Below are positions 1 to 44,668 of a DNA stretch of 44,668 nucleotides, in pieces. The stretch comes from a virus. Numbering within the stretch: the first letter of the stretch is position 1; each line of letters begins with the position of its first letter. The translations under genes were made by a program, and so were the position numbers. The stretch covers positions 1-44,668 of IMG/VR virus record IMGVR_UViG_3300036900_000244. One strand, 5' to 3'. The notes beneath the pieces were generated by a model. It searched no databases. It was not told the DNA's origin and saw only the letters and a list, made by a program, of their open reading frames with translations.

Positions 1-198
1 GAGTAGCCACCCGGCGCAGAGCCCGCGGTCGGCGTTGCCCAGCTTCCCGTGACCGTGACAGGCATAGACGGTGCCGAGTTGGCTGGCCTCGGAGGCGAGT
101 AGCCCTTCGAATTCGGAGCGGTGCCAGTGCCCGATCGGAGCGTCCTTGCGGTACGGGCAGGTTGAGCAGGGCTCGGCAGGGTGGCGCGGCTGGCTCAT
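1..198 (-). CDS. DUF6283-like zinc-binding phage protein (3' end cut by window)
   Basis: The first 66 residues are visible; the stop lies beyond the left edge. Residues 11-20 hold a CxxCPYRKD motif followed by a GHWHRSEF segment, then conserved Cys/His positions (ACHGHGK, LCAGW), the pattern of the small DUF6283 family found in phage genomes. Four Cys plus His residues suggest metal binding; no biochemical role is known for the family. It is the most downstream gene of the minus-strand chain that begins at 2359. Confidence 0.75.
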   Translation of the reverse strand, partial: MSQPRHPAEPCSTCPYRKDAPIGHWHRSEFEGLLASEASQLGTVYACHGHGKLGNADRGLCAGWLL

Positions 199-207
199 TC
201 GGCTATC

Positions 208-489
208 TCAGGTTAAGGTGCGGTCGGGGGAGTCCTTGGCCAGCTCCTCCGCCGTCGGTTCCCGGTCAAGCGCGACGCGCGGGTGCTGGCGCAGCTCGGC
301 GGTGCGGTACCACTCGGTGTGGACGCGGTCGTAGAGTTTGTCCACGCGCTGCTGGGCGGGATGGCCGTAGCAGAGCGCCGAGAGCTCGGCGGACGCTCGG
401 CCGAGGCAGTCCTGAGCGAGCTGAATCTGCGCCAAGGCGCGCTCGACGCGCAGCTTGGCCTGGGAGCGGCGCCACTCGGAGGGGGTCAA
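208..489 (-). CDS. Hypothetical alpha-helical phage protein
   Basis: This 93-residue protein has no family I recognise. It is rich in Arg, Ala, Leu and Glu and is probably helical throughout. I choose a TTG start at 489 because it overlaps the stop of the upstream gene (TTGA) and follows a strong GGAGGAG ribosome site; an ATG at 519 would lie inside the upstream gene. It belongs to the same translationally coupled minus-strand chain as its neighbours. Confidence 0.6.
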   Translation of the reverse strand: MTPSEWRRSQAKLRVERALAQIQLAQDCLGRASAELSALCYGHPAQQRVDKLYDRVHTEWYRTAELRQHPRVALDREPTAEELAKDSPDRTLT

Positions 490-701
490 GGGCTCTCCTC
501 CCGCGCCTTCTCGTTCCACGCCTCGATCGCCTCGCGGCTATTGAGGCCAGCGCCGAGGTCACTGCGCGTGGAAGAATCAGGCGCACCGTCGTAGCAGTCG
601 GAGCACGCCACGATCGGATAGCCGTCGTTCGGATCGAGGACTGGAACGATGCCGCATCGCCAGCACGGAAGGATTTCAGGCGGCGCCTCGGAGGGGGTCA
701 T
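486..701 (-). CDS. Lar-like zinc-ribbon protein
   Basis: This 71-residue protein has a PCWRCG pair, a second pair in ACSDC, and a C-terminal SREAIEAWNEKAR segment. That layout (two Cys pairs then a conserved ..EAI.AWN helix) is typical of phage Lar-type restriction-alleviation proteins and related small zinc ribbons. The ATG at 701 is preferred over 737 because AAAGGA lies about nine bases upstream and the longer form would overlap the previous gene. The restriction-alleviation role is family knowledge, not shown here. Confidence 0.65.
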   Translation of the reverse strand: MTPSEAPPEILPCWRCGIVPVLDPNDGYPIVACSDCYDGAPDSSTRSDLGAGLNSREAIEAWNEKAREESP

Positions 702-979
702 GTCGGGGGTCCTTTGCGGGCGATCACGCGTGCCCACTTCGATCGGTGCTCGCCCGCGGCGAAGAAACCGCGTGGAACATGGTGGAGGTCGACCTCGGAG
801 CGCCCGTCAACGATGACATGGACGCACGAGCACGTCGGGTCACTGCACGGCTTGCCCGTAACGGTGCCCGCGTAGAGAGGGGAGCCGTGGCCGTTGCGGT
901 ATTCGACGCGATCTCCCGCCAACGGAAGACGTGCCCCCTCGGCTACCCCGGCAACGGTGGAGCGGCGACTGGTGTTCAT
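698..979 (-). CDS. Hypothetical phage protein with Cys/His cluster
   Basis: A 93-residue protein starting at the ATG at 979, preceded by GAGGGGAAG as ribosome site. It overlaps the next gene by ATGA. A segment reading GDRVEYRNG followed by YAGTV resembles small beta-barrel (SH3/KOW-like) openings, and a CSDPTCSC motif with nearby His residues could bind metal. I cannot assign a family. Confidence 0.6.
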   Translation of the reverse strand: MNTSRRSTVAGVAEGARLPLAGDRVEYRNGHGSPLYAGTVTGKPCSDPTCSCVHVIVDGRSEVDLHHVPRGFFAAGEHRSKWARVIARKGPPT

Positions 980-1197
980 TTGACTTCCCCTCGGGTGGCG
1001 CCGGCCTTTCGTCGCATCTCGGCGATGATCTTCTTGGTGGCGTTCATGATCCGGCGCGAATCGGCTTCGTCGAACTCGCGCCACATCCACTCAGATCCGT
1101 TCGCGATGTCGCCATCGAGCAGCTCGGCCACGATGCGATAGACGTAGCGCCGAGCCTGCGTGCTCGGCTTGGTGCCGTTGGACTTGGTGAATTCCAT
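976..1197 (-). CDS. Hypothetical phage protein
   Basis: This 73-residue protein (MEFTKSNGTK..., ending RGEVK) starts at the ATG at 1197 behind GGGGGGAGGAC. It is mostly helical and has no Cys. Its stop overlaps the start of the following gene and its start overlaps the stop of the preceding one, so it is translated as part of the chain. No family recognised. Confidence 0.6.
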   Translation of the reverse strand: MEFTKSNGTKPSTQARRYVYRIVAELLDGDIANGSEWMWREFDEADSRRIMNATKKIIAEMRRKAGATRGEVK

Positions 1198-1445
1198 CAG
1201 TCCTCCCCCCGCCGCGTCGGCAGCGCGCGACATTCCTCGCAGTCGTCGCACTGAGCAGCGCCAAGCACGCGGGCCTCGCACGCCGTGAGCAGGTCGGCGA
1301 ACTTTTCCTCCCGTAGAACGACGACCGAGCCGTCGGATTCGAATCTCCCAATTTGCCTTACTCCAACCGTGAGCAGACGCCGAAACTCCCGCCAGTTGGC
1401 CGGCGTGGCGCACTCAACGTGCACGCGCCGAAGCGTTCGGGCCAT
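1197..1445 (-). CDS. Hypothetical phage protein with C-terminal CxxCxxC
   Basis: An 82-residue protein starting at 1445 (ATGA overlap with the upstream gene). The C-terminus carries CDDCEEC, a possible metal site, after an amphipathic helix containing EKFADLLTACEARVLG. The N-terminal half (HVECATPANWREFRRLL) looks helical. No family recognised; position in the chain supports that it is a real gene. Confidence 0.55.
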   Translation of the reverse strand: MARTLRRVHVECATPANWREFRRLLTVGVRQIGRFESDGSVVVLREEKFADLLTACEARVLGAAQCDDCEECRALPTRRGED

Positions 1446-1741
1446 CACCTCACCTCCGGTCCGTGGTCGGCGCTGTCGCCGGTTGTTTTCTGGGCTTCGC
1501 GGTCGGCCGCCTCGCAGTCGATGTGCCGCTCGCACGTCTCGGGCTCGACCGGCTTCGCTTGCGCTTCGGCCGTGCCGTACTTCTTGACGTCCGCCTCGTA
1601 TTCCGCGATCGAGTCGACGACCTGCTCGACGAACGTCCGATCGTCCTCTGCCATGTCGAGCGGGTGGCCAGTGACCTCGACCTTGAGCCATCCGCCGCTG
1701 GACAGCCTAATCGTCTTCTCCCAGATTCCCTTGCTCATCAT
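1445..1741 (-). CDS. Hypothetical acidic phage protein
   Basis: This gene encodes 98 residues from the ATG at 1741, or 97 from the adjacent ATG at 1738; both overlap the stop of the upstream gene. The N-terminal half reads like a short beta structure (TIRLSSGGWLKVEVTG) and the rest is acidic, with a CERHIDCE segment. No family recognised. Confidence 0.55.
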   Translation of the reverse strand: MMSKGIWEKTIRLSSGGWLKVEVTGHPLDMAEDDRTFVEQVVDSIAEYEADVKKYGTAEAQAKPVEPETCERHIDCEAADREAQKTTGDSADHGPEVR

Positions 1742-1959
1742 CGCGGCACGCCCCCCGTCGTCGCGGCACCGTCGAGTACCTCCGCCGACGTGACGCGGAT
1801 AGAAATCTCGGTCCCCTCCTCGTCCTGGATCTCGCAGTCGTTGATCGCCGTCTGAAAGAATTCGGCATCGAGGAGGGAGCCGACGACGCGACGGAGATTC
1901 GCCTCGTCCCCGTCTCCTTCGATTGTCAGAACCACGGTCACGGTCGTGCTGGATTTCAT
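1738..1959 (-). CDS. Hypothetical acidic phage protein
   Basis: This 73-residue protein begins MKSSTTVTVVLTIEGDG. Alternating hydrophobic residues near both ends (VTVVLTIEG, EISIRVTSAEV) suggest a small alpha/beta fold. The start at 1959 lies one base after the TAA of the upstream lipoprotein gene, so the two are translated together. No family recognised. Confidence 0.55.
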   Translation of the reverse strand: MKSSTTVTVVLTIEGDGDEANLRRVVGSLLDAEFFQTAINDCEIQDEEGTEISIRVTSAEVLDGAATTGGVPR

Positions 1960-1960
1960 T

Positions 1961-2359
1961 TTATCGCGCCTCCCCGGCTACCACGCCGGCGCTCTTGCTG
2001 GCGACGTCCACTGCGCCGGCCCGAGCAGCCTCGGACCGCAGGACGTCGAGGCTCGTGTCAGACGGCTCGTCATCATCGGTTCCTGCAACGCCGCCCATCT
2101 GCGGCGGGGCGTCGTGCTTGAGCGGAGCCACCGCGATCGAATGGTAGCTCACCGCCAGCGTCCCGACGCTCTCCACTTCGGGAGGGGCCTGCCGACTCGA
2201 GGCGCAGCCGATCGAAGCCACCGCCAGGGCAGCGACGAAGATGAGCCGCGAGGGGAAGCGGAAGCGGCGAGGGGCGGGACGGCCGAACACGAGGTCAGCC
2301 ATCGACTGGACGGGGATGGGGCGGGTCTGCGTGAGGTCGGAGTGGGATTGGTTCGTCAT
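1961..2359 (-). CDS. Phage-encoded lipoprotein, unknown role
   Basis: This 132-residue protein has a hydrophobic stretch LIFVAALAVASIGC ending in a lipobox (SIGC), so it is probably processed by signal peptidase II and anchored in a membrane facing the periplasm. Unusually, about 35 residues precede the hydrophobic core from the ATG at 2359; an internal ATG 19 codons in (MADLVFGRP) would give a more normal signal peptide. The mature part has no recognised domain. It is the first gene of the leftmost minus-strand chain; a promoter-like TTGCAA-18 bp-TACAAA ends eight bases before the ATG. Confidence 0.6.
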   Translation of the reverse strand: MTNQSHSDLTQTRPIPVQSMADLVFGRPAPRRFRFPSRLIFVAALAVASIGCASSRQAPPEVESVGTLAVSYHSIAVAPLKHDAPPQMGGVAGTDDDEPSDTSLDVLRSEAARAGAVDVASKSAGVVAGEAR

Positions 2360-2489
2360 GGTGATTATTTGTACCCCACTTCGGGGGACGCTTGCAACAA
2401 CTATTTTCGACCGCCTAAAAATACCCGGTTTCGGCCCACTCTGCATGCCTGTTGACTTGTAGCCCTGGATGGGGCACAGAATAGTGCCG
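2360..2489. promoter_or_regulatory. Divergent control region with two leaderless-type promoters
   Basis: Between the divergent genes at 2359 (minus) and 2490 (plus). Minus: TTGCAA, 18 bp, TACAAA, then eight bases to ATG. Plus: TTGACT, 18-19 bp, ACAGAA/CAGAAT, then seven to eight bases to the ATG at 2490, so the in-frame ATG at 2469 would lie upstream of transcription start. The minus spacer holds a small CCCC-GAAGT-GGGG dyad that could be an operator. Transcription starts are inferred from motif geometry only. Confidence 0.45.
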
Positions 2490-2684
2490 ATGCCAAAGCG
2501 AGGTCGCCCCCTGGCGGCAAGGGGACAAAGGCTTGAGACCGAGATCAAGATCAGAGTTCGAAGAACCGAAAAGGCACAGTTCGATGCCGCCGCCAAACGG
2601 GTTCCGACTACGCTGAGCAACTGGGCCAGGGTCACGCTGCTAGGGGCGTCCGAGTTGGAAGAGAAGAAGGGAGCCAAGTCATGA
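2490..2684 (+). CDS. Small ribbon-helix-helix-like DNA-binding protein
   Basis: This 64-residue protein has a basic N-terminus (MPKRGRPLAARGQRLE), a strand-like EIKIRVRRTEKAQFDAAAKRV and a second helix SNWARVTLLGAS, the layout of a ribbon-helix-helix (CopG/MobC-like) repressor. The ATG at 2490 is preferred over 2469 because a promoter-like -10 lies between them. It opens a plus-strand set of four genes joined by 4-base start/stop overlaps. As a first gene facing a divergent control region, it may regulate that region (inference). Confidence 0.6.
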   Translation: MPKRGRPLAARGQRLETEIKIRVRRTEKAQFDAAAKRVPTTLSNWARVTLLGASELEEKKGAKS

Positions 2685-2872
2685 ACCACACCCGTGAAAT
2701 CCTCATCGTAGACGATGAAGCTGGCCACGCTGGTCACGTCGTCACGCGCGAGCCCCTCCCCTCGACGGACCTCTCCGGGTGGCGGGGATGCGGGCCGGCC
2801 CGCGGCGAGTGGGAAGCGGGGCGGCCGGGGAATGACGCCGAGGGCGTGGGGCTGGCGCGGAGGGTGGCGTGA
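2681..2872 (+). CDS. Hypothetical small protein, coupled gene
   Basis: 63 residues, starting with ATGA overlap on the previous gene and ending with GTGA overlap on the next. The first residues MNHTREILIVDDE resemble the start of a receiver domain, but the protein is far too short to be one. The second half is Gly/Arg/Trp-rich and very GC-rich at the DNA level. The coupling is the main reason to accept it. Confidence 0.4.
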   Translation: MNHTREILIVDDEAGHAGHVVTREPLPSTDLSGWRGCGPARGEWEAGRPGNDAEGVGLARRVA

Positions 2873-3066
2873 GCGAATTCGAGTTCGATGCCCGCAGTGA
2901 TTGCAGCCAATGCAAGGCCCACGCTGTCCCAGTGATTGAATTCTTCGTTGGGGCTTTGCCTGTAAATAGGCGTGCGCGCCGGTATTCTCGGGCAACCGAC
3001 GGAATTACCGGGCAACCTGACTTAGGTGCGATCCGAAAAGCCACTACCCTCGGGGGGCGGTGGTGA
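2869..3066 (+). CDS. Hypothetical small protein, GTG start
   Basis: 65 residues from a GTG start that overlaps the preceding stop (GTGA). The N-terminal part contains CSQCKAH, a possible metal ligand pair, and the C-terminal half is basic. No family recognised. A promoter-like motif for the next gene lies inside its 3' end. Confidence 0.4.
   Translation: MSEFEFDARSDCSQCKAHAVPVIEFFVGALPVNRRARRYSRATDGITGQPDLGAIRKATTLGGRW
3021..3050 (+). promoter_or_regulatory. Phage-type promoter before 3060
   Basis: CTTAGG at 3021-3026, an 18-bp spacer, TACCCT at 3045-3050, then nine bases to GTG 3060. It matches the motif seen at six other starts in the window. A transcript would start within a few bases of the GTG. 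Confidence 0.5.
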
Positions 3067-3320
3067 CGTTCGGACTCGTACAGCCGTTCGGCATCGACGG
3101 CAAGCTGTCCAGCTTGACCGCCGAGGAGGCGTTCACGCTCGGTGTCGAGTGGGGGCGAGCCTGGGAACTAGCAAAGCAACCGGCCCCGTTCGCGCTGACC
3201 GTCCATGCGAGAAACGCTGATCGCATATCGGGGATGCTGAGCGAACAGGGCCGGCGGTTCGCCCGGCCGTCCAAGAGAGTCGGCGACTACACCGAGGTCT
3301 CGGTTGCCGGGCTCGACTGA
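3060..3320 (+). CDS. Hypothetical phage protein
   Basis: An 86-residue protein beginning at GTG 3060; GTG 3063 overlaps the preceding TGA and is equally possible. It contains a helical LTAEEAFTLGVEWGRAWEL segment and a FALTVHARNADRISGML segment, and lacks signal peptide or membrane segments. It has its own promoter-like motif and also couples to the upstream gene. No family recognised. Confidence 0.55.
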   Translation: MVTFGLVQPFGIDGKLSSLTAEEAFTLGVEWGRAWELAKQPAPFALTVHARNADRISGMLSEQGRRFARPSKRVGDYTEVSVAGLD

Positions 3321-3449
3321 CCTACTTGGTCTCTTGGACCATGGTATAGCGGACCGTTCCCTGGCACTGGCTCGTGTGGCACGGCGGGAACTTGTTTCCC
3401 CTGCTGATGGCCACCTGCTTCACTTGGTGGGTGCCGTTCGTCGTGCATA

Positions 3450-3457
3450 CCCCGTTG
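3450..3457. repeat. Target-site duplication, left copy
   Basis: CCCCGTTG directly precedes the left inverted repeat and recurs exactly at 5681-5688 after the right one. Eight bases is the duplication length usual for the IS1595 family. Confidence 0.9.
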
Positions 3458-3496
3458 CATGCTTATCCGGATCATGCACTTAAGCACAACCTGTAG
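3458..3496 (+). repeat. IS left terminal inverted repeat
   Basis: 39 bp starting CATGCTTATCCGG and ending CACAACCTGTAG. The stop codon of the last passenger gene (3480-3482) lies inside it. Confidence 0.9.
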
Positions 3497-3911
3497 CAAG
3501 GCGCGTTTTCCGTCGCAGATACCGTTCGCGGTTGAAACACTGAGGCGAACAGTAGATCGCCCGCTTGTTGCCTCGCAGGTTGCCGCCAGGGACGCGGCAC
3601 CACTCCACAGCGCACTCCCTGTAGGCGCACACGAAGATCTTCGCCTTGGTCTGGGCATGGCGCCACACACGCACACGTGCCGTTTCTTGTGCTCTGTGCT
3701 GCCGTCCATAGAGGCGTGTGATTTCAAGCCGCCTGATCGGGTGCTCCTTCGCCCATTTCCTGGCGCGCAGTCGCGTTACGAGACGCTCGAACTCCTTCGG
3801 GCCGCCATCAGGGCCGCGAAGAGAAAACCATTCGCGTTTTTTGATGTCCCATGCGGACCGGACCACGAAGCCTTCCTCGGCCTGTATCGCTTCTTTGCCT
3901 TCCTGATCCAT
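3480..3911 (-). CDS. IS passenger: zinc-finger protein
   Basis: A 143-residue basic protein. The C-terminal third has CAYREC then W-C and later YCSPQCFNRERYLRRK, a Cys-pair arrangement similar to FCS/CGNR-type zinc fingers that bind nucleic acid. The N-terminal part (EEGFVVRSAWDIKKREWFSL) is unassigned. It starts three bases after the transposase stop and ends inside the left inverted repeat. Its role in the element is unknown; DNA or RNA binding is inferred. Confidence 0.7.
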   Translation of the reverse strand: MDQEGKEAIQAEEGFVVRSAWDIKKREWFSLRGPDGGPKEFERLVTRLRARKWAKEHPIRRLEITRLYGRQHRAQETARVRVWRHAQTKAKIFVCAYRECAVEWCRVPGGNLRGNKRAIYCSPQCFNRERYLRRKTRLATGCA

Positions 3912-3914
3912 GGC

Positions 3915-4940
3915 TTAGCCTCGCACCGCGAAGCTCGGGTGTTCCCAATCGCCCGAGTAAAGCTGGGCGTAGGTGGCGCTCTCGCTGTCCGCGCCGATGC
4001 CCAGCAGCGACCGGAACGACGTGAAGGGGAAGAAGCGCCGGTTGAAGCGAAAGGTGAACTCGTTGAGGTACGCCTGGAGGTGTTGCGGCGCCACGCCGTG
4101 ATGCACCCCGAGCAACCAGGACTTGAGGTTACTGAACACGAGGTGGATCAGGGGCAGCCACTCCTCGGCCACGTCGGGGTTGCCGTTCTCCGCGACCGCC
4201 TTGTGCTTGAAGTCGTGCTTGCTCAGGGCGTTGTAAGCCGCCCAGTCGTCCGTGATGACGTCGGAGCCGGGCTCGATGGCCATGCGGGCGAAGCCCACGA
4301 GACTCTTGGAGGTTCGATCAGGAACGACGGCCAGTCGCAGGCGTCCAGCGTACCGGCCGCCCCGACGCGGGATGGCCTTGCTCTGCTCGCCGAAGACGTT
4401 CTCCTCGGGACGCGGCCCCTGACGCTTGCGGACCTCTACGGCGCCGATGACGAGCGTCTGGTGATGGACGCCCTTGCCCTTGCCGCGCGTTCTGCCGCCC
4501 ACCCACGTCTCGTCCAGCTCGACCGTATGGACACCGCCGATCATGTCGACGTCTCGGCGCACCATGCCCGCGCGGAGCTTGTGGAGGATCTGAAAGGCCG
4601 TCTCGTAGCGGTTGAGCCCGAGCTGGCGCTGGAACTGGACCGCCGACACGCCGGGCGTGAGCGAGGCCACGAGGTAGGCGCCCCAGAACCACGTCAGCAG
4701 CGGCGTGTGGCTGTCCTGCATGACGGTGCCAGTCGTCAACCGCGCCTCTTTCTTACACGCCTTGCAGCGCAAGACGTGCGGCCTGGTGGCGACGCGCGCG
4801 GGCTCACCGGCCGTCTCGCACGACGGGCAGACGAAACCATCGGGCCAGCGAACGCGCTCCATGTAGGCGGCACAGTGGGCATCGTCCGGAAAGAGCTTCT
4901 GGAACTCGGGGAGACTCTTGGGGAATGGAAGCTCGCCCAT
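3915..4940 (-). CDS. IS1595-family (ISXO2-like) transposase
   Basis: A 341-residue transposase, full length for the family. The N-terminal zinc ribbon uses C38, C41, C59 and C62. The catalytic core shows D143 in VELDETWVGG, D231/D232 in ITDDWAAYN, and a SNLKSWLLGVHHGV block (N271, K273) that fits the DDN-K variant of the DDE site in this family. It cuts and joins DNA at the element ends. The ATG at 4940 follows the TAA of the upstream passenger directly. The match of family, 8-bp duplication and inverted repeats supports that this enzyme moved this element. Confidence 0.95.
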   Translation of the reverse strand: MGELPFPKSLPEFQKLFPDDAHCAAYMERVRWPDGFVCPSCETAGEPARVATRPHVLRCKACKKEARLTTGTVMQDSHTPLLTWFWGAYLVASLTPGVSAVQFQRQLGLNRYETAFQILHKLRAGMVRRDVDMIGGVHTVELDETWVGGRTRGKGKGVHHQTLVIGAVEVRKRQGPRPEENVFGEQSKAIPRRGGRYAGRLRLAVVPDRTSKSLVGFARMAIEPGSDVITDDWAAYNALSKHDFKHKAVAENGNPDVAEEWLPLIHLVFSNLKSWLLGVHHGVAPQHLQAYLNEFTFRFNRRFFPFTSFRSLLGIGADSESATYAQLYSGDWEHPSFAVRG

Positions 4941-5219
4941 TTAAGCCCCGCACTTCGGATGAACCAACTTGTTGCTCTGATTGAGAATCGCGCGGCCAAA
5001 CATGCCTTTGTTGCAGACGCCGCAGAGCTTGGGCTGCCGATCTCGAATCCAGTCAGCAGCAGCGCAGGCGTCCTCGTATTCACGCTCCATGGCTCGCGTT
5101 GCGTCGAAGATTTGCGAGTCCGGGTCGTACCCGAAGAACTCTTCGATGCACTCAAGATGGGCTCGCGTCTGGAGGGCCTGGAGACCACGGAGAACGGAAG
5201 GCGTGAGCTTGGCGTTCAT
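4941..5219 (-). CDS. IS passenger: small zinc-ribbon protein
   Basis: A 92-residue protein with a helical N-terminal half (ALQTRAHLECIEEFFGYD, AMEREYEDACAAADWIRDRQ) and a C-terminal CGVCNKGMFGR...HPKCGA motif that could hold one zinc. Its stop touches the transposase start (TAA-ATG) and its ATG follows the TAA of the upstream gene, so translation is coupled. No family recognised. Confidence 0.65.
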   Translation of the reverse strand: MNAKLTPSVLRGLQALQTRAHLECIEEFFGYDPDSQIFDATRAMEREYEDACAAADWIRDRQPKLCGVCNKGMFGRAILNQSNKLVHPKCGA

Positions 5220-5429
5220 TTAGGCCATTTCCTTTCCTTCGGCTTCCCGCTCCGCCTTCACCTCTTCGTAGGCTTCGTCGAAAGCCTCCTGAGCCGTGAT
5301 CCGGGTAATCGTGACGCGGTAGTGCCCGACCCGCACGGGGGAGACACCCAACGACCGCAGCGCGTCCCGCATGTAGGAGTCGCCCTGCCTGACCTCGACC
5401 CGAGAGACGCCAGTTTCACCGAGGCGCAT
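5220..5429 (-). CDS. IS passenger: hypothetical protein
   Basis: 69 residues, MRLGETGVSRVEVRQ... with a beta-like VGHYRVTITRITAQEAF and an acidic/basic helix at the end (EEVKAEREAEGKEMA). It overlaps the upstream passenger by 14 bases. No family recognised. Confidence 0.6.
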   Translation of the reverse strand: MRLGETGVSRVEVRQGDSYMRDALRSLGVSPVRVGHYRVTITRITAQEAFDEAYEEVKAEREAEGKEMA

Positions 5430-5631
5430 TGGTCGCCTCCATACCAGCGGCGGTCAGGCGGAGATTTCGGATGTGGGCGCGATCGGCGTCCATGTACAAC
5501 TCAACCAGATCGCGCCGCACGAGAGCTTTCCAGGTGGACATCGCCACGCGTTCCACCGTGTAGGACACAGCGCCATGCGCCCTCAGCAGATCGAGGGCAT
5601 CCAGCATCTTCAGAGAGAGGTTGTTTTCCAT
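5416..5631 (-). CDS. IS passenger: hypothetical protein, first gene of the IS operon
   Basis: 71 residues (MENNLSLKMLDALDLLRAHG...), mainly helical; the arrangement ALDLLRAHGAVSYTVERVAMS...LVRRDLVELYMDADR...LRLTAAGMEATNA resembles a compact winged-helix fold with a wing before the final helix, so DNA binding and self-regulation are possible. The ATG lies seven bases after the -10 of the promoter in the right inverted repeat and has no Shine-Dalgarno, so it is probably translated from a leaderless mRNA. Confidence 0.65.
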   Translation of the reverse strand: MENNLSLKMLDALDLLRAHGAVSYTVERVAMSTWKALVRRDLVELYMDADRAHIRNLRLTAAGMEATNAPR

Positions 5632-5638
5632 GACTCAG

Positions 5639-5667
5639 ATCCTACAGGTTGGGCCTAAGTGTGTCAA
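5639..5667 (-). promoter_or_regulatory. IS promoter in the right inverted repeat
   Basis: TTGACA (5667-5662), 17 bp, TAGGAT (5644-5639), then seven bases to the ATG at 5631. It is close to the sigma70 consensus and would make a leaderless transcript covering all five IS genes. Confidence 0.7.
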
Positions 5668-5680
5668 CCGGATAAGCATG
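5642..5680 (-). repeat. IS right terminal inverted repeat
   Basis: 39 bp, inverted relative to the left end, with six differences. It contains the -35 and most of the -10 of the promoter that drives the IS genes. Confidence 0.9.
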
Positions 5681-5688
5681 CCCCGTTG
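5681..5688. repeat. Target-site duplication, right copy
   Basis: CCCCGTTG, identical to 3450-3457; the perfect match suggests an insertion that has not decayed. Confidence 0.9.
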
Positions 5689-5696
5689 TAGATCCC

Positions 5697-5954
5697 ATGG
5701 CGGCCCAGACCGACATCGAAGTAGCTCGGCAAACCTATGCCGTACCGGCGGCCGAGAAGACGAAGCAGGATCAGGAAAAAACCAAGCGAACGGGAATTGA
5801 GTCAGGTTGCAGACTGGCGATCGCTACGGCTCTGATCTATGTCGCATCCCAGAAGATCACAGACAACAAGTGGCTTGCGATCGCGCTGGTCGGAATCGCT
5901 GCGATCTTCGGCGGAAAACCATTAATCGACGCGATCTTCAAGAAGGGCGACTAG
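5697..5954 (+). CDS. Small membrane protein (possible holin-like)
   Basis: An 85-residue protein with a charged N-terminal half (KTKQDQEKTKRTGIE) followed by two hydrophobic segments, about residues 40-52 and 58-74 (WLAIALVGIAAIFGG). Such charged-plus-hairpin proteins often sit near endolysin genes in phages, and an M15 peptidase lies 1 kb downstream; holin is therefore a possibility, not shown. The IS inserted nine bases upstream of its start, so its original promoter has probably been displaced. Confidence 0.6.
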   Translation: MAAQTDIEVARQTYAVPAAEKTKQDQEKTKRTGIESGCRLAIATALIYVASQKITDNKWLAIALVGIAAIFGGKPLIDAIFKKGD

Positions 5955-6051
5955 CCTGCGTCAGACGGATGCCCGCAGCCGGACGCGGCGACTGCTCGCC
6001 CGGATCGCCCGCCGGCCGAAGGTTGATGACGAGAACACTGTCCCCGAAGCC

Positions 6052-6384
6052 GTGCGCTCCATGCGATTTGCCGTGGCCCCAAGCGAGCTGGTTGCCGCGC
6101 TGTCGAACGCCTGTCGTCACCGCGGCGGCCGGCTCGTCAAGGCCGCGCTCGGCAAGCTCGGAGAGCTCGGGTGCCTGGCGTGCTCGTCGAAAGCGATCGT
6201 GGATGATCACGAGGCTGGCTGGGTAAAGTGCATGAGCTGCGGGAGACGCATCCTGCGCGATGAGATGCAGGCCCGCGTCCTCTATGCATCGCGCGAGCGG
6301 TTCGGTGGTGACGATGGCACCGGAGACGCTCGCGACGGAGAAACAAGCGAAAGAGCTGGGGATATCGCTGCGGCACAGCTGTAG
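6052..6384 (+). CDS. Zinc-ribbon protein of unknown function
   Basis: A 110-residue protein (GTG 6052; ATG 6061 also possible). The centre carries CLACSSK and, 17 residues on, CMSCGRRIL, a rubredoxin-like four-Cys zinc ribbon, followed by a basic helix DEMQARVLYASRERF. The open frame extends upstream to about 5950 without a good start codon, so the start is uncertain. It is the last gene before the CRISPR leader. Confidence 0.5.
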   Translation: MRSMRFAVAPSELVAALSNACRHRGGRLVKAALGKLGELGCLACSSKAIVDDHEAGWVKCMSCGRRILRDEMQARVLYASRERFGGDDGTGDARDGETSERAGDIAAAQL

Positions 6385-6469
6385 ACTAGCGGGCGATGTA
6401 TAGGCGCCAGCGCGGCGCTCGCAGCGTGACAATCAAAGAGTTAATGTTGTTGGGTTTTTCGATCGAGCC
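6385..6469 (+). promoter_or_regulatory. Putative CRISPR leader (AT-rich)
   Basis: The stretch 6430-6463 is AT-rich (TGACAATCAAAGAG, then TTAATGTTGTTGGGTTTTTC) in a GC-rich genome and abuts the first intact repeat. The degenerate repeat is at the opposite end of the array, so this side is the expected leader and transcription should run on the plus strand. I see no convincing -35/-10 pair. Confidence 0.45.
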
Positions 6470-6944
6470 CTGATCGCGCCTTCGGAGAGGCGTCGTTTCT
6501 CCGACGAGCGGTACGCAGAGCGCGCCATCTCGCTGAGCGCCGCTGATCGCGCCTTCGGAGAGGCGTCGTTTCTCCGACGATGACCTCTGCCACTTTGGCG
6601 GTCTTGTCGAAGGTCTGATCGCGCCTTCGGAGAGGCGTCGTTTCTCCGACCTATCCCAAGCTCCCTTTCGTTTCTGGCGTATCTCCGCTGATCGCGCCTT
6701 CGGAGAGGCGTCGTTTCTCCGACCGCCACTCCACGTCAGGGGCGAAATCGAGCGGGACCGCGGCTGATCGCGCCTTCGGAGAGGCGTCGTTTCTCCGACA
6801 TGGCAGACCACGTCTCGTCCCATTCGCCATCGCGGCTGATCGCGCCTTCGGAGAGGCGTCGTTTCTCCGACGCCTTGACGACGCAGATTCCACCCGGGCG
6901 GCAACCACTTGATTGAGCCTTCGGAGGGGCGTTGTTCTTCCGAC
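6470..6944 (+). CRISPR. Orphan seven-repeat CRISPR array, no cas genes in the window
   Basis: Six identical 36-bp repeats start at 6470, 6543, 6615, 6688, 6764 and 6836, and a degenerate 36-bp repeat (seven changes) fills 6909-6944. Six unique spacers of 37, 36, 37, 40, 36 and 37 bp separate them. Each repeat begins CTGATCGCGCCT and ends with the hairpin TCGGAGA - GGCGTCGTT - TCTCCGA plus a final C, so the stem sits one base from the following spacer. In the last repeat the stem halves become TCGGAGG and CTTCCGA and still pair along all seven positions (one G-U). No Cas-like protein is encoded in the window. The array lies between a zinc-ribbon gene and the M15 peptidase promoter. Confidence 0.93.
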
Positions 6945-6970
6945 GGGACCGTGATGTCTAGCCGCCCGAT

Positions 6971-7000
6971 CTTGGGAGACCACGGCTCCCTCGCTACGAT
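6971..7000 (+). promoter_or_regulatory. Phage-type promoter of the M15 peptidase gene
   Basis: CTTGGG at 6971-6976, an 18-bp spacer and TACGAT at 6995-7000, six bases before ATG 7007. It begins 27 bases after the last CRISPR repeat. Confidence 0.6.
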
Positions 7001-7006
7001 GGGGAC

Positions 7007-7483
7007 ATGGACAATGCGGTACCTGCTTCCGAGACTCCACCGCTAGCCGATGGTCGCCACTTCACCGTCGAGGAAATGAAATGCCACGACGGCACGCCTT
7101 ACCCCGCTGAATGGGGCGACCGTCTGGCGACACTCTTCGGCGTCATGGACGTCATCCGCGACGCCTGGGGCGGTCCGCTGACCGTGGTGAGCGGCTACCG
7201 GTCGCCGGCCCACAACCAAGCGCTCATCGAGCAGGACGAGGCCAATGGATCGCACCAGGTCGCCAGCGGGTCCCAGCACATCGAGGGGCGCGCCGCGGAC
7301 CTCCGGACGGCCAACGGCCCGCAGGACGTGCCGCAGCTCATGCGCGTGATCAACCAACTCTATTCGGACGGGAAGATCCCGGCGCTCGGCGGGATCGGCG
7401 ACTACCCGACGAGCAACTGGGTCCACATCGACGTGCGTCCGCAGGCTCCGCTTGGTCACGTCGCGCGCTGGCGTGGGGTCTGA
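7007..7483 (+). CDS. M15 family peptidase, probable endolysin
   Basis: A 158-residue protein of the M15 (D-Ala-D-Ala carboxypeptidase/VanY-like) zinc peptidase fold. The zinc ligands fit H91 (SQHIEGRAADLR), D98 in the same block and H140 (NWVHIDVR), with the conserved VSGYRSPAHN at 62-70. Such proteins cut peptidoglycan cross-links at the end of the lytic cycle. There is no signal peptide, so it would need a holin; the small membrane proteins at 5697 and 9574 are candidates. It has its own promoter and overlaps the next gene by one base. Confidence 0.88.
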   Translation: MDNAVPASETPPLADGRHFTVEEMKCHDGTPYPAEWGDRLATLFGVMDVIRDAWGGPLTVVSGYRSPAHNQALIEQDEANGSHQVASGSQHIEGRAADLRTANGPQDVPQLMRVINQLYSDGKIPALGGIGDYPTSNWVHIDVRPQAPLGHVARWRGV

Positions 7484-7668
7484 TGCCCTTCTCCATCCCT
7501 CCCGCTACCCCGCCCGAGTCCCTCGGCCCCTGGCTTCGGGAGGAGTACATGCGGAGGCTGGCCCTCTCGCCGCGCCCCGAGCACATCCAGCTCGGCGCCG
7601 ACGGCGCGATCGTGCTGGTCGTCGAGGAGGCCGAGTTGGTCTATCACGCGCCCGAAGCGGTGCGCTAG
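7483..7668 (+). CDS. Hypothetical small protein downstream of the endolysin
   Basis: 61 residues (MPFSIPPATPPESLGPWLREEYMRR...), coupled to the endolysin by TGATG. The C-terminal part alternates hydrophobic residues (AIVLVVEEAELVYHA), suggesting a small beta sheet. It ends five bases from a convergent gene; GCTAG-CCGAG-CTAGC between them is a short, weak dyad. No family recognised. Confidence 0.55.
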   Translation: MPFSIPPATPPESLGPWLREEYMRRLALSPRPEHIQLGADGAIVLVVEEAELVYHAPEAVR

Positions 7669-7673
7669 CCGAG

Positions 7674-7994
7674 CTAGCCGCGCTCGAGCTCCCCGAGAAA
7701 CGCCCGCTTCGCCAGCTCGCCGATGCTCTGACCCCTCGCCGCCGCCACCGCCTCCCCGCGCTCGCGTTCGGCGGCCGAGACGCGGAAGAATACCTTGGGG
7801 CTGCTCCCCGTCGTGACGGGGCGGCCCGGCAGGCTAGCGTGCTGGCGGCAGTACGAGCGCCCCACGCGCCCGCACTCGATGACCGCCTTGCGCCGGCAGC
7901 CTGCCCGATCACAGTAGTAGGGGCACTTCTCGGACGGGTGAGCGCCGTCCCGATGGGCGTCGCAGGGGCCGGCGGGGGTGCAGCGAGAGGTCAT
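7674..7994 (-). CDS. Cys-rich plus ribbon-helix-helix-like protein
   Basis: A 106-residue protein starting at ATG 7994. Residues about 24-55 carry Cys/His positions (KCPYYCDRAGCRRK, IECGRVGRSYCRQH) typical of a zinc-binding module. The C-terminal third (KVFFRVSAAERERGEAVAAA, then SIGELAKRAFLGELE) fits a ribbon-helix-helix strand-helix-helix. It could be a phage regulator; the combination of the two modules is not one I know. It is the last gene of the 8472-7674 set. Confidence 0.6.
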   Translation of the reverse strand: MTSRCTPAGPCDAHRDGAHPSEKCPYYCDRAGCRRKAVIECGRVGRSYCRQHASLPGRPVTTGSSPKVFFRVSAAERERGEAVAAARGQSIGELAKRAFLGELERG

Positions 7995-8245
7995 CGGAGC
8001 GGGCCTCCATACGGCAGACGCATGGGGTTTGGGCCGTGCGCCGGAGGATACGACTGCACATCCACCGTCCACTCTTGCCCCCAGCCGTCTGGTTTCGGAG
8101 CCGGGTCGTCCATCGTCGGGCGCGCCGGCGGGATCTGCACTCCGTCAGCTCGGGCGCGGCGCACGGCCTCGACGGCAGACGCTGCCTCGCAGCGATAGAC
8201 GACGTTGCGCGACGGATCGAGCACCGAGTAGATCACGGCGGCCAT
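7991..8245 (-). CDS. Hypothetical phage protein
   Basis: 84 residues from ATG 8245 (overlap with the upstream stop). The N-terminal half (VIYSVLDPSRNVVYRCEA, then AVEAVRRARADGVQ) looks like a small alpha/beta unit; the C-terminal half is Pro-rich (PPARPTMDDPAPKPDGWG). It overlaps the next gene by four bases. No family recognised. Confidence 0.55.
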   Translation of the reverse strand: MAAVIYSVLDPSRNVVYRCEAASAVEAVRRARADGVQIPPARPTMDDPAPKPDGWGQEWTVDVQSYPPAHGPNPMRLPYGGPLR

Positions 8246-8472
8246 CACCGGATCTCCGGCGGACGGCCGTCGATCCCGCCAGCGATGGGGCGATACTGGG
8301 TCCCCACCGGGAAGCACCGACCGTCGATGGCCACGATCTCACGCGTCGCCTCGTACAGCCCCGGGAAAACAGGAGCCACTGGCTTTCCGGCCGGCTTGCG
8401 AGCGCAGGCGACCTTCTCGCTCCTGATCATGATCTCGTAGCGCATCGCCAGTTTTGCGTCGAATCGAGTCAT
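8245..8472 (-). CDS. Hypothetical phage protein, first gene of a small operon
   Basis: 75 residues from ATG 8472, chosen because AAGGAGA lies seven bases upstream; GTG 8505 and ATG 8496 are in frame and would add 8-11 residues. The protein contains AMRYEIMIRSEKVACARK and ends PIAGGIDGRPPEIR. No family recognised. A sigma70-like promoter lies just upstream. Confidence 0.6.
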   Translation of the reverse strand: MTRFDAKLAMRYEIMIRSEKVACARKPAGKPVAPVFPGLYEATREIVAIDGRCFPVGTQYRPIAGGIDGRPPEIR

Positions 8473-8511
8473 CGTCGTCTCCTTGTTGGCGTTCATCGAA
8501 CTCACACCTAT

Positions 8512-8567
8512 ATAGTAGCCACACGGAGAATATTGTCACCCACTAATCGACGTGGGCATGTCGATTA
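8512..8567 (-). promoter_or_regulatory. Promoter and upstream dyad of the 8472 operon
   Basis: GTGACA (8539-8534), 16 bp, TACTAT (8517-8512) form a sigma70-like promoter. Just upstream of the -35 is a perfect inverted repeat TAATCGAC - 8 bp - GTCGATTA (8544-8567), the size of a dimer operator. Its position upstream of the -35 fits an activator site, or an operator for a nearby plus-strand start. Confidence 0.55.
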
Positions 8568-8598
8568 TGACGCGAGGGACTAGGCGGCGTGCAAAGTG

Positions 8599-8910
8599 CT
8601 AGCTACGGATGGGCGTCGCCTGGCGCAGCTTCTCGCGCACGAGGTCGAGGAACTGGTCGACCTCGACGCGGCCGACTCGATGCCTCGCCAGAAGGATCGC
8701 GCCGACAGCCGCCAGCACGCGGTCCCGCTCCTCGCGCTCGCCGACCCGCCTCCCAACGTCGTAGCCTGGGAGCTTCTCGACCGTCCGGGTCGGCGTGCTC
8801 TCCTCGCGCTCTATCTCAGCGAGGTCAGCGGGTAGGAGGTCGATCGAGGTGGCGGCGTTCTCGCGCTCCCATTCCTTGAACGGATCGCCGTCTTCGGGAT
8901 CATCGGGCAC
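8599..8910 (-). CDS. Hypothetical protein downstream of RuvC
   Basis: 103 residues from a GTG at 8910, inside the 3' end of the ruvC-like gene and behind GGAAG. The N-terminal half is acidic (DDPEDGDPFKEWERENAATS), the second half helical and charged (GEREERDRVLAAVGAILLAR). No family recognised. It is the most downstream gene of the long minus-strand transcription unit. Confidence 0.5.
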   Translation of the reverse strand: MPDDPEDGDPFKEWERENAATSIDLLPADLAEIEREESTPTRTVEKLPGYDVGRRVGEREERDRVLAAVGAILLARHRVGRVEVDQFLDLVREKLRQATPIRS

Positions 8911-9394
8911 GGGGCTTCCAGATGCGCGAGGCGACGATGGCGGCCGCGAGAGCATCGGAGGCGTCCGGATCGGGGCGCCTCTTGAGACCGAGCAGGCGCT
9001 GGACCATGCGAGCCACGGTCGGCTTGTCGGCGCGCCCTGAGCCCGTAACGCCTTTCTTGATCGCGGTCGGCGCCAGCTCCACGATCTCGATCCCCGACCG
9101 CGCTGCCAGAAAGCGCGCCACGCCGCGGGCCTCGGAGCTCACCAAGGCCCCCTGCTGGACGCTGCCACGGATGACGGCGACGAAGCCGTGCTCGAGCGCC
9201 ACGACGTCCGGCATGTGCTCCAGGAGCAACGCTTCCAGATCGGCGCCGATCTCGGCGAGTCGAGTGCCGATCGGTTTCGACGCCGGCGCCGAGATCGTCC
9301 CCGCCTCGACGCACTCGACGGCGGCCCCGTCCGTCGAGATCAGGCCATAGCCCAAGCGCACGCTTCCGGGGTCGAGACCGAGCACGAGACTCAT
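8900..9394 (-). CDS. ruvC: RuvC-like Holliday junction resolvase
   Basis: A 164-residue protein of the RuvC family. Catalytic acids are visible at D8 (LGLDPGS), E68 (VALEHGF), D144 and D147 (PDPDASDALA), equivalent to the four acids of bacterial RuvC. It cuts four-way DNA junctions; phage versions resolve recombination or replication intermediates before packaging. The ATG at 9394 overlaps the upstream stop (ATGA). No RuvA/RuvB partner is present, as is usual for phage-borne copies. Its place downstream of tail and lysis genes suggests late expression. Confidence 0.88.
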   Translation of the reverse strand: MSLVLGLDPGSVRLGYGLISTDGAAVECVEAGTISAPASKPIGTRLAEIGADLEALLLEHMPDVVALEHGFVAVIRGSVQQGALVSSEARGVARFLAARSGIEIVELAPTAIKKGVTGSGRADKPTVARMVQRLLGLKRRPDPDASDALAAAIVASRIWKPRAR

Positions 9395-9564
9395 CGTTCG
9401 AGCACCCTCCCTAGGACCTCGATCGCCACCTTGAGCCGTCCCCGGCATGCCTCGCGCTCCTCGGGGTCGGGCTCGGTCGGCAACAGTACGCCGTCCGGCT
9501 CCCGCCACTCGAATAGGGCTTGCGCCAGGTCGTCGCGCCAGGCGATGACCTCGATCTCGGACAT
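9391..9564 (-). CDS. Small hypothetical protein
   Basis: 57 residues (MSEIEVIAWRDDLAQALFEW..., ending LGRVLER), acidic and helical, coupled to ruvC by ATGA. No family recognised; a helper for a neighbouring protein is possible but there is no direct sign. Confidence 0.55.
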   Translation of the reverse strand: MSEIEVIAWRDDLAQALFEWREPDGVLLPTEPDPEEREACRGRLKVAIEVLGRVLER

Positions 9565-9573
9565 CACGATGCG

Positions 9574-9846
9574 CTACTTGCCGGCCGGCGGGGGCGCGTC
9601 GAGTGCCGCGGCCGCCGACTGCGCGGGCGGGTTTCCGAGCCAGGCCGCGAGCTGCGGCCAGAGCGCGGGCCCGCTGATACCGAGCGCCGCGAACGCGGTA
9701 ACCAGGCTCGAGCAGACGCCCATGACGCTGATCCCGTGCCACCTGAAGCCAGGCGGGATCAGGGCCTCGTGATGGACGACGTACGTCGCCGCGATCAAGA
9801 GAGCGGCGATGACCTTGGTGAGCCACTTCGGCATTTGCTTGGGCAT
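9574..9846 (-). CDS. Small membrane protein, holin-like
   Basis: 90 residues with a basic N-terminus, a hydrophobic segment at about 12-24 (VIAALLIAATYVV) and a second at about 40-60 (VMGVCSSLVTAFAALGISG), then a Pro/Ala-rich tail. Two-segment proteins of this size next to tail-fibre and spanin-like genes are commonly phage holins; the call rests on topology and position only. Confidence 0.55.
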   Translation of the reverse strand: MPKQMPKWLTKVIAALLIAATYVVHHEALIPPGFRWHGISVMGVCSSLVTAFAALGISGPALWPQLAAWLGNPPAQSAAAALDAPPPAGK

Positions 9847-9862
9847 GGGTGATCCTTTCGTT

Positions 9863-10180
9863 TCAGCCGATCGAGTCGGCCTCGATATCGTCGAGAAAAG
9901 CGCTCAGACCTTCGACAGAGACTCGGCCAGCGTCGACAATCCGCCGGACGAATAGTGGGCGTTCGTTTGGCGCAAGGCGGTCAACGAGTCCTCCAGCCGA
10001 CGCAAACTCTGTAGCGATCGAGTTGAGGAGCGTCGCCGCGCGTGCGAGTCGGAGAGCTGCATCGCTGGCAGGTCTTCGGGGGGGGCGCTCCTCCGGCGTG
10101 AGCTCTTCGTCACCACCGTACCCATTTGCAGCGCCATTCTCCGCGGCATTTTCGCTATCTCCGTTCTTTGGGTTGCTCAT
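9863..10180 (-). CDS. Hypothetical acidic protein
   Basis: 105 residues. The first 40 are polar and disordered-looking (SNPKNGDSENAAENG), followed by helices with an Arg/Ala pattern (ALRLARAATLLNSIATEFA). No signal, no membrane segment, no family recognised. It lies in the putative lysis block between two membrane proteins. Confidence 0.55.
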   Translation of the reverse strand: MSNPKNGDSENAAENGAANGYGGDEELTPEERPPRRPASDAALRLARAATLLNSIATEFASAGGLVDRLAPNERPLFVRRIVDAGRVSVEGLSAFLDDIEADSIG

Positions 10181-10189
10181 GGCTGAAGC

Positions 10190-10528
10190 TCAGGATTTCT
10201 TGGCGTCGTCGGGCGGCTTCGCGGCGTGCTTCGGCTCGGGCACGAAATCGGGCGCCGTCGTCGGGGTGCCGGTGGGGGCGGGCAGAGCGTCCGGAATCCG
10301 CCGCGCCTCGATGTAGGCGTGCAGTTTGGCCACGCCGGTTGCCGCTCCGCTGAGGATGCTTCCGACGATCGCCCAGCGCTTCGCCGTGCGCTCCCAGCGT
10401 CGAAGCGTCTCCTCCCAGCGCGAGAGGCGTCGCCTCCATCGATCGCGCCGGTCTCGACGCCGCAGCTCGACCAACTCGGCCTGCTCGGCTGCCTTCACGC
10501 GGCTGAGGTCGTTCGACTTGCTGCGCAC
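10190..10528 (-). CDS. Membrane-anchored coiled-coil protein (possible spanin/holin partner)
   Basis: 112 residues: a long basic helix (residues 1-48, very rich in Arg and Glu), a hydrophobic segment at about 52-68 (WAIVGSILSGAATGVAKLH), and a Pro-rich end. The charged helix before one membrane segment resembles phage small membrane proteins of lysis or replication-anchoring type. The role is inferred from neighbours. Confidence 0.5.
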   Translation of the reverse strand: MRSKSNDLSRVKAAEQAELVELRRRDRRDRWRRRLSRWEETLRRWERTAKRWAIVGSILSGAATGVAKLHAYIEARRIPDALPAPTGTPTTAPDFVPEPKHAAKPPDDAKKS

Positions 10529-10588
10529 GGGTCACGTCAACCATTCTCCGTCAACGGGAGGAGGAGCCCAATTTCGGGGCGCGCGTGG

Positions 10589-11146
10589 TCACTTCTTCGG
10601 CGCGTCCTTCGCGGCGAGTTGCTTTCTGAGCGCCGAAATTTCTTCGTCCTTCGCGCGCATCGCCGCGACCGCCTCGGGCGTCCCCGCGTTCATGATGGCG
10701 ACGACCTCCGACGTCACATCCTCGCCGCCGGCCGCCGGCACCTCGGGCAGGATCAGAATGTGCCGCTTCTCGCGCAACTTCTTGGCCGCGTCGGCCATCG
10801 CCAGCTTGATCCTGTCCTGTGCCGCGACGACGTCTCGGTTCGCGTCATGCGTCAGCTTGGTCAGCGCATCGGCGGCAGCCTCCACCTTCTCGGCGCGATC
10901 CTTGGCGGTCGACTTCTTCGCGGCGGCGACGTCCTTCTGCGCGGCCGCCAGGCGCTGGTCCCAGGTGGCGCTGAGGAGCTTGCTGGCGGCCTTCGCGGCG
11001 TCCGACTCGCGATCGACGCGCGCGGTATCGACATAGGCGAGCTCCGGGCAGATCGAGGGGATGAGTGCGGCGTCGGCCGGTCTCGGGACCTGGCGGCAGG
11101 ATGAGAGAGCGGCGAGCGCGGCGAGAAGGGTGATGGTCAATTTCAT
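10589..11146 (-). CDS. Phage lipoprotein with coiled coil
   Basis: 185 residues. Residues 1-17 form a lipoprotein signal (MKLTITLLAALAALSSC, lipobox LSSC). The mature part has long Ala/Lys/Asp-rich helices (about 55-130) and a second helix at the C-terminus (KDEEISALRKQLAAKD), both likely coiled coil. It resembles an outer-membrane-spanin-like or chaperone-like periplasmic protein; with the membrane proteins at 9574 and 10190 it may complete the lysis cassette (inference). It is 16 bases downstream of the tail-fibre gene. Confidence 0.6.
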   Translation of the reverse strand: MKLTITLLAALAALSSCRQVPRPADAALIPSICPELAYVDTARVDRESDAAKAASKLLSATWDQRLAAAQKDVAAAKKSTAKDRAEKVEAAADALTKLTHDANRDVVAAQDRIKLAMADAAKKLREKRHILILPEVPAAGGEDVTSEVVAIMNAGTPEAVAAMRAKDEEISALRKQLAAKDAPKK

Positions 11147-11162
11147 GGTGCGGGGCTCCTTT

Positions 11163-14100
11163 TTAGTGGTCGTAGAGGTAGAGGAACTTCTCGCCGACGC
11201 CGGTGATGAACACGTCGACCACCATAGTGGGCGATCCGGCGGCGGGCGCGTGGCTGGTGTTGTTCGGGAGCTGGAAGACGCGCGGGCCGTTCACGTATCC
11301 GAATGTGCTGTCGCCGTCGATCTTCATGACCCCGTCGCCGAATTCGGCGACATACTGGGCCGCGCCCGATATCGTGAATGCCCCCGTCCCGAACAGAGGC
11401 TTCCCCTGCACGTAGAGTGACGACAGATTCCCGGTCATCGTGGCCGTGCCGCCGGAGTTGTAGGTGATTTGGTCAATTCGCTCGGTGGTCATTCGAGCGT
11501 ACGTCGAGGTTGGTATCGTCGGAGCGCTCGTCCAGAGGTGAAGGTAGTCGCCCGCAGAGTTGGTCGTGCCGCCGCCAAGAAACAAGCTGGCGCTGTCTCT
11601 GTCCGTCTCGGTCGAATGGCCAGCAACGAACATCTGGTTGCTCCCGACCGTCACGCCGTTAACCGCAAGCGCCCCATCGAGCGATGTCTGTCCAGCGGCC
11701 ACCCACAGCGACCGAGGGGTCAACAGCGTGACCGATCCGGACGCCGCAGGCGGGCCAGTAATCAACACCGTCGATGCTGCATCAACGGTGACTGCGCTGG
11801 CGTCTGTGATGGTCGGCCCTGCGAAGCTCGCGAGCGCGAGACCGTTTCCCGTGACGTGCGTGGATCCGGTCAACGTGATGGATGCCAGGTCCCAAAGGTA
11901 GACCCCCTGCATGCTGGCCGCCGCCGCCGTGGATGGTGGGACGTTGGCGAACTCGGCGATCGTCGACTGTGACGGCGAAGCGACGGAGCCAAGCCGGAAC
12001 GTGGTGCCGGACGCGGTGACGCCGGGCCCGACCGTGCATGCCGACAGCGCCCCCGTCCCGGTCGTGTTGCAGAGCGGGCCGGTCGCGATGGATGCCGTCC
12101 CGGCGGAATAGTCGGTGCCCGCCGCCGCCTGGGCAAGCTGGCCGACCGAGAATCCATCCACGGTCGTCGTGGTCGACTTCACCATGCCGCCGGCCGAGAG
12201 GTCGGCGATTTCGACGTGACCCCCGGTCGCCACGCCGAGCTTTCCGACGCCTCCAGTCGGAGACGATCCCGTCGTCACCCACCAGTCCCCGGCCTGCAAC
12301 TGGAAGACCATGTGAGACGTCGCGGGCGAGTTGTAGTACCAGATCGCGCTTCCTGCATTGTAGAGACCGCTGTTGGAATAGTTCACGCAATCCACGAGCA
12401 GGGTCAGCGACGGAGAGGCGAACGACGTAGAGCCAAACCCGAACAACTGACGACAGGATGTTCCCGTGCTCGTGTTAACGAGTGCGGCCATCAGGTCGCC
12501 GTTGACGTTTCCCTGAAGTTGGAACGGAACGGTCGGAACCACCCCGATCCCGACTCGCGTATTCGCCTCGTCGAAGACCACGCCAGCCGTGGAACCGAGG
12601 ATGATCCTGTGCTTGGTGGCGTTGCTCGTCGAGGTCAGCGTGAGGTCGTCGGTGCTCGCGGTACCTCCGATCACGGTCTGACCTCCCGTGACGCCCGTCG
12701 AGAGGTTGACGGTCAGGTTGCCTAAGGAGCGCGTGAGGCCGGTCGAGACGGCCGTCGCGGCGGCATCCGACGCACCCGACGTGATGCCCCAGAGGCCCGT
12801 GCCCGTCGGCGGCGTGATCTGCGAGATCGTGAGGCCGGAGATCGCCGCCGTGTTGGACCCCGCAGGAATGTCGAGTCCTCCTCCCGAGACGTGGCCGCGC
12901 TGCAAGGCGCCCCCAACGCTCAACGTGATCGTCGAGTTGTCGAACTTCGTCCCGATCGTGACGGCACCGGTTGACGCCGAGACGGTGACGGGATCGGTCA
13001 CGGCCACGCTCGTCACGCCGCTGCCACCGCCTCCAGAGCAGTCGAGGACGGTACCCGTGAATGAGCAATGCGCACCGAGCGTGATCTCACTCGGCGCCGC
13101 AGCACCCGCACCTGGGTTCCCCAGCAGCGTCCCCGCAGTCTCATTCTGGATCTTTGCGTAGGTCACTGCGCTCGATGCGAGCTGAGTCGTCCCAACTCCT
13201 CCGTTCGCGACCTGGACGACGCCGCCGACTCCCTGATCGAGCGTCGCGCCATCGAGGTTGACGTCCACGTTCGGATTGCCGGCGACGCCATTCGCGTTCG
13301 TGATCGTGATGGTCGCGCCTGAGCTGGTGATCGTGCGGGCCGTGGTTGTGTTGAGCGCGGTCCGGACCACGATGCCGTTGGCTCCCGGATCGCCGAGACC
13401 TCCCGCCGAGGCGGCCGGCGCCCACGCCGTCCCGTTCCAGACCAGAACATTCGTCGTCGATGCACCGCCTTGCGCCAGCGCGGTCAGCGGCAGCTTGTTG
13501 GTCACGTCTGCGCCCGAGAGGTCCACCGCGCGAGCGGCGCTGTCCGAGGCCCCAGCGGTGATATGCCAGAACCCGGTTCCACTCGGAGGCCCCACTTGGC
13601 CGAGCGGCAGTATCCCGGTGACCTTGGCCGTCGAGATCGCGTTGATCGAGATGTCGCCTCGGAGCGCTCCGCTGTTATCCGCATACGCGAACTCCGACCC
13701 GAAGTTCAGACCGGGCTCGGTGTGCTGCTGCGTACCGGCCGAATAGATCTGAGAAATAGGTTGGAGCAGATTATCTGCTGTGAGCTGGAGATGGTTCTCT
13801 GCGACCGTCCATCCGATCTGCCGCACGAGCCCCGATGTCGGCCGGGTTATCGTGAATGTCCCCGGTGTCAGTTGTGAAACGTAGGCAGCGAACCCGCCCG
13901 AGGTGACAGGATGAGAATTTGGCGGCGCGGCATCCTGAATCGCGGGCGTCACGCCGTCATAGATGGCGAAGCCGCCCACCGATGCGGTAGAGGCGGGAAG
14001 ATCGCCGAGCAGAACTCCAATTCCACCATTCAGATGCGCCTGCGTGTCCGCGAAGGCGGGGATCACGCCATTGCCGTCCGTCCACTGCTCGACGACGACG

Positions 14101-16070
14101 CTGCGGTCAGGAATGACAGACGTCGTCCGATTGATCACCGGATGCGCCCGGACGGGGACAAAATCTGCCTGCGTCGATGGAGTTAACAGGTTCGTTCCAA
14201 TGAGGACCGAAATATTCGACAGAGTCGTCCATGACGAAACATAGACGGGGAAGCCATTTGCCTGCGGGCTGGGGCCACCATAGATCGCTCCGTTCACCCC
14301 GACGATTGTCGGCGTCTTGGTCGCGTCGACAGACGGGGAAACCCACGATATCCGCGAATGGTGAGCGACGGAGATGTCGATCCCCCCGCTCGTCTTTGTC
14401 CCGCCGAACACGGCGCCGACGAGGTTCAGCGAGCATTCCCCCTGCACCTGGATCGCAGTGGCATCCGTGTTGTTGGGAAAGTTGGCGTTCCCGAGCGCGA
14501 CGTTCGCACCTTGCATCTGCAAGACGCTGAGAAAGCGCACGGCCGTCTGGGGAGACGAAGTCCCGCCGCCATCTCCGATCGCGACGCCTGAATTCGACCC
14601 GAACTGTGTCGATCCTGCCCATCCGCCATCAACGAACAACGGCCCGCTAAACACGTTGCTTGAGCTGACGAAGTATTTCAGCGTGGATAACGCCGCACTG
14701 TTTCCGGTGGCGAGAAACGAATTCGCGCCGAACGCCGAGACGCCACCTGTCACGGTCAGTGGACCGAGAATACTCGGTCCGATCGTCGGAGTGGGCAGGA
14801 ACGCCACGTTCACAGACGTCGAGAATGACGTGGCGTTAGTGGCGCTGACTCCGAACGTGGCCGCGTTAACGAATGACGTGGAGTACGATCCATTGCTCAC
14901 GGACAGAAACCCTACCGACCAGCCGGAGACGGAGACGAATTGAGACCCGTTGAAGATCGCGAATCCGCTCGTCACGCACCCGGGGTCCTCAATGTAAGCG
15001 ACGTCCGTCGAGGCGTATGTGATGGAGGTCGGAATGCGAACCTGGTTCGATGCCGGCACCTCGATAATCGAAAACACCGCGTTTCGCAGCGCGACGGTCG
15101 TGGTCGCCGAGTCGAAGCGCAGCCGGCGCATGAGCGGGGCAGCTGGCTCGGCGCCGAACCCAGGCGCCCCGCCGCCCGCCAGCTGCAGCGTGAGGATCGT
15201 TCCTGTTCCGCCGCTTGTCGGGTTGTAGCCAGCGGCGTTCATGCCGGCGGTCGTAACCGCACCCTCGTACGTGAGGTCGTTGGTGTCGCCCGTGAACGCC
15301 GTGGCGCTCGCCGTCGAGCCGGTGCCCGTGCAGCGGAAGCGCAGCGTGCCGCCCTTGGCGTGATTGAAGACGCCGAGACCGTCGCTATACGTCCCGGCCT
15401 TGGCGATGACGTACGCCTGCCGGTTGTCGAGAGCGGGGGGGGTCTCGGCCGCGGCACCGGCGAGCGTGAGGCACGGTTTCGCGCCGGCCGCGGCGGTCGC
15501 AATCTCGACGTTCGCTTGCGTCGTGTCGGGACTGTCCGCCCAGCACTGGTTCGAATCGCTCCCCGCTGGAGAAACGGCGAAGACGCGGACGCCGGCGAGG
15601 GACCAGGTCGCGACTGTCCCCGCCAGGGCTGGCGTGATGGCTCCGAACCCGAGCGTCGGACCCGCCTGAACACCGAGGAACGTGCCAACCGTGCTGCCGG
15701 CGACGAAGCCAGGCACGGCCGGCGCGTTCGTCGCGTTCGCGAAGACGCTCAGCGGAGAGACGGAGCCGAAGGTGGTCCCGCTCGCAGGACCGCAGGACCA
15801 TGTCGTCCCGTTGTACTGAGGGATGGGATCGGCGGCGCTGCAAGAGATATCCGAGAGGATGCCGGAGGTCGAGGCGGGAAAGCTGCCCGCGGCGTGGCCG
15901 CCATAGAGGAGGGGCGAGGTCGGAGGCGCCGGCGATCCGGACGGCGATCCGAGCCCGTAAGCGTAGTGGCCCCGAAAGTCCTGGTTGTTAAGGATCGGCT
16001 GGTCGCCGCGGGCCGGGGCGGCGGAGAGGGCGAGGATCCCGATGGCGAGCGTGAGGCGACGCATGGTCAT
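11163..16070 (-). CDS. Giant tail fibre with N-terminal signal peptide
   Basis: 1635 residues, by far the largest gene here. From about residue 160 to 500 it reads like a parallel beta-helix of the pectate-lyase type (FAVSPAGSDSNQCW, then YVIAKAGTYSDG), common in polysaccharide-binding or -cleaving fibres. The remainder is a Gly/Thr/Ser-rich fibre with repeated units, for example GPPSGTGFWHITAGASDSAA near residue 832 and TPPTGTGLWGITSGASDAAA near 1090, about 258 residues apart. The N-terminus MRRLTLAIGILALSAAPARG has the basic, hydrophobic and small-residue parts of a Sec signal peptide, odd for a virion protein assembled in the cytoplasm. The ATG at 16070 overlaps the preceding stop (ATGA). 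Confidence 0.85.
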   Translation of the reverse strand: MTMRRLTLAIGILALSAAPARGDQPILNNQDFRGHYAYGLGSPSGSPAPPTSPLLYGGHAAGSFPASTSGILSDISCSAADPIPQYNGTTWSCGPASGTTFGSVSPLSVFANATNAPAVPGFVAGSTVGTFLGVQAGPTLGFGAITPALAGTVATWSLAGVRVFAVSPAGSDSNQCWADSPDTTQANVEIATAAAGAKPCLTLAGAAAETPPALDNRQAYVIAKAGTYSDGLGVFNHAKGGTLRFRCTGTGSTASATAFTGDTNDLTYEGAVTTAGMNAAGYNPTSGGTGTILTLQLAGGGAPGFGAEPAAPLMRRLRFDSATTTVALRNAVFSIIEVPASNQVRIPTSITYASTDVAYIEDPGCVTSGFAIFNGSQFVSVSGWSVGFLSVSNGSYSTSFVNAATFGVSATNATSFSTSVNVAFLPTPTIGPSILGPLTVTGGVSAFGANSFLATGNSAALSTLKYFVSSSNVFSGPLFVDGGWAGSTQFGSNSGVAIGDGGGTSSPQTAVRFLSVLQMQGANVALGNANFPNNTDATAIQVQGECSLNLVGAVFGGTKTSGGIDISVAHHSRISWVSPSVDATKTPTIVGVNGAIYGGPSPQANGFPVYVSSWTTLSNISVLIGTNLLTPSTQADFVPVRAHPVINRTTSVIPDRSVVVEQWTDGNGVIPAFADTQAHLNGGIGVLLGDLPASTASVGGFAIYDGVTPAIQDAAPPNSHPVTSGGFAAYVSQLTPGTFTITRPTSGLVRQIGWTVAENHLQLTADNLLQPISQIYSAGTQQHTEPGLNFGSEFAYADNSGALRGDISINAISTAKVTGILPLGQVGPPSGTGFWHITAGASDSAARAVDLSGADVTNKLPLTALAQGGASTTNVLVWNGTAWAPAASAGGLGDPGANGIVVRTALNTTTARTITSSGATITITNANGVAGNPNVDVNLDGATLDQGVGGVVQVANGGVGTTQLASSAVTYAKIQNETAGTLLGNPGAGAAAPSEITLGAHCSFTGTVLDCSGGGGSGVTSVAVTDPVTVSASTGAVTIGTKFDNSTITLSVGGALQRGHVSGGGLDIPAGSNTAAISGLTISQITPPTGTGLWGITSGASDAAATAVSTGLTRSLGNLTVNLSTGVTGGQTVIGGTASTDDLTLTSTSNATKHRIILGSTAGVVFDEANTRVGIGVVPTVPFQLQGNVNGDLMAALVNTSTGTSCRQLFGFGSTSFASPSLTLLVDCVNYSNSGLYNAGSAIWYYNSPATSHMVFQLQAGDWWVTTGSSPTGGVGKLGVATGGHVEIADLSAGGMVKSTTTTVDGFSVGQLAQAAAGTDYSAGTASIATGPLCNTTGTGALSACTVGPGVTASGTTFRLGSVASPSQSTIAEFANVPPSTAAAASMQGVYLWDLASITLTGSTHVTGNGLALASFAGPTITDASAVTVDAASTVLITGPPAASGSVTLLTPRSLWVAAGQTSLDGALAVNGVTVGSNQMFVAGHSTETDRDSASLFLGGGTTNSAGDYLHLWTSAPTIPTSTYARMTTERIDQITYNSGGTATMTGNLSSLYVQGKPLFGTGAFTISGAAQYVAEFGDGVMKIDGDSTFGYVNGPRVFQLPNNTSHAPAAGSPTMVVDVFITGVGEKFLYLYDH

Positions 16071-16513
16071 GCCGTCTTGCTCCAGCTCCCGATCGCGTGA
16101 CCAACGCGCGCAAGCTCCCTGGCTCGCGCCTTGCCGCGCTCCGACCCGCGCACCTCCGTCACCGCAGCCATGGCGGCCTCGTACGAGGGAACGGCCTGGA
16201 ACACCATCTGCGGCGGCTTCCACTCCGCTTTGAGCGCGACGTCGGCCAAGTCGATCCCGAGCTCCTCGAGCGCCTTGACCGCGATGTCTCGCGCCTCGAC
16301 CGCCTTCGTGATCGGGACGATCATCTCCCGGGCCGCGACACGGTCCTTGTAGACGCGCCAGAACAGCGGGTTCCCGGGAGCCACGGTCGCGTTGACGACC
16401 GCGCACCGGCCATAGATTCCCCGCGCGGCGAGCCCCCGCTTGATCTCGGCCACCTCACGCGCCTGTAGCCGCGCTTGCTGGCGGCGGAGGGTTCGGGCGC
16501 GGACAGGCTTCAT
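16067..16513 (-). CDS. Hypothetical protein upstream of the giant fibre
   Basis: 148 basic residues, helical, starting ATG 16513 with a strongly basic segment (RARTLRRQQARLQAREVAEI). It overlaps the fibre start by four bases and so is co-translated with it; a tail-fibre assembly or attachment role is plausible by position. A weak copy of the phage promoter motif (CTTAGG at 16549-16544) lies upstream. Confidence 0.6.
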   Translation of the reverse strand: MKPVRARTLRRQQARLQAREVAEIKRGLAARGIYGRCAVVNATVAPGNPLFWRVYKDRVAAREMIVPITKAVEARDIAVKALEELGIDLADVALKAEWKPPQMVFQAVPSYEAAMAAVTEVRGSERGKARARELARVGHAIGSWSKTA

Positions 16514-16712
16514 GGCCCCATGGTGGCTAAACCGGACGAAAACCCTAAGATCGCGGGGGCTGGATACCTGAACGCCTGTGGCCCGTTGACCCGCGCCGTC
16601 AACCGGGACCATCCTTGAGCTGCGGCCCAACCCGGGGAGTCATGACCCCGGGTGGCGCTGGCGCTCCCGGCGCCGGGCCGCATTACAACGGGAGCAGTCC
16701 AAGGAGCGGACC
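16514..16712. other. Intergenic gap between divergent genes 16513(-) and 16713(+)
   Basis: About 200 bases, GC-rich, with a small CCGGCGCCGG dyad near 16667-16676. CTTAGG with an 18-bp spacer to CACCAT points at the minus-strand gene. For the plus-strand gene only a Shine-Dalgarno (AAGGAG at about 16700) is clear. Confidence 0.35.
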
Positions 16713-17606
16713 ATGGCTAGCTGTTCAAATTGCGGTGCGGGGCTGAGCGGGCAATTTTGCGCCAGGTGCGGCGCGGATAACGAGACGGCGATCGCGGCCG
16801 AGAGGCCATCACGCTCGGTCGCGGGCGGGGTGGTGGCCGCGCGGCTCGCCGAAAAGCGCCACGGCGTACCCGCGCTGATGTCGTTCTTTTTTCCGGGACT
16901 GGGGCAGTTGATCAAGGGTGATCTGGTCGGAGCCGTGCTGCCATTTGTCGGAGGAGCGGTAGGGCTCATGCTCGCGATTTCCGGCGTGGCGATCGGTATC
17001 GTGCTCGTTCCCATCGTTTGGATCTGGAGCCTGCATGACGCCTATACGGCGCCGGACGGGCAGACGAAGCGCGAGCTCAAGCGCCTCGGTCACCTCGCGG
17101 TGATCCTGGCATGCACATTGGCAATCGGCGGATGTGGCAGCGTCACGGGCGTCCCGTCGTCCGATGACGGAGGAACCGGAGGCGTCGCGGGCAAGATCGG
17201 CGGCGGGGTCGGCGGGGATCGGGGGAATGGCGGAATGGTTGCTACGGGAGGAACGACCGGATCCGGGGGAATCGCCGCGGGAGGATCGCCCGGCGCGGGG
17301 GGCGCGGGAACTGGAGGAGCGCCAGGAACCGGAGGGGCATCCCCGGGGTGCGGATTCGGAAGCGCGATGTGCTCGGATGGCACCTGCAGTTCAGCCGATG
17401 ACGCGTATCACTGCGGAACGCTCTGTTCCGTCTGCGCCGCGGGGGCATCGTGTAACACAGGAGAATGCTTATGCGTGACGCCCGGGCAGCATGTGTGCAA
17501 CGGATTCTGCGTCGATGTCTCGTCCAACACGGGGAACTGCGGAAAATGCGGGACTTCCTGCGCTGCTGGTCAGTCGTGCAGCAATGGATCGTGCGTCAAC
17601 CCCTAG
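16713..17606 (+). CDS. Host-like moron: zinc ribbon, membrane hairpin, Gly-rich linker, Cys-rich end
   Basis: 297 residues. Residues 4-19 form a CxxC...CxxC zinc ribbon; 50-104 hold a TM2-like membrane hairpin (FFFPGLGQLIKGD is typical of that domain); 128-141 look like a second, internal lipoprotein signal ending LAIGGC; 150-212 are Gly/Ser/Thr-rich; 213-297 carry about 16 Cys in motifs such as NTGNCGKCGTSC and SCSNGSC. The last two parts are the hallmark of secreted lipoproteins in Polyangiales-type Myxococcota. The gene opposes the surrounding minus-strand module and ends overlapping its neighbour, the usual look of a moron. It may be a fusion of two host genes. Function unknown; a cell-surface change in the lysogen or infected cell is possible. 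Confidence 0.75.
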   Translation: MASCSNCGAGLSGQFCARCGADNETAIAAERPSRSVAGGVVAARLAEKRHGVPALMSFFFPGLGQLIKGDLVGAVLPFVGGAVGLMLAISGVAIGIVLVPIVWIWSLHDAYTAPDGQTKRELKRLGHLAVILACTLAIGGCGSVTGVPSSDDGGTGGVAGKIGGGVGGDRGNGGMVATGGTTGSGGIAAGGSPGAGGAGTGGAPGTGGASPGCGFGSAMCSDGTCSSADDAYHCGTLCSVCAAGASCNTGECLCVTPGQHVCNGFCVDVSSNTGNCGKCGTSCAAGQSCSNGSCVNP

Positions 17607-18571
17607 AAGACGCCAGCCGGCGCCGTCGTCTGCGTGTACGAAACGATGGCCATTGACATGTCGTGATCCGTTGCTCCGACAACAAAGGTGACTCCTCGCA
17701 TGAACGGGCTGAGAACATTCGATGACCCGACCGGGATGTTCGTGGTGATGTTGGCCACGAGAGCCCCGTTGATGAAGAATAGAGCTCGCCGGGTGGCGTC
17801 ATCGCCGCGATTCGCGCCGACGATTACGATTCGGAACCGATAGATCGTACTTATCGCGACAGCAACGCCGCTGTCGACCCCTGTGCTCCCTGGCGACGCC
17901 TTCGTAATGCATTGCCAGTTTGCGCCAGAGGTATCGCTCAGGAAGTACACCGCGTTCGTTAGATCGACGGCCCGAAGACCTACGTAGATCTGCTGGTGCG
18001 CAATGTCCGTAGTATCTACGTCAAAGTCAATTGAGATAATCGTGTCGTCATCCAAATAGCCGTCCGCGGTGTCTGCAGCAATGGCCTGCTCAACGTACTG
18101 GCCGACCGCTCCTCCTCCGTTGTCGGTCGTCAGCCGCAAAGCTCTCGTCGGTCCGAAAGGGGTCCCCGGCGCAGTCACCGCGATGGATCCTCCGGCCGAG
18201 GTGATGATCTGGGTCCAGTTGCCGACTTGGCGGCTAGTTACCCCGCTGCACGCATATCCACTGCTCTGCTTCCAATCCTCGTCCCATCGGATCAGACGTC
18301 CCCTCGGGAACCCGAAGTGATCGATCCCATAGATCTTCTGGAGTCGCGCGTTTCGCCACGCGACAATCTCCTGGGTCCACGCCAGCGCGATCGCGAATGG
18401 AGCCGTCAACCAGGAAATGAAGTCGGCTAGCACCTTGAACGCCTGCGCGACGCTCGCCGCGTTGTCCGCGTCGCCATCTGCAGGTAGCACGAGTTCGGGA
18501 GAGACGCCCGGGGCCGGCGGAGACGACGGAGCCTGCGTGGCGGCGGGGTTGCCGTTGTATGTGGTGCTCAC
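17603..18571 (-). CDS. Tail fibre-like protein with lectin-like C-terminal domain
   Basis: 322 residues. After a Pro/Ser-rich start and an amphipathic region (AFKVLADFISWLTAPF), residues about 110-322 look like a beta-sandwich of the concanavalin type: ALRLTTDNGGGAVGQYVEQ, IISIDFDVDTTDIAHQQIYV, ALFFINGALVANI. Such domains bind sugars at tail tips. It follows tail protein I in the order baseplate to fibre found in myoviruses. Confidence is good for a tail role, moderate for fold. Confidence 0.7.
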   Translation of the reverse strand: MSTTYNGNPAATQAPSSPPAPGVSPELVLPADGDADNAASVAQAFKVLADFISWLTAPFAIALAWTQEIVAWRNARLQKIYGIDHFGFPRGRLIRWDEDWKQSSGYACSGVTSRQVGNWTQIITSAGGSIAVTAPGTPFGPTRALRLTTDNGGGAVGQYVEQAIAADTADGYLDDDTIISIDFDVDTTDIAHQQIYVGLRAVDLTNAVYFLSDTSGANWQCITKASPGSTGVDSGVAVAISTIYRFRIVIVGANRGDDATRRALFFINGALVANITTNIPVGSSNVLSPFMRGVTFVVGATDHDMSMAIVSYTQTTAPAGVF

Positions 18572-18583
18572 TTGTTTCTCCTA

Positions 18584-19543
18584 TCACATTGGACTAACGA
18601 ACCTTGAGGATCCGCCCCATGTGCGGCCAACCGCACCCCATAGCGCCGTTGCCGGCGGCCATCCCCAGATCGATCCGGATATGACCACCCACGTCCCCAT
18701 GAACAGTGCCTTCGCCGGCTTCCACTGCGCGACGAGGCCATTCAGGAGAGCGGCGGATGGGTCACCGTCTGCGAGACTGACACCGACAGGCACCGCGGGA
18801 TCGGAGCCGAACACGATCCCGAACCGGTTCCAGGCATTTGGTGGCGCGCTGTCGAACGTCCAGATCGGATGCGTCCCGAACGTCACAACCCCGGCAGCGA
18901 TCCAGGAGTAGAGCTGAATCCGTTGCACGACGTGAGCGCCGTCCGGATCTCCCATGGGAAATCCCGCTCTCGCCAGCGCTTGCAGCAAGCTCCCGTGCGA
19001 TCCCGCGAACGCCCAGCCGTCCGCCCGATCCCAGGCACCCTTGAGCCGCGCCCGGTAGTCCGCGACGCTCTCCCCGACCCCCTGCGGCAGCATTCGTTCC
19101 TGTCCGATGTACGGCAGAGCATCCGGTGGACACGTCACGGGGTTGTTGGAGAGGAGGCCCTGCCTGGCGCGCTCGTATTCGATGTCCTTCTCATTGCCGA
19201 GGTCGGACTCGAGGAGCTTGATGTTCGGCCCCTGCCAGTCTCCAGTTTGGACGAGCGTGCTCTGATAGGTCCGGTACAGGGTGCCGGCCACCGAGACTGC
19301 GGCTGTTGCCGTGGCGGCTCCGGAGTCCGTGACGGTTACGGTGTCCTCGACAGGACCGCCGCCACCGCGATTGCCGGCGACGTAGGCGCCCGTGAGGGAG
19401 TTTATCGTGGCGCCGGATCGGTTGTCGCCCGGCGAGGCGAATGAGAACGTGTAGCCGAGGCCGGTCCCGCCCGCGGCCGCGAACGTGACCCGGCCGCCTT
19501 GTGGGACGATGCCGGTCGCGGGAGAGATGGCGAGCGCGGCCAT
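18584..19543 (-). CDS. Tail protein I-like baseplate protein with N-terminal Ig-like domain
   Basis: 319 residues. Residues 1-90 resemble a bacterial Ig-like beta-sandwich (ISPATGIVPQGGRVTFAAAG...TVTVTDSGAATATAAVSV). The central part, with RMLPQGVGESVADYRARLKG, WDRADGWAFAG and LLQALARAGFPMG, fits phage tail protein I, which links the baseplate wedge to the fibres. It directly follows the second baseplate-J-like gene. Confidence 0.7.
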   Translation of the reverse strand: MAALAISPATGIVPQGGRVTFAAAGGTGLGYTFSFASPGDNRSGATINSLTGAYVAGNRGGGGPVEDTVTVTDSGAATATAAVSVAGTLYRTYQSTLVQTGDWQGPNIKLLESDLGNEKDIEYERARQGLLSNNPVTCPPDALPYIGQERMLPQGVGESVADYRARLKGAWDRADGWAFAGSHGSLLQALARAGFPMGDPDGAHVVQRIQLYSWIAAGVVTFGTHPIWTFDSAPPNAWNRFGIVFGSDPAVPVGVSLADGDPSAALLNGLVAQWKPAKALFMGTWVVISGSIWGWPPATALWGAVGRTWGGSSRFVSPM

Positions 19544-20686
19544 CTAGACGACCTCCCAGGTCAATTCCGAGATCAGCGTGCCCACGGGGACGGGAACCTG
19601 GGACGCGCTCAGCACGACATCAGAACCGGACCCATTGAGCGTTGGCGCCGTGAAGTTGAGCGCGCCGGCGTCCATGACCACCTTTATTAATTCCAGCAAG
19701 TACACCTCAGCTCCGATTTGGCTGACCGACAGATAGGCCACCCACGCCGCATCTGCCGCCGCCTGGATTGCGGCGAGCTGCGCCAGGGGTACCGTCACCG
19801 TGCCGCCCGGCGTGACGTTCGCGGCCGTGGCATTGCCGACGGTGATGTTGTCGGTGATCGGCTGTCTCGCCAGCACGTAGGCCGCTACGGTCGTGACGTC
19901 TCCGCTCGGCACCGGGCCAGTTGCGTTGGCGATGGTCAGCAACACGCCGCCCGCGAGCGTTGGATCCGGATCGAGCCGCGTCCGCGTCGTCGTCGTGCCC
20001 GCGGCCAGCGCCCAGGCGATCACGCGGTCCTCGGCCGGGATCGCGGCCGGATCGGGGAACCGCGCCGCGCATGCCGCCTGGACCGTGGCGTCGTTGTCGG
20101 CATCGGCCCCGAACTGCGGCACCCCGCCGATGACCTTGATCGCGGCCGCCGTGACGGTGACGCCGGGAAGTCCGGGCGACAGTCCGGTGATCAGCGACTT
20201 GGCCAAGCCAACGGCCCTAGCGTCGAAGTCGACGGTCAGGGAGCCGCCCGATCCAAGCGTCCCTCCCGCGGCCGCGACATAGACCTTGCCGTCGGATCCG
20301 GTCGCCTCGGTCAGGTTGCCGAGGATGTCGTAGGGACCATGGGCCGCGTCGCAGGCGAGCGTGACGGTCTGAATGGCGAAGGCGCCCGGGTTCGCCTCGA
20401 CATCGAACCAGCCATCGGCGAGCGTGACCAGGCTGTCACCCGACGCGCTATCCGGGTACCCGTTGGCGGCGAGCTGGGCGAGCATCGAGGCGACGGCCGG
20501 AGGCGTCCCGGGGCCGAGTAGATCGGTCAAGATCTGCGTCTCGATCTGCCACATGGTTTTCTGGGCGCCGCCACTCTCGAAGTCCGTCACCGGGTTGGCG
20601 GCAACGCTCAGATAGGCGAGCAACAGCTCCGCGATCGCCTCGGTCGATGGCGGCGTCAGGAGCGCAGAGATCTCTTGAATGCTCAT
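19544..20686 (-). CDS. Baseplate J-like protein, second copy
   Basis: 380 residues from ATG 20686 (ATGA overlap with the first J-like gene). It aligns by eye with the protein encoded by the preceding gene over its C-terminal half: GGVLLTIANATGPVPSGDV, VPLAQLAAIQAAADAAWVAYL and LNGSGSDVVLSASQVPVPVG match GGILVTIASSVGPATPGAQ, VPKAQMAAAKLAANDAWIAYL and INGVSGDATIPRGEVAVAPL. Its N-terminus is different and shorter. The pair forms the wedge that attaches tail fibres. Confidence 0.75.
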   Translation of the reverse strand: MSIQEISALLTPPSTEAIAELLLAYLSVAANPVTDFESGGAQKTMWQIETQILTDLLGPGTPPAVASMLAQLAANGYPDSASGDSLVTLADGWFDVEANPGAFAIQTVTLACDAAHGPYDILGNLTEATGSDGKVYVAAAGGTLGSGGSLTVDFDARAVGLAKSLITGLSPGLPGVTVTAAAIKVIGGVPQFGADADNDATVQAACAARFPDPAAIPAEDRVIAWALAAGTTTTRTRLDPDPTLAGGVLLTIANATGPVPSGDVTTVAAYVLARQPITDNITVGNATAANVTPGGTVTVPLAQLAAIQAAADAAWVAYLSVSQIGAEVYLLELIKVVMDAGALNFTAPTLNGSGSDVVLSASQVPVPVGTLISELTWEVV

Positions 20687-22191
20687 GCCGGCACCCACGT
20701 AATCGTGTCTTGCAACGGAAGCGGGGCTACCGCGACCTCGCCCCTCGGGATCGTTGCGTCTCCCGAGACGCCGTTGATGGTCAGGTTTGCCAGTGCGCTC
20801 GGGACATCGACCGCCCCGGCGTCGGCGAGGATGTCCGCCAGCTCGGCGAGCTCCACGGCGGACCCGGACTGTCCCCCGAGAGGGAGATCGGCGAGGTAGG
20901 CGATCCAGGCGTCGTTCGCGGCAAGCTTAGCCGCGGCCATCTGCGCCTTGGGCACGCGCACCGGACCCGCGGCCGTGACCGTGAATTCGGCCGCCGACGT
21001 CACCAGGACCGTCTCTGCGGGCGACGTGAAGCCAGCGGTAGCTGGCTCCGGAACGCCCTGGTATCCGGCGAGGCGCTGCGCGATGTAATCCTGCACTGCC
21101 TCTTGTGCCCCTGGCGTCGCCGGACCGACCGAACTGGCGATTGTCACCAGGATTCCACCCGAGGTATTCGGATCGGCGTCCGTACTCACCCGGTCGACCT
21201 CCGGGCTCGCAAGGTGCGCAAGTAGATCAATCGACCCCGCCGTCGGGATCGCGGACAGCGCCGGCCATCGATTCGAGCATCGGCGCCGAAATGCTGCCTC
21301 CGATTCGGCGTCGGCTCCCTGCTGCTGGATGCAGTTTCCCAAAAACGCCGAGAAGACATCGCCCGCGACGAAGCTCCCGGAGAAGGCCAGCACGGCTGCG
21401 CGCTGCGGGACGTCCGTATCAACATTGACGCTCGGCGCGCTCGGACCACCGAAGCTCCAGGTCAGGCCGCCATCGAAACTGAACTCGAACGACGCCACGC
21501 CAACGGGTCCCGTCGACAGGATACGGATTCGGATCGACGTCGGCGCCGCGACAGCCGCCGGAAATCTCGTGGCCACGACAGTACCGCTCGAGGTCCCCCG
21601 GAGCGAGGCCCGGGACGGCTGATAGTCCGACGGTGGGACGTTGGTGCATTGGACGCCTGCCTTCGCCGTCACCATCGTGAGAATCGTTCCAGCGGGATCG
21701 GAGAAGGACTTCCCGGGTGCGTCGGCCTGCACGCGAAGCATGAGAGCGGTCTCGAGCGTGGCGTTAGCGGGCGTGAAGTTTCCGGCGTCGACAAGCGTGT
21801 AGCGGTTCCCGGTCGCGTCGCTTCGCACCTTGATCTGTCCGGGAGAGAACGTGTAGTTCACGCCGCTGGCTCCCGGCTTCAAGAAGAACGCCATGTTCTG
21901 GATCGTCGAGGTCGCTCCGCCCTGATCGAGGCCGTAGAACTTCTTGCCGAGCGTGCGCAGGAACTCGCCCGTCGCCAGCGGCAGGATCCGTCCGGTCACC
22001 AGGGACACGATCCGCGGCGGCATGTAGATGCCGATCCCGGCGCTCATGTCGATGCGCAGATTTTCGACGCCACCGACGGACGACGGCGCCCAGGAGTCGA
22101 CCGGGAATCCGTCCGCAGCCAGTGCCGCGACGATGCGAGCACGGATCGTGGACGGCGCCTCGGCGGTGACCAGATCTTGAAAGGTCAGCAT
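20683..22191 (-). CDS. Baseplate J-like protein
   Basis: 502 residues. The protein begins MLTFQDLVTAEAPSTIRARI and shows the J-like order: a helical N-terminus, a central beta domain (VNYTFSPGQIKVRSDATG, then QADAPGKSFSDPAGTI), an AESEAAFRRRCSNRWPAL motif like the conserved E...R.R...R of baseplate J proteins, and a C-terminal region shared with the next gene. It is part of the contractile-tail baseplate wedge. Confidence 0.82.
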   Translation of the reverse strand: MLTFQDLVTAEAPSTIRARIVAALAADGFPVDSWAPSSVGGVENLRIDMSAGIGIYMPPRIVSLVTGRILPLATGEFLRTLGKKFYGLDQGGATSTIQNMAFFLKPGASGVNYTFSPGQIKVRSDATGNRYTLVDAGNFTPANATLETALMLRVQADAPGKSFSDPAGTILTMVTAKAGVQCTNVPPSDYQPSRASLRGTSSGTVVATRFPAAVAAPTSIRIRILSTGPVGVASFEFSFDGGLTWSFGGPSAPSVNVDTDVPQRAAVLAFSGSFVAGDVFSAFLGNCIQQQGADAESEAAFRRRCSNRWPALSAIPTAGSIDLLAHLASPEVDRVSTDADPNTSGGILVTIASSVGPATPGAQEAVQDYIAQRLAGYQGVPEPATAGFTSPAETVLVTSAAEFTVTAAGPVRVPKAQMAAAKLAANDAWIAYLADLPLGGQSGSAVELAELADILADAGAVDVPSALANLTINGVSGDATIPRGEVAVAPLPLQDTITWVPA

Positions 22192-22195
22192 GGGA

Positions 22196-23089
22196 TCATC
22201 TGATCGTGAGGGTCATATTTCTTCCAGCGCAGTCGACCGATGCGCTGCTCGATTCGGCCGTGACGATCACGCGGCCCAGGCCGCCGGGATTGCTGATCGT
22301 CGCGCTGGCAGAGGCCGGAGTCGGCGAACTGCTCGGCGCCGTGATCGTGACAATGGCCGTTCCGTCAGCCGCGTTGTCCGAGCCGTTGATGCGGACGCGG
22401 AACGTCGCCGTCCCGGAGGCCGACGAGAACATCCCGTTGAGCGTGATCGTGATGCTCGCGCCGAGTGCGCCCCAGTTGATCTCCTTCTGCGTCTGCGCCT
22501 GCGGGTCTTCACTGCCGAGAACGCTCTCGACGTCGGAGATCGGAACGCTCTCGGATGCACCTCCGCCTGGCCCCGGAGGCCCCGGAGGCCCCGGCTGCGA
22601 CGATCCGCCACCCACGATGACCGTACTCGGCCCCGCGACCACGGTGACCGGCTGCTGCGGAGCCACCGTCGCCCCATTTACTGAGATCAGCGCGACCGTG
22701 ATGCCGTTGGCCGAGAGGATGAACTGGAACGCCTGCCCGGTCGGGATCGTCCCGCTCACCGCGATCGTGAGCGTGCTGGATGGGCTGTCGAAGGACAGCG
22801 CCGCCCGGCACGTCTGCACGCGCTCGTCGAGCAGGCACTGTCCAGCGATGGCCTGGGAGAATCGCGCGACGTCGGTCGGCAGGAGATCCTGATTTACCAG
22901 ATCGTTCAAATCGAACCCATAGCCGAGGTCCGAGAACAACGACCCGAGGACGGCGTTGAGTCTTCGCGCGATGGCGTAGCCGAGATTCGTGAATCCCGAG
23001 ACCAAGCCCCAGACGGGATTCAGATCGCCGAGGAGGGCGATATCCGTTCCGAGCCCGAAGGGGTCGGCGGCGGTCGGCGTGATGGCCAT
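22196..23089 (-). CDS. gp25-like baseplate wedge protein with collagen-like and Ig-like extension
   Basis: 297 residues. The first 130 fit a gp25/W-like wedge protein: PTDVARFSQAIAGQCLLDERV then CRAALSF and TLTIAVSGTIPTGQAF. A short collagen-like run PGPPGPPGPGGG follows at about 167-178, and the last 110 residues look like an Ig-like beta-sandwich (GTATFRVRINGSDNAADGTA). The added domains are unusual for the wedge. ATG 23089 overlaps the upstream stop (TGATG). Confidence 0.65.
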   Translation of the reverse strand: MAITPTAADPFGLGTDIALLGDLNPVWGLVSGFTNLGYAIARRLNAVLGSLFSDLGYGFDLNDLVNQDLLPTDVARFSQAIAGQCLLDERVQTCRAALSFDSPSSTLTIAVSGTIPTGQAFQFILSANGITVALISVNGATVAPQQPVTVVAGPSTVIVGGGSSQPGPPGPPGPGGGASESVPISDVESVLGSEDPQAQTQKEINWGALGASITITLNGMFSSASGTATFRVRINGSDNAADGTAIVTITAPSSSPTPASASATISNPGGLGRVIVTAESSSASVDCAGRNMTLTIR

Positions 23090-24345
23090 CAGAGAGCTAC
23101 CCCGACCTTGGTTGACAGGAAGTTGTTCGCCGCGGCGGCCGTCGTTTGATAGGAGGACAGCGCCTGCACGACGTCGGTGAATCCTGGATTCAGAGGTGCC
23201 GTGGCACCGCTTCCCGACGCGGTCACCAGCGTCTGGAACGCAAGCAGCAGCGCCGCATAGAGCGCGGCCTCGGCGGCCTGATGCGGAGCTGTCAACGCGG
23301 GAGGGGCGATCGATCCGCCGAGCAGTAGTTGCATCGCTGCGGAAAGCGTTACGGTCTGCGGAGCCTCGCTGCCATCGAACAGCGTCGCGTATGGTTGCCC
23401 CGGATCGCCTCCCTTCCACCCGACGAGGCAGCGGCCACCGACGATCCCGTTGACGCTGGCCCCGGGAACTCCCAGCCAGAGCGGAACGCCGGCCATGTCG
23501 GTCAGCAGCGGAGAATCTGGCAGCACGTCGATCGTGTTCCCGTCCTGGGAAACTATCTGCGCCGGGTAGCGCCGGCTGTAGTCGATTACGCTGGTGCGCG
23601 ATGCCGCCCGCTGGGCCAGTCGGAATAGAGCCTTCCGTGCGCGGTCGATGTCCGTGATCGAGGTGGCGTCCTCGAACAGGACCCGCGTCGTGACGCCCTG
23701 GCCCTCCTGCCCGACGGTGTCCTCGACGTATCCGACCTTGCGGCCTTCGAACGTCGTGCCGGGAAGCAGGAAAGGCGCATCGCAGCCGACCAGCATGGAG
23801 TTGGTCTCGGCGCTGTCCTCGAAGATCTGGTAGAGCGACGAGTCGATCCCTGCGTCGGGCCAGGTCTCGTTTCCGATCCAGATCGTGCCATCGGGCAAGC
23901 TCCGCCAGATCGAGCCCGGAGAGCCAGAGGCCAGCAGCAGCGAGATCAGATCCGCGACCGGCCGCGCACCCGTCGTCCAGGCGTCCAGATCTTGCGCCAA
24001 GACGCCAGCATCGGCCGTGGGCGAGAGCGTCTCCCCGGCGTCGGACAAGAGGTCAGCGAGCACTCCCGCGACACTCGGAGAGTTGTAGCTACGTGGCGTT
24101 GCGACAGTCGAGAGACCGCCGTTGCCGGCAATCACCCGGACGTGCCCCGTGTCGCTGAATACGCCCGAGCGAGAAGGAGATGCTGTTCCGACGAACGTCA
24201 GCGCGCCGTCGTTGACCACGATCGTCACCTTGCCGGTCAGCGCGTCCGGGTCGTCGATCAGAAGATCCCAACTCCATGCACCCGTGCGGCGCCGCGAGGA
24301 CTTCGCCTCGAGCACGTCCTGTCCGTTTGCGGTCAGCAGAGCCAT
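23089..24345 (-). CDS. Baseplate hub / gpD-like tail protein
   Basis: 418 residues. The arrangement, starting WSWDLLIDDPDALTGKVTIV and with YNSPSVAGVLADLLSDAGE and WRSLPDGTIWIGNETW, resembles hub proteins of the gpD/gp27 type; the C-terminal region GGRCLVGWKGGDPGQPYATL looks like the OB-fold of spike-associated proteins. It lies between the tape-measure-side tail gene and the wedge genes as expected for the hub. Assignment by order plus general pattern. Confidence 0.6.
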   Translation of the reverse strand: MALLTANGQDVLEAKSSRRRTGAWSWDLLIDDPDALTGKVTIVVNDGALTFVGTASPSRSGVFSDTGHVRVIAGNGGLSTVATPRSYNSPSVAGVLADLLSDAGETLSPTADAGVLAQDLDAWTTGARPVADLISLLLASGSPGSIWRSLPDGTIWIGNETWPDAGIDSSLYQIFEDSAETNSMLVGCDAPFLLPGTTFEGRKVGYVEDTVGQEGQGVTTRVLFEDATSITDIDRARKALFRLAQRAASRTSVIDYSRRYPAQIVSQDGNTIDVLPDSPLLTDMAGVPLWLGVPGASVNGIVGGRCLVGWKGGDPGQPYATLFDGSEAPQTVTLSAAMQLLLGGSIAPPALTAPHQAAEAALYAALLLAFQTLVTASGSGATAPLNPGFTDVVQALSSYQTTAAAANNFLSTKVGVAL

Positions 24346-24348
24346 GGC

Positions 24349-25047
24349 CTACTCGCTCACCGGAGCGCCGCCGACGCTGGCGTTGGCCGGGTTGGAGCTC
24401 GGCGGGGTCGGCTTCGGTGTTCCGCCGCGCTGGTTGCTGTTCGGGAGCTGCGGCGCCTCGGCGGGTGGACCTGCACTCTTGGTGACGTTCTTCTTCTTCG
24501 CGGGCGGATTCTCCTGGAACAAAAAGGTCATCATCTTGAACCCCTCGCCGCTCTTTCCGCGCCCCATCGGGCTCACGCTTTCGAGGACGGCCGAGTAGAT
24601 GTGGATCGGGGCAAGGGCGGGATGAACCACGTTGACCGCCAACTGCGACAGCTGGCTGCCCTTGTTCGGGATCACCCAGTAGACGTCGAGGATGTCCTGC
24701 AGCTCGGCCCATTGCGCGGCGGTGCAGATCTCGCACGTTACTGAGAATTTCTTGGCTAGATAGCCTGCGTAGGTGATGCGATTGACGTTGCTCCCTTCCC
24801 CTTTCTTCACGTTGAGTTGGATCGCCGCGATTCCGCTCGGGATCAATTCGCACTCGCCCGGAAGCTGCCGGTTCCCGAGCCAGAACGTGTCCCAGGGATC
24901 GGTGTAGAATAGTGGCGCGTCGCTAGAACTTGCGCCCCGATCGTTGAGACCCCACAGCGGCTGTCCGCCGCCATCCGGGCCGAGGCCGAGCGTCGGCTGC
25001 TCGTTCCCCACTCCACCAAGAGGAGCGTTGTTGACGACGATCGGCAT
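24349..25047 (-). CDS. Tail protein between tape measure and hub
   Basis: 232 residues. The centre (about 75-185) is a compact domain with AAQWAELQDILDVYWVIPNK and VVHPALAPIHIYSAVLESV; the ends are low-complexity, with a Lys/Pro/Asn-rich tail. Position directly after the tape measure fits a tail-tip adaptor. I do not recognise the family. Confidence 0.6.
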   Translation of the reverse strand: MPIVVNNAPLGGVGNEQPTLGLGPDGGGQPLWGLNDRGASSSDAPLFYTDPWDTFWLGNRQLPGECELIPSGIAAIQLNVKKGEGSNVNRITYAGYLAKKFSVTCEICTAAQWAELQDILDVYWVIPNKGSQLSQLAVNVVHPALAPIHIYSAVLESVSPMGRGKSGEGFKMMTFLFQENPPAKKKNVTKSAGPPAEAPQLPNSNQRGGTPKPTPPSSNPANASVGGAPVSE

Positions 25048-26810
25048 CAGGCCCCGTCCTCGGCGTTCTCTAGCGTGTCGACCAGGATCGGGACGAAGCT
25101 GCGGCGCAGCTCGTCGCGCACCATGCCGGCAACGTCTCCGCCCGCGCCGCCGTGGACCGCCATCTGCACGGCTCCCTCGGCGATCGTGAGATGGATCGAG
25201 CGTCCGCCGGTCGCCACGCGACCGCCGCCCCCGGTCGTCACCCGCGGCCCGAGCGTAGTCGTCATGGCGTCGGCGATCCGGTCGGCCTTGCTTTCGAATC
25301 CAAGCGCGACTCCCTCGGCCGCCATCTGGCCGCCGTAGTGGAACTTGCGAGACGGGGAGTGCGCGTCGATGCCTTCCTTCCCCATGAAGGCGGCGTGGCT
25401 ATCGGCGCCAAGATCCGACGACGCCTTAGCGACGCGAGGAGCGCCGTGCTTGATGCCGGCTACCACGCCGTCTGGGATTGACTTCCCGGCATCGAACGAG
25501 GCGGCGTTCAGCGAGTTCAGCGGACCGGATCCGGTCATCGCCCCTTCGCCTTTGGCGCGCTTCATCTCTCGGAGGACCTCACGCTGATGCGCGTACTTGT
25601 CGTCCAGGACCTGCTCCTCCTTGGTCTTCGGGACGCTCTTGGCGTCCACCTTCATTCCAGGGATCGCCTCGACGACGGCGTCGATTGCCTTGACCCATCC
25701 TTTGAACACGTCCCAGATGCCGGTCGCGATCTTCTCGACTACCTCGAGCGCGGGCTTCACGTATCCCAGCGCATCGGCAACATCGTCGGCGACCTCCTCG
25801 AAGTCGATCTGTCCGACCAGGTCCACCACGTTTGAGAACGCTGCCTCCAGGGCACCGAAGATCTTCTGTCCCGTCGGGCTGTTCGGGTCGATCTTGTCGA
25901 GGATGCCGTCCAATTCCTTGCTCAACACGCCGAGCGCCTTTGTGTCGGCGAGCTTTTTGTAGAACCGCTCGGGCAGCTCTTCGAGCTTTGCCAGTTTCGT
26001 CCCGAGCAGATCGGCGTTTGCGGCGGCCTTCTCTCCGATCGCCTTCTCATTGGCGCGTCCCATGATGAGCTGGAACAACTCGTTCTTGTTGACGTCCGTC
26101 TTGCCCAGAGCCTCGGAGACCTTCTCGTTGGACATCCCCTTGAAGCGATCGAGCTTCTTGAAGTCCTCGACGCCAAGACCGAGCGGCATCAGAGAACGCG
26201 TGTTGACCCGACCCATCGTCTGGAGACGCTGGAATGCCTCGATCGTCGCCCCGAACGCGGCGTCGCGGTCCTTGGAGACGGCAGCGACGTCCGCGGCCGC
26301 CTTGATGGTCAGCTTCGATTGCTGGTCCGACAGTCCGCTGCGCTTGAGATCGACGAAAGCTCCCTCCCCCTGGGCCTCGGTGAACTCCGTCTTCTTCGAG
26401 AACTCATCCAGCCATTCCCGGTTCTCTTTGCCGGCGATCTTCCCGCCGCTGGCGTTGTCGATAACGCGGTTCATCCGCTCGGCTGCGGCCGCGCTGACGA
26501 CCGCCTCCTTGCCGATGTCGACCATCTTCTCGACGAGCTCGCCGGCAAGCTCGATGGCCTTCTCGATCCCCGTGAATTCGAGCAGATCCTTTATCTCGAC
26601 CTTCGCGTACTCCGCGGCGTGGCCCATCTGCCCGAATTCGTGGCGCAGCTTGTACGCCTCGTCTCGATGCTTCTCGCCGTGTTCCTTGGCGGCGCGCTCA
26701 GACTTCCCCAGCTTCCCGATCAGCTCGTCGAGCTTGAGGACGGCCTTCCCCAGCTCCGCCGAATCGGTCGGGAGCTTGATCTCCTGGGAGATAGGCGCGC
26801 CGTCACCCAT
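25047..26810 (-). CDS. Tail tape measure protein
   Basis: 587 residues, mainly long charged helices (about 1-330), with a hydrophobic patch in the middle and a Gly-rich C-terminal part. A segment PNSPTGQKIFGALEAAFSNV and the RKFHYGGQMAAEGVALGFE block are typical of tape measures. At roughly 1.5 angstrom per residue it would set a tail near 90 nm, short for a myovirus. Its ATG overlaps the end of the frameshifted chaperone frame by eight bases, the standard arrangement. Confidence 0.82.
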   Translation of the reverse strand: MGDGAPISQEIKLPTDSAELGKAVLKLDELIGKLGKSERAAKEHGEKHRDEAYKLRHEFGQMGHAAEYAKVEIKDLLEFTGIEKAIELAGELVEKMVDIGKEAVVSAAAAERMNRVIDNASGGKIAGKENREWLDEFSKKTEFTEAQGEGAFVDLKRSGLSDQQSKLTIKAAADVAAVSKDRDAAFGATIEAFQRLQTMGRVNTRSLMPLGLGVEDFKKLDRFKGMSNEKVSEALGKTDVNKNELFQLIMGRANEKAIGEKAAANADLLGTKLAKLEELPERFYKKLADTKALGVLSKELDGILDKIDPNSPTGQKIFGALEAAFSNVVDLVGQIDFEEVADDVADALGYVKPALEVVEKIATGIWDVFKGWVKAIDAVVEAIPGMKVDAKSVPKTKEEQVLDDKYAHQREVLREMKRAKGEGAMTGSGPLNSLNAASFDAGKSIPDGVVAGIKHGAPRVAKASSDLGADSHAAFMGKEGIDAHSPSRKFHYGGQMAAEGVALGFESKADRIADAMTTTLGPRVTTGGGGRVATGGRSIHLTIAEGAVQMAVHGGAGGDVAGMVRDELRRSFVPILVDTLENAEDGA

Positions 26811-27314
26811 TGAAATAGACCTCGTAACCGAACGACTTGGCCAGGAACACGATCGCGCCGTCTACCTGGGCGTCGAGCAGCGCTCCCGCCTCGGCGTCGG
26901 GGGTCGGCTCCCCGTCTGCGTCCGTTTCCCGATTCAGGAACGCACGCTTGCAGGCTGCGCGAACGCCGAGGTTGGTCTGCGCGGCTCGGACCCGCTCTAG
27001 GCTTTTCCCTGCTTGGCCTGAGCCGTGACGCCGGCACCTTCGAGGATCTCGCCGACCCAGACTCCGGCCAGGCCCGGGTGAGCGTCGATAGAGGCGTTGA
27101 GCTCCTCCTTCTTCGGCCAGACCACACAGGTGTCGATCAGCATCTGCCGCGCGTTCGGGACGCTTTTCTCCTGCTGGTCGTAGAACATCCGCAACTCGGC
27201 CCGGGTCGGGACCTGAAAGATGATCCAGTCCGGCAGATTCGGATGGGTGGCCCAGCGAAGCTCGCGCGCGCCCGTGTACTCGGACTTGACCTTGTCGACG
27301 ATGGATTGATCCAT
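26803..27314 (-). CDS. Tail assembly chaperone, frameshift product (gpGT-like)
   Basis: A minus-one ribosomal frameshift at G GGA AAA (27009-27003) joins the 105-codon frame starting at 27314 to a second frame that lacks a start codon and ends at 26803, giving about 170 residues. After the slip the protein continues K-SLERVRAAQTNLGVRAACK and ends SFGYEVYFNG. Two-frame chaperones with this layout precede tape-measure genes in most long-tailed phages. The heptamer is the classic X XXY YYZ form and the zero-frame stop TAG lies four to six bases after it. Confidence 0.75.
26997..27314 (-). CDS. Tail assembly chaperone, zero frame (gpG-like)
   Basis: 105 residues (MDQSIVDKVKSEYTGARELR..., ending AKQGKA). 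It contains a LPDWIIFQVPTRAELRMFYD segment and a helical C-terminus. This is the major product; the longer form arises by frameshift at its end. The start has no Shine-Dalgarno and lies seven bases after a promoter-like -10, so the mRNA may be leaderless, and the ATG lies within the 3' arm of a perfect dyad. Confidence 0.75.
   Translation of the reverse strand: MDQSIVDKVKSEYTGARELRWATHPNLPDWIIFQVPTRAELRMFYDQQEKSVPNARQMLIDTCVVWPKKEELNASIDAHPGLAGVWVGEILEGAGVTAQAKQGKA
27003..27009 (-). promoter_or_regulatory. Slippery heptamer GGGAAAA for -1 frameshift
   Basis: In the zero frame the codons read CAG GGA AAA GCC TAG. Slipping back one base at GGA AAA enters the downstream frame, which is open to 26803. 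I did not identify a downstream pseudoknot. Confidence 0.7.
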
Positions 27315-27351
27315 GTGCCAGAACGTACGCGCACATGGGTTGCGCCCTAAG
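27311..27351 (-). promoter_or_regulatory. Phage-type promoter with perfect dyad centred on the -10
   Basis: CTTAGG (27351-27346), 18 bp, TACGTT (27327-27322), seven bases, ATG 27314. An 8-bp inverted repeat CCATGTGC - 12 bp - GCACATGG spans 27311-27338 and is centred exactly on the -10 hexamer; one arm holds the start codon. Confidence 0.6.
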
Positions 27352-27365
27352 TTCTGGTCCCCGCG

Positions 27366-27881
27366 CTACGCCCCGAGCTGGCCGAAGGGCGAGTTCTCGA
27401 GCACCGGCGAGATGCCGTCCTTGAGGATGTCCATCACGTCGAGGTCGAGCGGGACCGGGATCTCCTTGTCGCCGTCCTCCTCGATGAGCGTGATGTTCTC
27501 GTCGGCGATCGAACAGCCGACCAGCATCCAGTTGGTGGAGCCCAGGGTCTGCTCGAACAGGGTGATGCTGAGGAAGAACGCCACGTCGAATGCGCCCTGG
27601 TTCAGCAGCGCGCCCTTGCTCGTCAGGTAGTCGAGGATGAGGTTGTAGTCCTCGGCGTAGACCGTGATCTTGGCGTCGCACTCGAACTTCCCGCGCGTGC
27701 GCGCCTGCGGCTTCGCGCGGTGCCCCCAGGACTTCCCCCTGGTCAGCTTGCGGTGAACGCTGAGCCCGAGGCAGCCCTCGATGATCAGCGTGTTGTCGAT
27801 GCTGATGTCGACCGCCGACGTCCGCGAGTAGCGGTTCCCGAGGATGTCGGGGTAGAGGAGACCGGCTGGATTCATCGGCAT
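27366..27881 (-). CDS. Tail tube protein
   Basis: 171 residues. It begins MPMNPAGLLYPDILGNRYS and contains an ISIDNTLIIEGCLGLSVH block and an EDYNLILDYLTSKGALLNQG block; the size, mixed beta content and position straight after the sheath gene fit the inner tail tube that carries DNA during injection. It is followed by a promoter-like motif and the tail chaperone. Confidence 0.72.
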   Translation of the reverse strand: MPMNPAGLLYPDILGNRYSRTSAVDISIDNTLIIEGCLGLSVHRKLTRGKSWGHRAKPQARTRGKFECDAKITVYAEDYNLILDYLTSKGALLNQGAFDVAFFLSITLFEQTLGSTNWMLVGCSIADENITLIEEDGDKEIPVPLDLDVMDILKDGISPVLENSPFGQLGA

Positions 27882-27895
27882 GGTGACTTGGCTCC

Positions 27896-29581
27896 TTACG
27901 CGAATGCCGGGTTCACGAACCCGATGGTGACGTTGATCTTGTGGGAGTAGCCCTTGGGCGTAATCCCGATGGTGATCGAGTAGTCGCCGGTGGCGAGGAT
28001 GTTCTCGGTGCGGTCGATGCTCGCCGAGACCGCGCTGGCGTCGGGGCGGTTCGTCGGCGGCTTCTTCGTGAGCAGGGCTGCGGCGAGTTGCGACTGAACG
28101 AACTGCTCGATCTTGGTCGCCTGGGGGTCGAAGATCGTCCCGTCCTTGTTGGTCAGGAGATCTTCGTTGACGTTCCCGACCACCGCGGCGACGGTCGCGG
28201 TGCAGGCGACGTCAATCACGCGCCGGTTCATGACGCTCGAGAAGTCGCTTCCGATCGCCGCCATCATGACGCCCGTGCTGGCGAAGATGGTCTGACCCTT
28301 GGTCGGCTGGGTCGTGATCGTGGTGATCCGGTTCGGCACGAAGCCCGGAGTGTTGGCCTCGTTCCGGAACCAGGTCTGCGTGGTGGTCGCGGGCGCCACG
28401 TTGGCCAGCTTCCCGCCGTTCACCCAGCCCGGATCGATGCTGGCGCTGATGCTGGCCAGCCGAGACGAGATCGGGGTCGCGCAGTTGCGGCGGATGATGT
28501 TCCCGTTCAGGGACGAGATGTGAAGGACGTCCGCGCAGCACACCATGATTCGGTTGCTCGCGAAGGCATTCCAGCCCGCTTCGATGATGGCGTCGCTCTC
28601 GCCGTCCGGGTTCTCGATCATCGCGAACACGAACCGGTAGGCCGTCGCGAAGGCCGTCAGCGACGTGTCGACCGTCGAGGCCAGCGAGACGGCCGCCGCG
28701 GTGTTGGCGCCCTCGCCGACGATGTGCAGGCCGACGAACGTATTCGGGCTGTTGCCGACCGCGGTCAGCATGGCGGCCACGTCGCCGCCGCTGAACCCCG
28801 CCGGGACGGCGACCGCCTCGTAGGTGTCGCCCGCCACGAAGGTCGAGGCGAAGGTCAGTACGATCCCGGTGCCCGGGATGACGTAGACGTTCCCGCTGGG
28901 GATGAGAATCGGCCCGATCTTGCTGTTCCCGCTCTGGCCGTCCACCGAGACCGTGGTCATCGCCGTTCCAGTGGCGCCGCCGAGCGTGATGCCCAAGAAG
29001 ACGTCGTAGGCGTCCATCGGGCTCGACGCCTGCGTCACCCAGCCGACGGTACCGGTTCCGGTGAGCGTGATTACCCCGGCCGTGGAGATCGTCCAGACCG
29101 CATCGGTCGTGTAGGTCTGGTTCGCGAACGAGAGGACCGTCAGTGTGCCAGGCACGAGGATCGTCGCCGCGACGTTGATCGGCGCCGAGTAGGCGCCGCC
29201 ATTGAGCGCGAAGGCTACCGTCGCGGCGGTGAACACGCCGCCGGCCACGATCTTGGCCTGGATCTGAACCGCGGGCGCCAGCGTCGCCGTCACGGTCCCG
29301 GCGCCTGTCCCGAGGTGGGTCATCGCTGGAATGCTTCCCGCCACGCTCGGGTTGATCGGAGCCGCGAAGCAGGCGCCTGCCACGTTGATGGTGTCGGCGC
29401 AGTTCTCGGTCAGCGGGCCTGCGCCGAGGGTCGACAGAGCCGTGGTCGGATTGCCGAGGCCGTACATCTGTCCCGGCACGCCAAGCGCGCAGACGCCGGC
29501 ATGCACGATCGCGTTGGCGATGGTCGCCGGGAGCTGTCCGAGCTGTCCGTCGAGGATGTTGAAGCTGATTGGGCCGGCCAT
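27896..29581 (-). CDS. Contractile tail sheath protein
   Basis: 561 residues, the main sign that this is a myovirus. The N-terminal and middle parts are Ala/Gly/Thr-rich beta domains; the C-terminal 130 residues (NRRVIDVACTATVAAVVGNV, DPQATKIEQFVQSQLAAALL, DYSITIGITPKGYSHKINV) match the conserved polymerisation domain of Mu-type/DUF2586-like sheaths. AGGAGACGACG precedes the ATG at 29581. The sheath contracts and drives the tube through the cell envelope. Confidence 0.82.
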   Translation of the reverse strand: MAGPISFNILDGQLGQLPATIANAIVHAGVCALGVPGQMYGLGNPTTALSTLGAGPLTENCADTINVAGACFAAPINPSVAGSIPAMTHLGTGAGTVTATLAPAVQIQAKIVAGGVFTAATVAFALNGGAYSAPINVAATILVPGTLTVLSFANQTYTTDAVWTISTAGVITLTGTGTVGWVTQASSPMDAYDVFLGITLGGATGTAMTTVSVDGQSGNSKIGPILIPSGNVYVIPGTGIVLTFASTFVAGDTYEAVAVPAGFSGGDVAAMLTAVGNSPNTFVGLHIVGEGANTAAAVSLASTVDTSLTAFATAYRFVFAMIENPDGESDAIIEAGWNAFASNRIMVCCADVLHISSLNGNIIRRNCATPISSRLASISASIDPGWVNGGKLANVAPATTTQTWFRNEANTPGFVPNRITTITTQPTKGQTIFASTGVMMAAIGSDFSSVMNRRVIDVACTATVAAVVGNVNEDLLTNKDGTIFDPQATKIEQFVQSQLAAALLTKKPPTNRPDASAVSASIDRTENILATGDYSITIGITPKGYSHKINVTIGFVNPAFA

Positions 29582-29590
29582 CGTCGTCTC

Positions 29591-29899
29591 CTAGTGGTAG
29601 GCGTGAGCCGTCGCCGCAGCGATGGCCTTGTCGAATTCGGCCTCGGTCATCGTCGGCCAGTTGGTCGGATCCCACTTGAGGGAGTTCTTCGCCGCCGCGA
29701 AGGCCGCGAATTTCGGGTTGTGGATCTGCAGCGGCTTCGACTTCGGGGCGCGCCTCAGGCGACCGGGATCGACCTGTCCAGACGTGAACTCCGGGAGCAT
29801 TCCCTTGGCGGTCGCCCAGTGAACGACGGTTTCCTTGGTCGCGTCGGCGGCCGCGGGCAGAACCTCGAAATCCTCGGGCTTGTCGTCTTCGGTTCCCAC
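29591..29899 (-). CDS. Hypothetical protein before the sheath
   Basis: 102 residues from GTG 29899, chosen for the AGGAGA ribosome site eight bases upstream. It contains PLQIHNPKFAAFAAAKNSLK and DPTNWPTMTEAEFDKAI. Small genes at this place in Mu-like myoviruses encode proteins of unknown role. No family recognised. Confidence 0.6.
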   Translation of the reverse strand: MGTEDDKPEDFEVLPAAADATKETVVHWATAKGMLPEFTSGQVDPGRLRRAPKSKPLQIHNPKFAAFAAAKNSLKWDPTNWPTMTEAEFDKAIAAATAHAYH

Positions 29900-29907
29900 G
29901 TCGTCTC

Positions 29908-30447
29908 CTAGGCTGCCGCCGGGATCGTCGGCACGATGGTCGGATGGTGAGGCGGTGCGCTGATCGTGTTCTTCTCGAACGTGAACGGCATCCGGATCTC
30001 GATCGTCAGGATGCAAAGCGATCCGGACTTGAGGTTCTGCACCGGCTCCTTGGTCATAGCCGACGGGCCAATGCCCCACGCCTCATGCGCGACTGAGAAC
30101 GGATGACCGGTGAGCGCCTGCCTCAGTGCCGCGACGTAGTGGCCCATCAGGGTCTCGGTCGCGGTGAAGTCGGTGTCCCAGACGTGAACACGGATTGAGA
30201 CGTTGCGCTGGGCCATTTCTCGGACGCCCGTCGACTGCTGCCCCGCCGCCCTTCGCATCGCTGAATCCGCACCGAGCTGCTTGGCGACCGAGATCGGCCC
30301 TCCCATTGGCACCCAGACGACGCCCGGATAGGCCATGCTCGGCGCCAGCTTCTCTTCGCCGAGATCGTGGTTTGCGAGCACGACGTTGTTGTCGCGCAGG
30401 ACCGTCTCGATTGCCTGCTTGGCGCTCTCGAAGACCGTGCAGATCAT
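29908..30447 (-). CDS. Neck / tail terminator-like protein
   Basis: 179 residues from ATG 30447, which overlaps the upstream stop (ATGA). It has the start ICTVFESAKQAIETVLRDNN, a beta centre (VSIRVHVWDTDF, SLCILTIEIRMPF) and helices between, like tail terminator proteins that cap the tube and meet the head. Assigned by order and general pattern. Confidence 0.6.
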   Translation of the reverse strand: MICTVFESAKQAIETVLRDNNVVLANHDLGEEKLAPSMAYPGVVWVPMGGPISVAKQLGADSAMRRAAGQQSTGVREMAQRNVSIRVHVWDTDFTATETLMGHYVAALRQALTGHPFSVAHEAWGIGPSAMTKEPVQNLKSGSLCILTIEIRMPFTFEKNTISAPPHHPTIVPTIPAAA

Positions 30448-30896
30448 GCGGCCCTCAGGCAGCGTCGGACGCATGCGGCATGGACGCGCTGGATCTCGGC
30501 GAGCCACGCGGGCGGAAGTCCACCGGTGGTCGCCTCGGGCAGGATCTGCCGCTTGTCGATGGTGGGCGTTCCCTTCTGATGGAAGATCGCCACCGGGTCC
30601 GCGAACCCGATGCGCACGCCGTCTGCGCTTCCGCTGCTGACGTGGCTGGCACGCAGGGCTCCGGTCTTGACGAGCGGCGTACCGCGACGACGCGGACCAG
30701 AGCGACCTCGGCTCAGACGCTTGCTGAGACGCCCGACCGGCTTCCAGGCATTGCCGTACGGACCGCTCGAATCCTTGAACTCCCGCAGCGCGAGACCTTC
30801 CAGCGCCACGCCGATCTTGGCGTTGGTCTCGGATCGGAAGCTGTCGCCCGCCACTGCAGCCAGCGCGTTTCGAAAGTCCTTGAGTTGGGTCGCCAT
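30444..30896 (-). CDS. Virion morphogenesis / tail completion protein
   Basis: 150 residues, MATQLKDFRNALAAVAGDSF... The motif GNAWKPVGRLSKR, then TPLVKTGALRASHVSSGSAD and VAIFHQKGTPTIDKRQILPE, is the signature of the phage virion morphogenesis family (P2 gpS / Mu gpG-like, WxP...L..TG.L). These proteins complete the tail at the neck. Confidence 0.8.
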   Translation of the reverse strand: MATQLKDFRNALAAVAGDSFRSETNAKIGVALEGLALREFKDSSGPYGNAWKPVGRLSKRLSRGRSGPRRRGTPLVKTGALRASHVSSGSADGVRIGFADPVAIFHQKGTPTIDKRQILPEATTGGLPPAWLAEIQRVHAACVRRCLRAA

Positions 30897-31282
30897 CACA
30901 CGCACCCCGCAAAGCAGCCCAGGAACCCGCTCGGAACCAGCGCCCCGCGGCCGACCATGTTGTCGCGCAGGAACACGTAGCGCTCGCCGTAGACACTGCG
31001 CTTCCACCAGTCCACCGACTGCTTGAGCAATAGCACCGGATCGCGCGTGATCTTCCGGTTCTCGGTCTCGTCGCTGACGATGTCGTTCGCTTCGAGCAGC
31101 GATCCATCGGCGTTGCCGACGACGATCATGTGCGCGACCGCGCAGGCGAGTCCCTCGCTGTACCAGTCGTCCCAGCGCGCCACGTTGAACTGCGGCGCGA
31201 GGCGAGTGATGTACGCCGCGATCACGCCGACATCGGTCGACGCGAACGCGGGGAACAGAGCGAGGAACTGCTGCGGGGTCAT
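30896..31282 (-). CDS. DUF4054-like head-tail connector
   Basis: 128 residues from ATG 31282. The opening MTPQQFLALFPAFASTDVGV, WYSEGLACAVAHMIVVGNAD and the end (VFLRDNMVGRGALVPSG) match the DUF4054 family found between capsid and tail genes of myoviruses, thought to be the head completion connector. The stop overlaps the next start. Confidence 0.72.
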   Translation of the reverse strand: MTPQQFLALFPAFASTDVGVIAAYITRLAPQFNVARWDDWYSEGLACAVAHMIVVGNADGSLLEANDIVSDETENRKITRDPVLLLKQSVDWWKRSVYGERYVFLRDNMVGRGALVPSGFLGCFAGCV

Positions 31283-31286
31283 GGCG

Positions 31287-31667
31287 TTACGCCTTGGGCT
31301 TCCCCTTGTTGCCGCCCGCGCTGCCAAGCGCCGTGACGTCGGCTTCCGGGGCGGAGTCCTCGGCCGCCTTCTCGGCGACGCGGAGTTGCAGCCTGCCGCC
31401 GGCCGGCTTGAACCAGCCCCGAGCCACGGGATGCGCCTTCATGCGCGCGAGCTGCTCGTCGGTGACGTTGGTGAGCGACGGGACGGGATTGCCGTCGTCG
31501 TCCGCCTTTCCGGCACGCGGGAACAGCAGGGCATCCTGATAGATGGCAGGGGTTGCCATCAGAGGTCCGTCTTTGACCGGCTTTCCGTAGGAGTCGATGC
31601 CGACGGTCGGCGAACTCTGCGGCGGAAGATGGAAGGCGTGCTCGGCGTGGTTTTCGATCGTGGGCAT
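31287..31667 (-). CDS. Hypothetical head-region protein
   Basis: 126 residues (MPTIENHAEHAFHLPPQSSP...). It includes IDSYGKPVKDGPLMATPAIY and ends in a Gly/Lys-rich tail (GSAGGNKGKPKA). It lies between the major capsid and connector genes; a head accessory role is likely but I do not recognise the family. Confidence 0.6.
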   Translation of the reverse strand: MPTIENHAEHAFHLPPQSSPTVGIDSYGKPVKDGPLMATPAIYQDALLFPRAGKADDDGNPVPSLTNVTDEQLARMKAHPVARGWFKPAGGRLQLRVAEKAAEDSAPEADVTALGSAGGNKGKPKA

Positions 31668-31746
31668 CGTGATCTCCTGGGTGGTTCGTTGGTCAACCGG
31701 CGCCTCGCGACGCCGGCCCCAATATGTCGCCGACGAGAGCCTCCCC

Positions 31747-32949
31747 TTAGTTCCCGTCCTGGTAGTAGAACGACGGCGGCCGGCGGACCTCGACGCCCGA
31801 GTAGCGCGCCTCTCCCGCGACCTTGACCTTCAGGCCGCGCAGCTCCGGCGCCAGGAAGCGCAGCGGCATCGGGACGTGCTGGACCAGGTCCTGGTCGCTC
31901 TTGCGGTAGTACACCGTCCGCGATGCGGCCGAGGCGCCCGGACCGACGCCGCCGTTGGCAACCGTGTCCGCGTCGTAGACGGGAACGATGTTGAGCGCGA
32001 CGCCCTTGGCCTTGGAGAGGTTGTTCTCCATCAGGTAATCGAGCACCGAGCGCTGGAAGCTGCCTGAGGTCCCCGCCGCCGGGACGCTGTTGATGTACTG
32101 CCACGCGAACGACGGCATCGCGACCGTGTTCGGGATGACGGTGTGCTTCGACGCCTGCCAGACGGCGTTCAGTCCGAAGTTGAAGTCGGCGATGATCTGC
32201 GCCGGCGTGATGCCAGAGGTCCCGCTCCAGGCCAATCCCGAGGGGCTGACGGCGTGGACGATCGTGGTGTTGTTGAGCAGGCCCGTGAGGTTCTTCTTGG
32301 CCCGGCCGGTGAGACCGACCACGTTCAGGAAGCGCTCATAGGCGTCCTGGGCGGCGTGGAGCTTGCGCTCCGGCAGCGGGCGCCGCAGGAACGCGGTCGC
32401 CCGCAGCTCCTGAGTCGTGTACTCGTAGCCGATGGCTCCCGAGTGAACCCCGAAGGTCTTGTCGGCGTAGAGCACGTCCGCCGTCGGGATGTCGTCCGAT
32501 GCCGGGTTGATGTCGTCCATCTGCCCGACCTGGTCGTAGATCTCGTAGCGGATGACGTCGTTCGCCGGATCCGCGGAGTAGTCCTGCGGGATCAGGTCCT
32601 TGTACTGCATGGGCTGGTACTCGCGCTCGTAGAGGCCGGCCTCCGTGTAGGCGAGTTGGGACACCATGAAGAACAGCGCCTCCTGGGCGTCGCGGGACTC
32701 GAACCGCCGCCCCATCTTCGCCCACGCCCGCTGCCCGTTTTCGATCGTGATCCCGACGTCGTTCGCGATCCCGCGATACGAGTCGAGCATCGTCTGGAAT
32801 CGAATCGGGTCGACGTGGCGGTGGCCGCACTTGTTGTGGATCCCCCCGTCGGCGGCGATGATGAAGCCCTTCCCGCAGTCGCCGATCTCGACTCCAGTTT
32901 CGCGCTGGGTCTTCTCGTCCGTGACTCGGACCAATTGGACGCTTGGCAT
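31747..32949 (-). CDS. Major capsid protein (DUF2184-like)
   Basis: 400 residues. The protein has the layout of the DUF2184 major capsid family (HK97 fold): MLDSYRGIANDVGITIENGQ near the N-terminus, YEYTTQELRATAFLRRPLPE in the spine-helix region, and a C-terminal LRFLAPELRGLKVKVAGEAR with a YSGVEVRRPPSFYY end typical of this group. It forms the icosahedral shell. It sits between decoration and connector genes as expected. Confidence 0.85.
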   Translation of the reverse strand: MPSVQLVRVTDEKTQRETGVEIGDCGKGFIIAADGGIHNKCGHRHVDPIRFQTMLDSYRGIANDVGITIENGQRAWAKMGRRFESRDAQEALFFMVSQLAYTEAGLYEREYQPMQYKDLIPQDYSADPANDVIRYEIYDQVGQMDDINPASDDIPTADVLYADKTFGVHSGAIGYEYTTQELRATAFLRRPLPERKLHAAQDAYERFLNVVGLTGRAKKNLTGLLNNTTIVHAVSPSGLAWSGTSGITPAQIIADFNFGLNAVWQASKHTVIPNTVAMPSFAWQYINSVPAAGTSGSFQRSVLDYLMENNLSKAKGVALNIVPVYDADTVANGGVGPGASAASRTVYYRKSDQDLVQHVPMPLRFLAPELRGLKVKVAGEARYSGVEVRRPPSFYYQDGN

Positions 32950-32995
32950 GTTCTTTTTCCCGTGTGTGTTGTGGAGGTGAGGGGGATCTCGTGGG

Positions 32996-33529
32996 TTACG
33001 CCGTGCGCGCCGCGCCCGCCGTCTTGACTCGAACCTTGCCGATGCCGCCGCTCGCGGTGGTCGTCAGCCAGACCGATCCGGGGAGGATCAGCCGCGACGC
33101 CGAAGCCGCGCCGCCCTGGAGACCGCCGAGGGCGCCGGGGGAGGAGTTGCCGGCGCCGCCGGCCAGGATCGCCATGACCTCGTCCTGGGCGCGAACGTTC
33201 TCCGCGACCTGCACGTACATCGTGCCGTCGATGAGCAGCGGGACGTTTTGGAACTGCGTGTAGTTGACGGTGTCGAGGCCGTCGCTCGACGCCACCATCA
33301 GCGGCTCGGCGACGGTCAGGCCGACGAAGAAGTCGTTCGCGCCCGTCTGCACGCGGCAACTTCCATCGGCATCCGCGGTGTCCCAAAAGGCAGCGACGCC
33401 GAAGTCGATCGGCGTGGCGAGGCTGTTCTGGCGGGTGACGCGCTGAGCACCGACGAGGTCAGCGATCTGTCCGGGCTTCCCGACGGTGAAGAGGTCGCCA
33501 CCGACGGTCGTCAGAGTTGCTTGAGCCAT
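32996..33529 (-). CDS. Capsid decoration / cement protein
   Basis: 177 residues, low in charge and rich in Gly, Ala, Thr and Val. DFGVAAFWDTADADGSCRVQ and NDFFVGLTVAEPLM are typical of DUF2190-like cement proteins which stabilise the expanded head. AGGAGA precedes ATG 33529 by eight bases. Placement between the DUF2213-like gene and the major capsid gene supports the call. Confidence 0.68.
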   Translation of the reverse strand: MAQATLTTVGGDLFTVGKPGQIADLVGAQRVTRQNSLATPIDFGVAAFWDTADADGSCRVQTGANDFFVGLTVAEPLMVASSDGLDTVNYTQFQNVPLLIDGTMYVQVAENVRAQDEVMAILAGGAGNSSPGALGGLQGGAASASRLILPGSVWLTTTASGGIGKVRVKTAGAARTA

Positions 33530-33589
33530 TTGACTTTTCTCCTGGGTGCGTTCCGAAAGAGGTGTTGGTGAGGTTGCCCGGCCCTTGAA

Positions 33590-34987
33590 TCAGCCCTGGA
33601 ATCCGCGCTGCGCTACGTCGTCCCGCGTGTAGCTGCGCCCCGAGGGAGGACGCCGGCTCATCTCGGCCTCGCGGGCGTAGTAGGTGTCCCGCGCGCTGAC
33701 GGTCGACTGGATCTCGCCGCCCGAGCCACCGGCGCCGCCGCTGACGATCATCCGGGAGAGATCGAGATCCTGGCTGTCGGTCGCCTGCGTCCGGGCCCCG
33801 AGCGCGACCACCGCGTCAAACACCTTGGCGGCGTCCTCGGCCTTCGCCTTCGACGGCTCGATGCCACCGAGCATCGCGGTGACGGCCTTCTTGAGCCCCT
33901 CGTCCTTCAGCGCGGCGTCCAGGGCCGCGGTGCGAATCTGCGGGACCGTCTTCCCCTTCGCGTCGAAGTCCTCGCCCAGCAGCGGCTTGGCGTCGGCGAT
34001 GACCTTGGCGCGCTCCTCGGCCCGCTTCTCCTCGGCAGCCGGGGTCGTCAGCGCGGTCAGGCGCGCGATCTCGGCATCCTTGGCCGCGAACTTGTCGGCG
34101 ATCTTCTTCGCGCGGCGCGCGAGGCGGTCCCCGGTCTTCTTCTTGTCCGAGGCGTCCTCATCCATGTCCTCGTCGTCGTCGCCATCGGAGTCCTTGTCCT
34201 TGCCCATGGCGGCCATCGCCTTCTCGGCGGCGTCGGCGCGCTCCTTGTGCAGGGCGACCTCGGCGTTCTTCGAGTCGTAGGCGTCCTTGCAGTCCTTCAT
34301 CGCCCGATCGTGGCGATCGGCGAGGTCCTGCACGGCGACGCCCACGGCGTCCTCGGCTTCGATGGTGATCGAGTGCGCCGGGACGGTGAGCTTGTCGGAG
34401 ATCTTGTGGTCCTTGGTCGAGATGATGCGGGTCTTCATCGGCTTGCTCCTGTTGGGGTCCCGGTCAGCAATGCGCACCTGAGAACCGGCACGCCCGTAAT
34501 CCACGATCGCGACGTGATTGCCGCTGATGTTTCGTTGATAGCCGTCGAACTTCTGCCCGTTCGAATCCACGCCCGGCGTCAGGTCGAGGTCGAAGGCATA
34601 GCCGCAACTCAGCTCCGCCTTGCCGTCGCGGACTTTGTCGATCACCGGGCCGTCCCGAACGATGACAGTCGCCGCCATGAACTCGCCGTCCATGCGGACG
34701 TCCTTGACGTCCCCCGTGGCCAGCGACTTCCAGTTGCGGGGGTCGACGTCCACCGGCGGGTGATCGTCCGTGACCGTTCGGCTCTCGAACGTCGAGACGG
34801 CCTTGGCGACCTCCTCGGCCGTCCGCATGAGACGCACCGGCTTGTCGCCGCCGTCGAGCCCCAGCTCGCGCGCCGAATAGACCTGAATCCCGGTCCGCCC
34901 GATCCGAGCCGGCGCCGCAAGTGCCCCGTCGGCCAGAACCTGGCGCGAGGAGGGAAGCGGGTAGAGGTCGGTGGCTTGGCAACGCAC
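33590..34987 (-). CDS. DUF2213-like prohead protease / scaffold protein
   Basis: 465 residues from GTG 34987. The N-terminal 150 residues fit DUF2213: IGRTGIQVYSARELG, TVTDDHPPVDVDPRNW, ELSCGYAFDLDLTPG and KFDGYQRNISGNHVAIVDYG, with the conserved HP and NH.A.V positions. Residues 200-330 form a long charged coiled coil with an acidic run (DSDGDDDEDMDEDASDKKK), as in scaffolding proteins. It probably both shapes and trims the prohead. A promoter-like motif ends 12 bases before the GTG. Confidence 0.8.
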   Translation of the reverse strand: MRCQATDLYPLPSSRQVLADGALAAPARIGRTGIQVYSARELGLDGGDKPVRLMRTAEEVAKAVSTFESRTVTDDHPPVDVDPRNWKSLATGDVKDVRMDGEFMAATVIVRDGPVIDKVRDGKAELSCGYAFDLDLTPGVDSNGQKFDGYQRNISGNHVAIVDYGRAGSQVRIADRDPNRSKPMKTRIISTKDHKISDKLTVPAHSITIEAEDAVGVAVQDLADRHDRAMKDCKDAYDSKNAEVALHKERADAAEKAMAAMGKDKDSDGDDDEDMDEDASDKKKTGDRLARRAKKIADKFAAKDAEIARLTALTTPAAEEKRAEERAKVIADAKPLLGEDFDAKGKTVPQIRTAALDAALKDEGLKKAVTAMLGGIEPSKAKAEDAAKVFDAVVALGARTQATDSQDLDLSRMIVSGGAGGSGGEIQSTVSARDTYYAREAEMSRRPPSGRSYTRDDVAQRGFQG

Positions 34988-34999
34988 TTTCCGATTTCG

Positions 35000-35029
35000 A
35001 AAGTACTCGTCGCCAACCGATTCCCTAAC
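35000..35029 (-). promoter_or_regulatory. Phage-type promoter before the DUF2213-like gene
   Basis: GTTAGG (35029-35024), 18 bp, TACTTT (35005-35000), then 12 bases to GTG 34987. It diverges from the plus-strand promoter at 35114. Confidence 0.5.
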
Positions 35030-35113
35030 GAGATCGGCGCGTTTGACCGCAGATTCATGCGGCTAGCAACGGTCACCGGCGACCGTTTGCTGTCACCTTC
35101 GGTGGCCGCAGAT

Positions 35114-35143
35114 CTTAGTGAGCCGGCGCGCCTCCGATACGCT
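35114..35143 (+). promoter_or_regulatory. Phage-type promoter before the plus-strand HTH gene
   Basis: CTTAGT (35114-35119), 18 bp, TACGCT (35138-35143), eight bases to ATG 35152. No Shine-Dalgarno is present, so translation would be leaderless. Confidence 0.6.
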
Positions 35144-35151
35144 CTCCGACG

Positions 35152-35343
35152 ATGGCCAAGAAACCGGGAGAAGTCATCGCCCGCAGCAAGCTCCTCAGGA
35201 TCGCGGGCGCGGCGCGCGTCGACCCCGGCACGATCGTCAAGGTGCTACGCGGCGAGCGCGTGCGGGGCGATGCCCGGGATCGGGCTCGGGAGCAGTTGCT
35301 GCGGGAGCAGATTGAGTTCCCGGACGACGGGGAGGACGAGTGA
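35152..35343 (+). CDS. Small helix-turn-helix regulator
   Basis: 63 residues. KLLRIAGAARVDPGTIVKVL and RGERVRGDARDRAREQL read like a LacI-type helix-turn-helix (A..A.V...TV..VL.G...V....R.R...) with nothing after it, so it may act as a Cro-like repressor. It is one of only two plus-strand genes in the virion module and sits next to divergent promoters, one its own and one for the head genes. Control of head gene expression is an inference. Confidence 0.65.
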   Translation: MAKKPGEVIARSKLLRIAGAARVDPGTIVKVLRGERVRGDARDRAREQLLREQIEFPDDGEDE

Positions 35344-35380
35344 TCTACGCAACCGACTGGCAGGTTCGATTCCTGGCGCG
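35344..35380 (+). other. tRNA T-arm-like sequence in a gene gap
   Basis: The gap holds GGTTCGATTCC, the T-arm consensus, with CAGG...CCTG pairing around it, followed by CGCGTTA. No matching 5' acceptor strand or anticodon arm is upstream, so this is not a complete tRNA gene. It could be a remnant or an attachment-site core, or chance. Confidence 0.25.
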
Positions 35381-36334
35381 TTAGGTCTCGTCCTCGTCCG
35401 CTACCTTTTCGTCCTCATCGCTCTCTTCGTCGTCAGGATCGTCGAGGTCCTCACTCGCATCGTCGTCGAGGTCGAGTTGCGGTTCTCCGTCGCACCGGCA
35501 GTTGTAGTCCTCGCCCGGCAGCAGTGGAACGCCATCGACCAGCGGCGGATCGTCCCACTCGTACTCGACGCCTTCCATCTCGGCGTGGCTCTCGCGCACG
35601 TCACCGTCGCCCGCGGTCCGCCAGATTCCCTTCTTGATCCCGAGGCTGGTCTGCCGAACGCGGTTGAAGTGGCAGTTCATCTTCGATGTCTGGTCCCGCG
35701 CGATGAACGCCGCTCGGTTCTCGGTCATCTCCGCGATGTCGCCGAGTCGTTCCCCGAGCTGCTCCCAGCGCTCTCCCGCCAGCCAGCTCTCTGCGATCGT
35801 GTCCTCGAGCCGGTCGAAATATTGGTCCGGTATGGACGTGATCAGTTCAACGTTCTCCCGTTGCGCCCGGTGCATCTCGTCGAGCACGGGTCCGTTGAGC
35901 ATGAGCGTCTGGCGGATGTCGACGCCGGTGCTCTGCTTGATGCTGGCCGAGAGACGGTCGTCGACCGTTGCCTGATTCCGCTGGACCACCTTCGTGGCGA
36001 GATCGATCGCGAAGCCTCCGACGGGCGGGAAGGCGTGGCGAGCGCGATCGACAGCCGCGGTCACTTGGTAGGGGCGCGGCTTCTCGGGTGGCGTCTCGGC
36101 GTCCTGAACGCGTGCGTCGGCGGCCGGCGGGGGCGGCCAGTGGTTGCGGAGCGAGTCGGCGACATCGACGCCGGCGGTGCGCAGCCGCGTGACGATGTGG
36201 TGGTCGAGCTGCTGGCCGTACCAGATTCGATTCGCCGCCGACGGCCTGATCGCGTTCAGGCGCCGGTTTCGACGGGAGCGCAGCGAACCGAAACGCGGGT
36301 GAACCTGGGCGATGAAATGGCGGAGGGCAAACAC
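35381..36334 (-). CDS. Head morphogenesis protein (Mu gpF / SPP1 gp7-like)
   Basis: 317 residues from GTG 36334 (GAGGG upstream). The region AAFIARDQTSKMNCHFNRVR, KGIWRTAGDGDVRESHAEME and PGEDYNCRC matches the conserved R.Q..........R....G...W...D.R.R..H..M......PG....CRC block of the Mu-F-like minor head family. The last 40 residues are almost all Asp and Glu. These proteins act with the portal early in head assembly. Confidence 0.82.
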   Translation of the reverse strand: MFALRHFIAQVHPRFGSLRSRRNRRLNAIRPSAANRIWYGQQLDHHIVTRLRTAGVDVADSLRNHWPPPPAADARVQDAETPPEKPRPYQVTAAVDRARHAFPPVGGFAIDLATKVVQRNQATVDDRLSASIKQSTGVDIRQTLMLNGPVLDEMHRAQRENVELITSIPDQYFDRLEDTIAESWLAGERWEQLGERLGDIAEMTENRAAFIARDQTSKMNCHFNRVRQTSLGIKKGIWRTAGDGDVRESHAEMEGVEYEWDDPPLVDGVPLLPGEDYNCRCDGEPQLDLDDDASEDLDDPDDEESDEDEKVADEDET

Positions 36335-36346
36335 GTCGCCCTCGGG

Positions 36347-36688
36347 TCAGTCCTGCCGGTTGGCCATTTTCGCGATCCCGTGCAGCAAGCGCCGATGGAC
36401 CTCGGCGTCGTGTCGCGCCAGGATCTCGTCCTTGGCGAGGTCGTTCGAGGCCGCCGACCCGCCGAAGCGGTTGCGCCGCTTGACGCCGTTGACCTCCGCC
36501 GCTTCGCTGGCCACGACGAATCCCTCGGCCAGCCAGCCGATGATCCGCCGCGTCTGGGGGAGATCGGCCCACGCCCGCCACTCGGCGCCGGTGATTTCCT
36601 TCTGCTGGTCGATGTCCACGTAGTCGAGCCCGAGCTCGGCGGCAACGGCGCGGGCCTTGTCGGTGACTTGCTTGTCGCGCGCGTCCAT
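36347..36688 (-). CDS. Hypothetical protein between portal and head morphogenesis genes
   Basis: 113 residues, starting MDARDKQVTDKARAVAAELG. It overlaps the portal stop by one base (TGATG). It has ITGAEWRAWADLPQTRRIIG and SEAAEVNGVKRRNRFGG; helical and charged. No family recognised; genes here often help portal assembly. Confidence 0.6.
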   Translation of the reverse strand: MDARDKQVTDKARAVAAELGLDYVDIDQQKEITGAEWRAWADLPQTRRIIGWLAEGFVVASEAAEVNGVKRRNRFGGSAASNDLAKDEILARHDAEVHRRLLHGIAKMANRQD

Positions 36689-38268
36689 CAGGCGGCCTTC
36701 TTTCCGGTCGCGGGCTCCGCGTTTCCGGCCGGCGGCTCGCCGACCTTCGGCGCCTTAGCTCCGCCCGGTTGCGGCGATCCTGGCTTTCCTGGCGGAGGCA
36801 GCGCGGCCGCCTGCGCCGCAAGTTTCTTCACCAGGTCGACGTCAGGCTGCGTGAGCGAGTTACCGTAGGTCTTCAGCTCGACGAGGCGCGCGGTGACGAC
36901 GTGCTCGGGGATCGTGCCCTGGAGCAGGTAGATCTGATCTCGCTGCGCCTGGAGGTACTCGATTTCCGCTCTCTCCTTGTCGCTCATCTGCCAGAGCGGC
37001 TTGAACGTCAGCTCGAAGTTCTTCGGCATGTGGCCGAGCGTCGAGCGGATGACGACCTCGAACAGCTTCTCGAGGCCGGGCCGGATCTTCGACTCCTGGT
37101 CTGCGCTGATCCGATCGTAGTAGTTGCGGATGTCGCTCTCGCCAGTCGCCGTGAGGCCCGCGGGGCTCTGCCCGAAGAGCCGAGTCATCGGGATGTCGGC
37201 GGCGCCGCAGACGTTGATCATGAACTTCTCGACCACATCCTTGAGCCCCGAGAACGCGGTCGTCTTCTGGGTGTAGGTCTCCCCGACGCTGTCCTTGGTG
37301 CCGTCGCCACCGTCTAGGATCAGCATGTGGTTGAAGGACTTCATCATCGCGGCGAGCCCGTATCGCTTGATGAGCTTCTGCTCTCCCTTGTCGGTGGAGA
37401 GCGCGGAGTTCAGCTGCGGCGTACTCAGGATGTCGACGTTCGCCTCGTAGACCATCGACGCGATTCCGGCCAGCGTGGCGTCGTAGTCTCGGATGGTCTC
37501 GGCGATGTGCTGGAGAACGCTGTCCTCCCAGTAGGCATTCTGGGTGAACAGGAACCACGGCAGCGGCTCGCCGGAGAACCGGACGATGCGCGACCAGTGA
37601 ACTCGGCCGCGCGGGTCGCCCTGATCGCTGATCGTGTAGTAGCTCGGGTAGCCGTAGTTGGGGCTATTGCGGTCGTAGTCGATCTCCCCGGTCGCGGCCA
37701 GACGCCAGCGGTCGAGGACGTGCAGAGACCGGAGCGAGTCCTTGCCGACCTTGGTCAGATCGAGCGGCTTGCTCCAATCCTCCTGCCCCTTGATGTCGAT
37801 GACGATCCCGCAGCCGCCGTAGAGCCGGCCCCAGGCCGTCGCCTCGTTCCCCTTGTTGCGGAGGCCGAGGTTCTTGACCGCCGTGGCGACTGCCTTGGCG
37901 GCGTCCTTGTCGTCGTCGTAGCCGTCCCAGGTCAGCTCCCAGCCGGCCCGGAACATGTCGTCGGCCGGCGTGCGCACGATGCGCTTCGCCAGCCACGACG
38001 ACCGGAACATGTTCTCCAACTCTTGCCGGGTCAGCGTCAGCGGGAAGGCGTAGTGCGTGTGGCTGCGCTTGTCCCGCTGCGTCCCGAGTGCCGCGGCCAG
38101 GTTTTGGAGCCCGTCGAGCACGCGCGACATCGGCATGTCGTACTGCCGATCCACGCCGGCCCGGCGCGCGGCCCCGACCACCTCGACGTCCCGGATCGGC
38201 TTCCCCTTCGCCATCATGCGCGAGAGCGCCTGCTCGCTGCGCTGGGGTCTGGACGGGGGCTTGGCCAT
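36688..38268 (-). CDS. Portal protein (DUF1073-like)
   Basis: 526 residues from ATG 38268; an in-frame GTG at 38277 lies inside the -10 of the promoter and is rejected. Family features of DUF1073 portals: LENMFRSSWLAKRIVRTPAD at the N-terminus, AWGRLYGGCGIVIDIKGQED, GLKDVVEKFMINVCGAADIP and MTRLFGQSPAGLTATGESDI. The portal is the dodecameric gate through which terminase packages DNA. The C-terminal 60 residues are Pro/Ala/Gly-rich. Translation is probably leaderless. Confidence 0.88.
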   Translation of the reverse strand: MAKPPSRPQRSEQALSRMMAKGKPIRDVEVVGAARRAGVDRQYDMPMSRVLDGLQNLAAALGTQRDKRSHTHYAFPLTLTRQELENMFRSSWLAKRIVRTPADDMFRAGWELTWDGYDDDKDAAKAVATAVKNLGLRNKGNEATAWGRLYGGCGIVIDIKGQEDWSKPLDLTKVGKDSLRSLHVLDRWRLAATGEIDYDRNSPNYGYPSYYTISDQGDPRGRVHWSRIVRFSGEPLPWFLFTQNAYWEDSVLQHIAETIRDYDATLAGIASMVYEANVDILSTPQLNSALSTDKGEQKLIKRYGLAAMMKSFNHMLILDGGDGTKDSVGETYTQKTTAFSGLKDVVEKFMINVCGAADIPMTRLFGQSPAGLTATGESDIRNYYDRISADQESKIRPGLEKLFEVVIRSTLGHMPKNFELTFKPLWQMSDKERAEIEYLQAQRDQIYLLQGTIPEHVVTARLVELKTYGNSLTQPDVDLVKKLAAQAAALPPPGKPGSPQPGGAKAPKVGEPPAGNAEPATGKKAA

Positions 38269-38275
38269 GGGCCCC

Positions 38276-38305
38276 ACCCTACAGAGGGAGGGCGCGGAGA
38301 CTAAG
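38276..38305 (-). promoter_or_regulatory. Phage-type promoter before the portal gene
   Basis: CTTAGT (38305-38300), 18 bp, TAGGGT (38281-38276), seven bases, ATG 38268. There is no good Shine-Dalgarno. Confidence 0.55.
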
Positions 38306-38316
38306 ATCGGGGAGGG

Positions 38317-39696
38317 TCACAGCACGTCGAAGATCGACAGCTTCGGCCCCGAGTTCCAGGCGTGCGCCAGGGCGTCGACCTGGTCGTCGTGGGCGTCCTT
38401 CACTCCCGTGAACAGCGCGATCTCGTCCAGGAAGGGCCCAAGCCAAGGAGGAGAGTCGCTGGGGACAAGGATGCGAGCAGAGTTCCACGCCGACGCGGCC
38501 GGCTGAGCCCGCATGAACTTGTCGCCGATCGGAACAATCTCATTGACCCTGATTCCAGGACGGATGGCCCGCAACATCTGAGGGATCGCCTTGAACGCGC
38601 CGACCGACTCGACGTTGATCCGGGTCTCCCCGAATCGCTGCTGTAAGCCGAGCAAATCCTGAGCGAACTGCGGCACCGAGACCTGAGCTCGATAGACGTG
38701 GCGTACGTAGGCTTTCATCGCCTCCCCCGTCCCTTGGACACTCAGCACGACGGCGGCACTGAAATCGGCAGACGTCTTCTCTGATGCCGCCGGGTCCGCT
38801 GCGAGGACAAAGCGCGTCCCCTGAAAGTCAGTGGTCTCGGGGTCGTAGTAGTGGGGATCCCCGAACACGGTGTCTCCGCGCGGGCGAGGACGACCCTGGT
38901 AAAGCGCCTCGAACATCCACGCGTTTGCCGCCTTGGATTCTTTGATCGATTCGGCAAGATCGATCCGCTCTGGCCAGAGCAGCTCACCTTCCGCGCGGCC
39001 GATCGGGTCGTTCGCTTCCGCCAACGCCGGGAGATTTATGTAGACAAAGCCAGGGTCGTCGGTGAGCCGGCCTATCAGATCGTCCTCGTGCCACCGGGTA
39101 TGGATGACGAAGACGGCGGCGCCTTCTATGCGCGTTCTGACCACGCTATCGAACCAATCCCCGACTTTGTCCCGGGTAACGCTGCTCTGCGCTTCCTCTT
39201 GGTTTTTGAACGGGTCGTCGACCACCATTAGGCCGCTGACGCCTTGCCCGGTGAGCCCAGAGCCGGCGCCCACCGAGAGCAGCCCGCCCCCGTAAAGCGT
39301 GCGCCACTCAGCCAGGTTCGCCGCATCCGAGGCCAAGACGATCCCCGCGCGGGCGGCGATCTCCCGCGTGCCACGGCTCTTCGACCAAGCTTGCCGGTCG
39401 GAGTAGCTGGCGTAAGCGCAGGTCTCGCCGGGATATCGGGTCAGCCACCAGGCAATGGCGTGCTGGATAAGCGTGGTCTTTCCGTGCCGCGGAGGCATCG
39501 AGAGCAGCACGCGAACCTTGGACTTCCCTCGCGCGGCGCGTTCGAGTTGCGCCAGGACCGGCGCGAAGTGCGCCGGCGGCGGCCTCTCGGGTGAGACGCG
39601 ACGGATGAAGGCGTCGAGCGGCTCGCCAGTCGCCATCCGCGCGCGAAGCTTGGCGATTCGGAGGCGGCGCTTTAATGCGTCATCCTTCTTCGCCAT
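38317..39696 (-). CDS. Terminase large subunit
   Basis: 459 residues from ATG 39696. The ATPase half has Walker A SMPPRHGKT (about 66-74), Walker B LMVVDDPF near 157, and a coupling motif VIHTRWHEDD. The nuclease half shows AADPAASEK near 306 and the acidic DAHDDQVDALAH near 438, metal-binding positions of the RNase H-like fold. It cuts concatemeric DNA and pumps it into the prohead. The start overlaps the small-subunit gene by 17 bases. Confidence 0.92.
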   Translation of the reverse strand: MAKKDDALKRRLRIAKLRARMATGEPLDAFIRRVSPERPPPAHFAPVLAQLERAARGKSKVRVLLSMPPRHGKTTLIQHAIAWWLTRYPGETCAYASYSDRQAWSKSRGTREIAARAGIVLASDAANLAEWRTLYGGGLLSVGAGSGLTGQGVSGLMVVDDPFKNQEEAQSSVTRDKVGDWFDSVVRTRIEGAAVFVIHTRWHEDDLIGRLTDDPGFVYINLPALAEANDPIGRAEGELLWPERIDLAESIKESKAANAWMFEALYQGRPRPRGDTVFGDPHYYDPETTDFQGTRFVLAADPAASEKTSADFSAAVVLSVQGTGEAMKAYVRHVYRAQVSVPQFAQDLLGLQQRFGETRINVESVGAFKAIPQMLRAIRPGIRVNEIVPIGDKFMRAQPAASAWNSARILVPSDSPPWLGPFLDEIALFTGVKDAHDDQVDALAHAWNSGPKLSIFDVL

Positions 39697-40105
39697 CGGG
39701 CGGTTCGTCGGGTTCGTCCCCGCCTTCCTCGGCCTCCGCCGCAGCGGCCTCAGCCTCAAGTCGGCTGATCTCGCGCTTCATCTCCTCGCGGGTCAGTTTT
39801 TCGTCTGCGAACTGAATGGGACCACCTCCCTTTCCGGTAATCTCCGTCCGCTGCCTGGGCTTGTCGTTTCCGTACTCGACCACGACCTTTCCCGCCATCA
39901 CGTCGGCGCCGGTGATCGCGTTGGCGCCCATCTGGCCGTAGTGCTCGATGATGGCCGGCGTCAGTTCCCGGCATCTGGTCACGAGGTCGAAGTCTTTCTT
40001 TGGGCGCCCATCCTTGTTCGGCGACGGGACTCCAGGCTCCCAGGTCGTGCGCCGCCGACCGCCACGCTTGCCTGTTTTTTGCCTGTTTTCGGTCTTTCGC
40101 GTCAT
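39680..40105 (-). CDS. Terminase small subunit-like (DUF5681-type N-terminus)
   Basis: 141 residues from ATG 40105. The basic start with RRRTTWEPGVPSPNKDGRPK fits the W..G.....N..GRPK opening of DUF5681-type proteins found at the terminase position, followed by a helical part (RCRELTPAIIEHYGQMGANA) and an acidic tail (EAEAAAAEAEEGGDE). It probably recognises packaging DNA and loads the large subunit. Assignment rests on order plus this opening. Confidence 0.68.
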   Translation of the reverse strand: MTRKTENRQKTGKRGGRRRTTWEPGVPSPNKDGRPKKDFDLVTRCRELTPAIIEHYGQMGANAITGADVMAGKVVVEYGNDKPRQRTEITGKGGGPIQFADEKLTREEMKREISRLEAEAAAAEAEEGGDEPDEPPDGEEG

Positions 40106-40317
40106 TCGTCTGGCTCGAAGGTCAGTTCGCGGCCAGGAGCCGATCCTACTGCCGACCCGCGCGTCGGCCGCCACGCCGCAACAGCCGCCCGCACGGCCGC
40201 ACTCTCGTCGCGCAGTCCTGCGGCGTCCATCTTGTCCCTCAACTCGGACCGCTCCGCGTCGTTCATCCGAACCGCCAGCGGTGGCCGGCGCATCCGGTCG
40301 TTGTTCGGTCTCGGCAC
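40102..40317 (-). CDS. Ribbon-helix-helix-like protein, first gene of the packaging operon
   Basis: 71 residues from a GTG at 40317 that lies nine bases after the -10 of the promoter; ATG 40293 is the alternative. The PPLAVRMNDAERSELRDKMD and LRDESAAVRAAVAAW segments fit a CopG-type strand-helix-helix. Located just ahead of the terminase genes, it may bind the packaging-site DNA or regulate this operon (inference). The stop overlaps the next start (ATGA). Confidence 0.55.
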   Translation of the reverse strand: MPRPNNDRMRRPPLAVRMNDAERSELRDKMDAAGLRDESAAVRAAVAAWRPTRGSAVGSAPGRELTFEPDE

Positions 40318-40326
40318 AACGAAACG

Positions 40327-40356
40327 AACGTACGCTACGGCGCGGGCGATCCTAAG
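40327..40356 (-). promoter_or_regulatory. Phage-type promoter of the packaging operon
   Basis: CTTAGG (40356-40351), 18 bp, TACGTT (40332-40327), nine bases, GTG 40317. It shares GAACTTAGG - 15 bp - GCGTACGTTC with the promoter at 27351-27322, at identical spacing. Confidence 0.62.
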
Positions 40357-40396
40357 TTCCGGTGTATAGCGTTCGTGTCTTTCACTGTGAAACGCA

Positions 40397-40801
40397 CTAA
40401 CGTTTCCCGCGCCGCGTCTCCATCTCCACCGGGTCGACCAGCTTCCCGTCCACGATGTGCCGCACCAGGATCGGCGTGATCGGGAGGGCATCCGGGCTTG
40501 CCACCCGGGCCGCGGCGTACCTGGCAGCGTCCTGCGCGATGGGGAGCGCGATTTCGGCGTGCCGGTGGCACCGGCGGGGGTCGGGATGGTTGCAGACGAG
40601 CAGGAGGCGGTGGCCGGCTCTGGCGTGAGCGTAGAGGGCACCCGCGGCGTGAGGGTCGACGGCTCCCTTGCTGAGCCCGCTGGCGGATCGGCGAAGGTCG
40701 ATCACGGTGTCGATGCGGTAGCGGTTCATGACGGCCAGCAGGTCGGGCCGCGTCTCCATCGACCCGAATCCCCAGGTGTAGACGGCGCCAGTTGGGGTCA
40801 T
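40397..40801 (-). CDS. DUF488-family protein
   Basis: 134 residues. VYTWGFGSMETRPDLLAVMN, TVIDLRRSASG and HRLLLVCNHPDPRRCHRHAE are the conserved features of DUF488 (start ....GhG, VlDvR..., and LLC.E.....CHR). The family is of unknown function and common in phages and plasmids. It overlaps the upstream gene by four bases. Confidence 0.75.
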   Translation of the reverse strand: MTPTGAVYTWGFGSMETRPDLLAVMNRYRIDTVIDLRRSASGLSKGAVDPHAAGALYAHARAGHRLLLVCNHPDPRRCHRHAEIALPIAQDAARYAAARVASPDALPITPILVRHIVDGKLVDPVEMETRRGKR

Positions 40802-41004
40802 CCCTGCGCCCTGACCCGCCCCACGACGTTGCGCGGGCCTTCGGCCGCGACCGGCAGGGCCTTGATCTCGTCGTCCAGCGCCGCAGCTTCGGTGGCGTGA
40901 TCGATGGCGTCTCGCCAGTTCGCTCGAGCCACGGCGAGCTTGAGCTGGGTCTCGGCGCGGGACAGGGCGGCCTGCAGGAACGCGCGGCGGGCGAGGTCAG
41001 ACAT
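40798..41004 (-). CDS. Small helical protein
   Basis: 68 residues (MSDLARRAFLQAALSRAETQ...), Ala-rich helices with a coiled-coil-like LAVARANWRDAIDHATEAAA. Overlaps both neighbours. No family recognised. Confidence 0.6.
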   Translation of the reverse strand: MSDLARRAFLQAALSRAETQLKLAVARANWRDAIDHATEAAALDDEIKALPVAAEGPRNVVGRVRAQG

Positions 41005-41332
41005 GGGGCCTCACCTCGACGACGTAGGGCGGTCGCGTGGTCGGGAAGGTCATCTGGGAGCCGGCCTTGGTGGCCACGAACTCGGCGTCGTAGAGAGCGG
41101 CTATCGCGGTGTCCGTGGCGCCCCAGTCGTAGGTCAGGACAGCGGGGATTCCGCCGGGGGTGTTCGTGACGACGACCGGACCCGTGATCGGGGCGTTGGC
41201 GCGGCCCTGGTCCTGCATGCTGAACGTGACGGTGTAGCCGGTCAGGTCCACCGGGTTGCCGTCCTCGTCGACCCAGGTCCGCACGAACGCCGGCTGGCGG
41301 TCGCCGGCAGCAAGGGAGATGTCCGGGCTCAT
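40997..41332 (-). CDS. BppU-N-like beta protein
   Basis: 111 residues. AFVRTWVDEDGNPVDLTGYT, ILTYD-like VLTYDWGATDTAIA, LYDAEFVATKAGSQMTFPT and a VVEVRPHV end follow the pattern of BppU N-terminal-like beta-sandwich domains (linear polymer of ..F.v.D..G...L.G.tv.F....) seen in phage baseplate and neck-fibre proteins. It lies apart from the baseplate genes, so it might belong to a head fibre or whisker. Confidence 0.6.
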   Translation of the reverse strand: MSPDISLAAGDRQPAFVRTWVDEDGNPVDLTGYTVTFSMQDQGRANAPITGPVVVTNTPGGIPAVLTYDWGATDTAIAALYDAEFVATKAGSQMTFPTTRPPYVVEVRPHV

Positions 41333-41625
41333 CTCGCCCCCGGGTCACAGCCGCGGAGGTCACCACACACCTTCGACGAAGCCACGCAGGGAGCGTAACC
41401 AGGGTCGTTCCTGGCGATCCGGTTGCAGGCCGGCAGGCAGGGTGAGCCGCTCCCCGGGCAGACGGTCTCAGCGTGCTTGCAGGCGTCGTCGCAGCTCACG
41501 GCGGGGGCGGCGTCTGCGGCGTCCGGGGTCACCGGCGCGGGGCCGGGCTTCGGGCATGCCGCGAACAGGGCGAGCGCGATGGTGCCGAGGAGGCCGACGA
41601 GGATGCGCTGAGGGAGGCCGCGCAT
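41329..41625 (-). CDS. Cys-rich lipoprotein
   Basis: 98 residues from ATG 41625. The signal ILVGLLGTIALALFAAC ends in a lipobox (FAAC). The mature part has seven further Cys (SCDDACKHAETVC, CLPAC, CVASSKVCGDLRGC) and probably folds by disulfides in the periplasm. The Pro/Ala-rich linker resembles host lipoproteins. Unknown function. Confidence 0.65.
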   Translation of the reverse strand: MRGLPQRILVGLLGTIALALFAACPKPGPAPVTPDAADAAPAVSCDDACKHAETVCPGSGSPCLPACNRIARNDPGYAPCVASSKVCGDLRGCDPGAR

Positions 41626-41807
41626 CAGTGGCACCCCACGGCGAATGTCAGGTGGTGCGCCACTTCCCATCCGAGCACGGCGAAGGAAATCGCCCAAAAG
41701 ACCGTCGCAACCAAGTTCGCCTTGGCGATGGTCAGATTCTTCTCTGCCTGAACGAGTTGCAGTTCAGATAGCTTCAGTTCCTCGCGTGCGAGATTGAGCG
41801 CGTCCAT
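41625..41807 (-). CDS. Single-span membrane protein with N-terminal coiled coil
   Basis: 60 residues. A charged heptad-like helix (LNLAREELKLSELQLVQAEK) leads into a hydrophobic segment at about 34-50 (LVATVFWAISFAVLGWEVA). Coupled by TGATG to both neighbours. Position between a papain-like protein and lipoproteins; role unknown. Confidence 0.6.
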   Translation of the reverse strand: MDALNLAREELKLSELQLVQAEKNLTIAKANLVATVFWAISFAVLGWEVAHHLTFAVGCH

Positions 41808-42601
41808 CACGCCACCGCCGCGAGGTCCGCCTGAAGCGACGCCGCGCTGTCGCCGAGAGGAGAGAGCCCCTTCGGCAGCCAGAGCGAGCAGACGAACGCG
41901 TAAGCCTCGTCGCAGTAGGCGTCGTTGAAGTCCCACGACTCGTCGACCTGGTATCCCCAGGTCACGGTCCCGAGGCCAGAATCGTCGTAGGCCCCCGTCC
42001 AGACCGCGTGACCTCCGAGCGATCCGGCCTCCGCGGAGGCCCCTGCGTCGATGTCGACCGTCCAGCGCGTCGGCTGCTGCTGGATGGTCTCCGGGAGCGA
42101 AAGCCCCCGATAGAGCCCACCGAACCGCTCGACCGCCTTCTTCATGTGGTCGTGGTTCTGCGGGTTGACCGGAATCCAGGCGTCGATCTTGATGATCCCC
42201 GCGATCCCGCTCTGCGCCGCCGTGAGCACGGCCGTCTCGACACCGCCCTGGTCCGTGCTCGGGTCGCTCGGGTTGTAGCCGTCGACCGTCTCGTAGCCTT
42301 GCAGGATCGCGGCATCGGTCGGGGTGGCCATGGCGCCGTTGTTGGCGGTCAGGGCCTGGGCGGCATGGCCGAGCGCGGCGATCGTGCAGTCCCCCAGGGT
42401 GTCGTTGTGCATGACGCCGAGGTCGGCGGCGCCGGCTGCCCTGGCCGCCGCGAAAGCCGCCGCGAGCCAGTCGCGAGCTGGGGCCGGGGCGGCCAGGCTG
42501 GCGAGTAGCTTGCCGGCCATGAGGCGGCGCGGCCCCATTACGTGCGGGGAAGCCTTCGGGCGACCGAGACGGACGGGCCGGTCGCGATGGATGGCGTTCA
42601 T
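41807..42601 (-). CDS. Papain-like cysteine-protease-fold protein
   Basis: 264 residues. A probable catalytic Cys is C72 in HNDTLGDCTIAALGHAAQ and a probable His is H198 in GSLGGHAVWTGAYDD, followed by VTWGYQVDESWDF and CDEAYAFV. The same order of blocks (ND..GDC..A..GH, GGHAV, TWG, W.F...Y.DEAY) recurs in uncharacterised bacterial and phage proteins that I take as papain-like. Substrate unknown. It overlaps the lipoprotein gene upstream by four bases. Confidence 0.7.
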   Translation of the reverse strand: MNAIHRDRPVRLGRPKASPHVMGPRRLMAGKLLASLAAPAPARDWLAAAFAAARAAGAADLGVMHNDTLGDCTIAALGHAAQALTANNGAMATPTDAAILQGYETVDGYNPSDPSTDQGGVETAVLTAAQSGIAGIIKIDAWIPVNPQNHDHMKKAVERFGGLYRGLSLPETIQQQPTRWTVDIDAGASAEAGSLGGHAVWTGAYDDSGLGTVTWGYQVDESWDFNDAYCDEAYAFVCSLWLPKGLSPLGDSAASLQADLAAVA

Positions 42602-43530
42602 CGCGTCGCCACCAGCCCAAACCCCGGCGCCTCGCGCAGCGCGACCCAGTGCCCCGATCTCCCCTTGCCGCGCCAGCAGAGGCAGCCCTTCACCGTCGCC
42701 AGGCTGGTCAGATGCTCGCCGCAGGTTCGATCGCAGCGTTCGAGGGCGGCTCCCGGATTCTCGCCGGCATAGGCGTAGGTCGCTTTCGCCGGGGAGGCCG
42801 AATCCCCCAGCACGTCCGCGCGGGCGGCGAGAGCCGCGGGTCCGGCTCGAAGGCCGGTTGTCCCTTTCTCCGCCTCCGCGGGCGACGACGTTTCCCTCCT
42901 CACGTGGATCAGTGTCGCCTCAGCGCGATAGGCCTCGGCAACTCCCCGCTCGGCTTTTGGAAGATTGGGCTTCGCTGCAGGTGTATCTGTCGCGCAGGCC
43001 ACAGAGTCCCCGAAGCGAAACGAGTCGTCCGTGGCGGGGCTCTGATAAGCGCCGCCGGCGCGCGGGAACGTCCAATAGGTGTCGTCCGCGATGTACGCAC
43101 GCCAGCCGCATGCGACGGGTCCGCTCGCGACCACGGCGAAGCTCCGCGGGTCCGGTGTCGTCGCCGTCGGTCTCGTCTTCGGCGTCGCGTCGCCGGGCGA
43201 GCGCAGCATCGACGTCGCGCCCTTGAACGCATCGGCATGCTTCGCCTTCATCGCGTTGATGTGCGGCAGGGTCTCCGGGTTCGAAGTCCCGAGGTAGCTC
43301 CACACGCACTGGAGGTCCGCGTATCCGTCCTTGAGTAGGGGCACGACGTTCTCGGCGAGGTCGATCCAGTTCTCGGTCATCACGTCGTCGTAGACTCGGG
43401 TGACGAGCGCAATCGGGATCGTCTCGCCGGAGCAGGTCACGACGGCGGGAATGACGGGGTGCTTGTGGAACCAGGCGCAGCCGTTGAGCGTCAGAGCGGC
43501 GCCGAGAAGCAGGGCGTAGATTTTCCTCAT
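42598..43530 (-). CDS. Large lipoprotein of unknown function
   Basis: 310 residues. MRKIYALLLGAALTLNGC is a lipoprotein signal (lipobox LNGC). The N-terminal 100 residues look helical (WIDLAENVVPLLKDGYADLQ). A Pro/Thr linker follows, and the C-terminal part has Cys pairs (ERCDRTCGEH, GCLCWRGKGRSGHW). It overlaps both neighbours, so it is part of the secreted-protein cluster. No family recognised. Confidence 0.6.
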   Translation of the reverse strand: MRKIYALLLGAALTLNGCAWFHKHPVIPAVVTCSGETIPIALVTRVYDDVMTENWIDLAENVVPLLKDGYADLQCVWSYLGTSNPETLPHINAMKAKHADAFKGATSMLRSPGDATPKTRPTATTPDPRSFAVVASGPVACGWRAYIADDTYWTFPRAGGAYQSPATDDSFRFGDSVACATDTPAAKPNLPKAERGVAEAYRAEATLIHVRRETSSPAEAEKGTTGLRAGPAALAARADVLGDSASPAKATYAYAGENPGAALERCDRTCGEHLTSLATVKGCLCWRGKGRSGHWVALREAPGFGLVATR

Positions 43531-43775
43531 CGGTCAGATCCTCCGTCGGAGTTGTTTCGCTTCGTCATCACACTCGGGTTGTCGCCATCGTCGTTCAGCG
43601 GCGCCACGCACGTCGGCGTGCGCGGGTCGTTACAGCTACACGGCTTCGTCAGCGGATCGACCCCGGGACCGCACTTCGCCTCCCAGTCGGCATGCCAGGA
43701 CGCGCAACCCCCGAGATGGACGATCGACACGCCGAGGAGCGCGATCGCAACGAGGAGCCCGCAGAGCGTCTTCAT
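43527..43775 (-). CDS. Small lipoprotein
   Basis: 82 residues from ATG 43775. The signal LCGLLVAIALLGVSIVHLGGC ends in a lipobox (LGGC) and the mature part carries more Cys (KCGPGVDPLTKPCSC, PTCVAP). It starts with ATGA overlap on the HTH gene; a weak promoter motif (CTTAGG at 43813-43808) lies inside that gene. Unknown function. Confidence 0.6.
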   Translation of the reverse strand: MKTLCGLLVAIALLGVSIVHLGGCASWHADWEAKCGPGVDPLTKPCSCNDPRTPTCVAPLNDDGDNPSVMTKRNNSDGGSDR

Positions 43776-44308
43776 CGCCACTCACCTTCTGTGAGATCTT
43801 CGAAAACCCTAAGTTTGCGTATCCCGGCCTCATACTTGCGCTGGGCGGCCATTGAGATCTGAGAGATGCGCTCCGAGCTGACGCCGAGCAGGCGCGCGAT
43901 CTCCTCTTCCGTATGGTCTCCGCGGCCCGAGACGCGAAGCGAGCATGTCTCCGCCAACTCGTCGACTTCCTTGCCCGGGAACGCGATCTTGAGCGCGCCG
44001 CGTGGCCCGACATCGATCGCCAAGTGATGCCGGCAGGTTACCCATGGACACGGTCCGGGGTCCCGGGAGCATTCGCCGAACGTGCGAGGCCGGGCGATCC
44101 GGTCGAACAGATCGAGGACCACGCCGCCCTCACGCCATGCGAGCGGCGGGTGCCACTCGTTTCTCGCCGCCGGCTTCCGGCACCAGTACCGGGCCGCAGC
44201 GGGACACCTCGTCGCGGCCTCGGTCATCGCCCAGAACGGTCGCAGCAGAAGCTGCTCGGGCTCCCGGCGTGCATCGATGGGGACGAGCGCAAGGATCGGT
44301 GCCGTCAT
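43772..44308 (-). CDS. Sigma-region-4-like helix-turn-helix protein
   Basis: 178 residues. The C-terminal part, after CPWVTCRHHLAIDV (87-100) and LKIAFPGKEVDELAETCSLR, holds a helix-turn-helix at about 131-165 (HTEEEIARLLGVSSERISQI) that resembles region 4 of sigma factors, the part that reads the -35 box. Proteins with this CP(W/F)V.CRHHL plus sigma4 layout are frequent in Myxococcota. It lacks regions 2 and 3, so it is not a full sigma factor and would act as an adaptor or activator. Extra Cys at 35, 43 and 80 may bind metal. It is a candidate for recognising the unusual -35 boxes of this phage (inference). Confidence 0.75.
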   Translation of the reverse strand: MTAPILALVPIDARREPEQLLLRPFWAMTEAATRCPAAARYWCRKPAARNEWHPPLAWREGGVVLDLFDRIARPRTFGECSRDPGPCPWVTCRHHLAIDVGPRGALKIAFPGKEVDELAETCSLRVSGRGDHTEEEIARLLGVSSERISQISMAAQRKYEAGIRKLRVFEDLTEGEWR

Positions 44309-44538
44309 CGTTTCGGCTCCCAGGTTTCGACCAGGTTCTTGGGCTCCCCCGGAACTGGTCGTGGCGCGTGAGCCTCAAGCCCCGCGCGAGGGAAGGTTTC
44401 CCGGGCGAGCTCCACCGTCGCGGCGTTGGTGAGCGGGCCGCCGACGGGGCGCTTGCCCGGCTCCAGGTCCCAGGCCTGGACCAGGAACGCGGCCGGGGCG
44501 CCGTGCGGGGCGCGATAGATTGCCCAGATGCGCGTCAT
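44305..44538 (-). CDS. Hypothetical small protein
   Basis: 77 residues (MTRIWAIYRAPHGAPAAFLV...), overlapping both neighbours by four bases. It mixes beta-like IWAIYRA and a Pro-rich C-terminal part (AHAPRPVPGEPKNLVETWEP). No family recognised. Confidence 0.55.
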   Translation of the reverse strand: MTRIWAIYRAPHGAPAAFLVQAWDLEPGKRPVGGPLTNAATVELARETFPRAGLEAHAPRPVPGEPKNLVETWEPKR

Positions 44539-44668
44539 GCCAGCCTCTTTGCCCGCGCCTCGCGAACGACGCGGTCAATGATGGACCTCTCGACCCTCCA
44601 ATATCTTCCCGGCTGCCGATAGACCTTCGCCGTCCGAAGCAACTTGGTCAGGTGATACGGGGTCAGCC
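44535..44668 (-). CDS. Excisionase-like HTH protein (5' end cut by window)
   Basis: The last 44 residues are visible. LTPYHLTKLLRTAKVYRQPG and RYWRVERSIIDRVVREAR fit the winged-helix DNA-binding pattern of excisionase/MerR-type helix-turn-helix proteins (helix, turn at V-Y, wing GRYWRV, recognition helix). The start lies beyond the right edge. The downstream gene overlaps by four bases. Confidence 0.6.
   Translation of the reverse strand, partial: LTPYHLTKLLRTAKVYRQPGRYWRVERSIIDRVVREARAKRLA

What the first reader, a model, noticed from the sequence alone, without database searches (positions are those of the whole stretch)
6470..6944. A CRISPR array inside a phage genome without any cas gene in 44 kb
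Six identical 36-bp repeats and one degenerate repeat with six unique spacers lie between phage genes, directly ahead of the endolysin promoter. No Cas-like protein is encoded anywhere in the window. The array may use the host's Cas machinery against rival phages, or may use a Cas protein encoded elsewhere in this phage. Phage mini-arrays are known, but this repeat is not one I recognise.
Basis: partly seen in the sequence, partly recalled or inferred. Interest (0 to 1): 0.85.

Follow-up and report, generated by a model that had tools for sequence, protein, structure and literature searches.

The report
Phage CRISPR array with decayed Cas12m
A bacterial virus carries a real six-spacer CRISPR array, and right next to it sits the last quarter of a broken Cas12m gene, so this is a subtype V-M CRISPR locus that has lost its own effector rather than an array that never had one.

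Summary
The array is real: six identical 36-nt repeats, one degenerate last repeat, six unrelated spacers, 6470-6944 on the + strand. "No Cas-like protein in the window" is wrong. The frame 5926-6384, ending 85 nt before the first repeat, is the C-terminal end of a Cas12m (subtype V-M): an HMM built from 12 plasmid and viral Cas12m proteins finds it at E 2.6e-9 (next best in the window 0.078; best of 5000 shuffles 0.14). The homology runs upstream of any start codon, so the gene is 5'-truncated. No other part of Cas12m is in the window. The repeat has the V-M architecture in exact register (stem I, GCC/GGC pseudoknot, terminal GAC), shared with V-M repeats of plasmids and viruses with strong covariation. 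Most likely this is a V-M locus whose effector was lost recently; the array is now an orphan, able to act only if a host or co-resident element supplies Cas12m. No relative of the repeat was found in IMG/VR or about 85,000 genomes, and no spacer matched in the searches I could run, so function is unproven. V-M loci in phages and orphan phage arrays are already known; this is a modest addition.

The parts
6470..6505 (+). CRISPR repeat 1 (36 nt), leader-proximal
   Evidence: V-M repeat covariance model register 1-36
6506..6908 (+). spacers 1-6 (6506-6542, 6579-6614, 6651-6687, 6724-6763, 6800-6835, 6872-6908) alternating with identical repeats at 6543, 6615, 6688, 6764, 6836
   Evidence: spacers mutually unrelated
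6909..6944 (+). degenerate terminal repeat TTGATTGAGCCTTCGGAGGGGCGTTGTTCTTCCGAC; keeps stem I and the GCC/GGC pairing
5926..6384 (+). 5'-truncated cas12m: C-terminal remnant. Homology starts near 5995. Zinc-ribbon CxxC...CxxC and the RuvC-III Asp are kept; the first in-frame start codons (GTG 6052, ATG 6061) lie inside the homologous domain
6385..6469 (+). leader-like intergenic stretch between the cas12m stop and the first repeat; A+T-rich just before the repeat
   Evidence: the gap is 34-166 nt in three other V-M loci
5697..5954 (+). small ORF (85 aa, hydrophobic, holin-like by appearance) whose stop abuts the remnant; the truncation junction lies between its end and about 5995
3458..5680 (-). 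IS1595-family insertion (transposase 3915-4940) with terminal inverted repeats and an exact 8-bp target duplication CCCCGTTG (3450-3457 and 5681-5688); its end is close to the start codon of the ORF at 5697
7007..7483 (+). M15-type endolysin downstream of the array

Best explanation
This is a subtype V-M (Cas12m) CRISPR locus carried as phage cargo between a small hydrophobic gene and the endolysin gene, whose effector gene was cut off at its 5' side. About the last 130 codons of cas12m, the leader and the array remain. In an intact V-M locus the array is transcribed from the leader, Cas12m itself trims the pre-crRNA, and the Cas12m-crRNA complex binds PAM-flanked DNA and blocks transcription or replication without cutting. 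Here the remnant lacks most of the protein, including the N-terminal domains, RuvC-I and RuvC-II, so the phage most likely cannot do this by itself. The loss looks recent, because the array shows almost no decay and the remnant frame is still open with its zinc-ribbon cysteines. Shown: the array, the Cas12m identity of the remnant, the V-M repeat architecture, the truncation. Inferred: loss of function and its recency.
For: Cas12m HMM (12 proteins, none from the window) against the six-frame window: 5926-6381 E 2.6e-9, model 454-553 of 561, next hit 0.078; best of 5000 shuffles 0.14. PADLOC Cas12u1, i.e. V-U1 = V-M, 3.4e-5, stronger when the frame upstream of the start codon is included. Best PDB match is UnCas12m4a, E 0.013, colinear, residues 506-596 of 614. 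Closest full-length relative is the viral Cas12m of L108 (phmmer 6.6e-8). No Pfam OrfB zinc-ribbon match, so not ordinary TnpB. The 36-nt repeat aligns without gaps to V-M repeats of Meiothermus, Pelobacter, Manganitrophus and Mycobacterium plasmids and of viral contigs: 97.8% of cells paired, 35 double changes, 0 of 500 shuffles. A covariance model made without this repeat ranks all seven copies first in the window, exact register, right strand. Gene order cas12m-leader-array on one strand is that of V-M loci. V-M loci lack adaptation genes, use no tracrRNA and bind without cutting (PMC11013384).
Against: Six perfectly identical repeats could also mean that the array is still under selection. 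The remnant keeps C-x2-C, C-x2-C and the RuvC-III Asp, which a small functional protein would also do. Part of the repeat panel was picked with the stem as a criterion (the Meiothermus, Rctr197k, pPRO1 and L106 arrays were not). The whole-window E-value of the covariance model is weak (0.055 per copy) and the default-filter search missed the copies. The record may be a fragment and read support for the junction cannot be checked. AlphaFold gave no usable model (pLDDT 53.6).
Confidence: 0.6

Rival explanations
1. The array is a functional orphan: its crRNAs are made and used by a Cas12m supplied in trans by the host chromosome, a plasmid or another phage, and silence rival phages or plasmids in the shared cell. 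The phage dropped the bulky effector and kept the guides.
For: Array intact with six identical repeats and pairing kept even in the last repeat; viral mini-arrays that use host machinery are documented (PMC11656645); V-M is common on plasmids and found in viral contigs.
Against: The repeat was found in no sequenced species genome (degenerate pattern), nor with up to 3 mismatches in 120 genomes, nor in other viruses. A recently lost effector explains the intact array equally well.
Confidence: 0.25
2. The cas12m truncation is not fixed: it is an assembly chimera, or a minority deletion, and the phage population carries the complete locus (or a complete cas12m lies on the part of the genome missing from this record).
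For: The record is linear without end repeats and no replication genes other than a RuvC resolvase were recognised among the genes searched; the near-identical contig L002 and the relative L003 do not cover this region.
Against: The remnant ends in the normal place before the leader, and the adjoining ORF is complete; nothing else of Cas12m is in the window.
Confidence: 0.1
3. The array belongs to a host class 1 or other CRISPR type and its place next to a Cas12m-like zinc-ribbon ORF is a coincidence.
For: No identical repeat was found anywhere; zinc ribbons occur in many proteins.
Against: The HMM match is specific and colinear over 100 residues; the hairpin ends two bases before the spacer, as in V-M, with no 8-nt class 1 tag; register and pseudoknot fit V-M repeats; shuffles of the repeat fit stem, pseudoknot and GAC with frequency 1.5e-5.
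Confidence: 0.04
4. Ordinary tandem repeat without CRISPR function.
For: None beyond repeat periodicity.
Against: Six unrelated spacers of 36-40 nt, a degenerate terminal repeat, a leader, a cas remnant.
Confidence: 0.01

Closest known systems
Subtype V-M CRISPR-Cas12m loci (MsCas12m of Allomeiothermus silvanus pMESIL02; others in PMC11013384)
   Same: 36-nt repeat with stem I, pseudoknot and terminal GAC, array downstream of cas12m on the same strand, no cas1/cas2 found, no anti-repeat found
   Different: Effector truncated to its C-terminal quarter; only about 29-32% identity to known Cas12m over that part
Virus Rctr197k (KX853510) and IMG/VR contigs L103-L110 with Cas12m
   Same: V-M locus in a viral genome; L108 is the closest relative of the remnant
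   Different: Those have full-length Cas12m (L105 is cut by its contig end); most are larger genomes; repeats differ in sequence
Virus-borne CRISPR mini-arrays (Medvedeva et al. 2019, as reviewed in PMC11656645)
   Same: Array without its own working cas genes in a virus
   Different: Mini-arrays carry one or two spacers and host-identical repeats; here six spacers, no host repeat found, and a cas remnant attached
Orphan arrays in phages reported in surveys (PMC12607003)
   Same: Array with no intact cas gene nearby
   Different: Here the missing effector can be named from the remnant

Membership tests
Subtype V-M (intact system) | Cas12m effector gene, about 500-680 aa, with RuvC-I/II/III and zinc ribbon | tested here: not met
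   Only the C-terminal about 130 codons (model 454-553 of 561); nothing else of Cas12m in six frames
Subtype V-M (derived remnant) | Cas12m sequence next to the array | tested here: met
   E 2.6e-9; colinear with UnCas12m4a; closest to viral L108
Subtype V-M (derived remnant) | 36-nt repeat with stem I and stem II (pseudoknot) and conserved 3' end | tested here: met
   Ungapped alignment, GAC end, pairs 14-18/30-34 and 9-11/20-22
Subtype V-M (derived remnant) | Array downstream of cas12m on the same strand | tested here: met
   Stop 6384, first repeat 6470; other loci 34-166 nt apart
Subtype V-M (derived remnant) | No adaptation genes | tested here: met
   No Cas1, Cas2 or Cas4 in the PADLOC scan of 70 ORFs; holds for this window only
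Subtype V-M (derived remnant) | No tracrRNA | tested here: inconclusive
   No anti-repeat better than chance in the window; RNA not available
Subtype V-M (intact system) | crRNA-guided, PAM-dependent DNA binding without cleavage | not testable with these tools
   Needs expression
Virus-borne mini-array that uses host Cas proteins | Repeats identical to a host CRISPR system | tested here: inconclusive
   No match in about 85,000 species genomes; host unknown
Virus-borne mini-array that uses host Cas proteins | One or two spacers | tested here: not met
   Six spacers
Virus-borne mini-array that uses host Cas proteins | Spacers target related viruses | tested here: inconclusive
   No match in reference phages and plasmids, session loci or limited IMG/VR scans of spacers 1 and 2

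The most novel reading that the evidence does not exclude
A phage has shed the V-M effector and kept a guide-only array that parasitises a Cas12m provided by the host or a co-resident plasmid or phage, silencing competitors by DNA binding; the retained C-terminal Cas12m piece might itself modulate that enzyme.
Probability: 0.2. Interest if true: 0.7.

Novelty: new member of a known kind. Interest (0 to 1): 0.45.

Why it matters
It shows that an apparently cas-less phage array can be typed from a cas remnant below normal annotation thresholds, and it adds a phage with a decaying V-M locus to the few known viral V-M loci. If the array still works in trans, it would be a guide-only phage weapon built on a non-cutting effector. 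The covarying repeat panel (stem I, pseudoknot, GAC) is a practical signature for recognising V-M arrays without cas12m.

Tried and rejected
Exact repeat in IMG/VR and degenerate repeat patterns in IMG/VR and genome contigs: none. Array against reference phages and plasmids: only chance-level pieces. Remnant as a single-protein query in IMG/VR: none; as alignment A2: not conserved enough to search. Portal and endolysin relatives do not reach the array region or lack an array. Host inference from the IS1595 transposase: the relatives listed are mostly Proteobacteria at 58-68% identity, not informative. Repeat with 3 mismatches in 120 genomes of one phylum: none. Cas12f assignment of the remnant: rejected, because Cas12u1 (Cas12m) models and a Cas12m structure score best once the full frame is used. 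TnpB: no Pfam OrfB zinc-ribbon match. Structure prediction of the remnant: too low confidence to compare. The IS1595 element as the cause of the truncation: not supported, since its end lies about 300 nt from the Cas12m homology with an intact ORF between and a clean target duplication. Spacer targets: two IMG/VR scans and the session's loci, no match.

Full report
OBSERVATION. Six identical 36-nt repeats start at 6470, 6543, 6615, 6688, 6764 and 6836; a seventh, degenerate copy is at 6909-6944; spacers are 36-40 nt. The spacers are no more similar to each other than shuffled versions. The degenerate copy at the far end puts the leader on the low-coordinate side, where 6385-6469 becomes A+T-rich just before the first repeat. 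The window is an IMG/VR virus record, linear and possibly incomplete. It carries terminase, portal, major capsid and endolysin genes, so the array does lie in a tailed-phage genome.

THE MISSED CAS GENE. A PADLOC scan of 70 ORFs gave weak Cas12f and Cas12u hits for one small ORF, 6052-6384, just upstream of the array. Opening the frame upstream of its start codon strengthened the match to Cas12u1 (now Cas12m, subtype V-M) from 3.4e-3 to 3.4e-5. That behaviour is expected of a truncated gene and not of a small complete one. The best match among all PDB chains is UnCas12m4a, colinear over residues 506-596 of 614, at a modest E of 0.013. I fetched Cas12m genes from plasmids and a virus, built an HMM without the window, and searched all six frames. 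The frame 5926-6381 scores E 2.6e-9 (model 454-553 of 561) and nothing else is better than 0.078. Of 5000 shuffles of the remnant the best scored 0.14. The invariant Arg, the zinc-ribbon cysteines and the RuvC-III Asp are kept. Homology starts near 5995; directly upstream lies the end of an unrelated small ORF (5697-5954). So the gene lost its 5' three quarters, including RuvC-I and RuvC-II.

THE REPEAT IS A V-M REPEAT. Arrays next to Cas12m in Meiothermus pMESIL02, Virus Rctr197k, Pelobacter pPRO1 and viral contig L106 were found without using structure. Further copies came from a scan that required stem I and a terminal AC or GAC. All align with the window's repeat over 36 columns without gaps. 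Pairs 14-18/30-34 and 9-11/20-22 are formed in 97.8% of cells with 35 double changes, against 64.6% and 9.4 in shuffles, and sliding the partners destroys the signal. The pseudoknot pairs 9-11/20-22 were not a selection criterion. Shuffles of the repeat meet stem, pseudoknot and GAC with frequency 1.5e-5. A covariance model made without the window's repeat ranks all seven copies above everything else in the window, in exact register and on the + strand, although its E-values are weak because the model is short. With default filters the same search missed them. The gap from cas12m stop to first repeat, 85 nt, lies within the 34-166 nt of other V-M loci.

NEIGHBOURHOOD. An IS1595-family element, 3458-5680, has an exact 8-bp target duplication (CCCCGTTG) and sits just before the start codon of the small ORF at 5697. 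It is a separate insertion and does not abut the Cas12m break. The remnant's G+C at third codon positions (0.74) is below that of most phage genes compared (0.79-0.93; the small ORF at 5697 has 0.69) and its codon score is near zero, which fits foreign origin, decay, or both.

HOW IT WORKS. In V-M systems Cas12m processes its own pre-crRNA, needs no tracrRNA, and blocks transcription or replication by binding without cutting (PMC11013384). A protein cut down to the zinc-ribbon end cannot be expected to do this. I therefore read the locus as recently decayed. Use in trans of a Cas12m from the host or another element remains possible and would resemble virus-borne mini-arrays (PMC11656645), but no matching host repeat was found and no spacer target was found in the searches that could be run.

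NOVELTY. V-M loci on plasmids and in some prophages are known (PMC11656645), IMG/VR was already mined for Cas12m (PMC11013384), and orphan arrays in phages have been reported (PMC12607003). I found no paper describing a phage array orphaned by truncation of cas12m, within a library that lacks most subscription journals. The finding is a decayed member of a known kind.

A SIDE OBSERVATION THAT MAY MATTER MORE. Viral contigs L103, L104 and L105 carry a Cas12m gene followed by at least 25 units of 30 nt with about 18-nt spacers in which every unit differs but stem I covaries. Standard array finders would probably miss this.

Noticed in passing
L104:6758-8105 (same array in L103 and L105; L104 contig 180 kb): Downstream of a full viral Cas12m (645-codon frame) lie at least 25 units of 30 nt, spaced mostly 47-48 nt, with about 18-nt spacers. 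All 25 units differ in sequence, yet the GCC/GGC pseudoknot never varies and stem I covaries (31 double-changed cells, 0 of 500 shuffles). A V-M array with diversified, compensating repeats and very short spacers; standard CRISPR finders would probably miss it.
   Followed up: partly
L107 and L110, downstream of cas12m: Similar scattered hairpin units with alternative stems (GCTGGGA..TCCCAGAC and GCTGAGA..TCTCAGAC), possibly the same kind of diversified array.
   Followed up: partly
window 3458-5680: IS1595-family element with an exact 8-bp target duplication and extra small ORFs beside the transposase, inserted in the phage just before the start codon of the ORF at 5697.
   Followed up: partly
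L100:2316-2831 (Methylorubrum populi pMPPM05): Another C-terminal-only Cas12m ORF (171 aa) on a plasmid, without a detectable array and near an IS5 transposase.
   Followed up: no
window 16713-17606: The one MXAN_6577-like cysteine-rich family match among the window's ORFs most likely comes from this glycine- and cysteine-rich protein inside the phage structural region; a possible hint of a Myxococcota host.
   Followed up: no
window 8900-9394: RuvC-type Holliday junction resolvase of the phage.
   Followed up: no
L098, L099 (Caballeronia and Paraburkholderia plasmids): Full-length Cas12m homologues directly before a replication protein gene, with no array found by the simple scans used here.
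   Followed up: no
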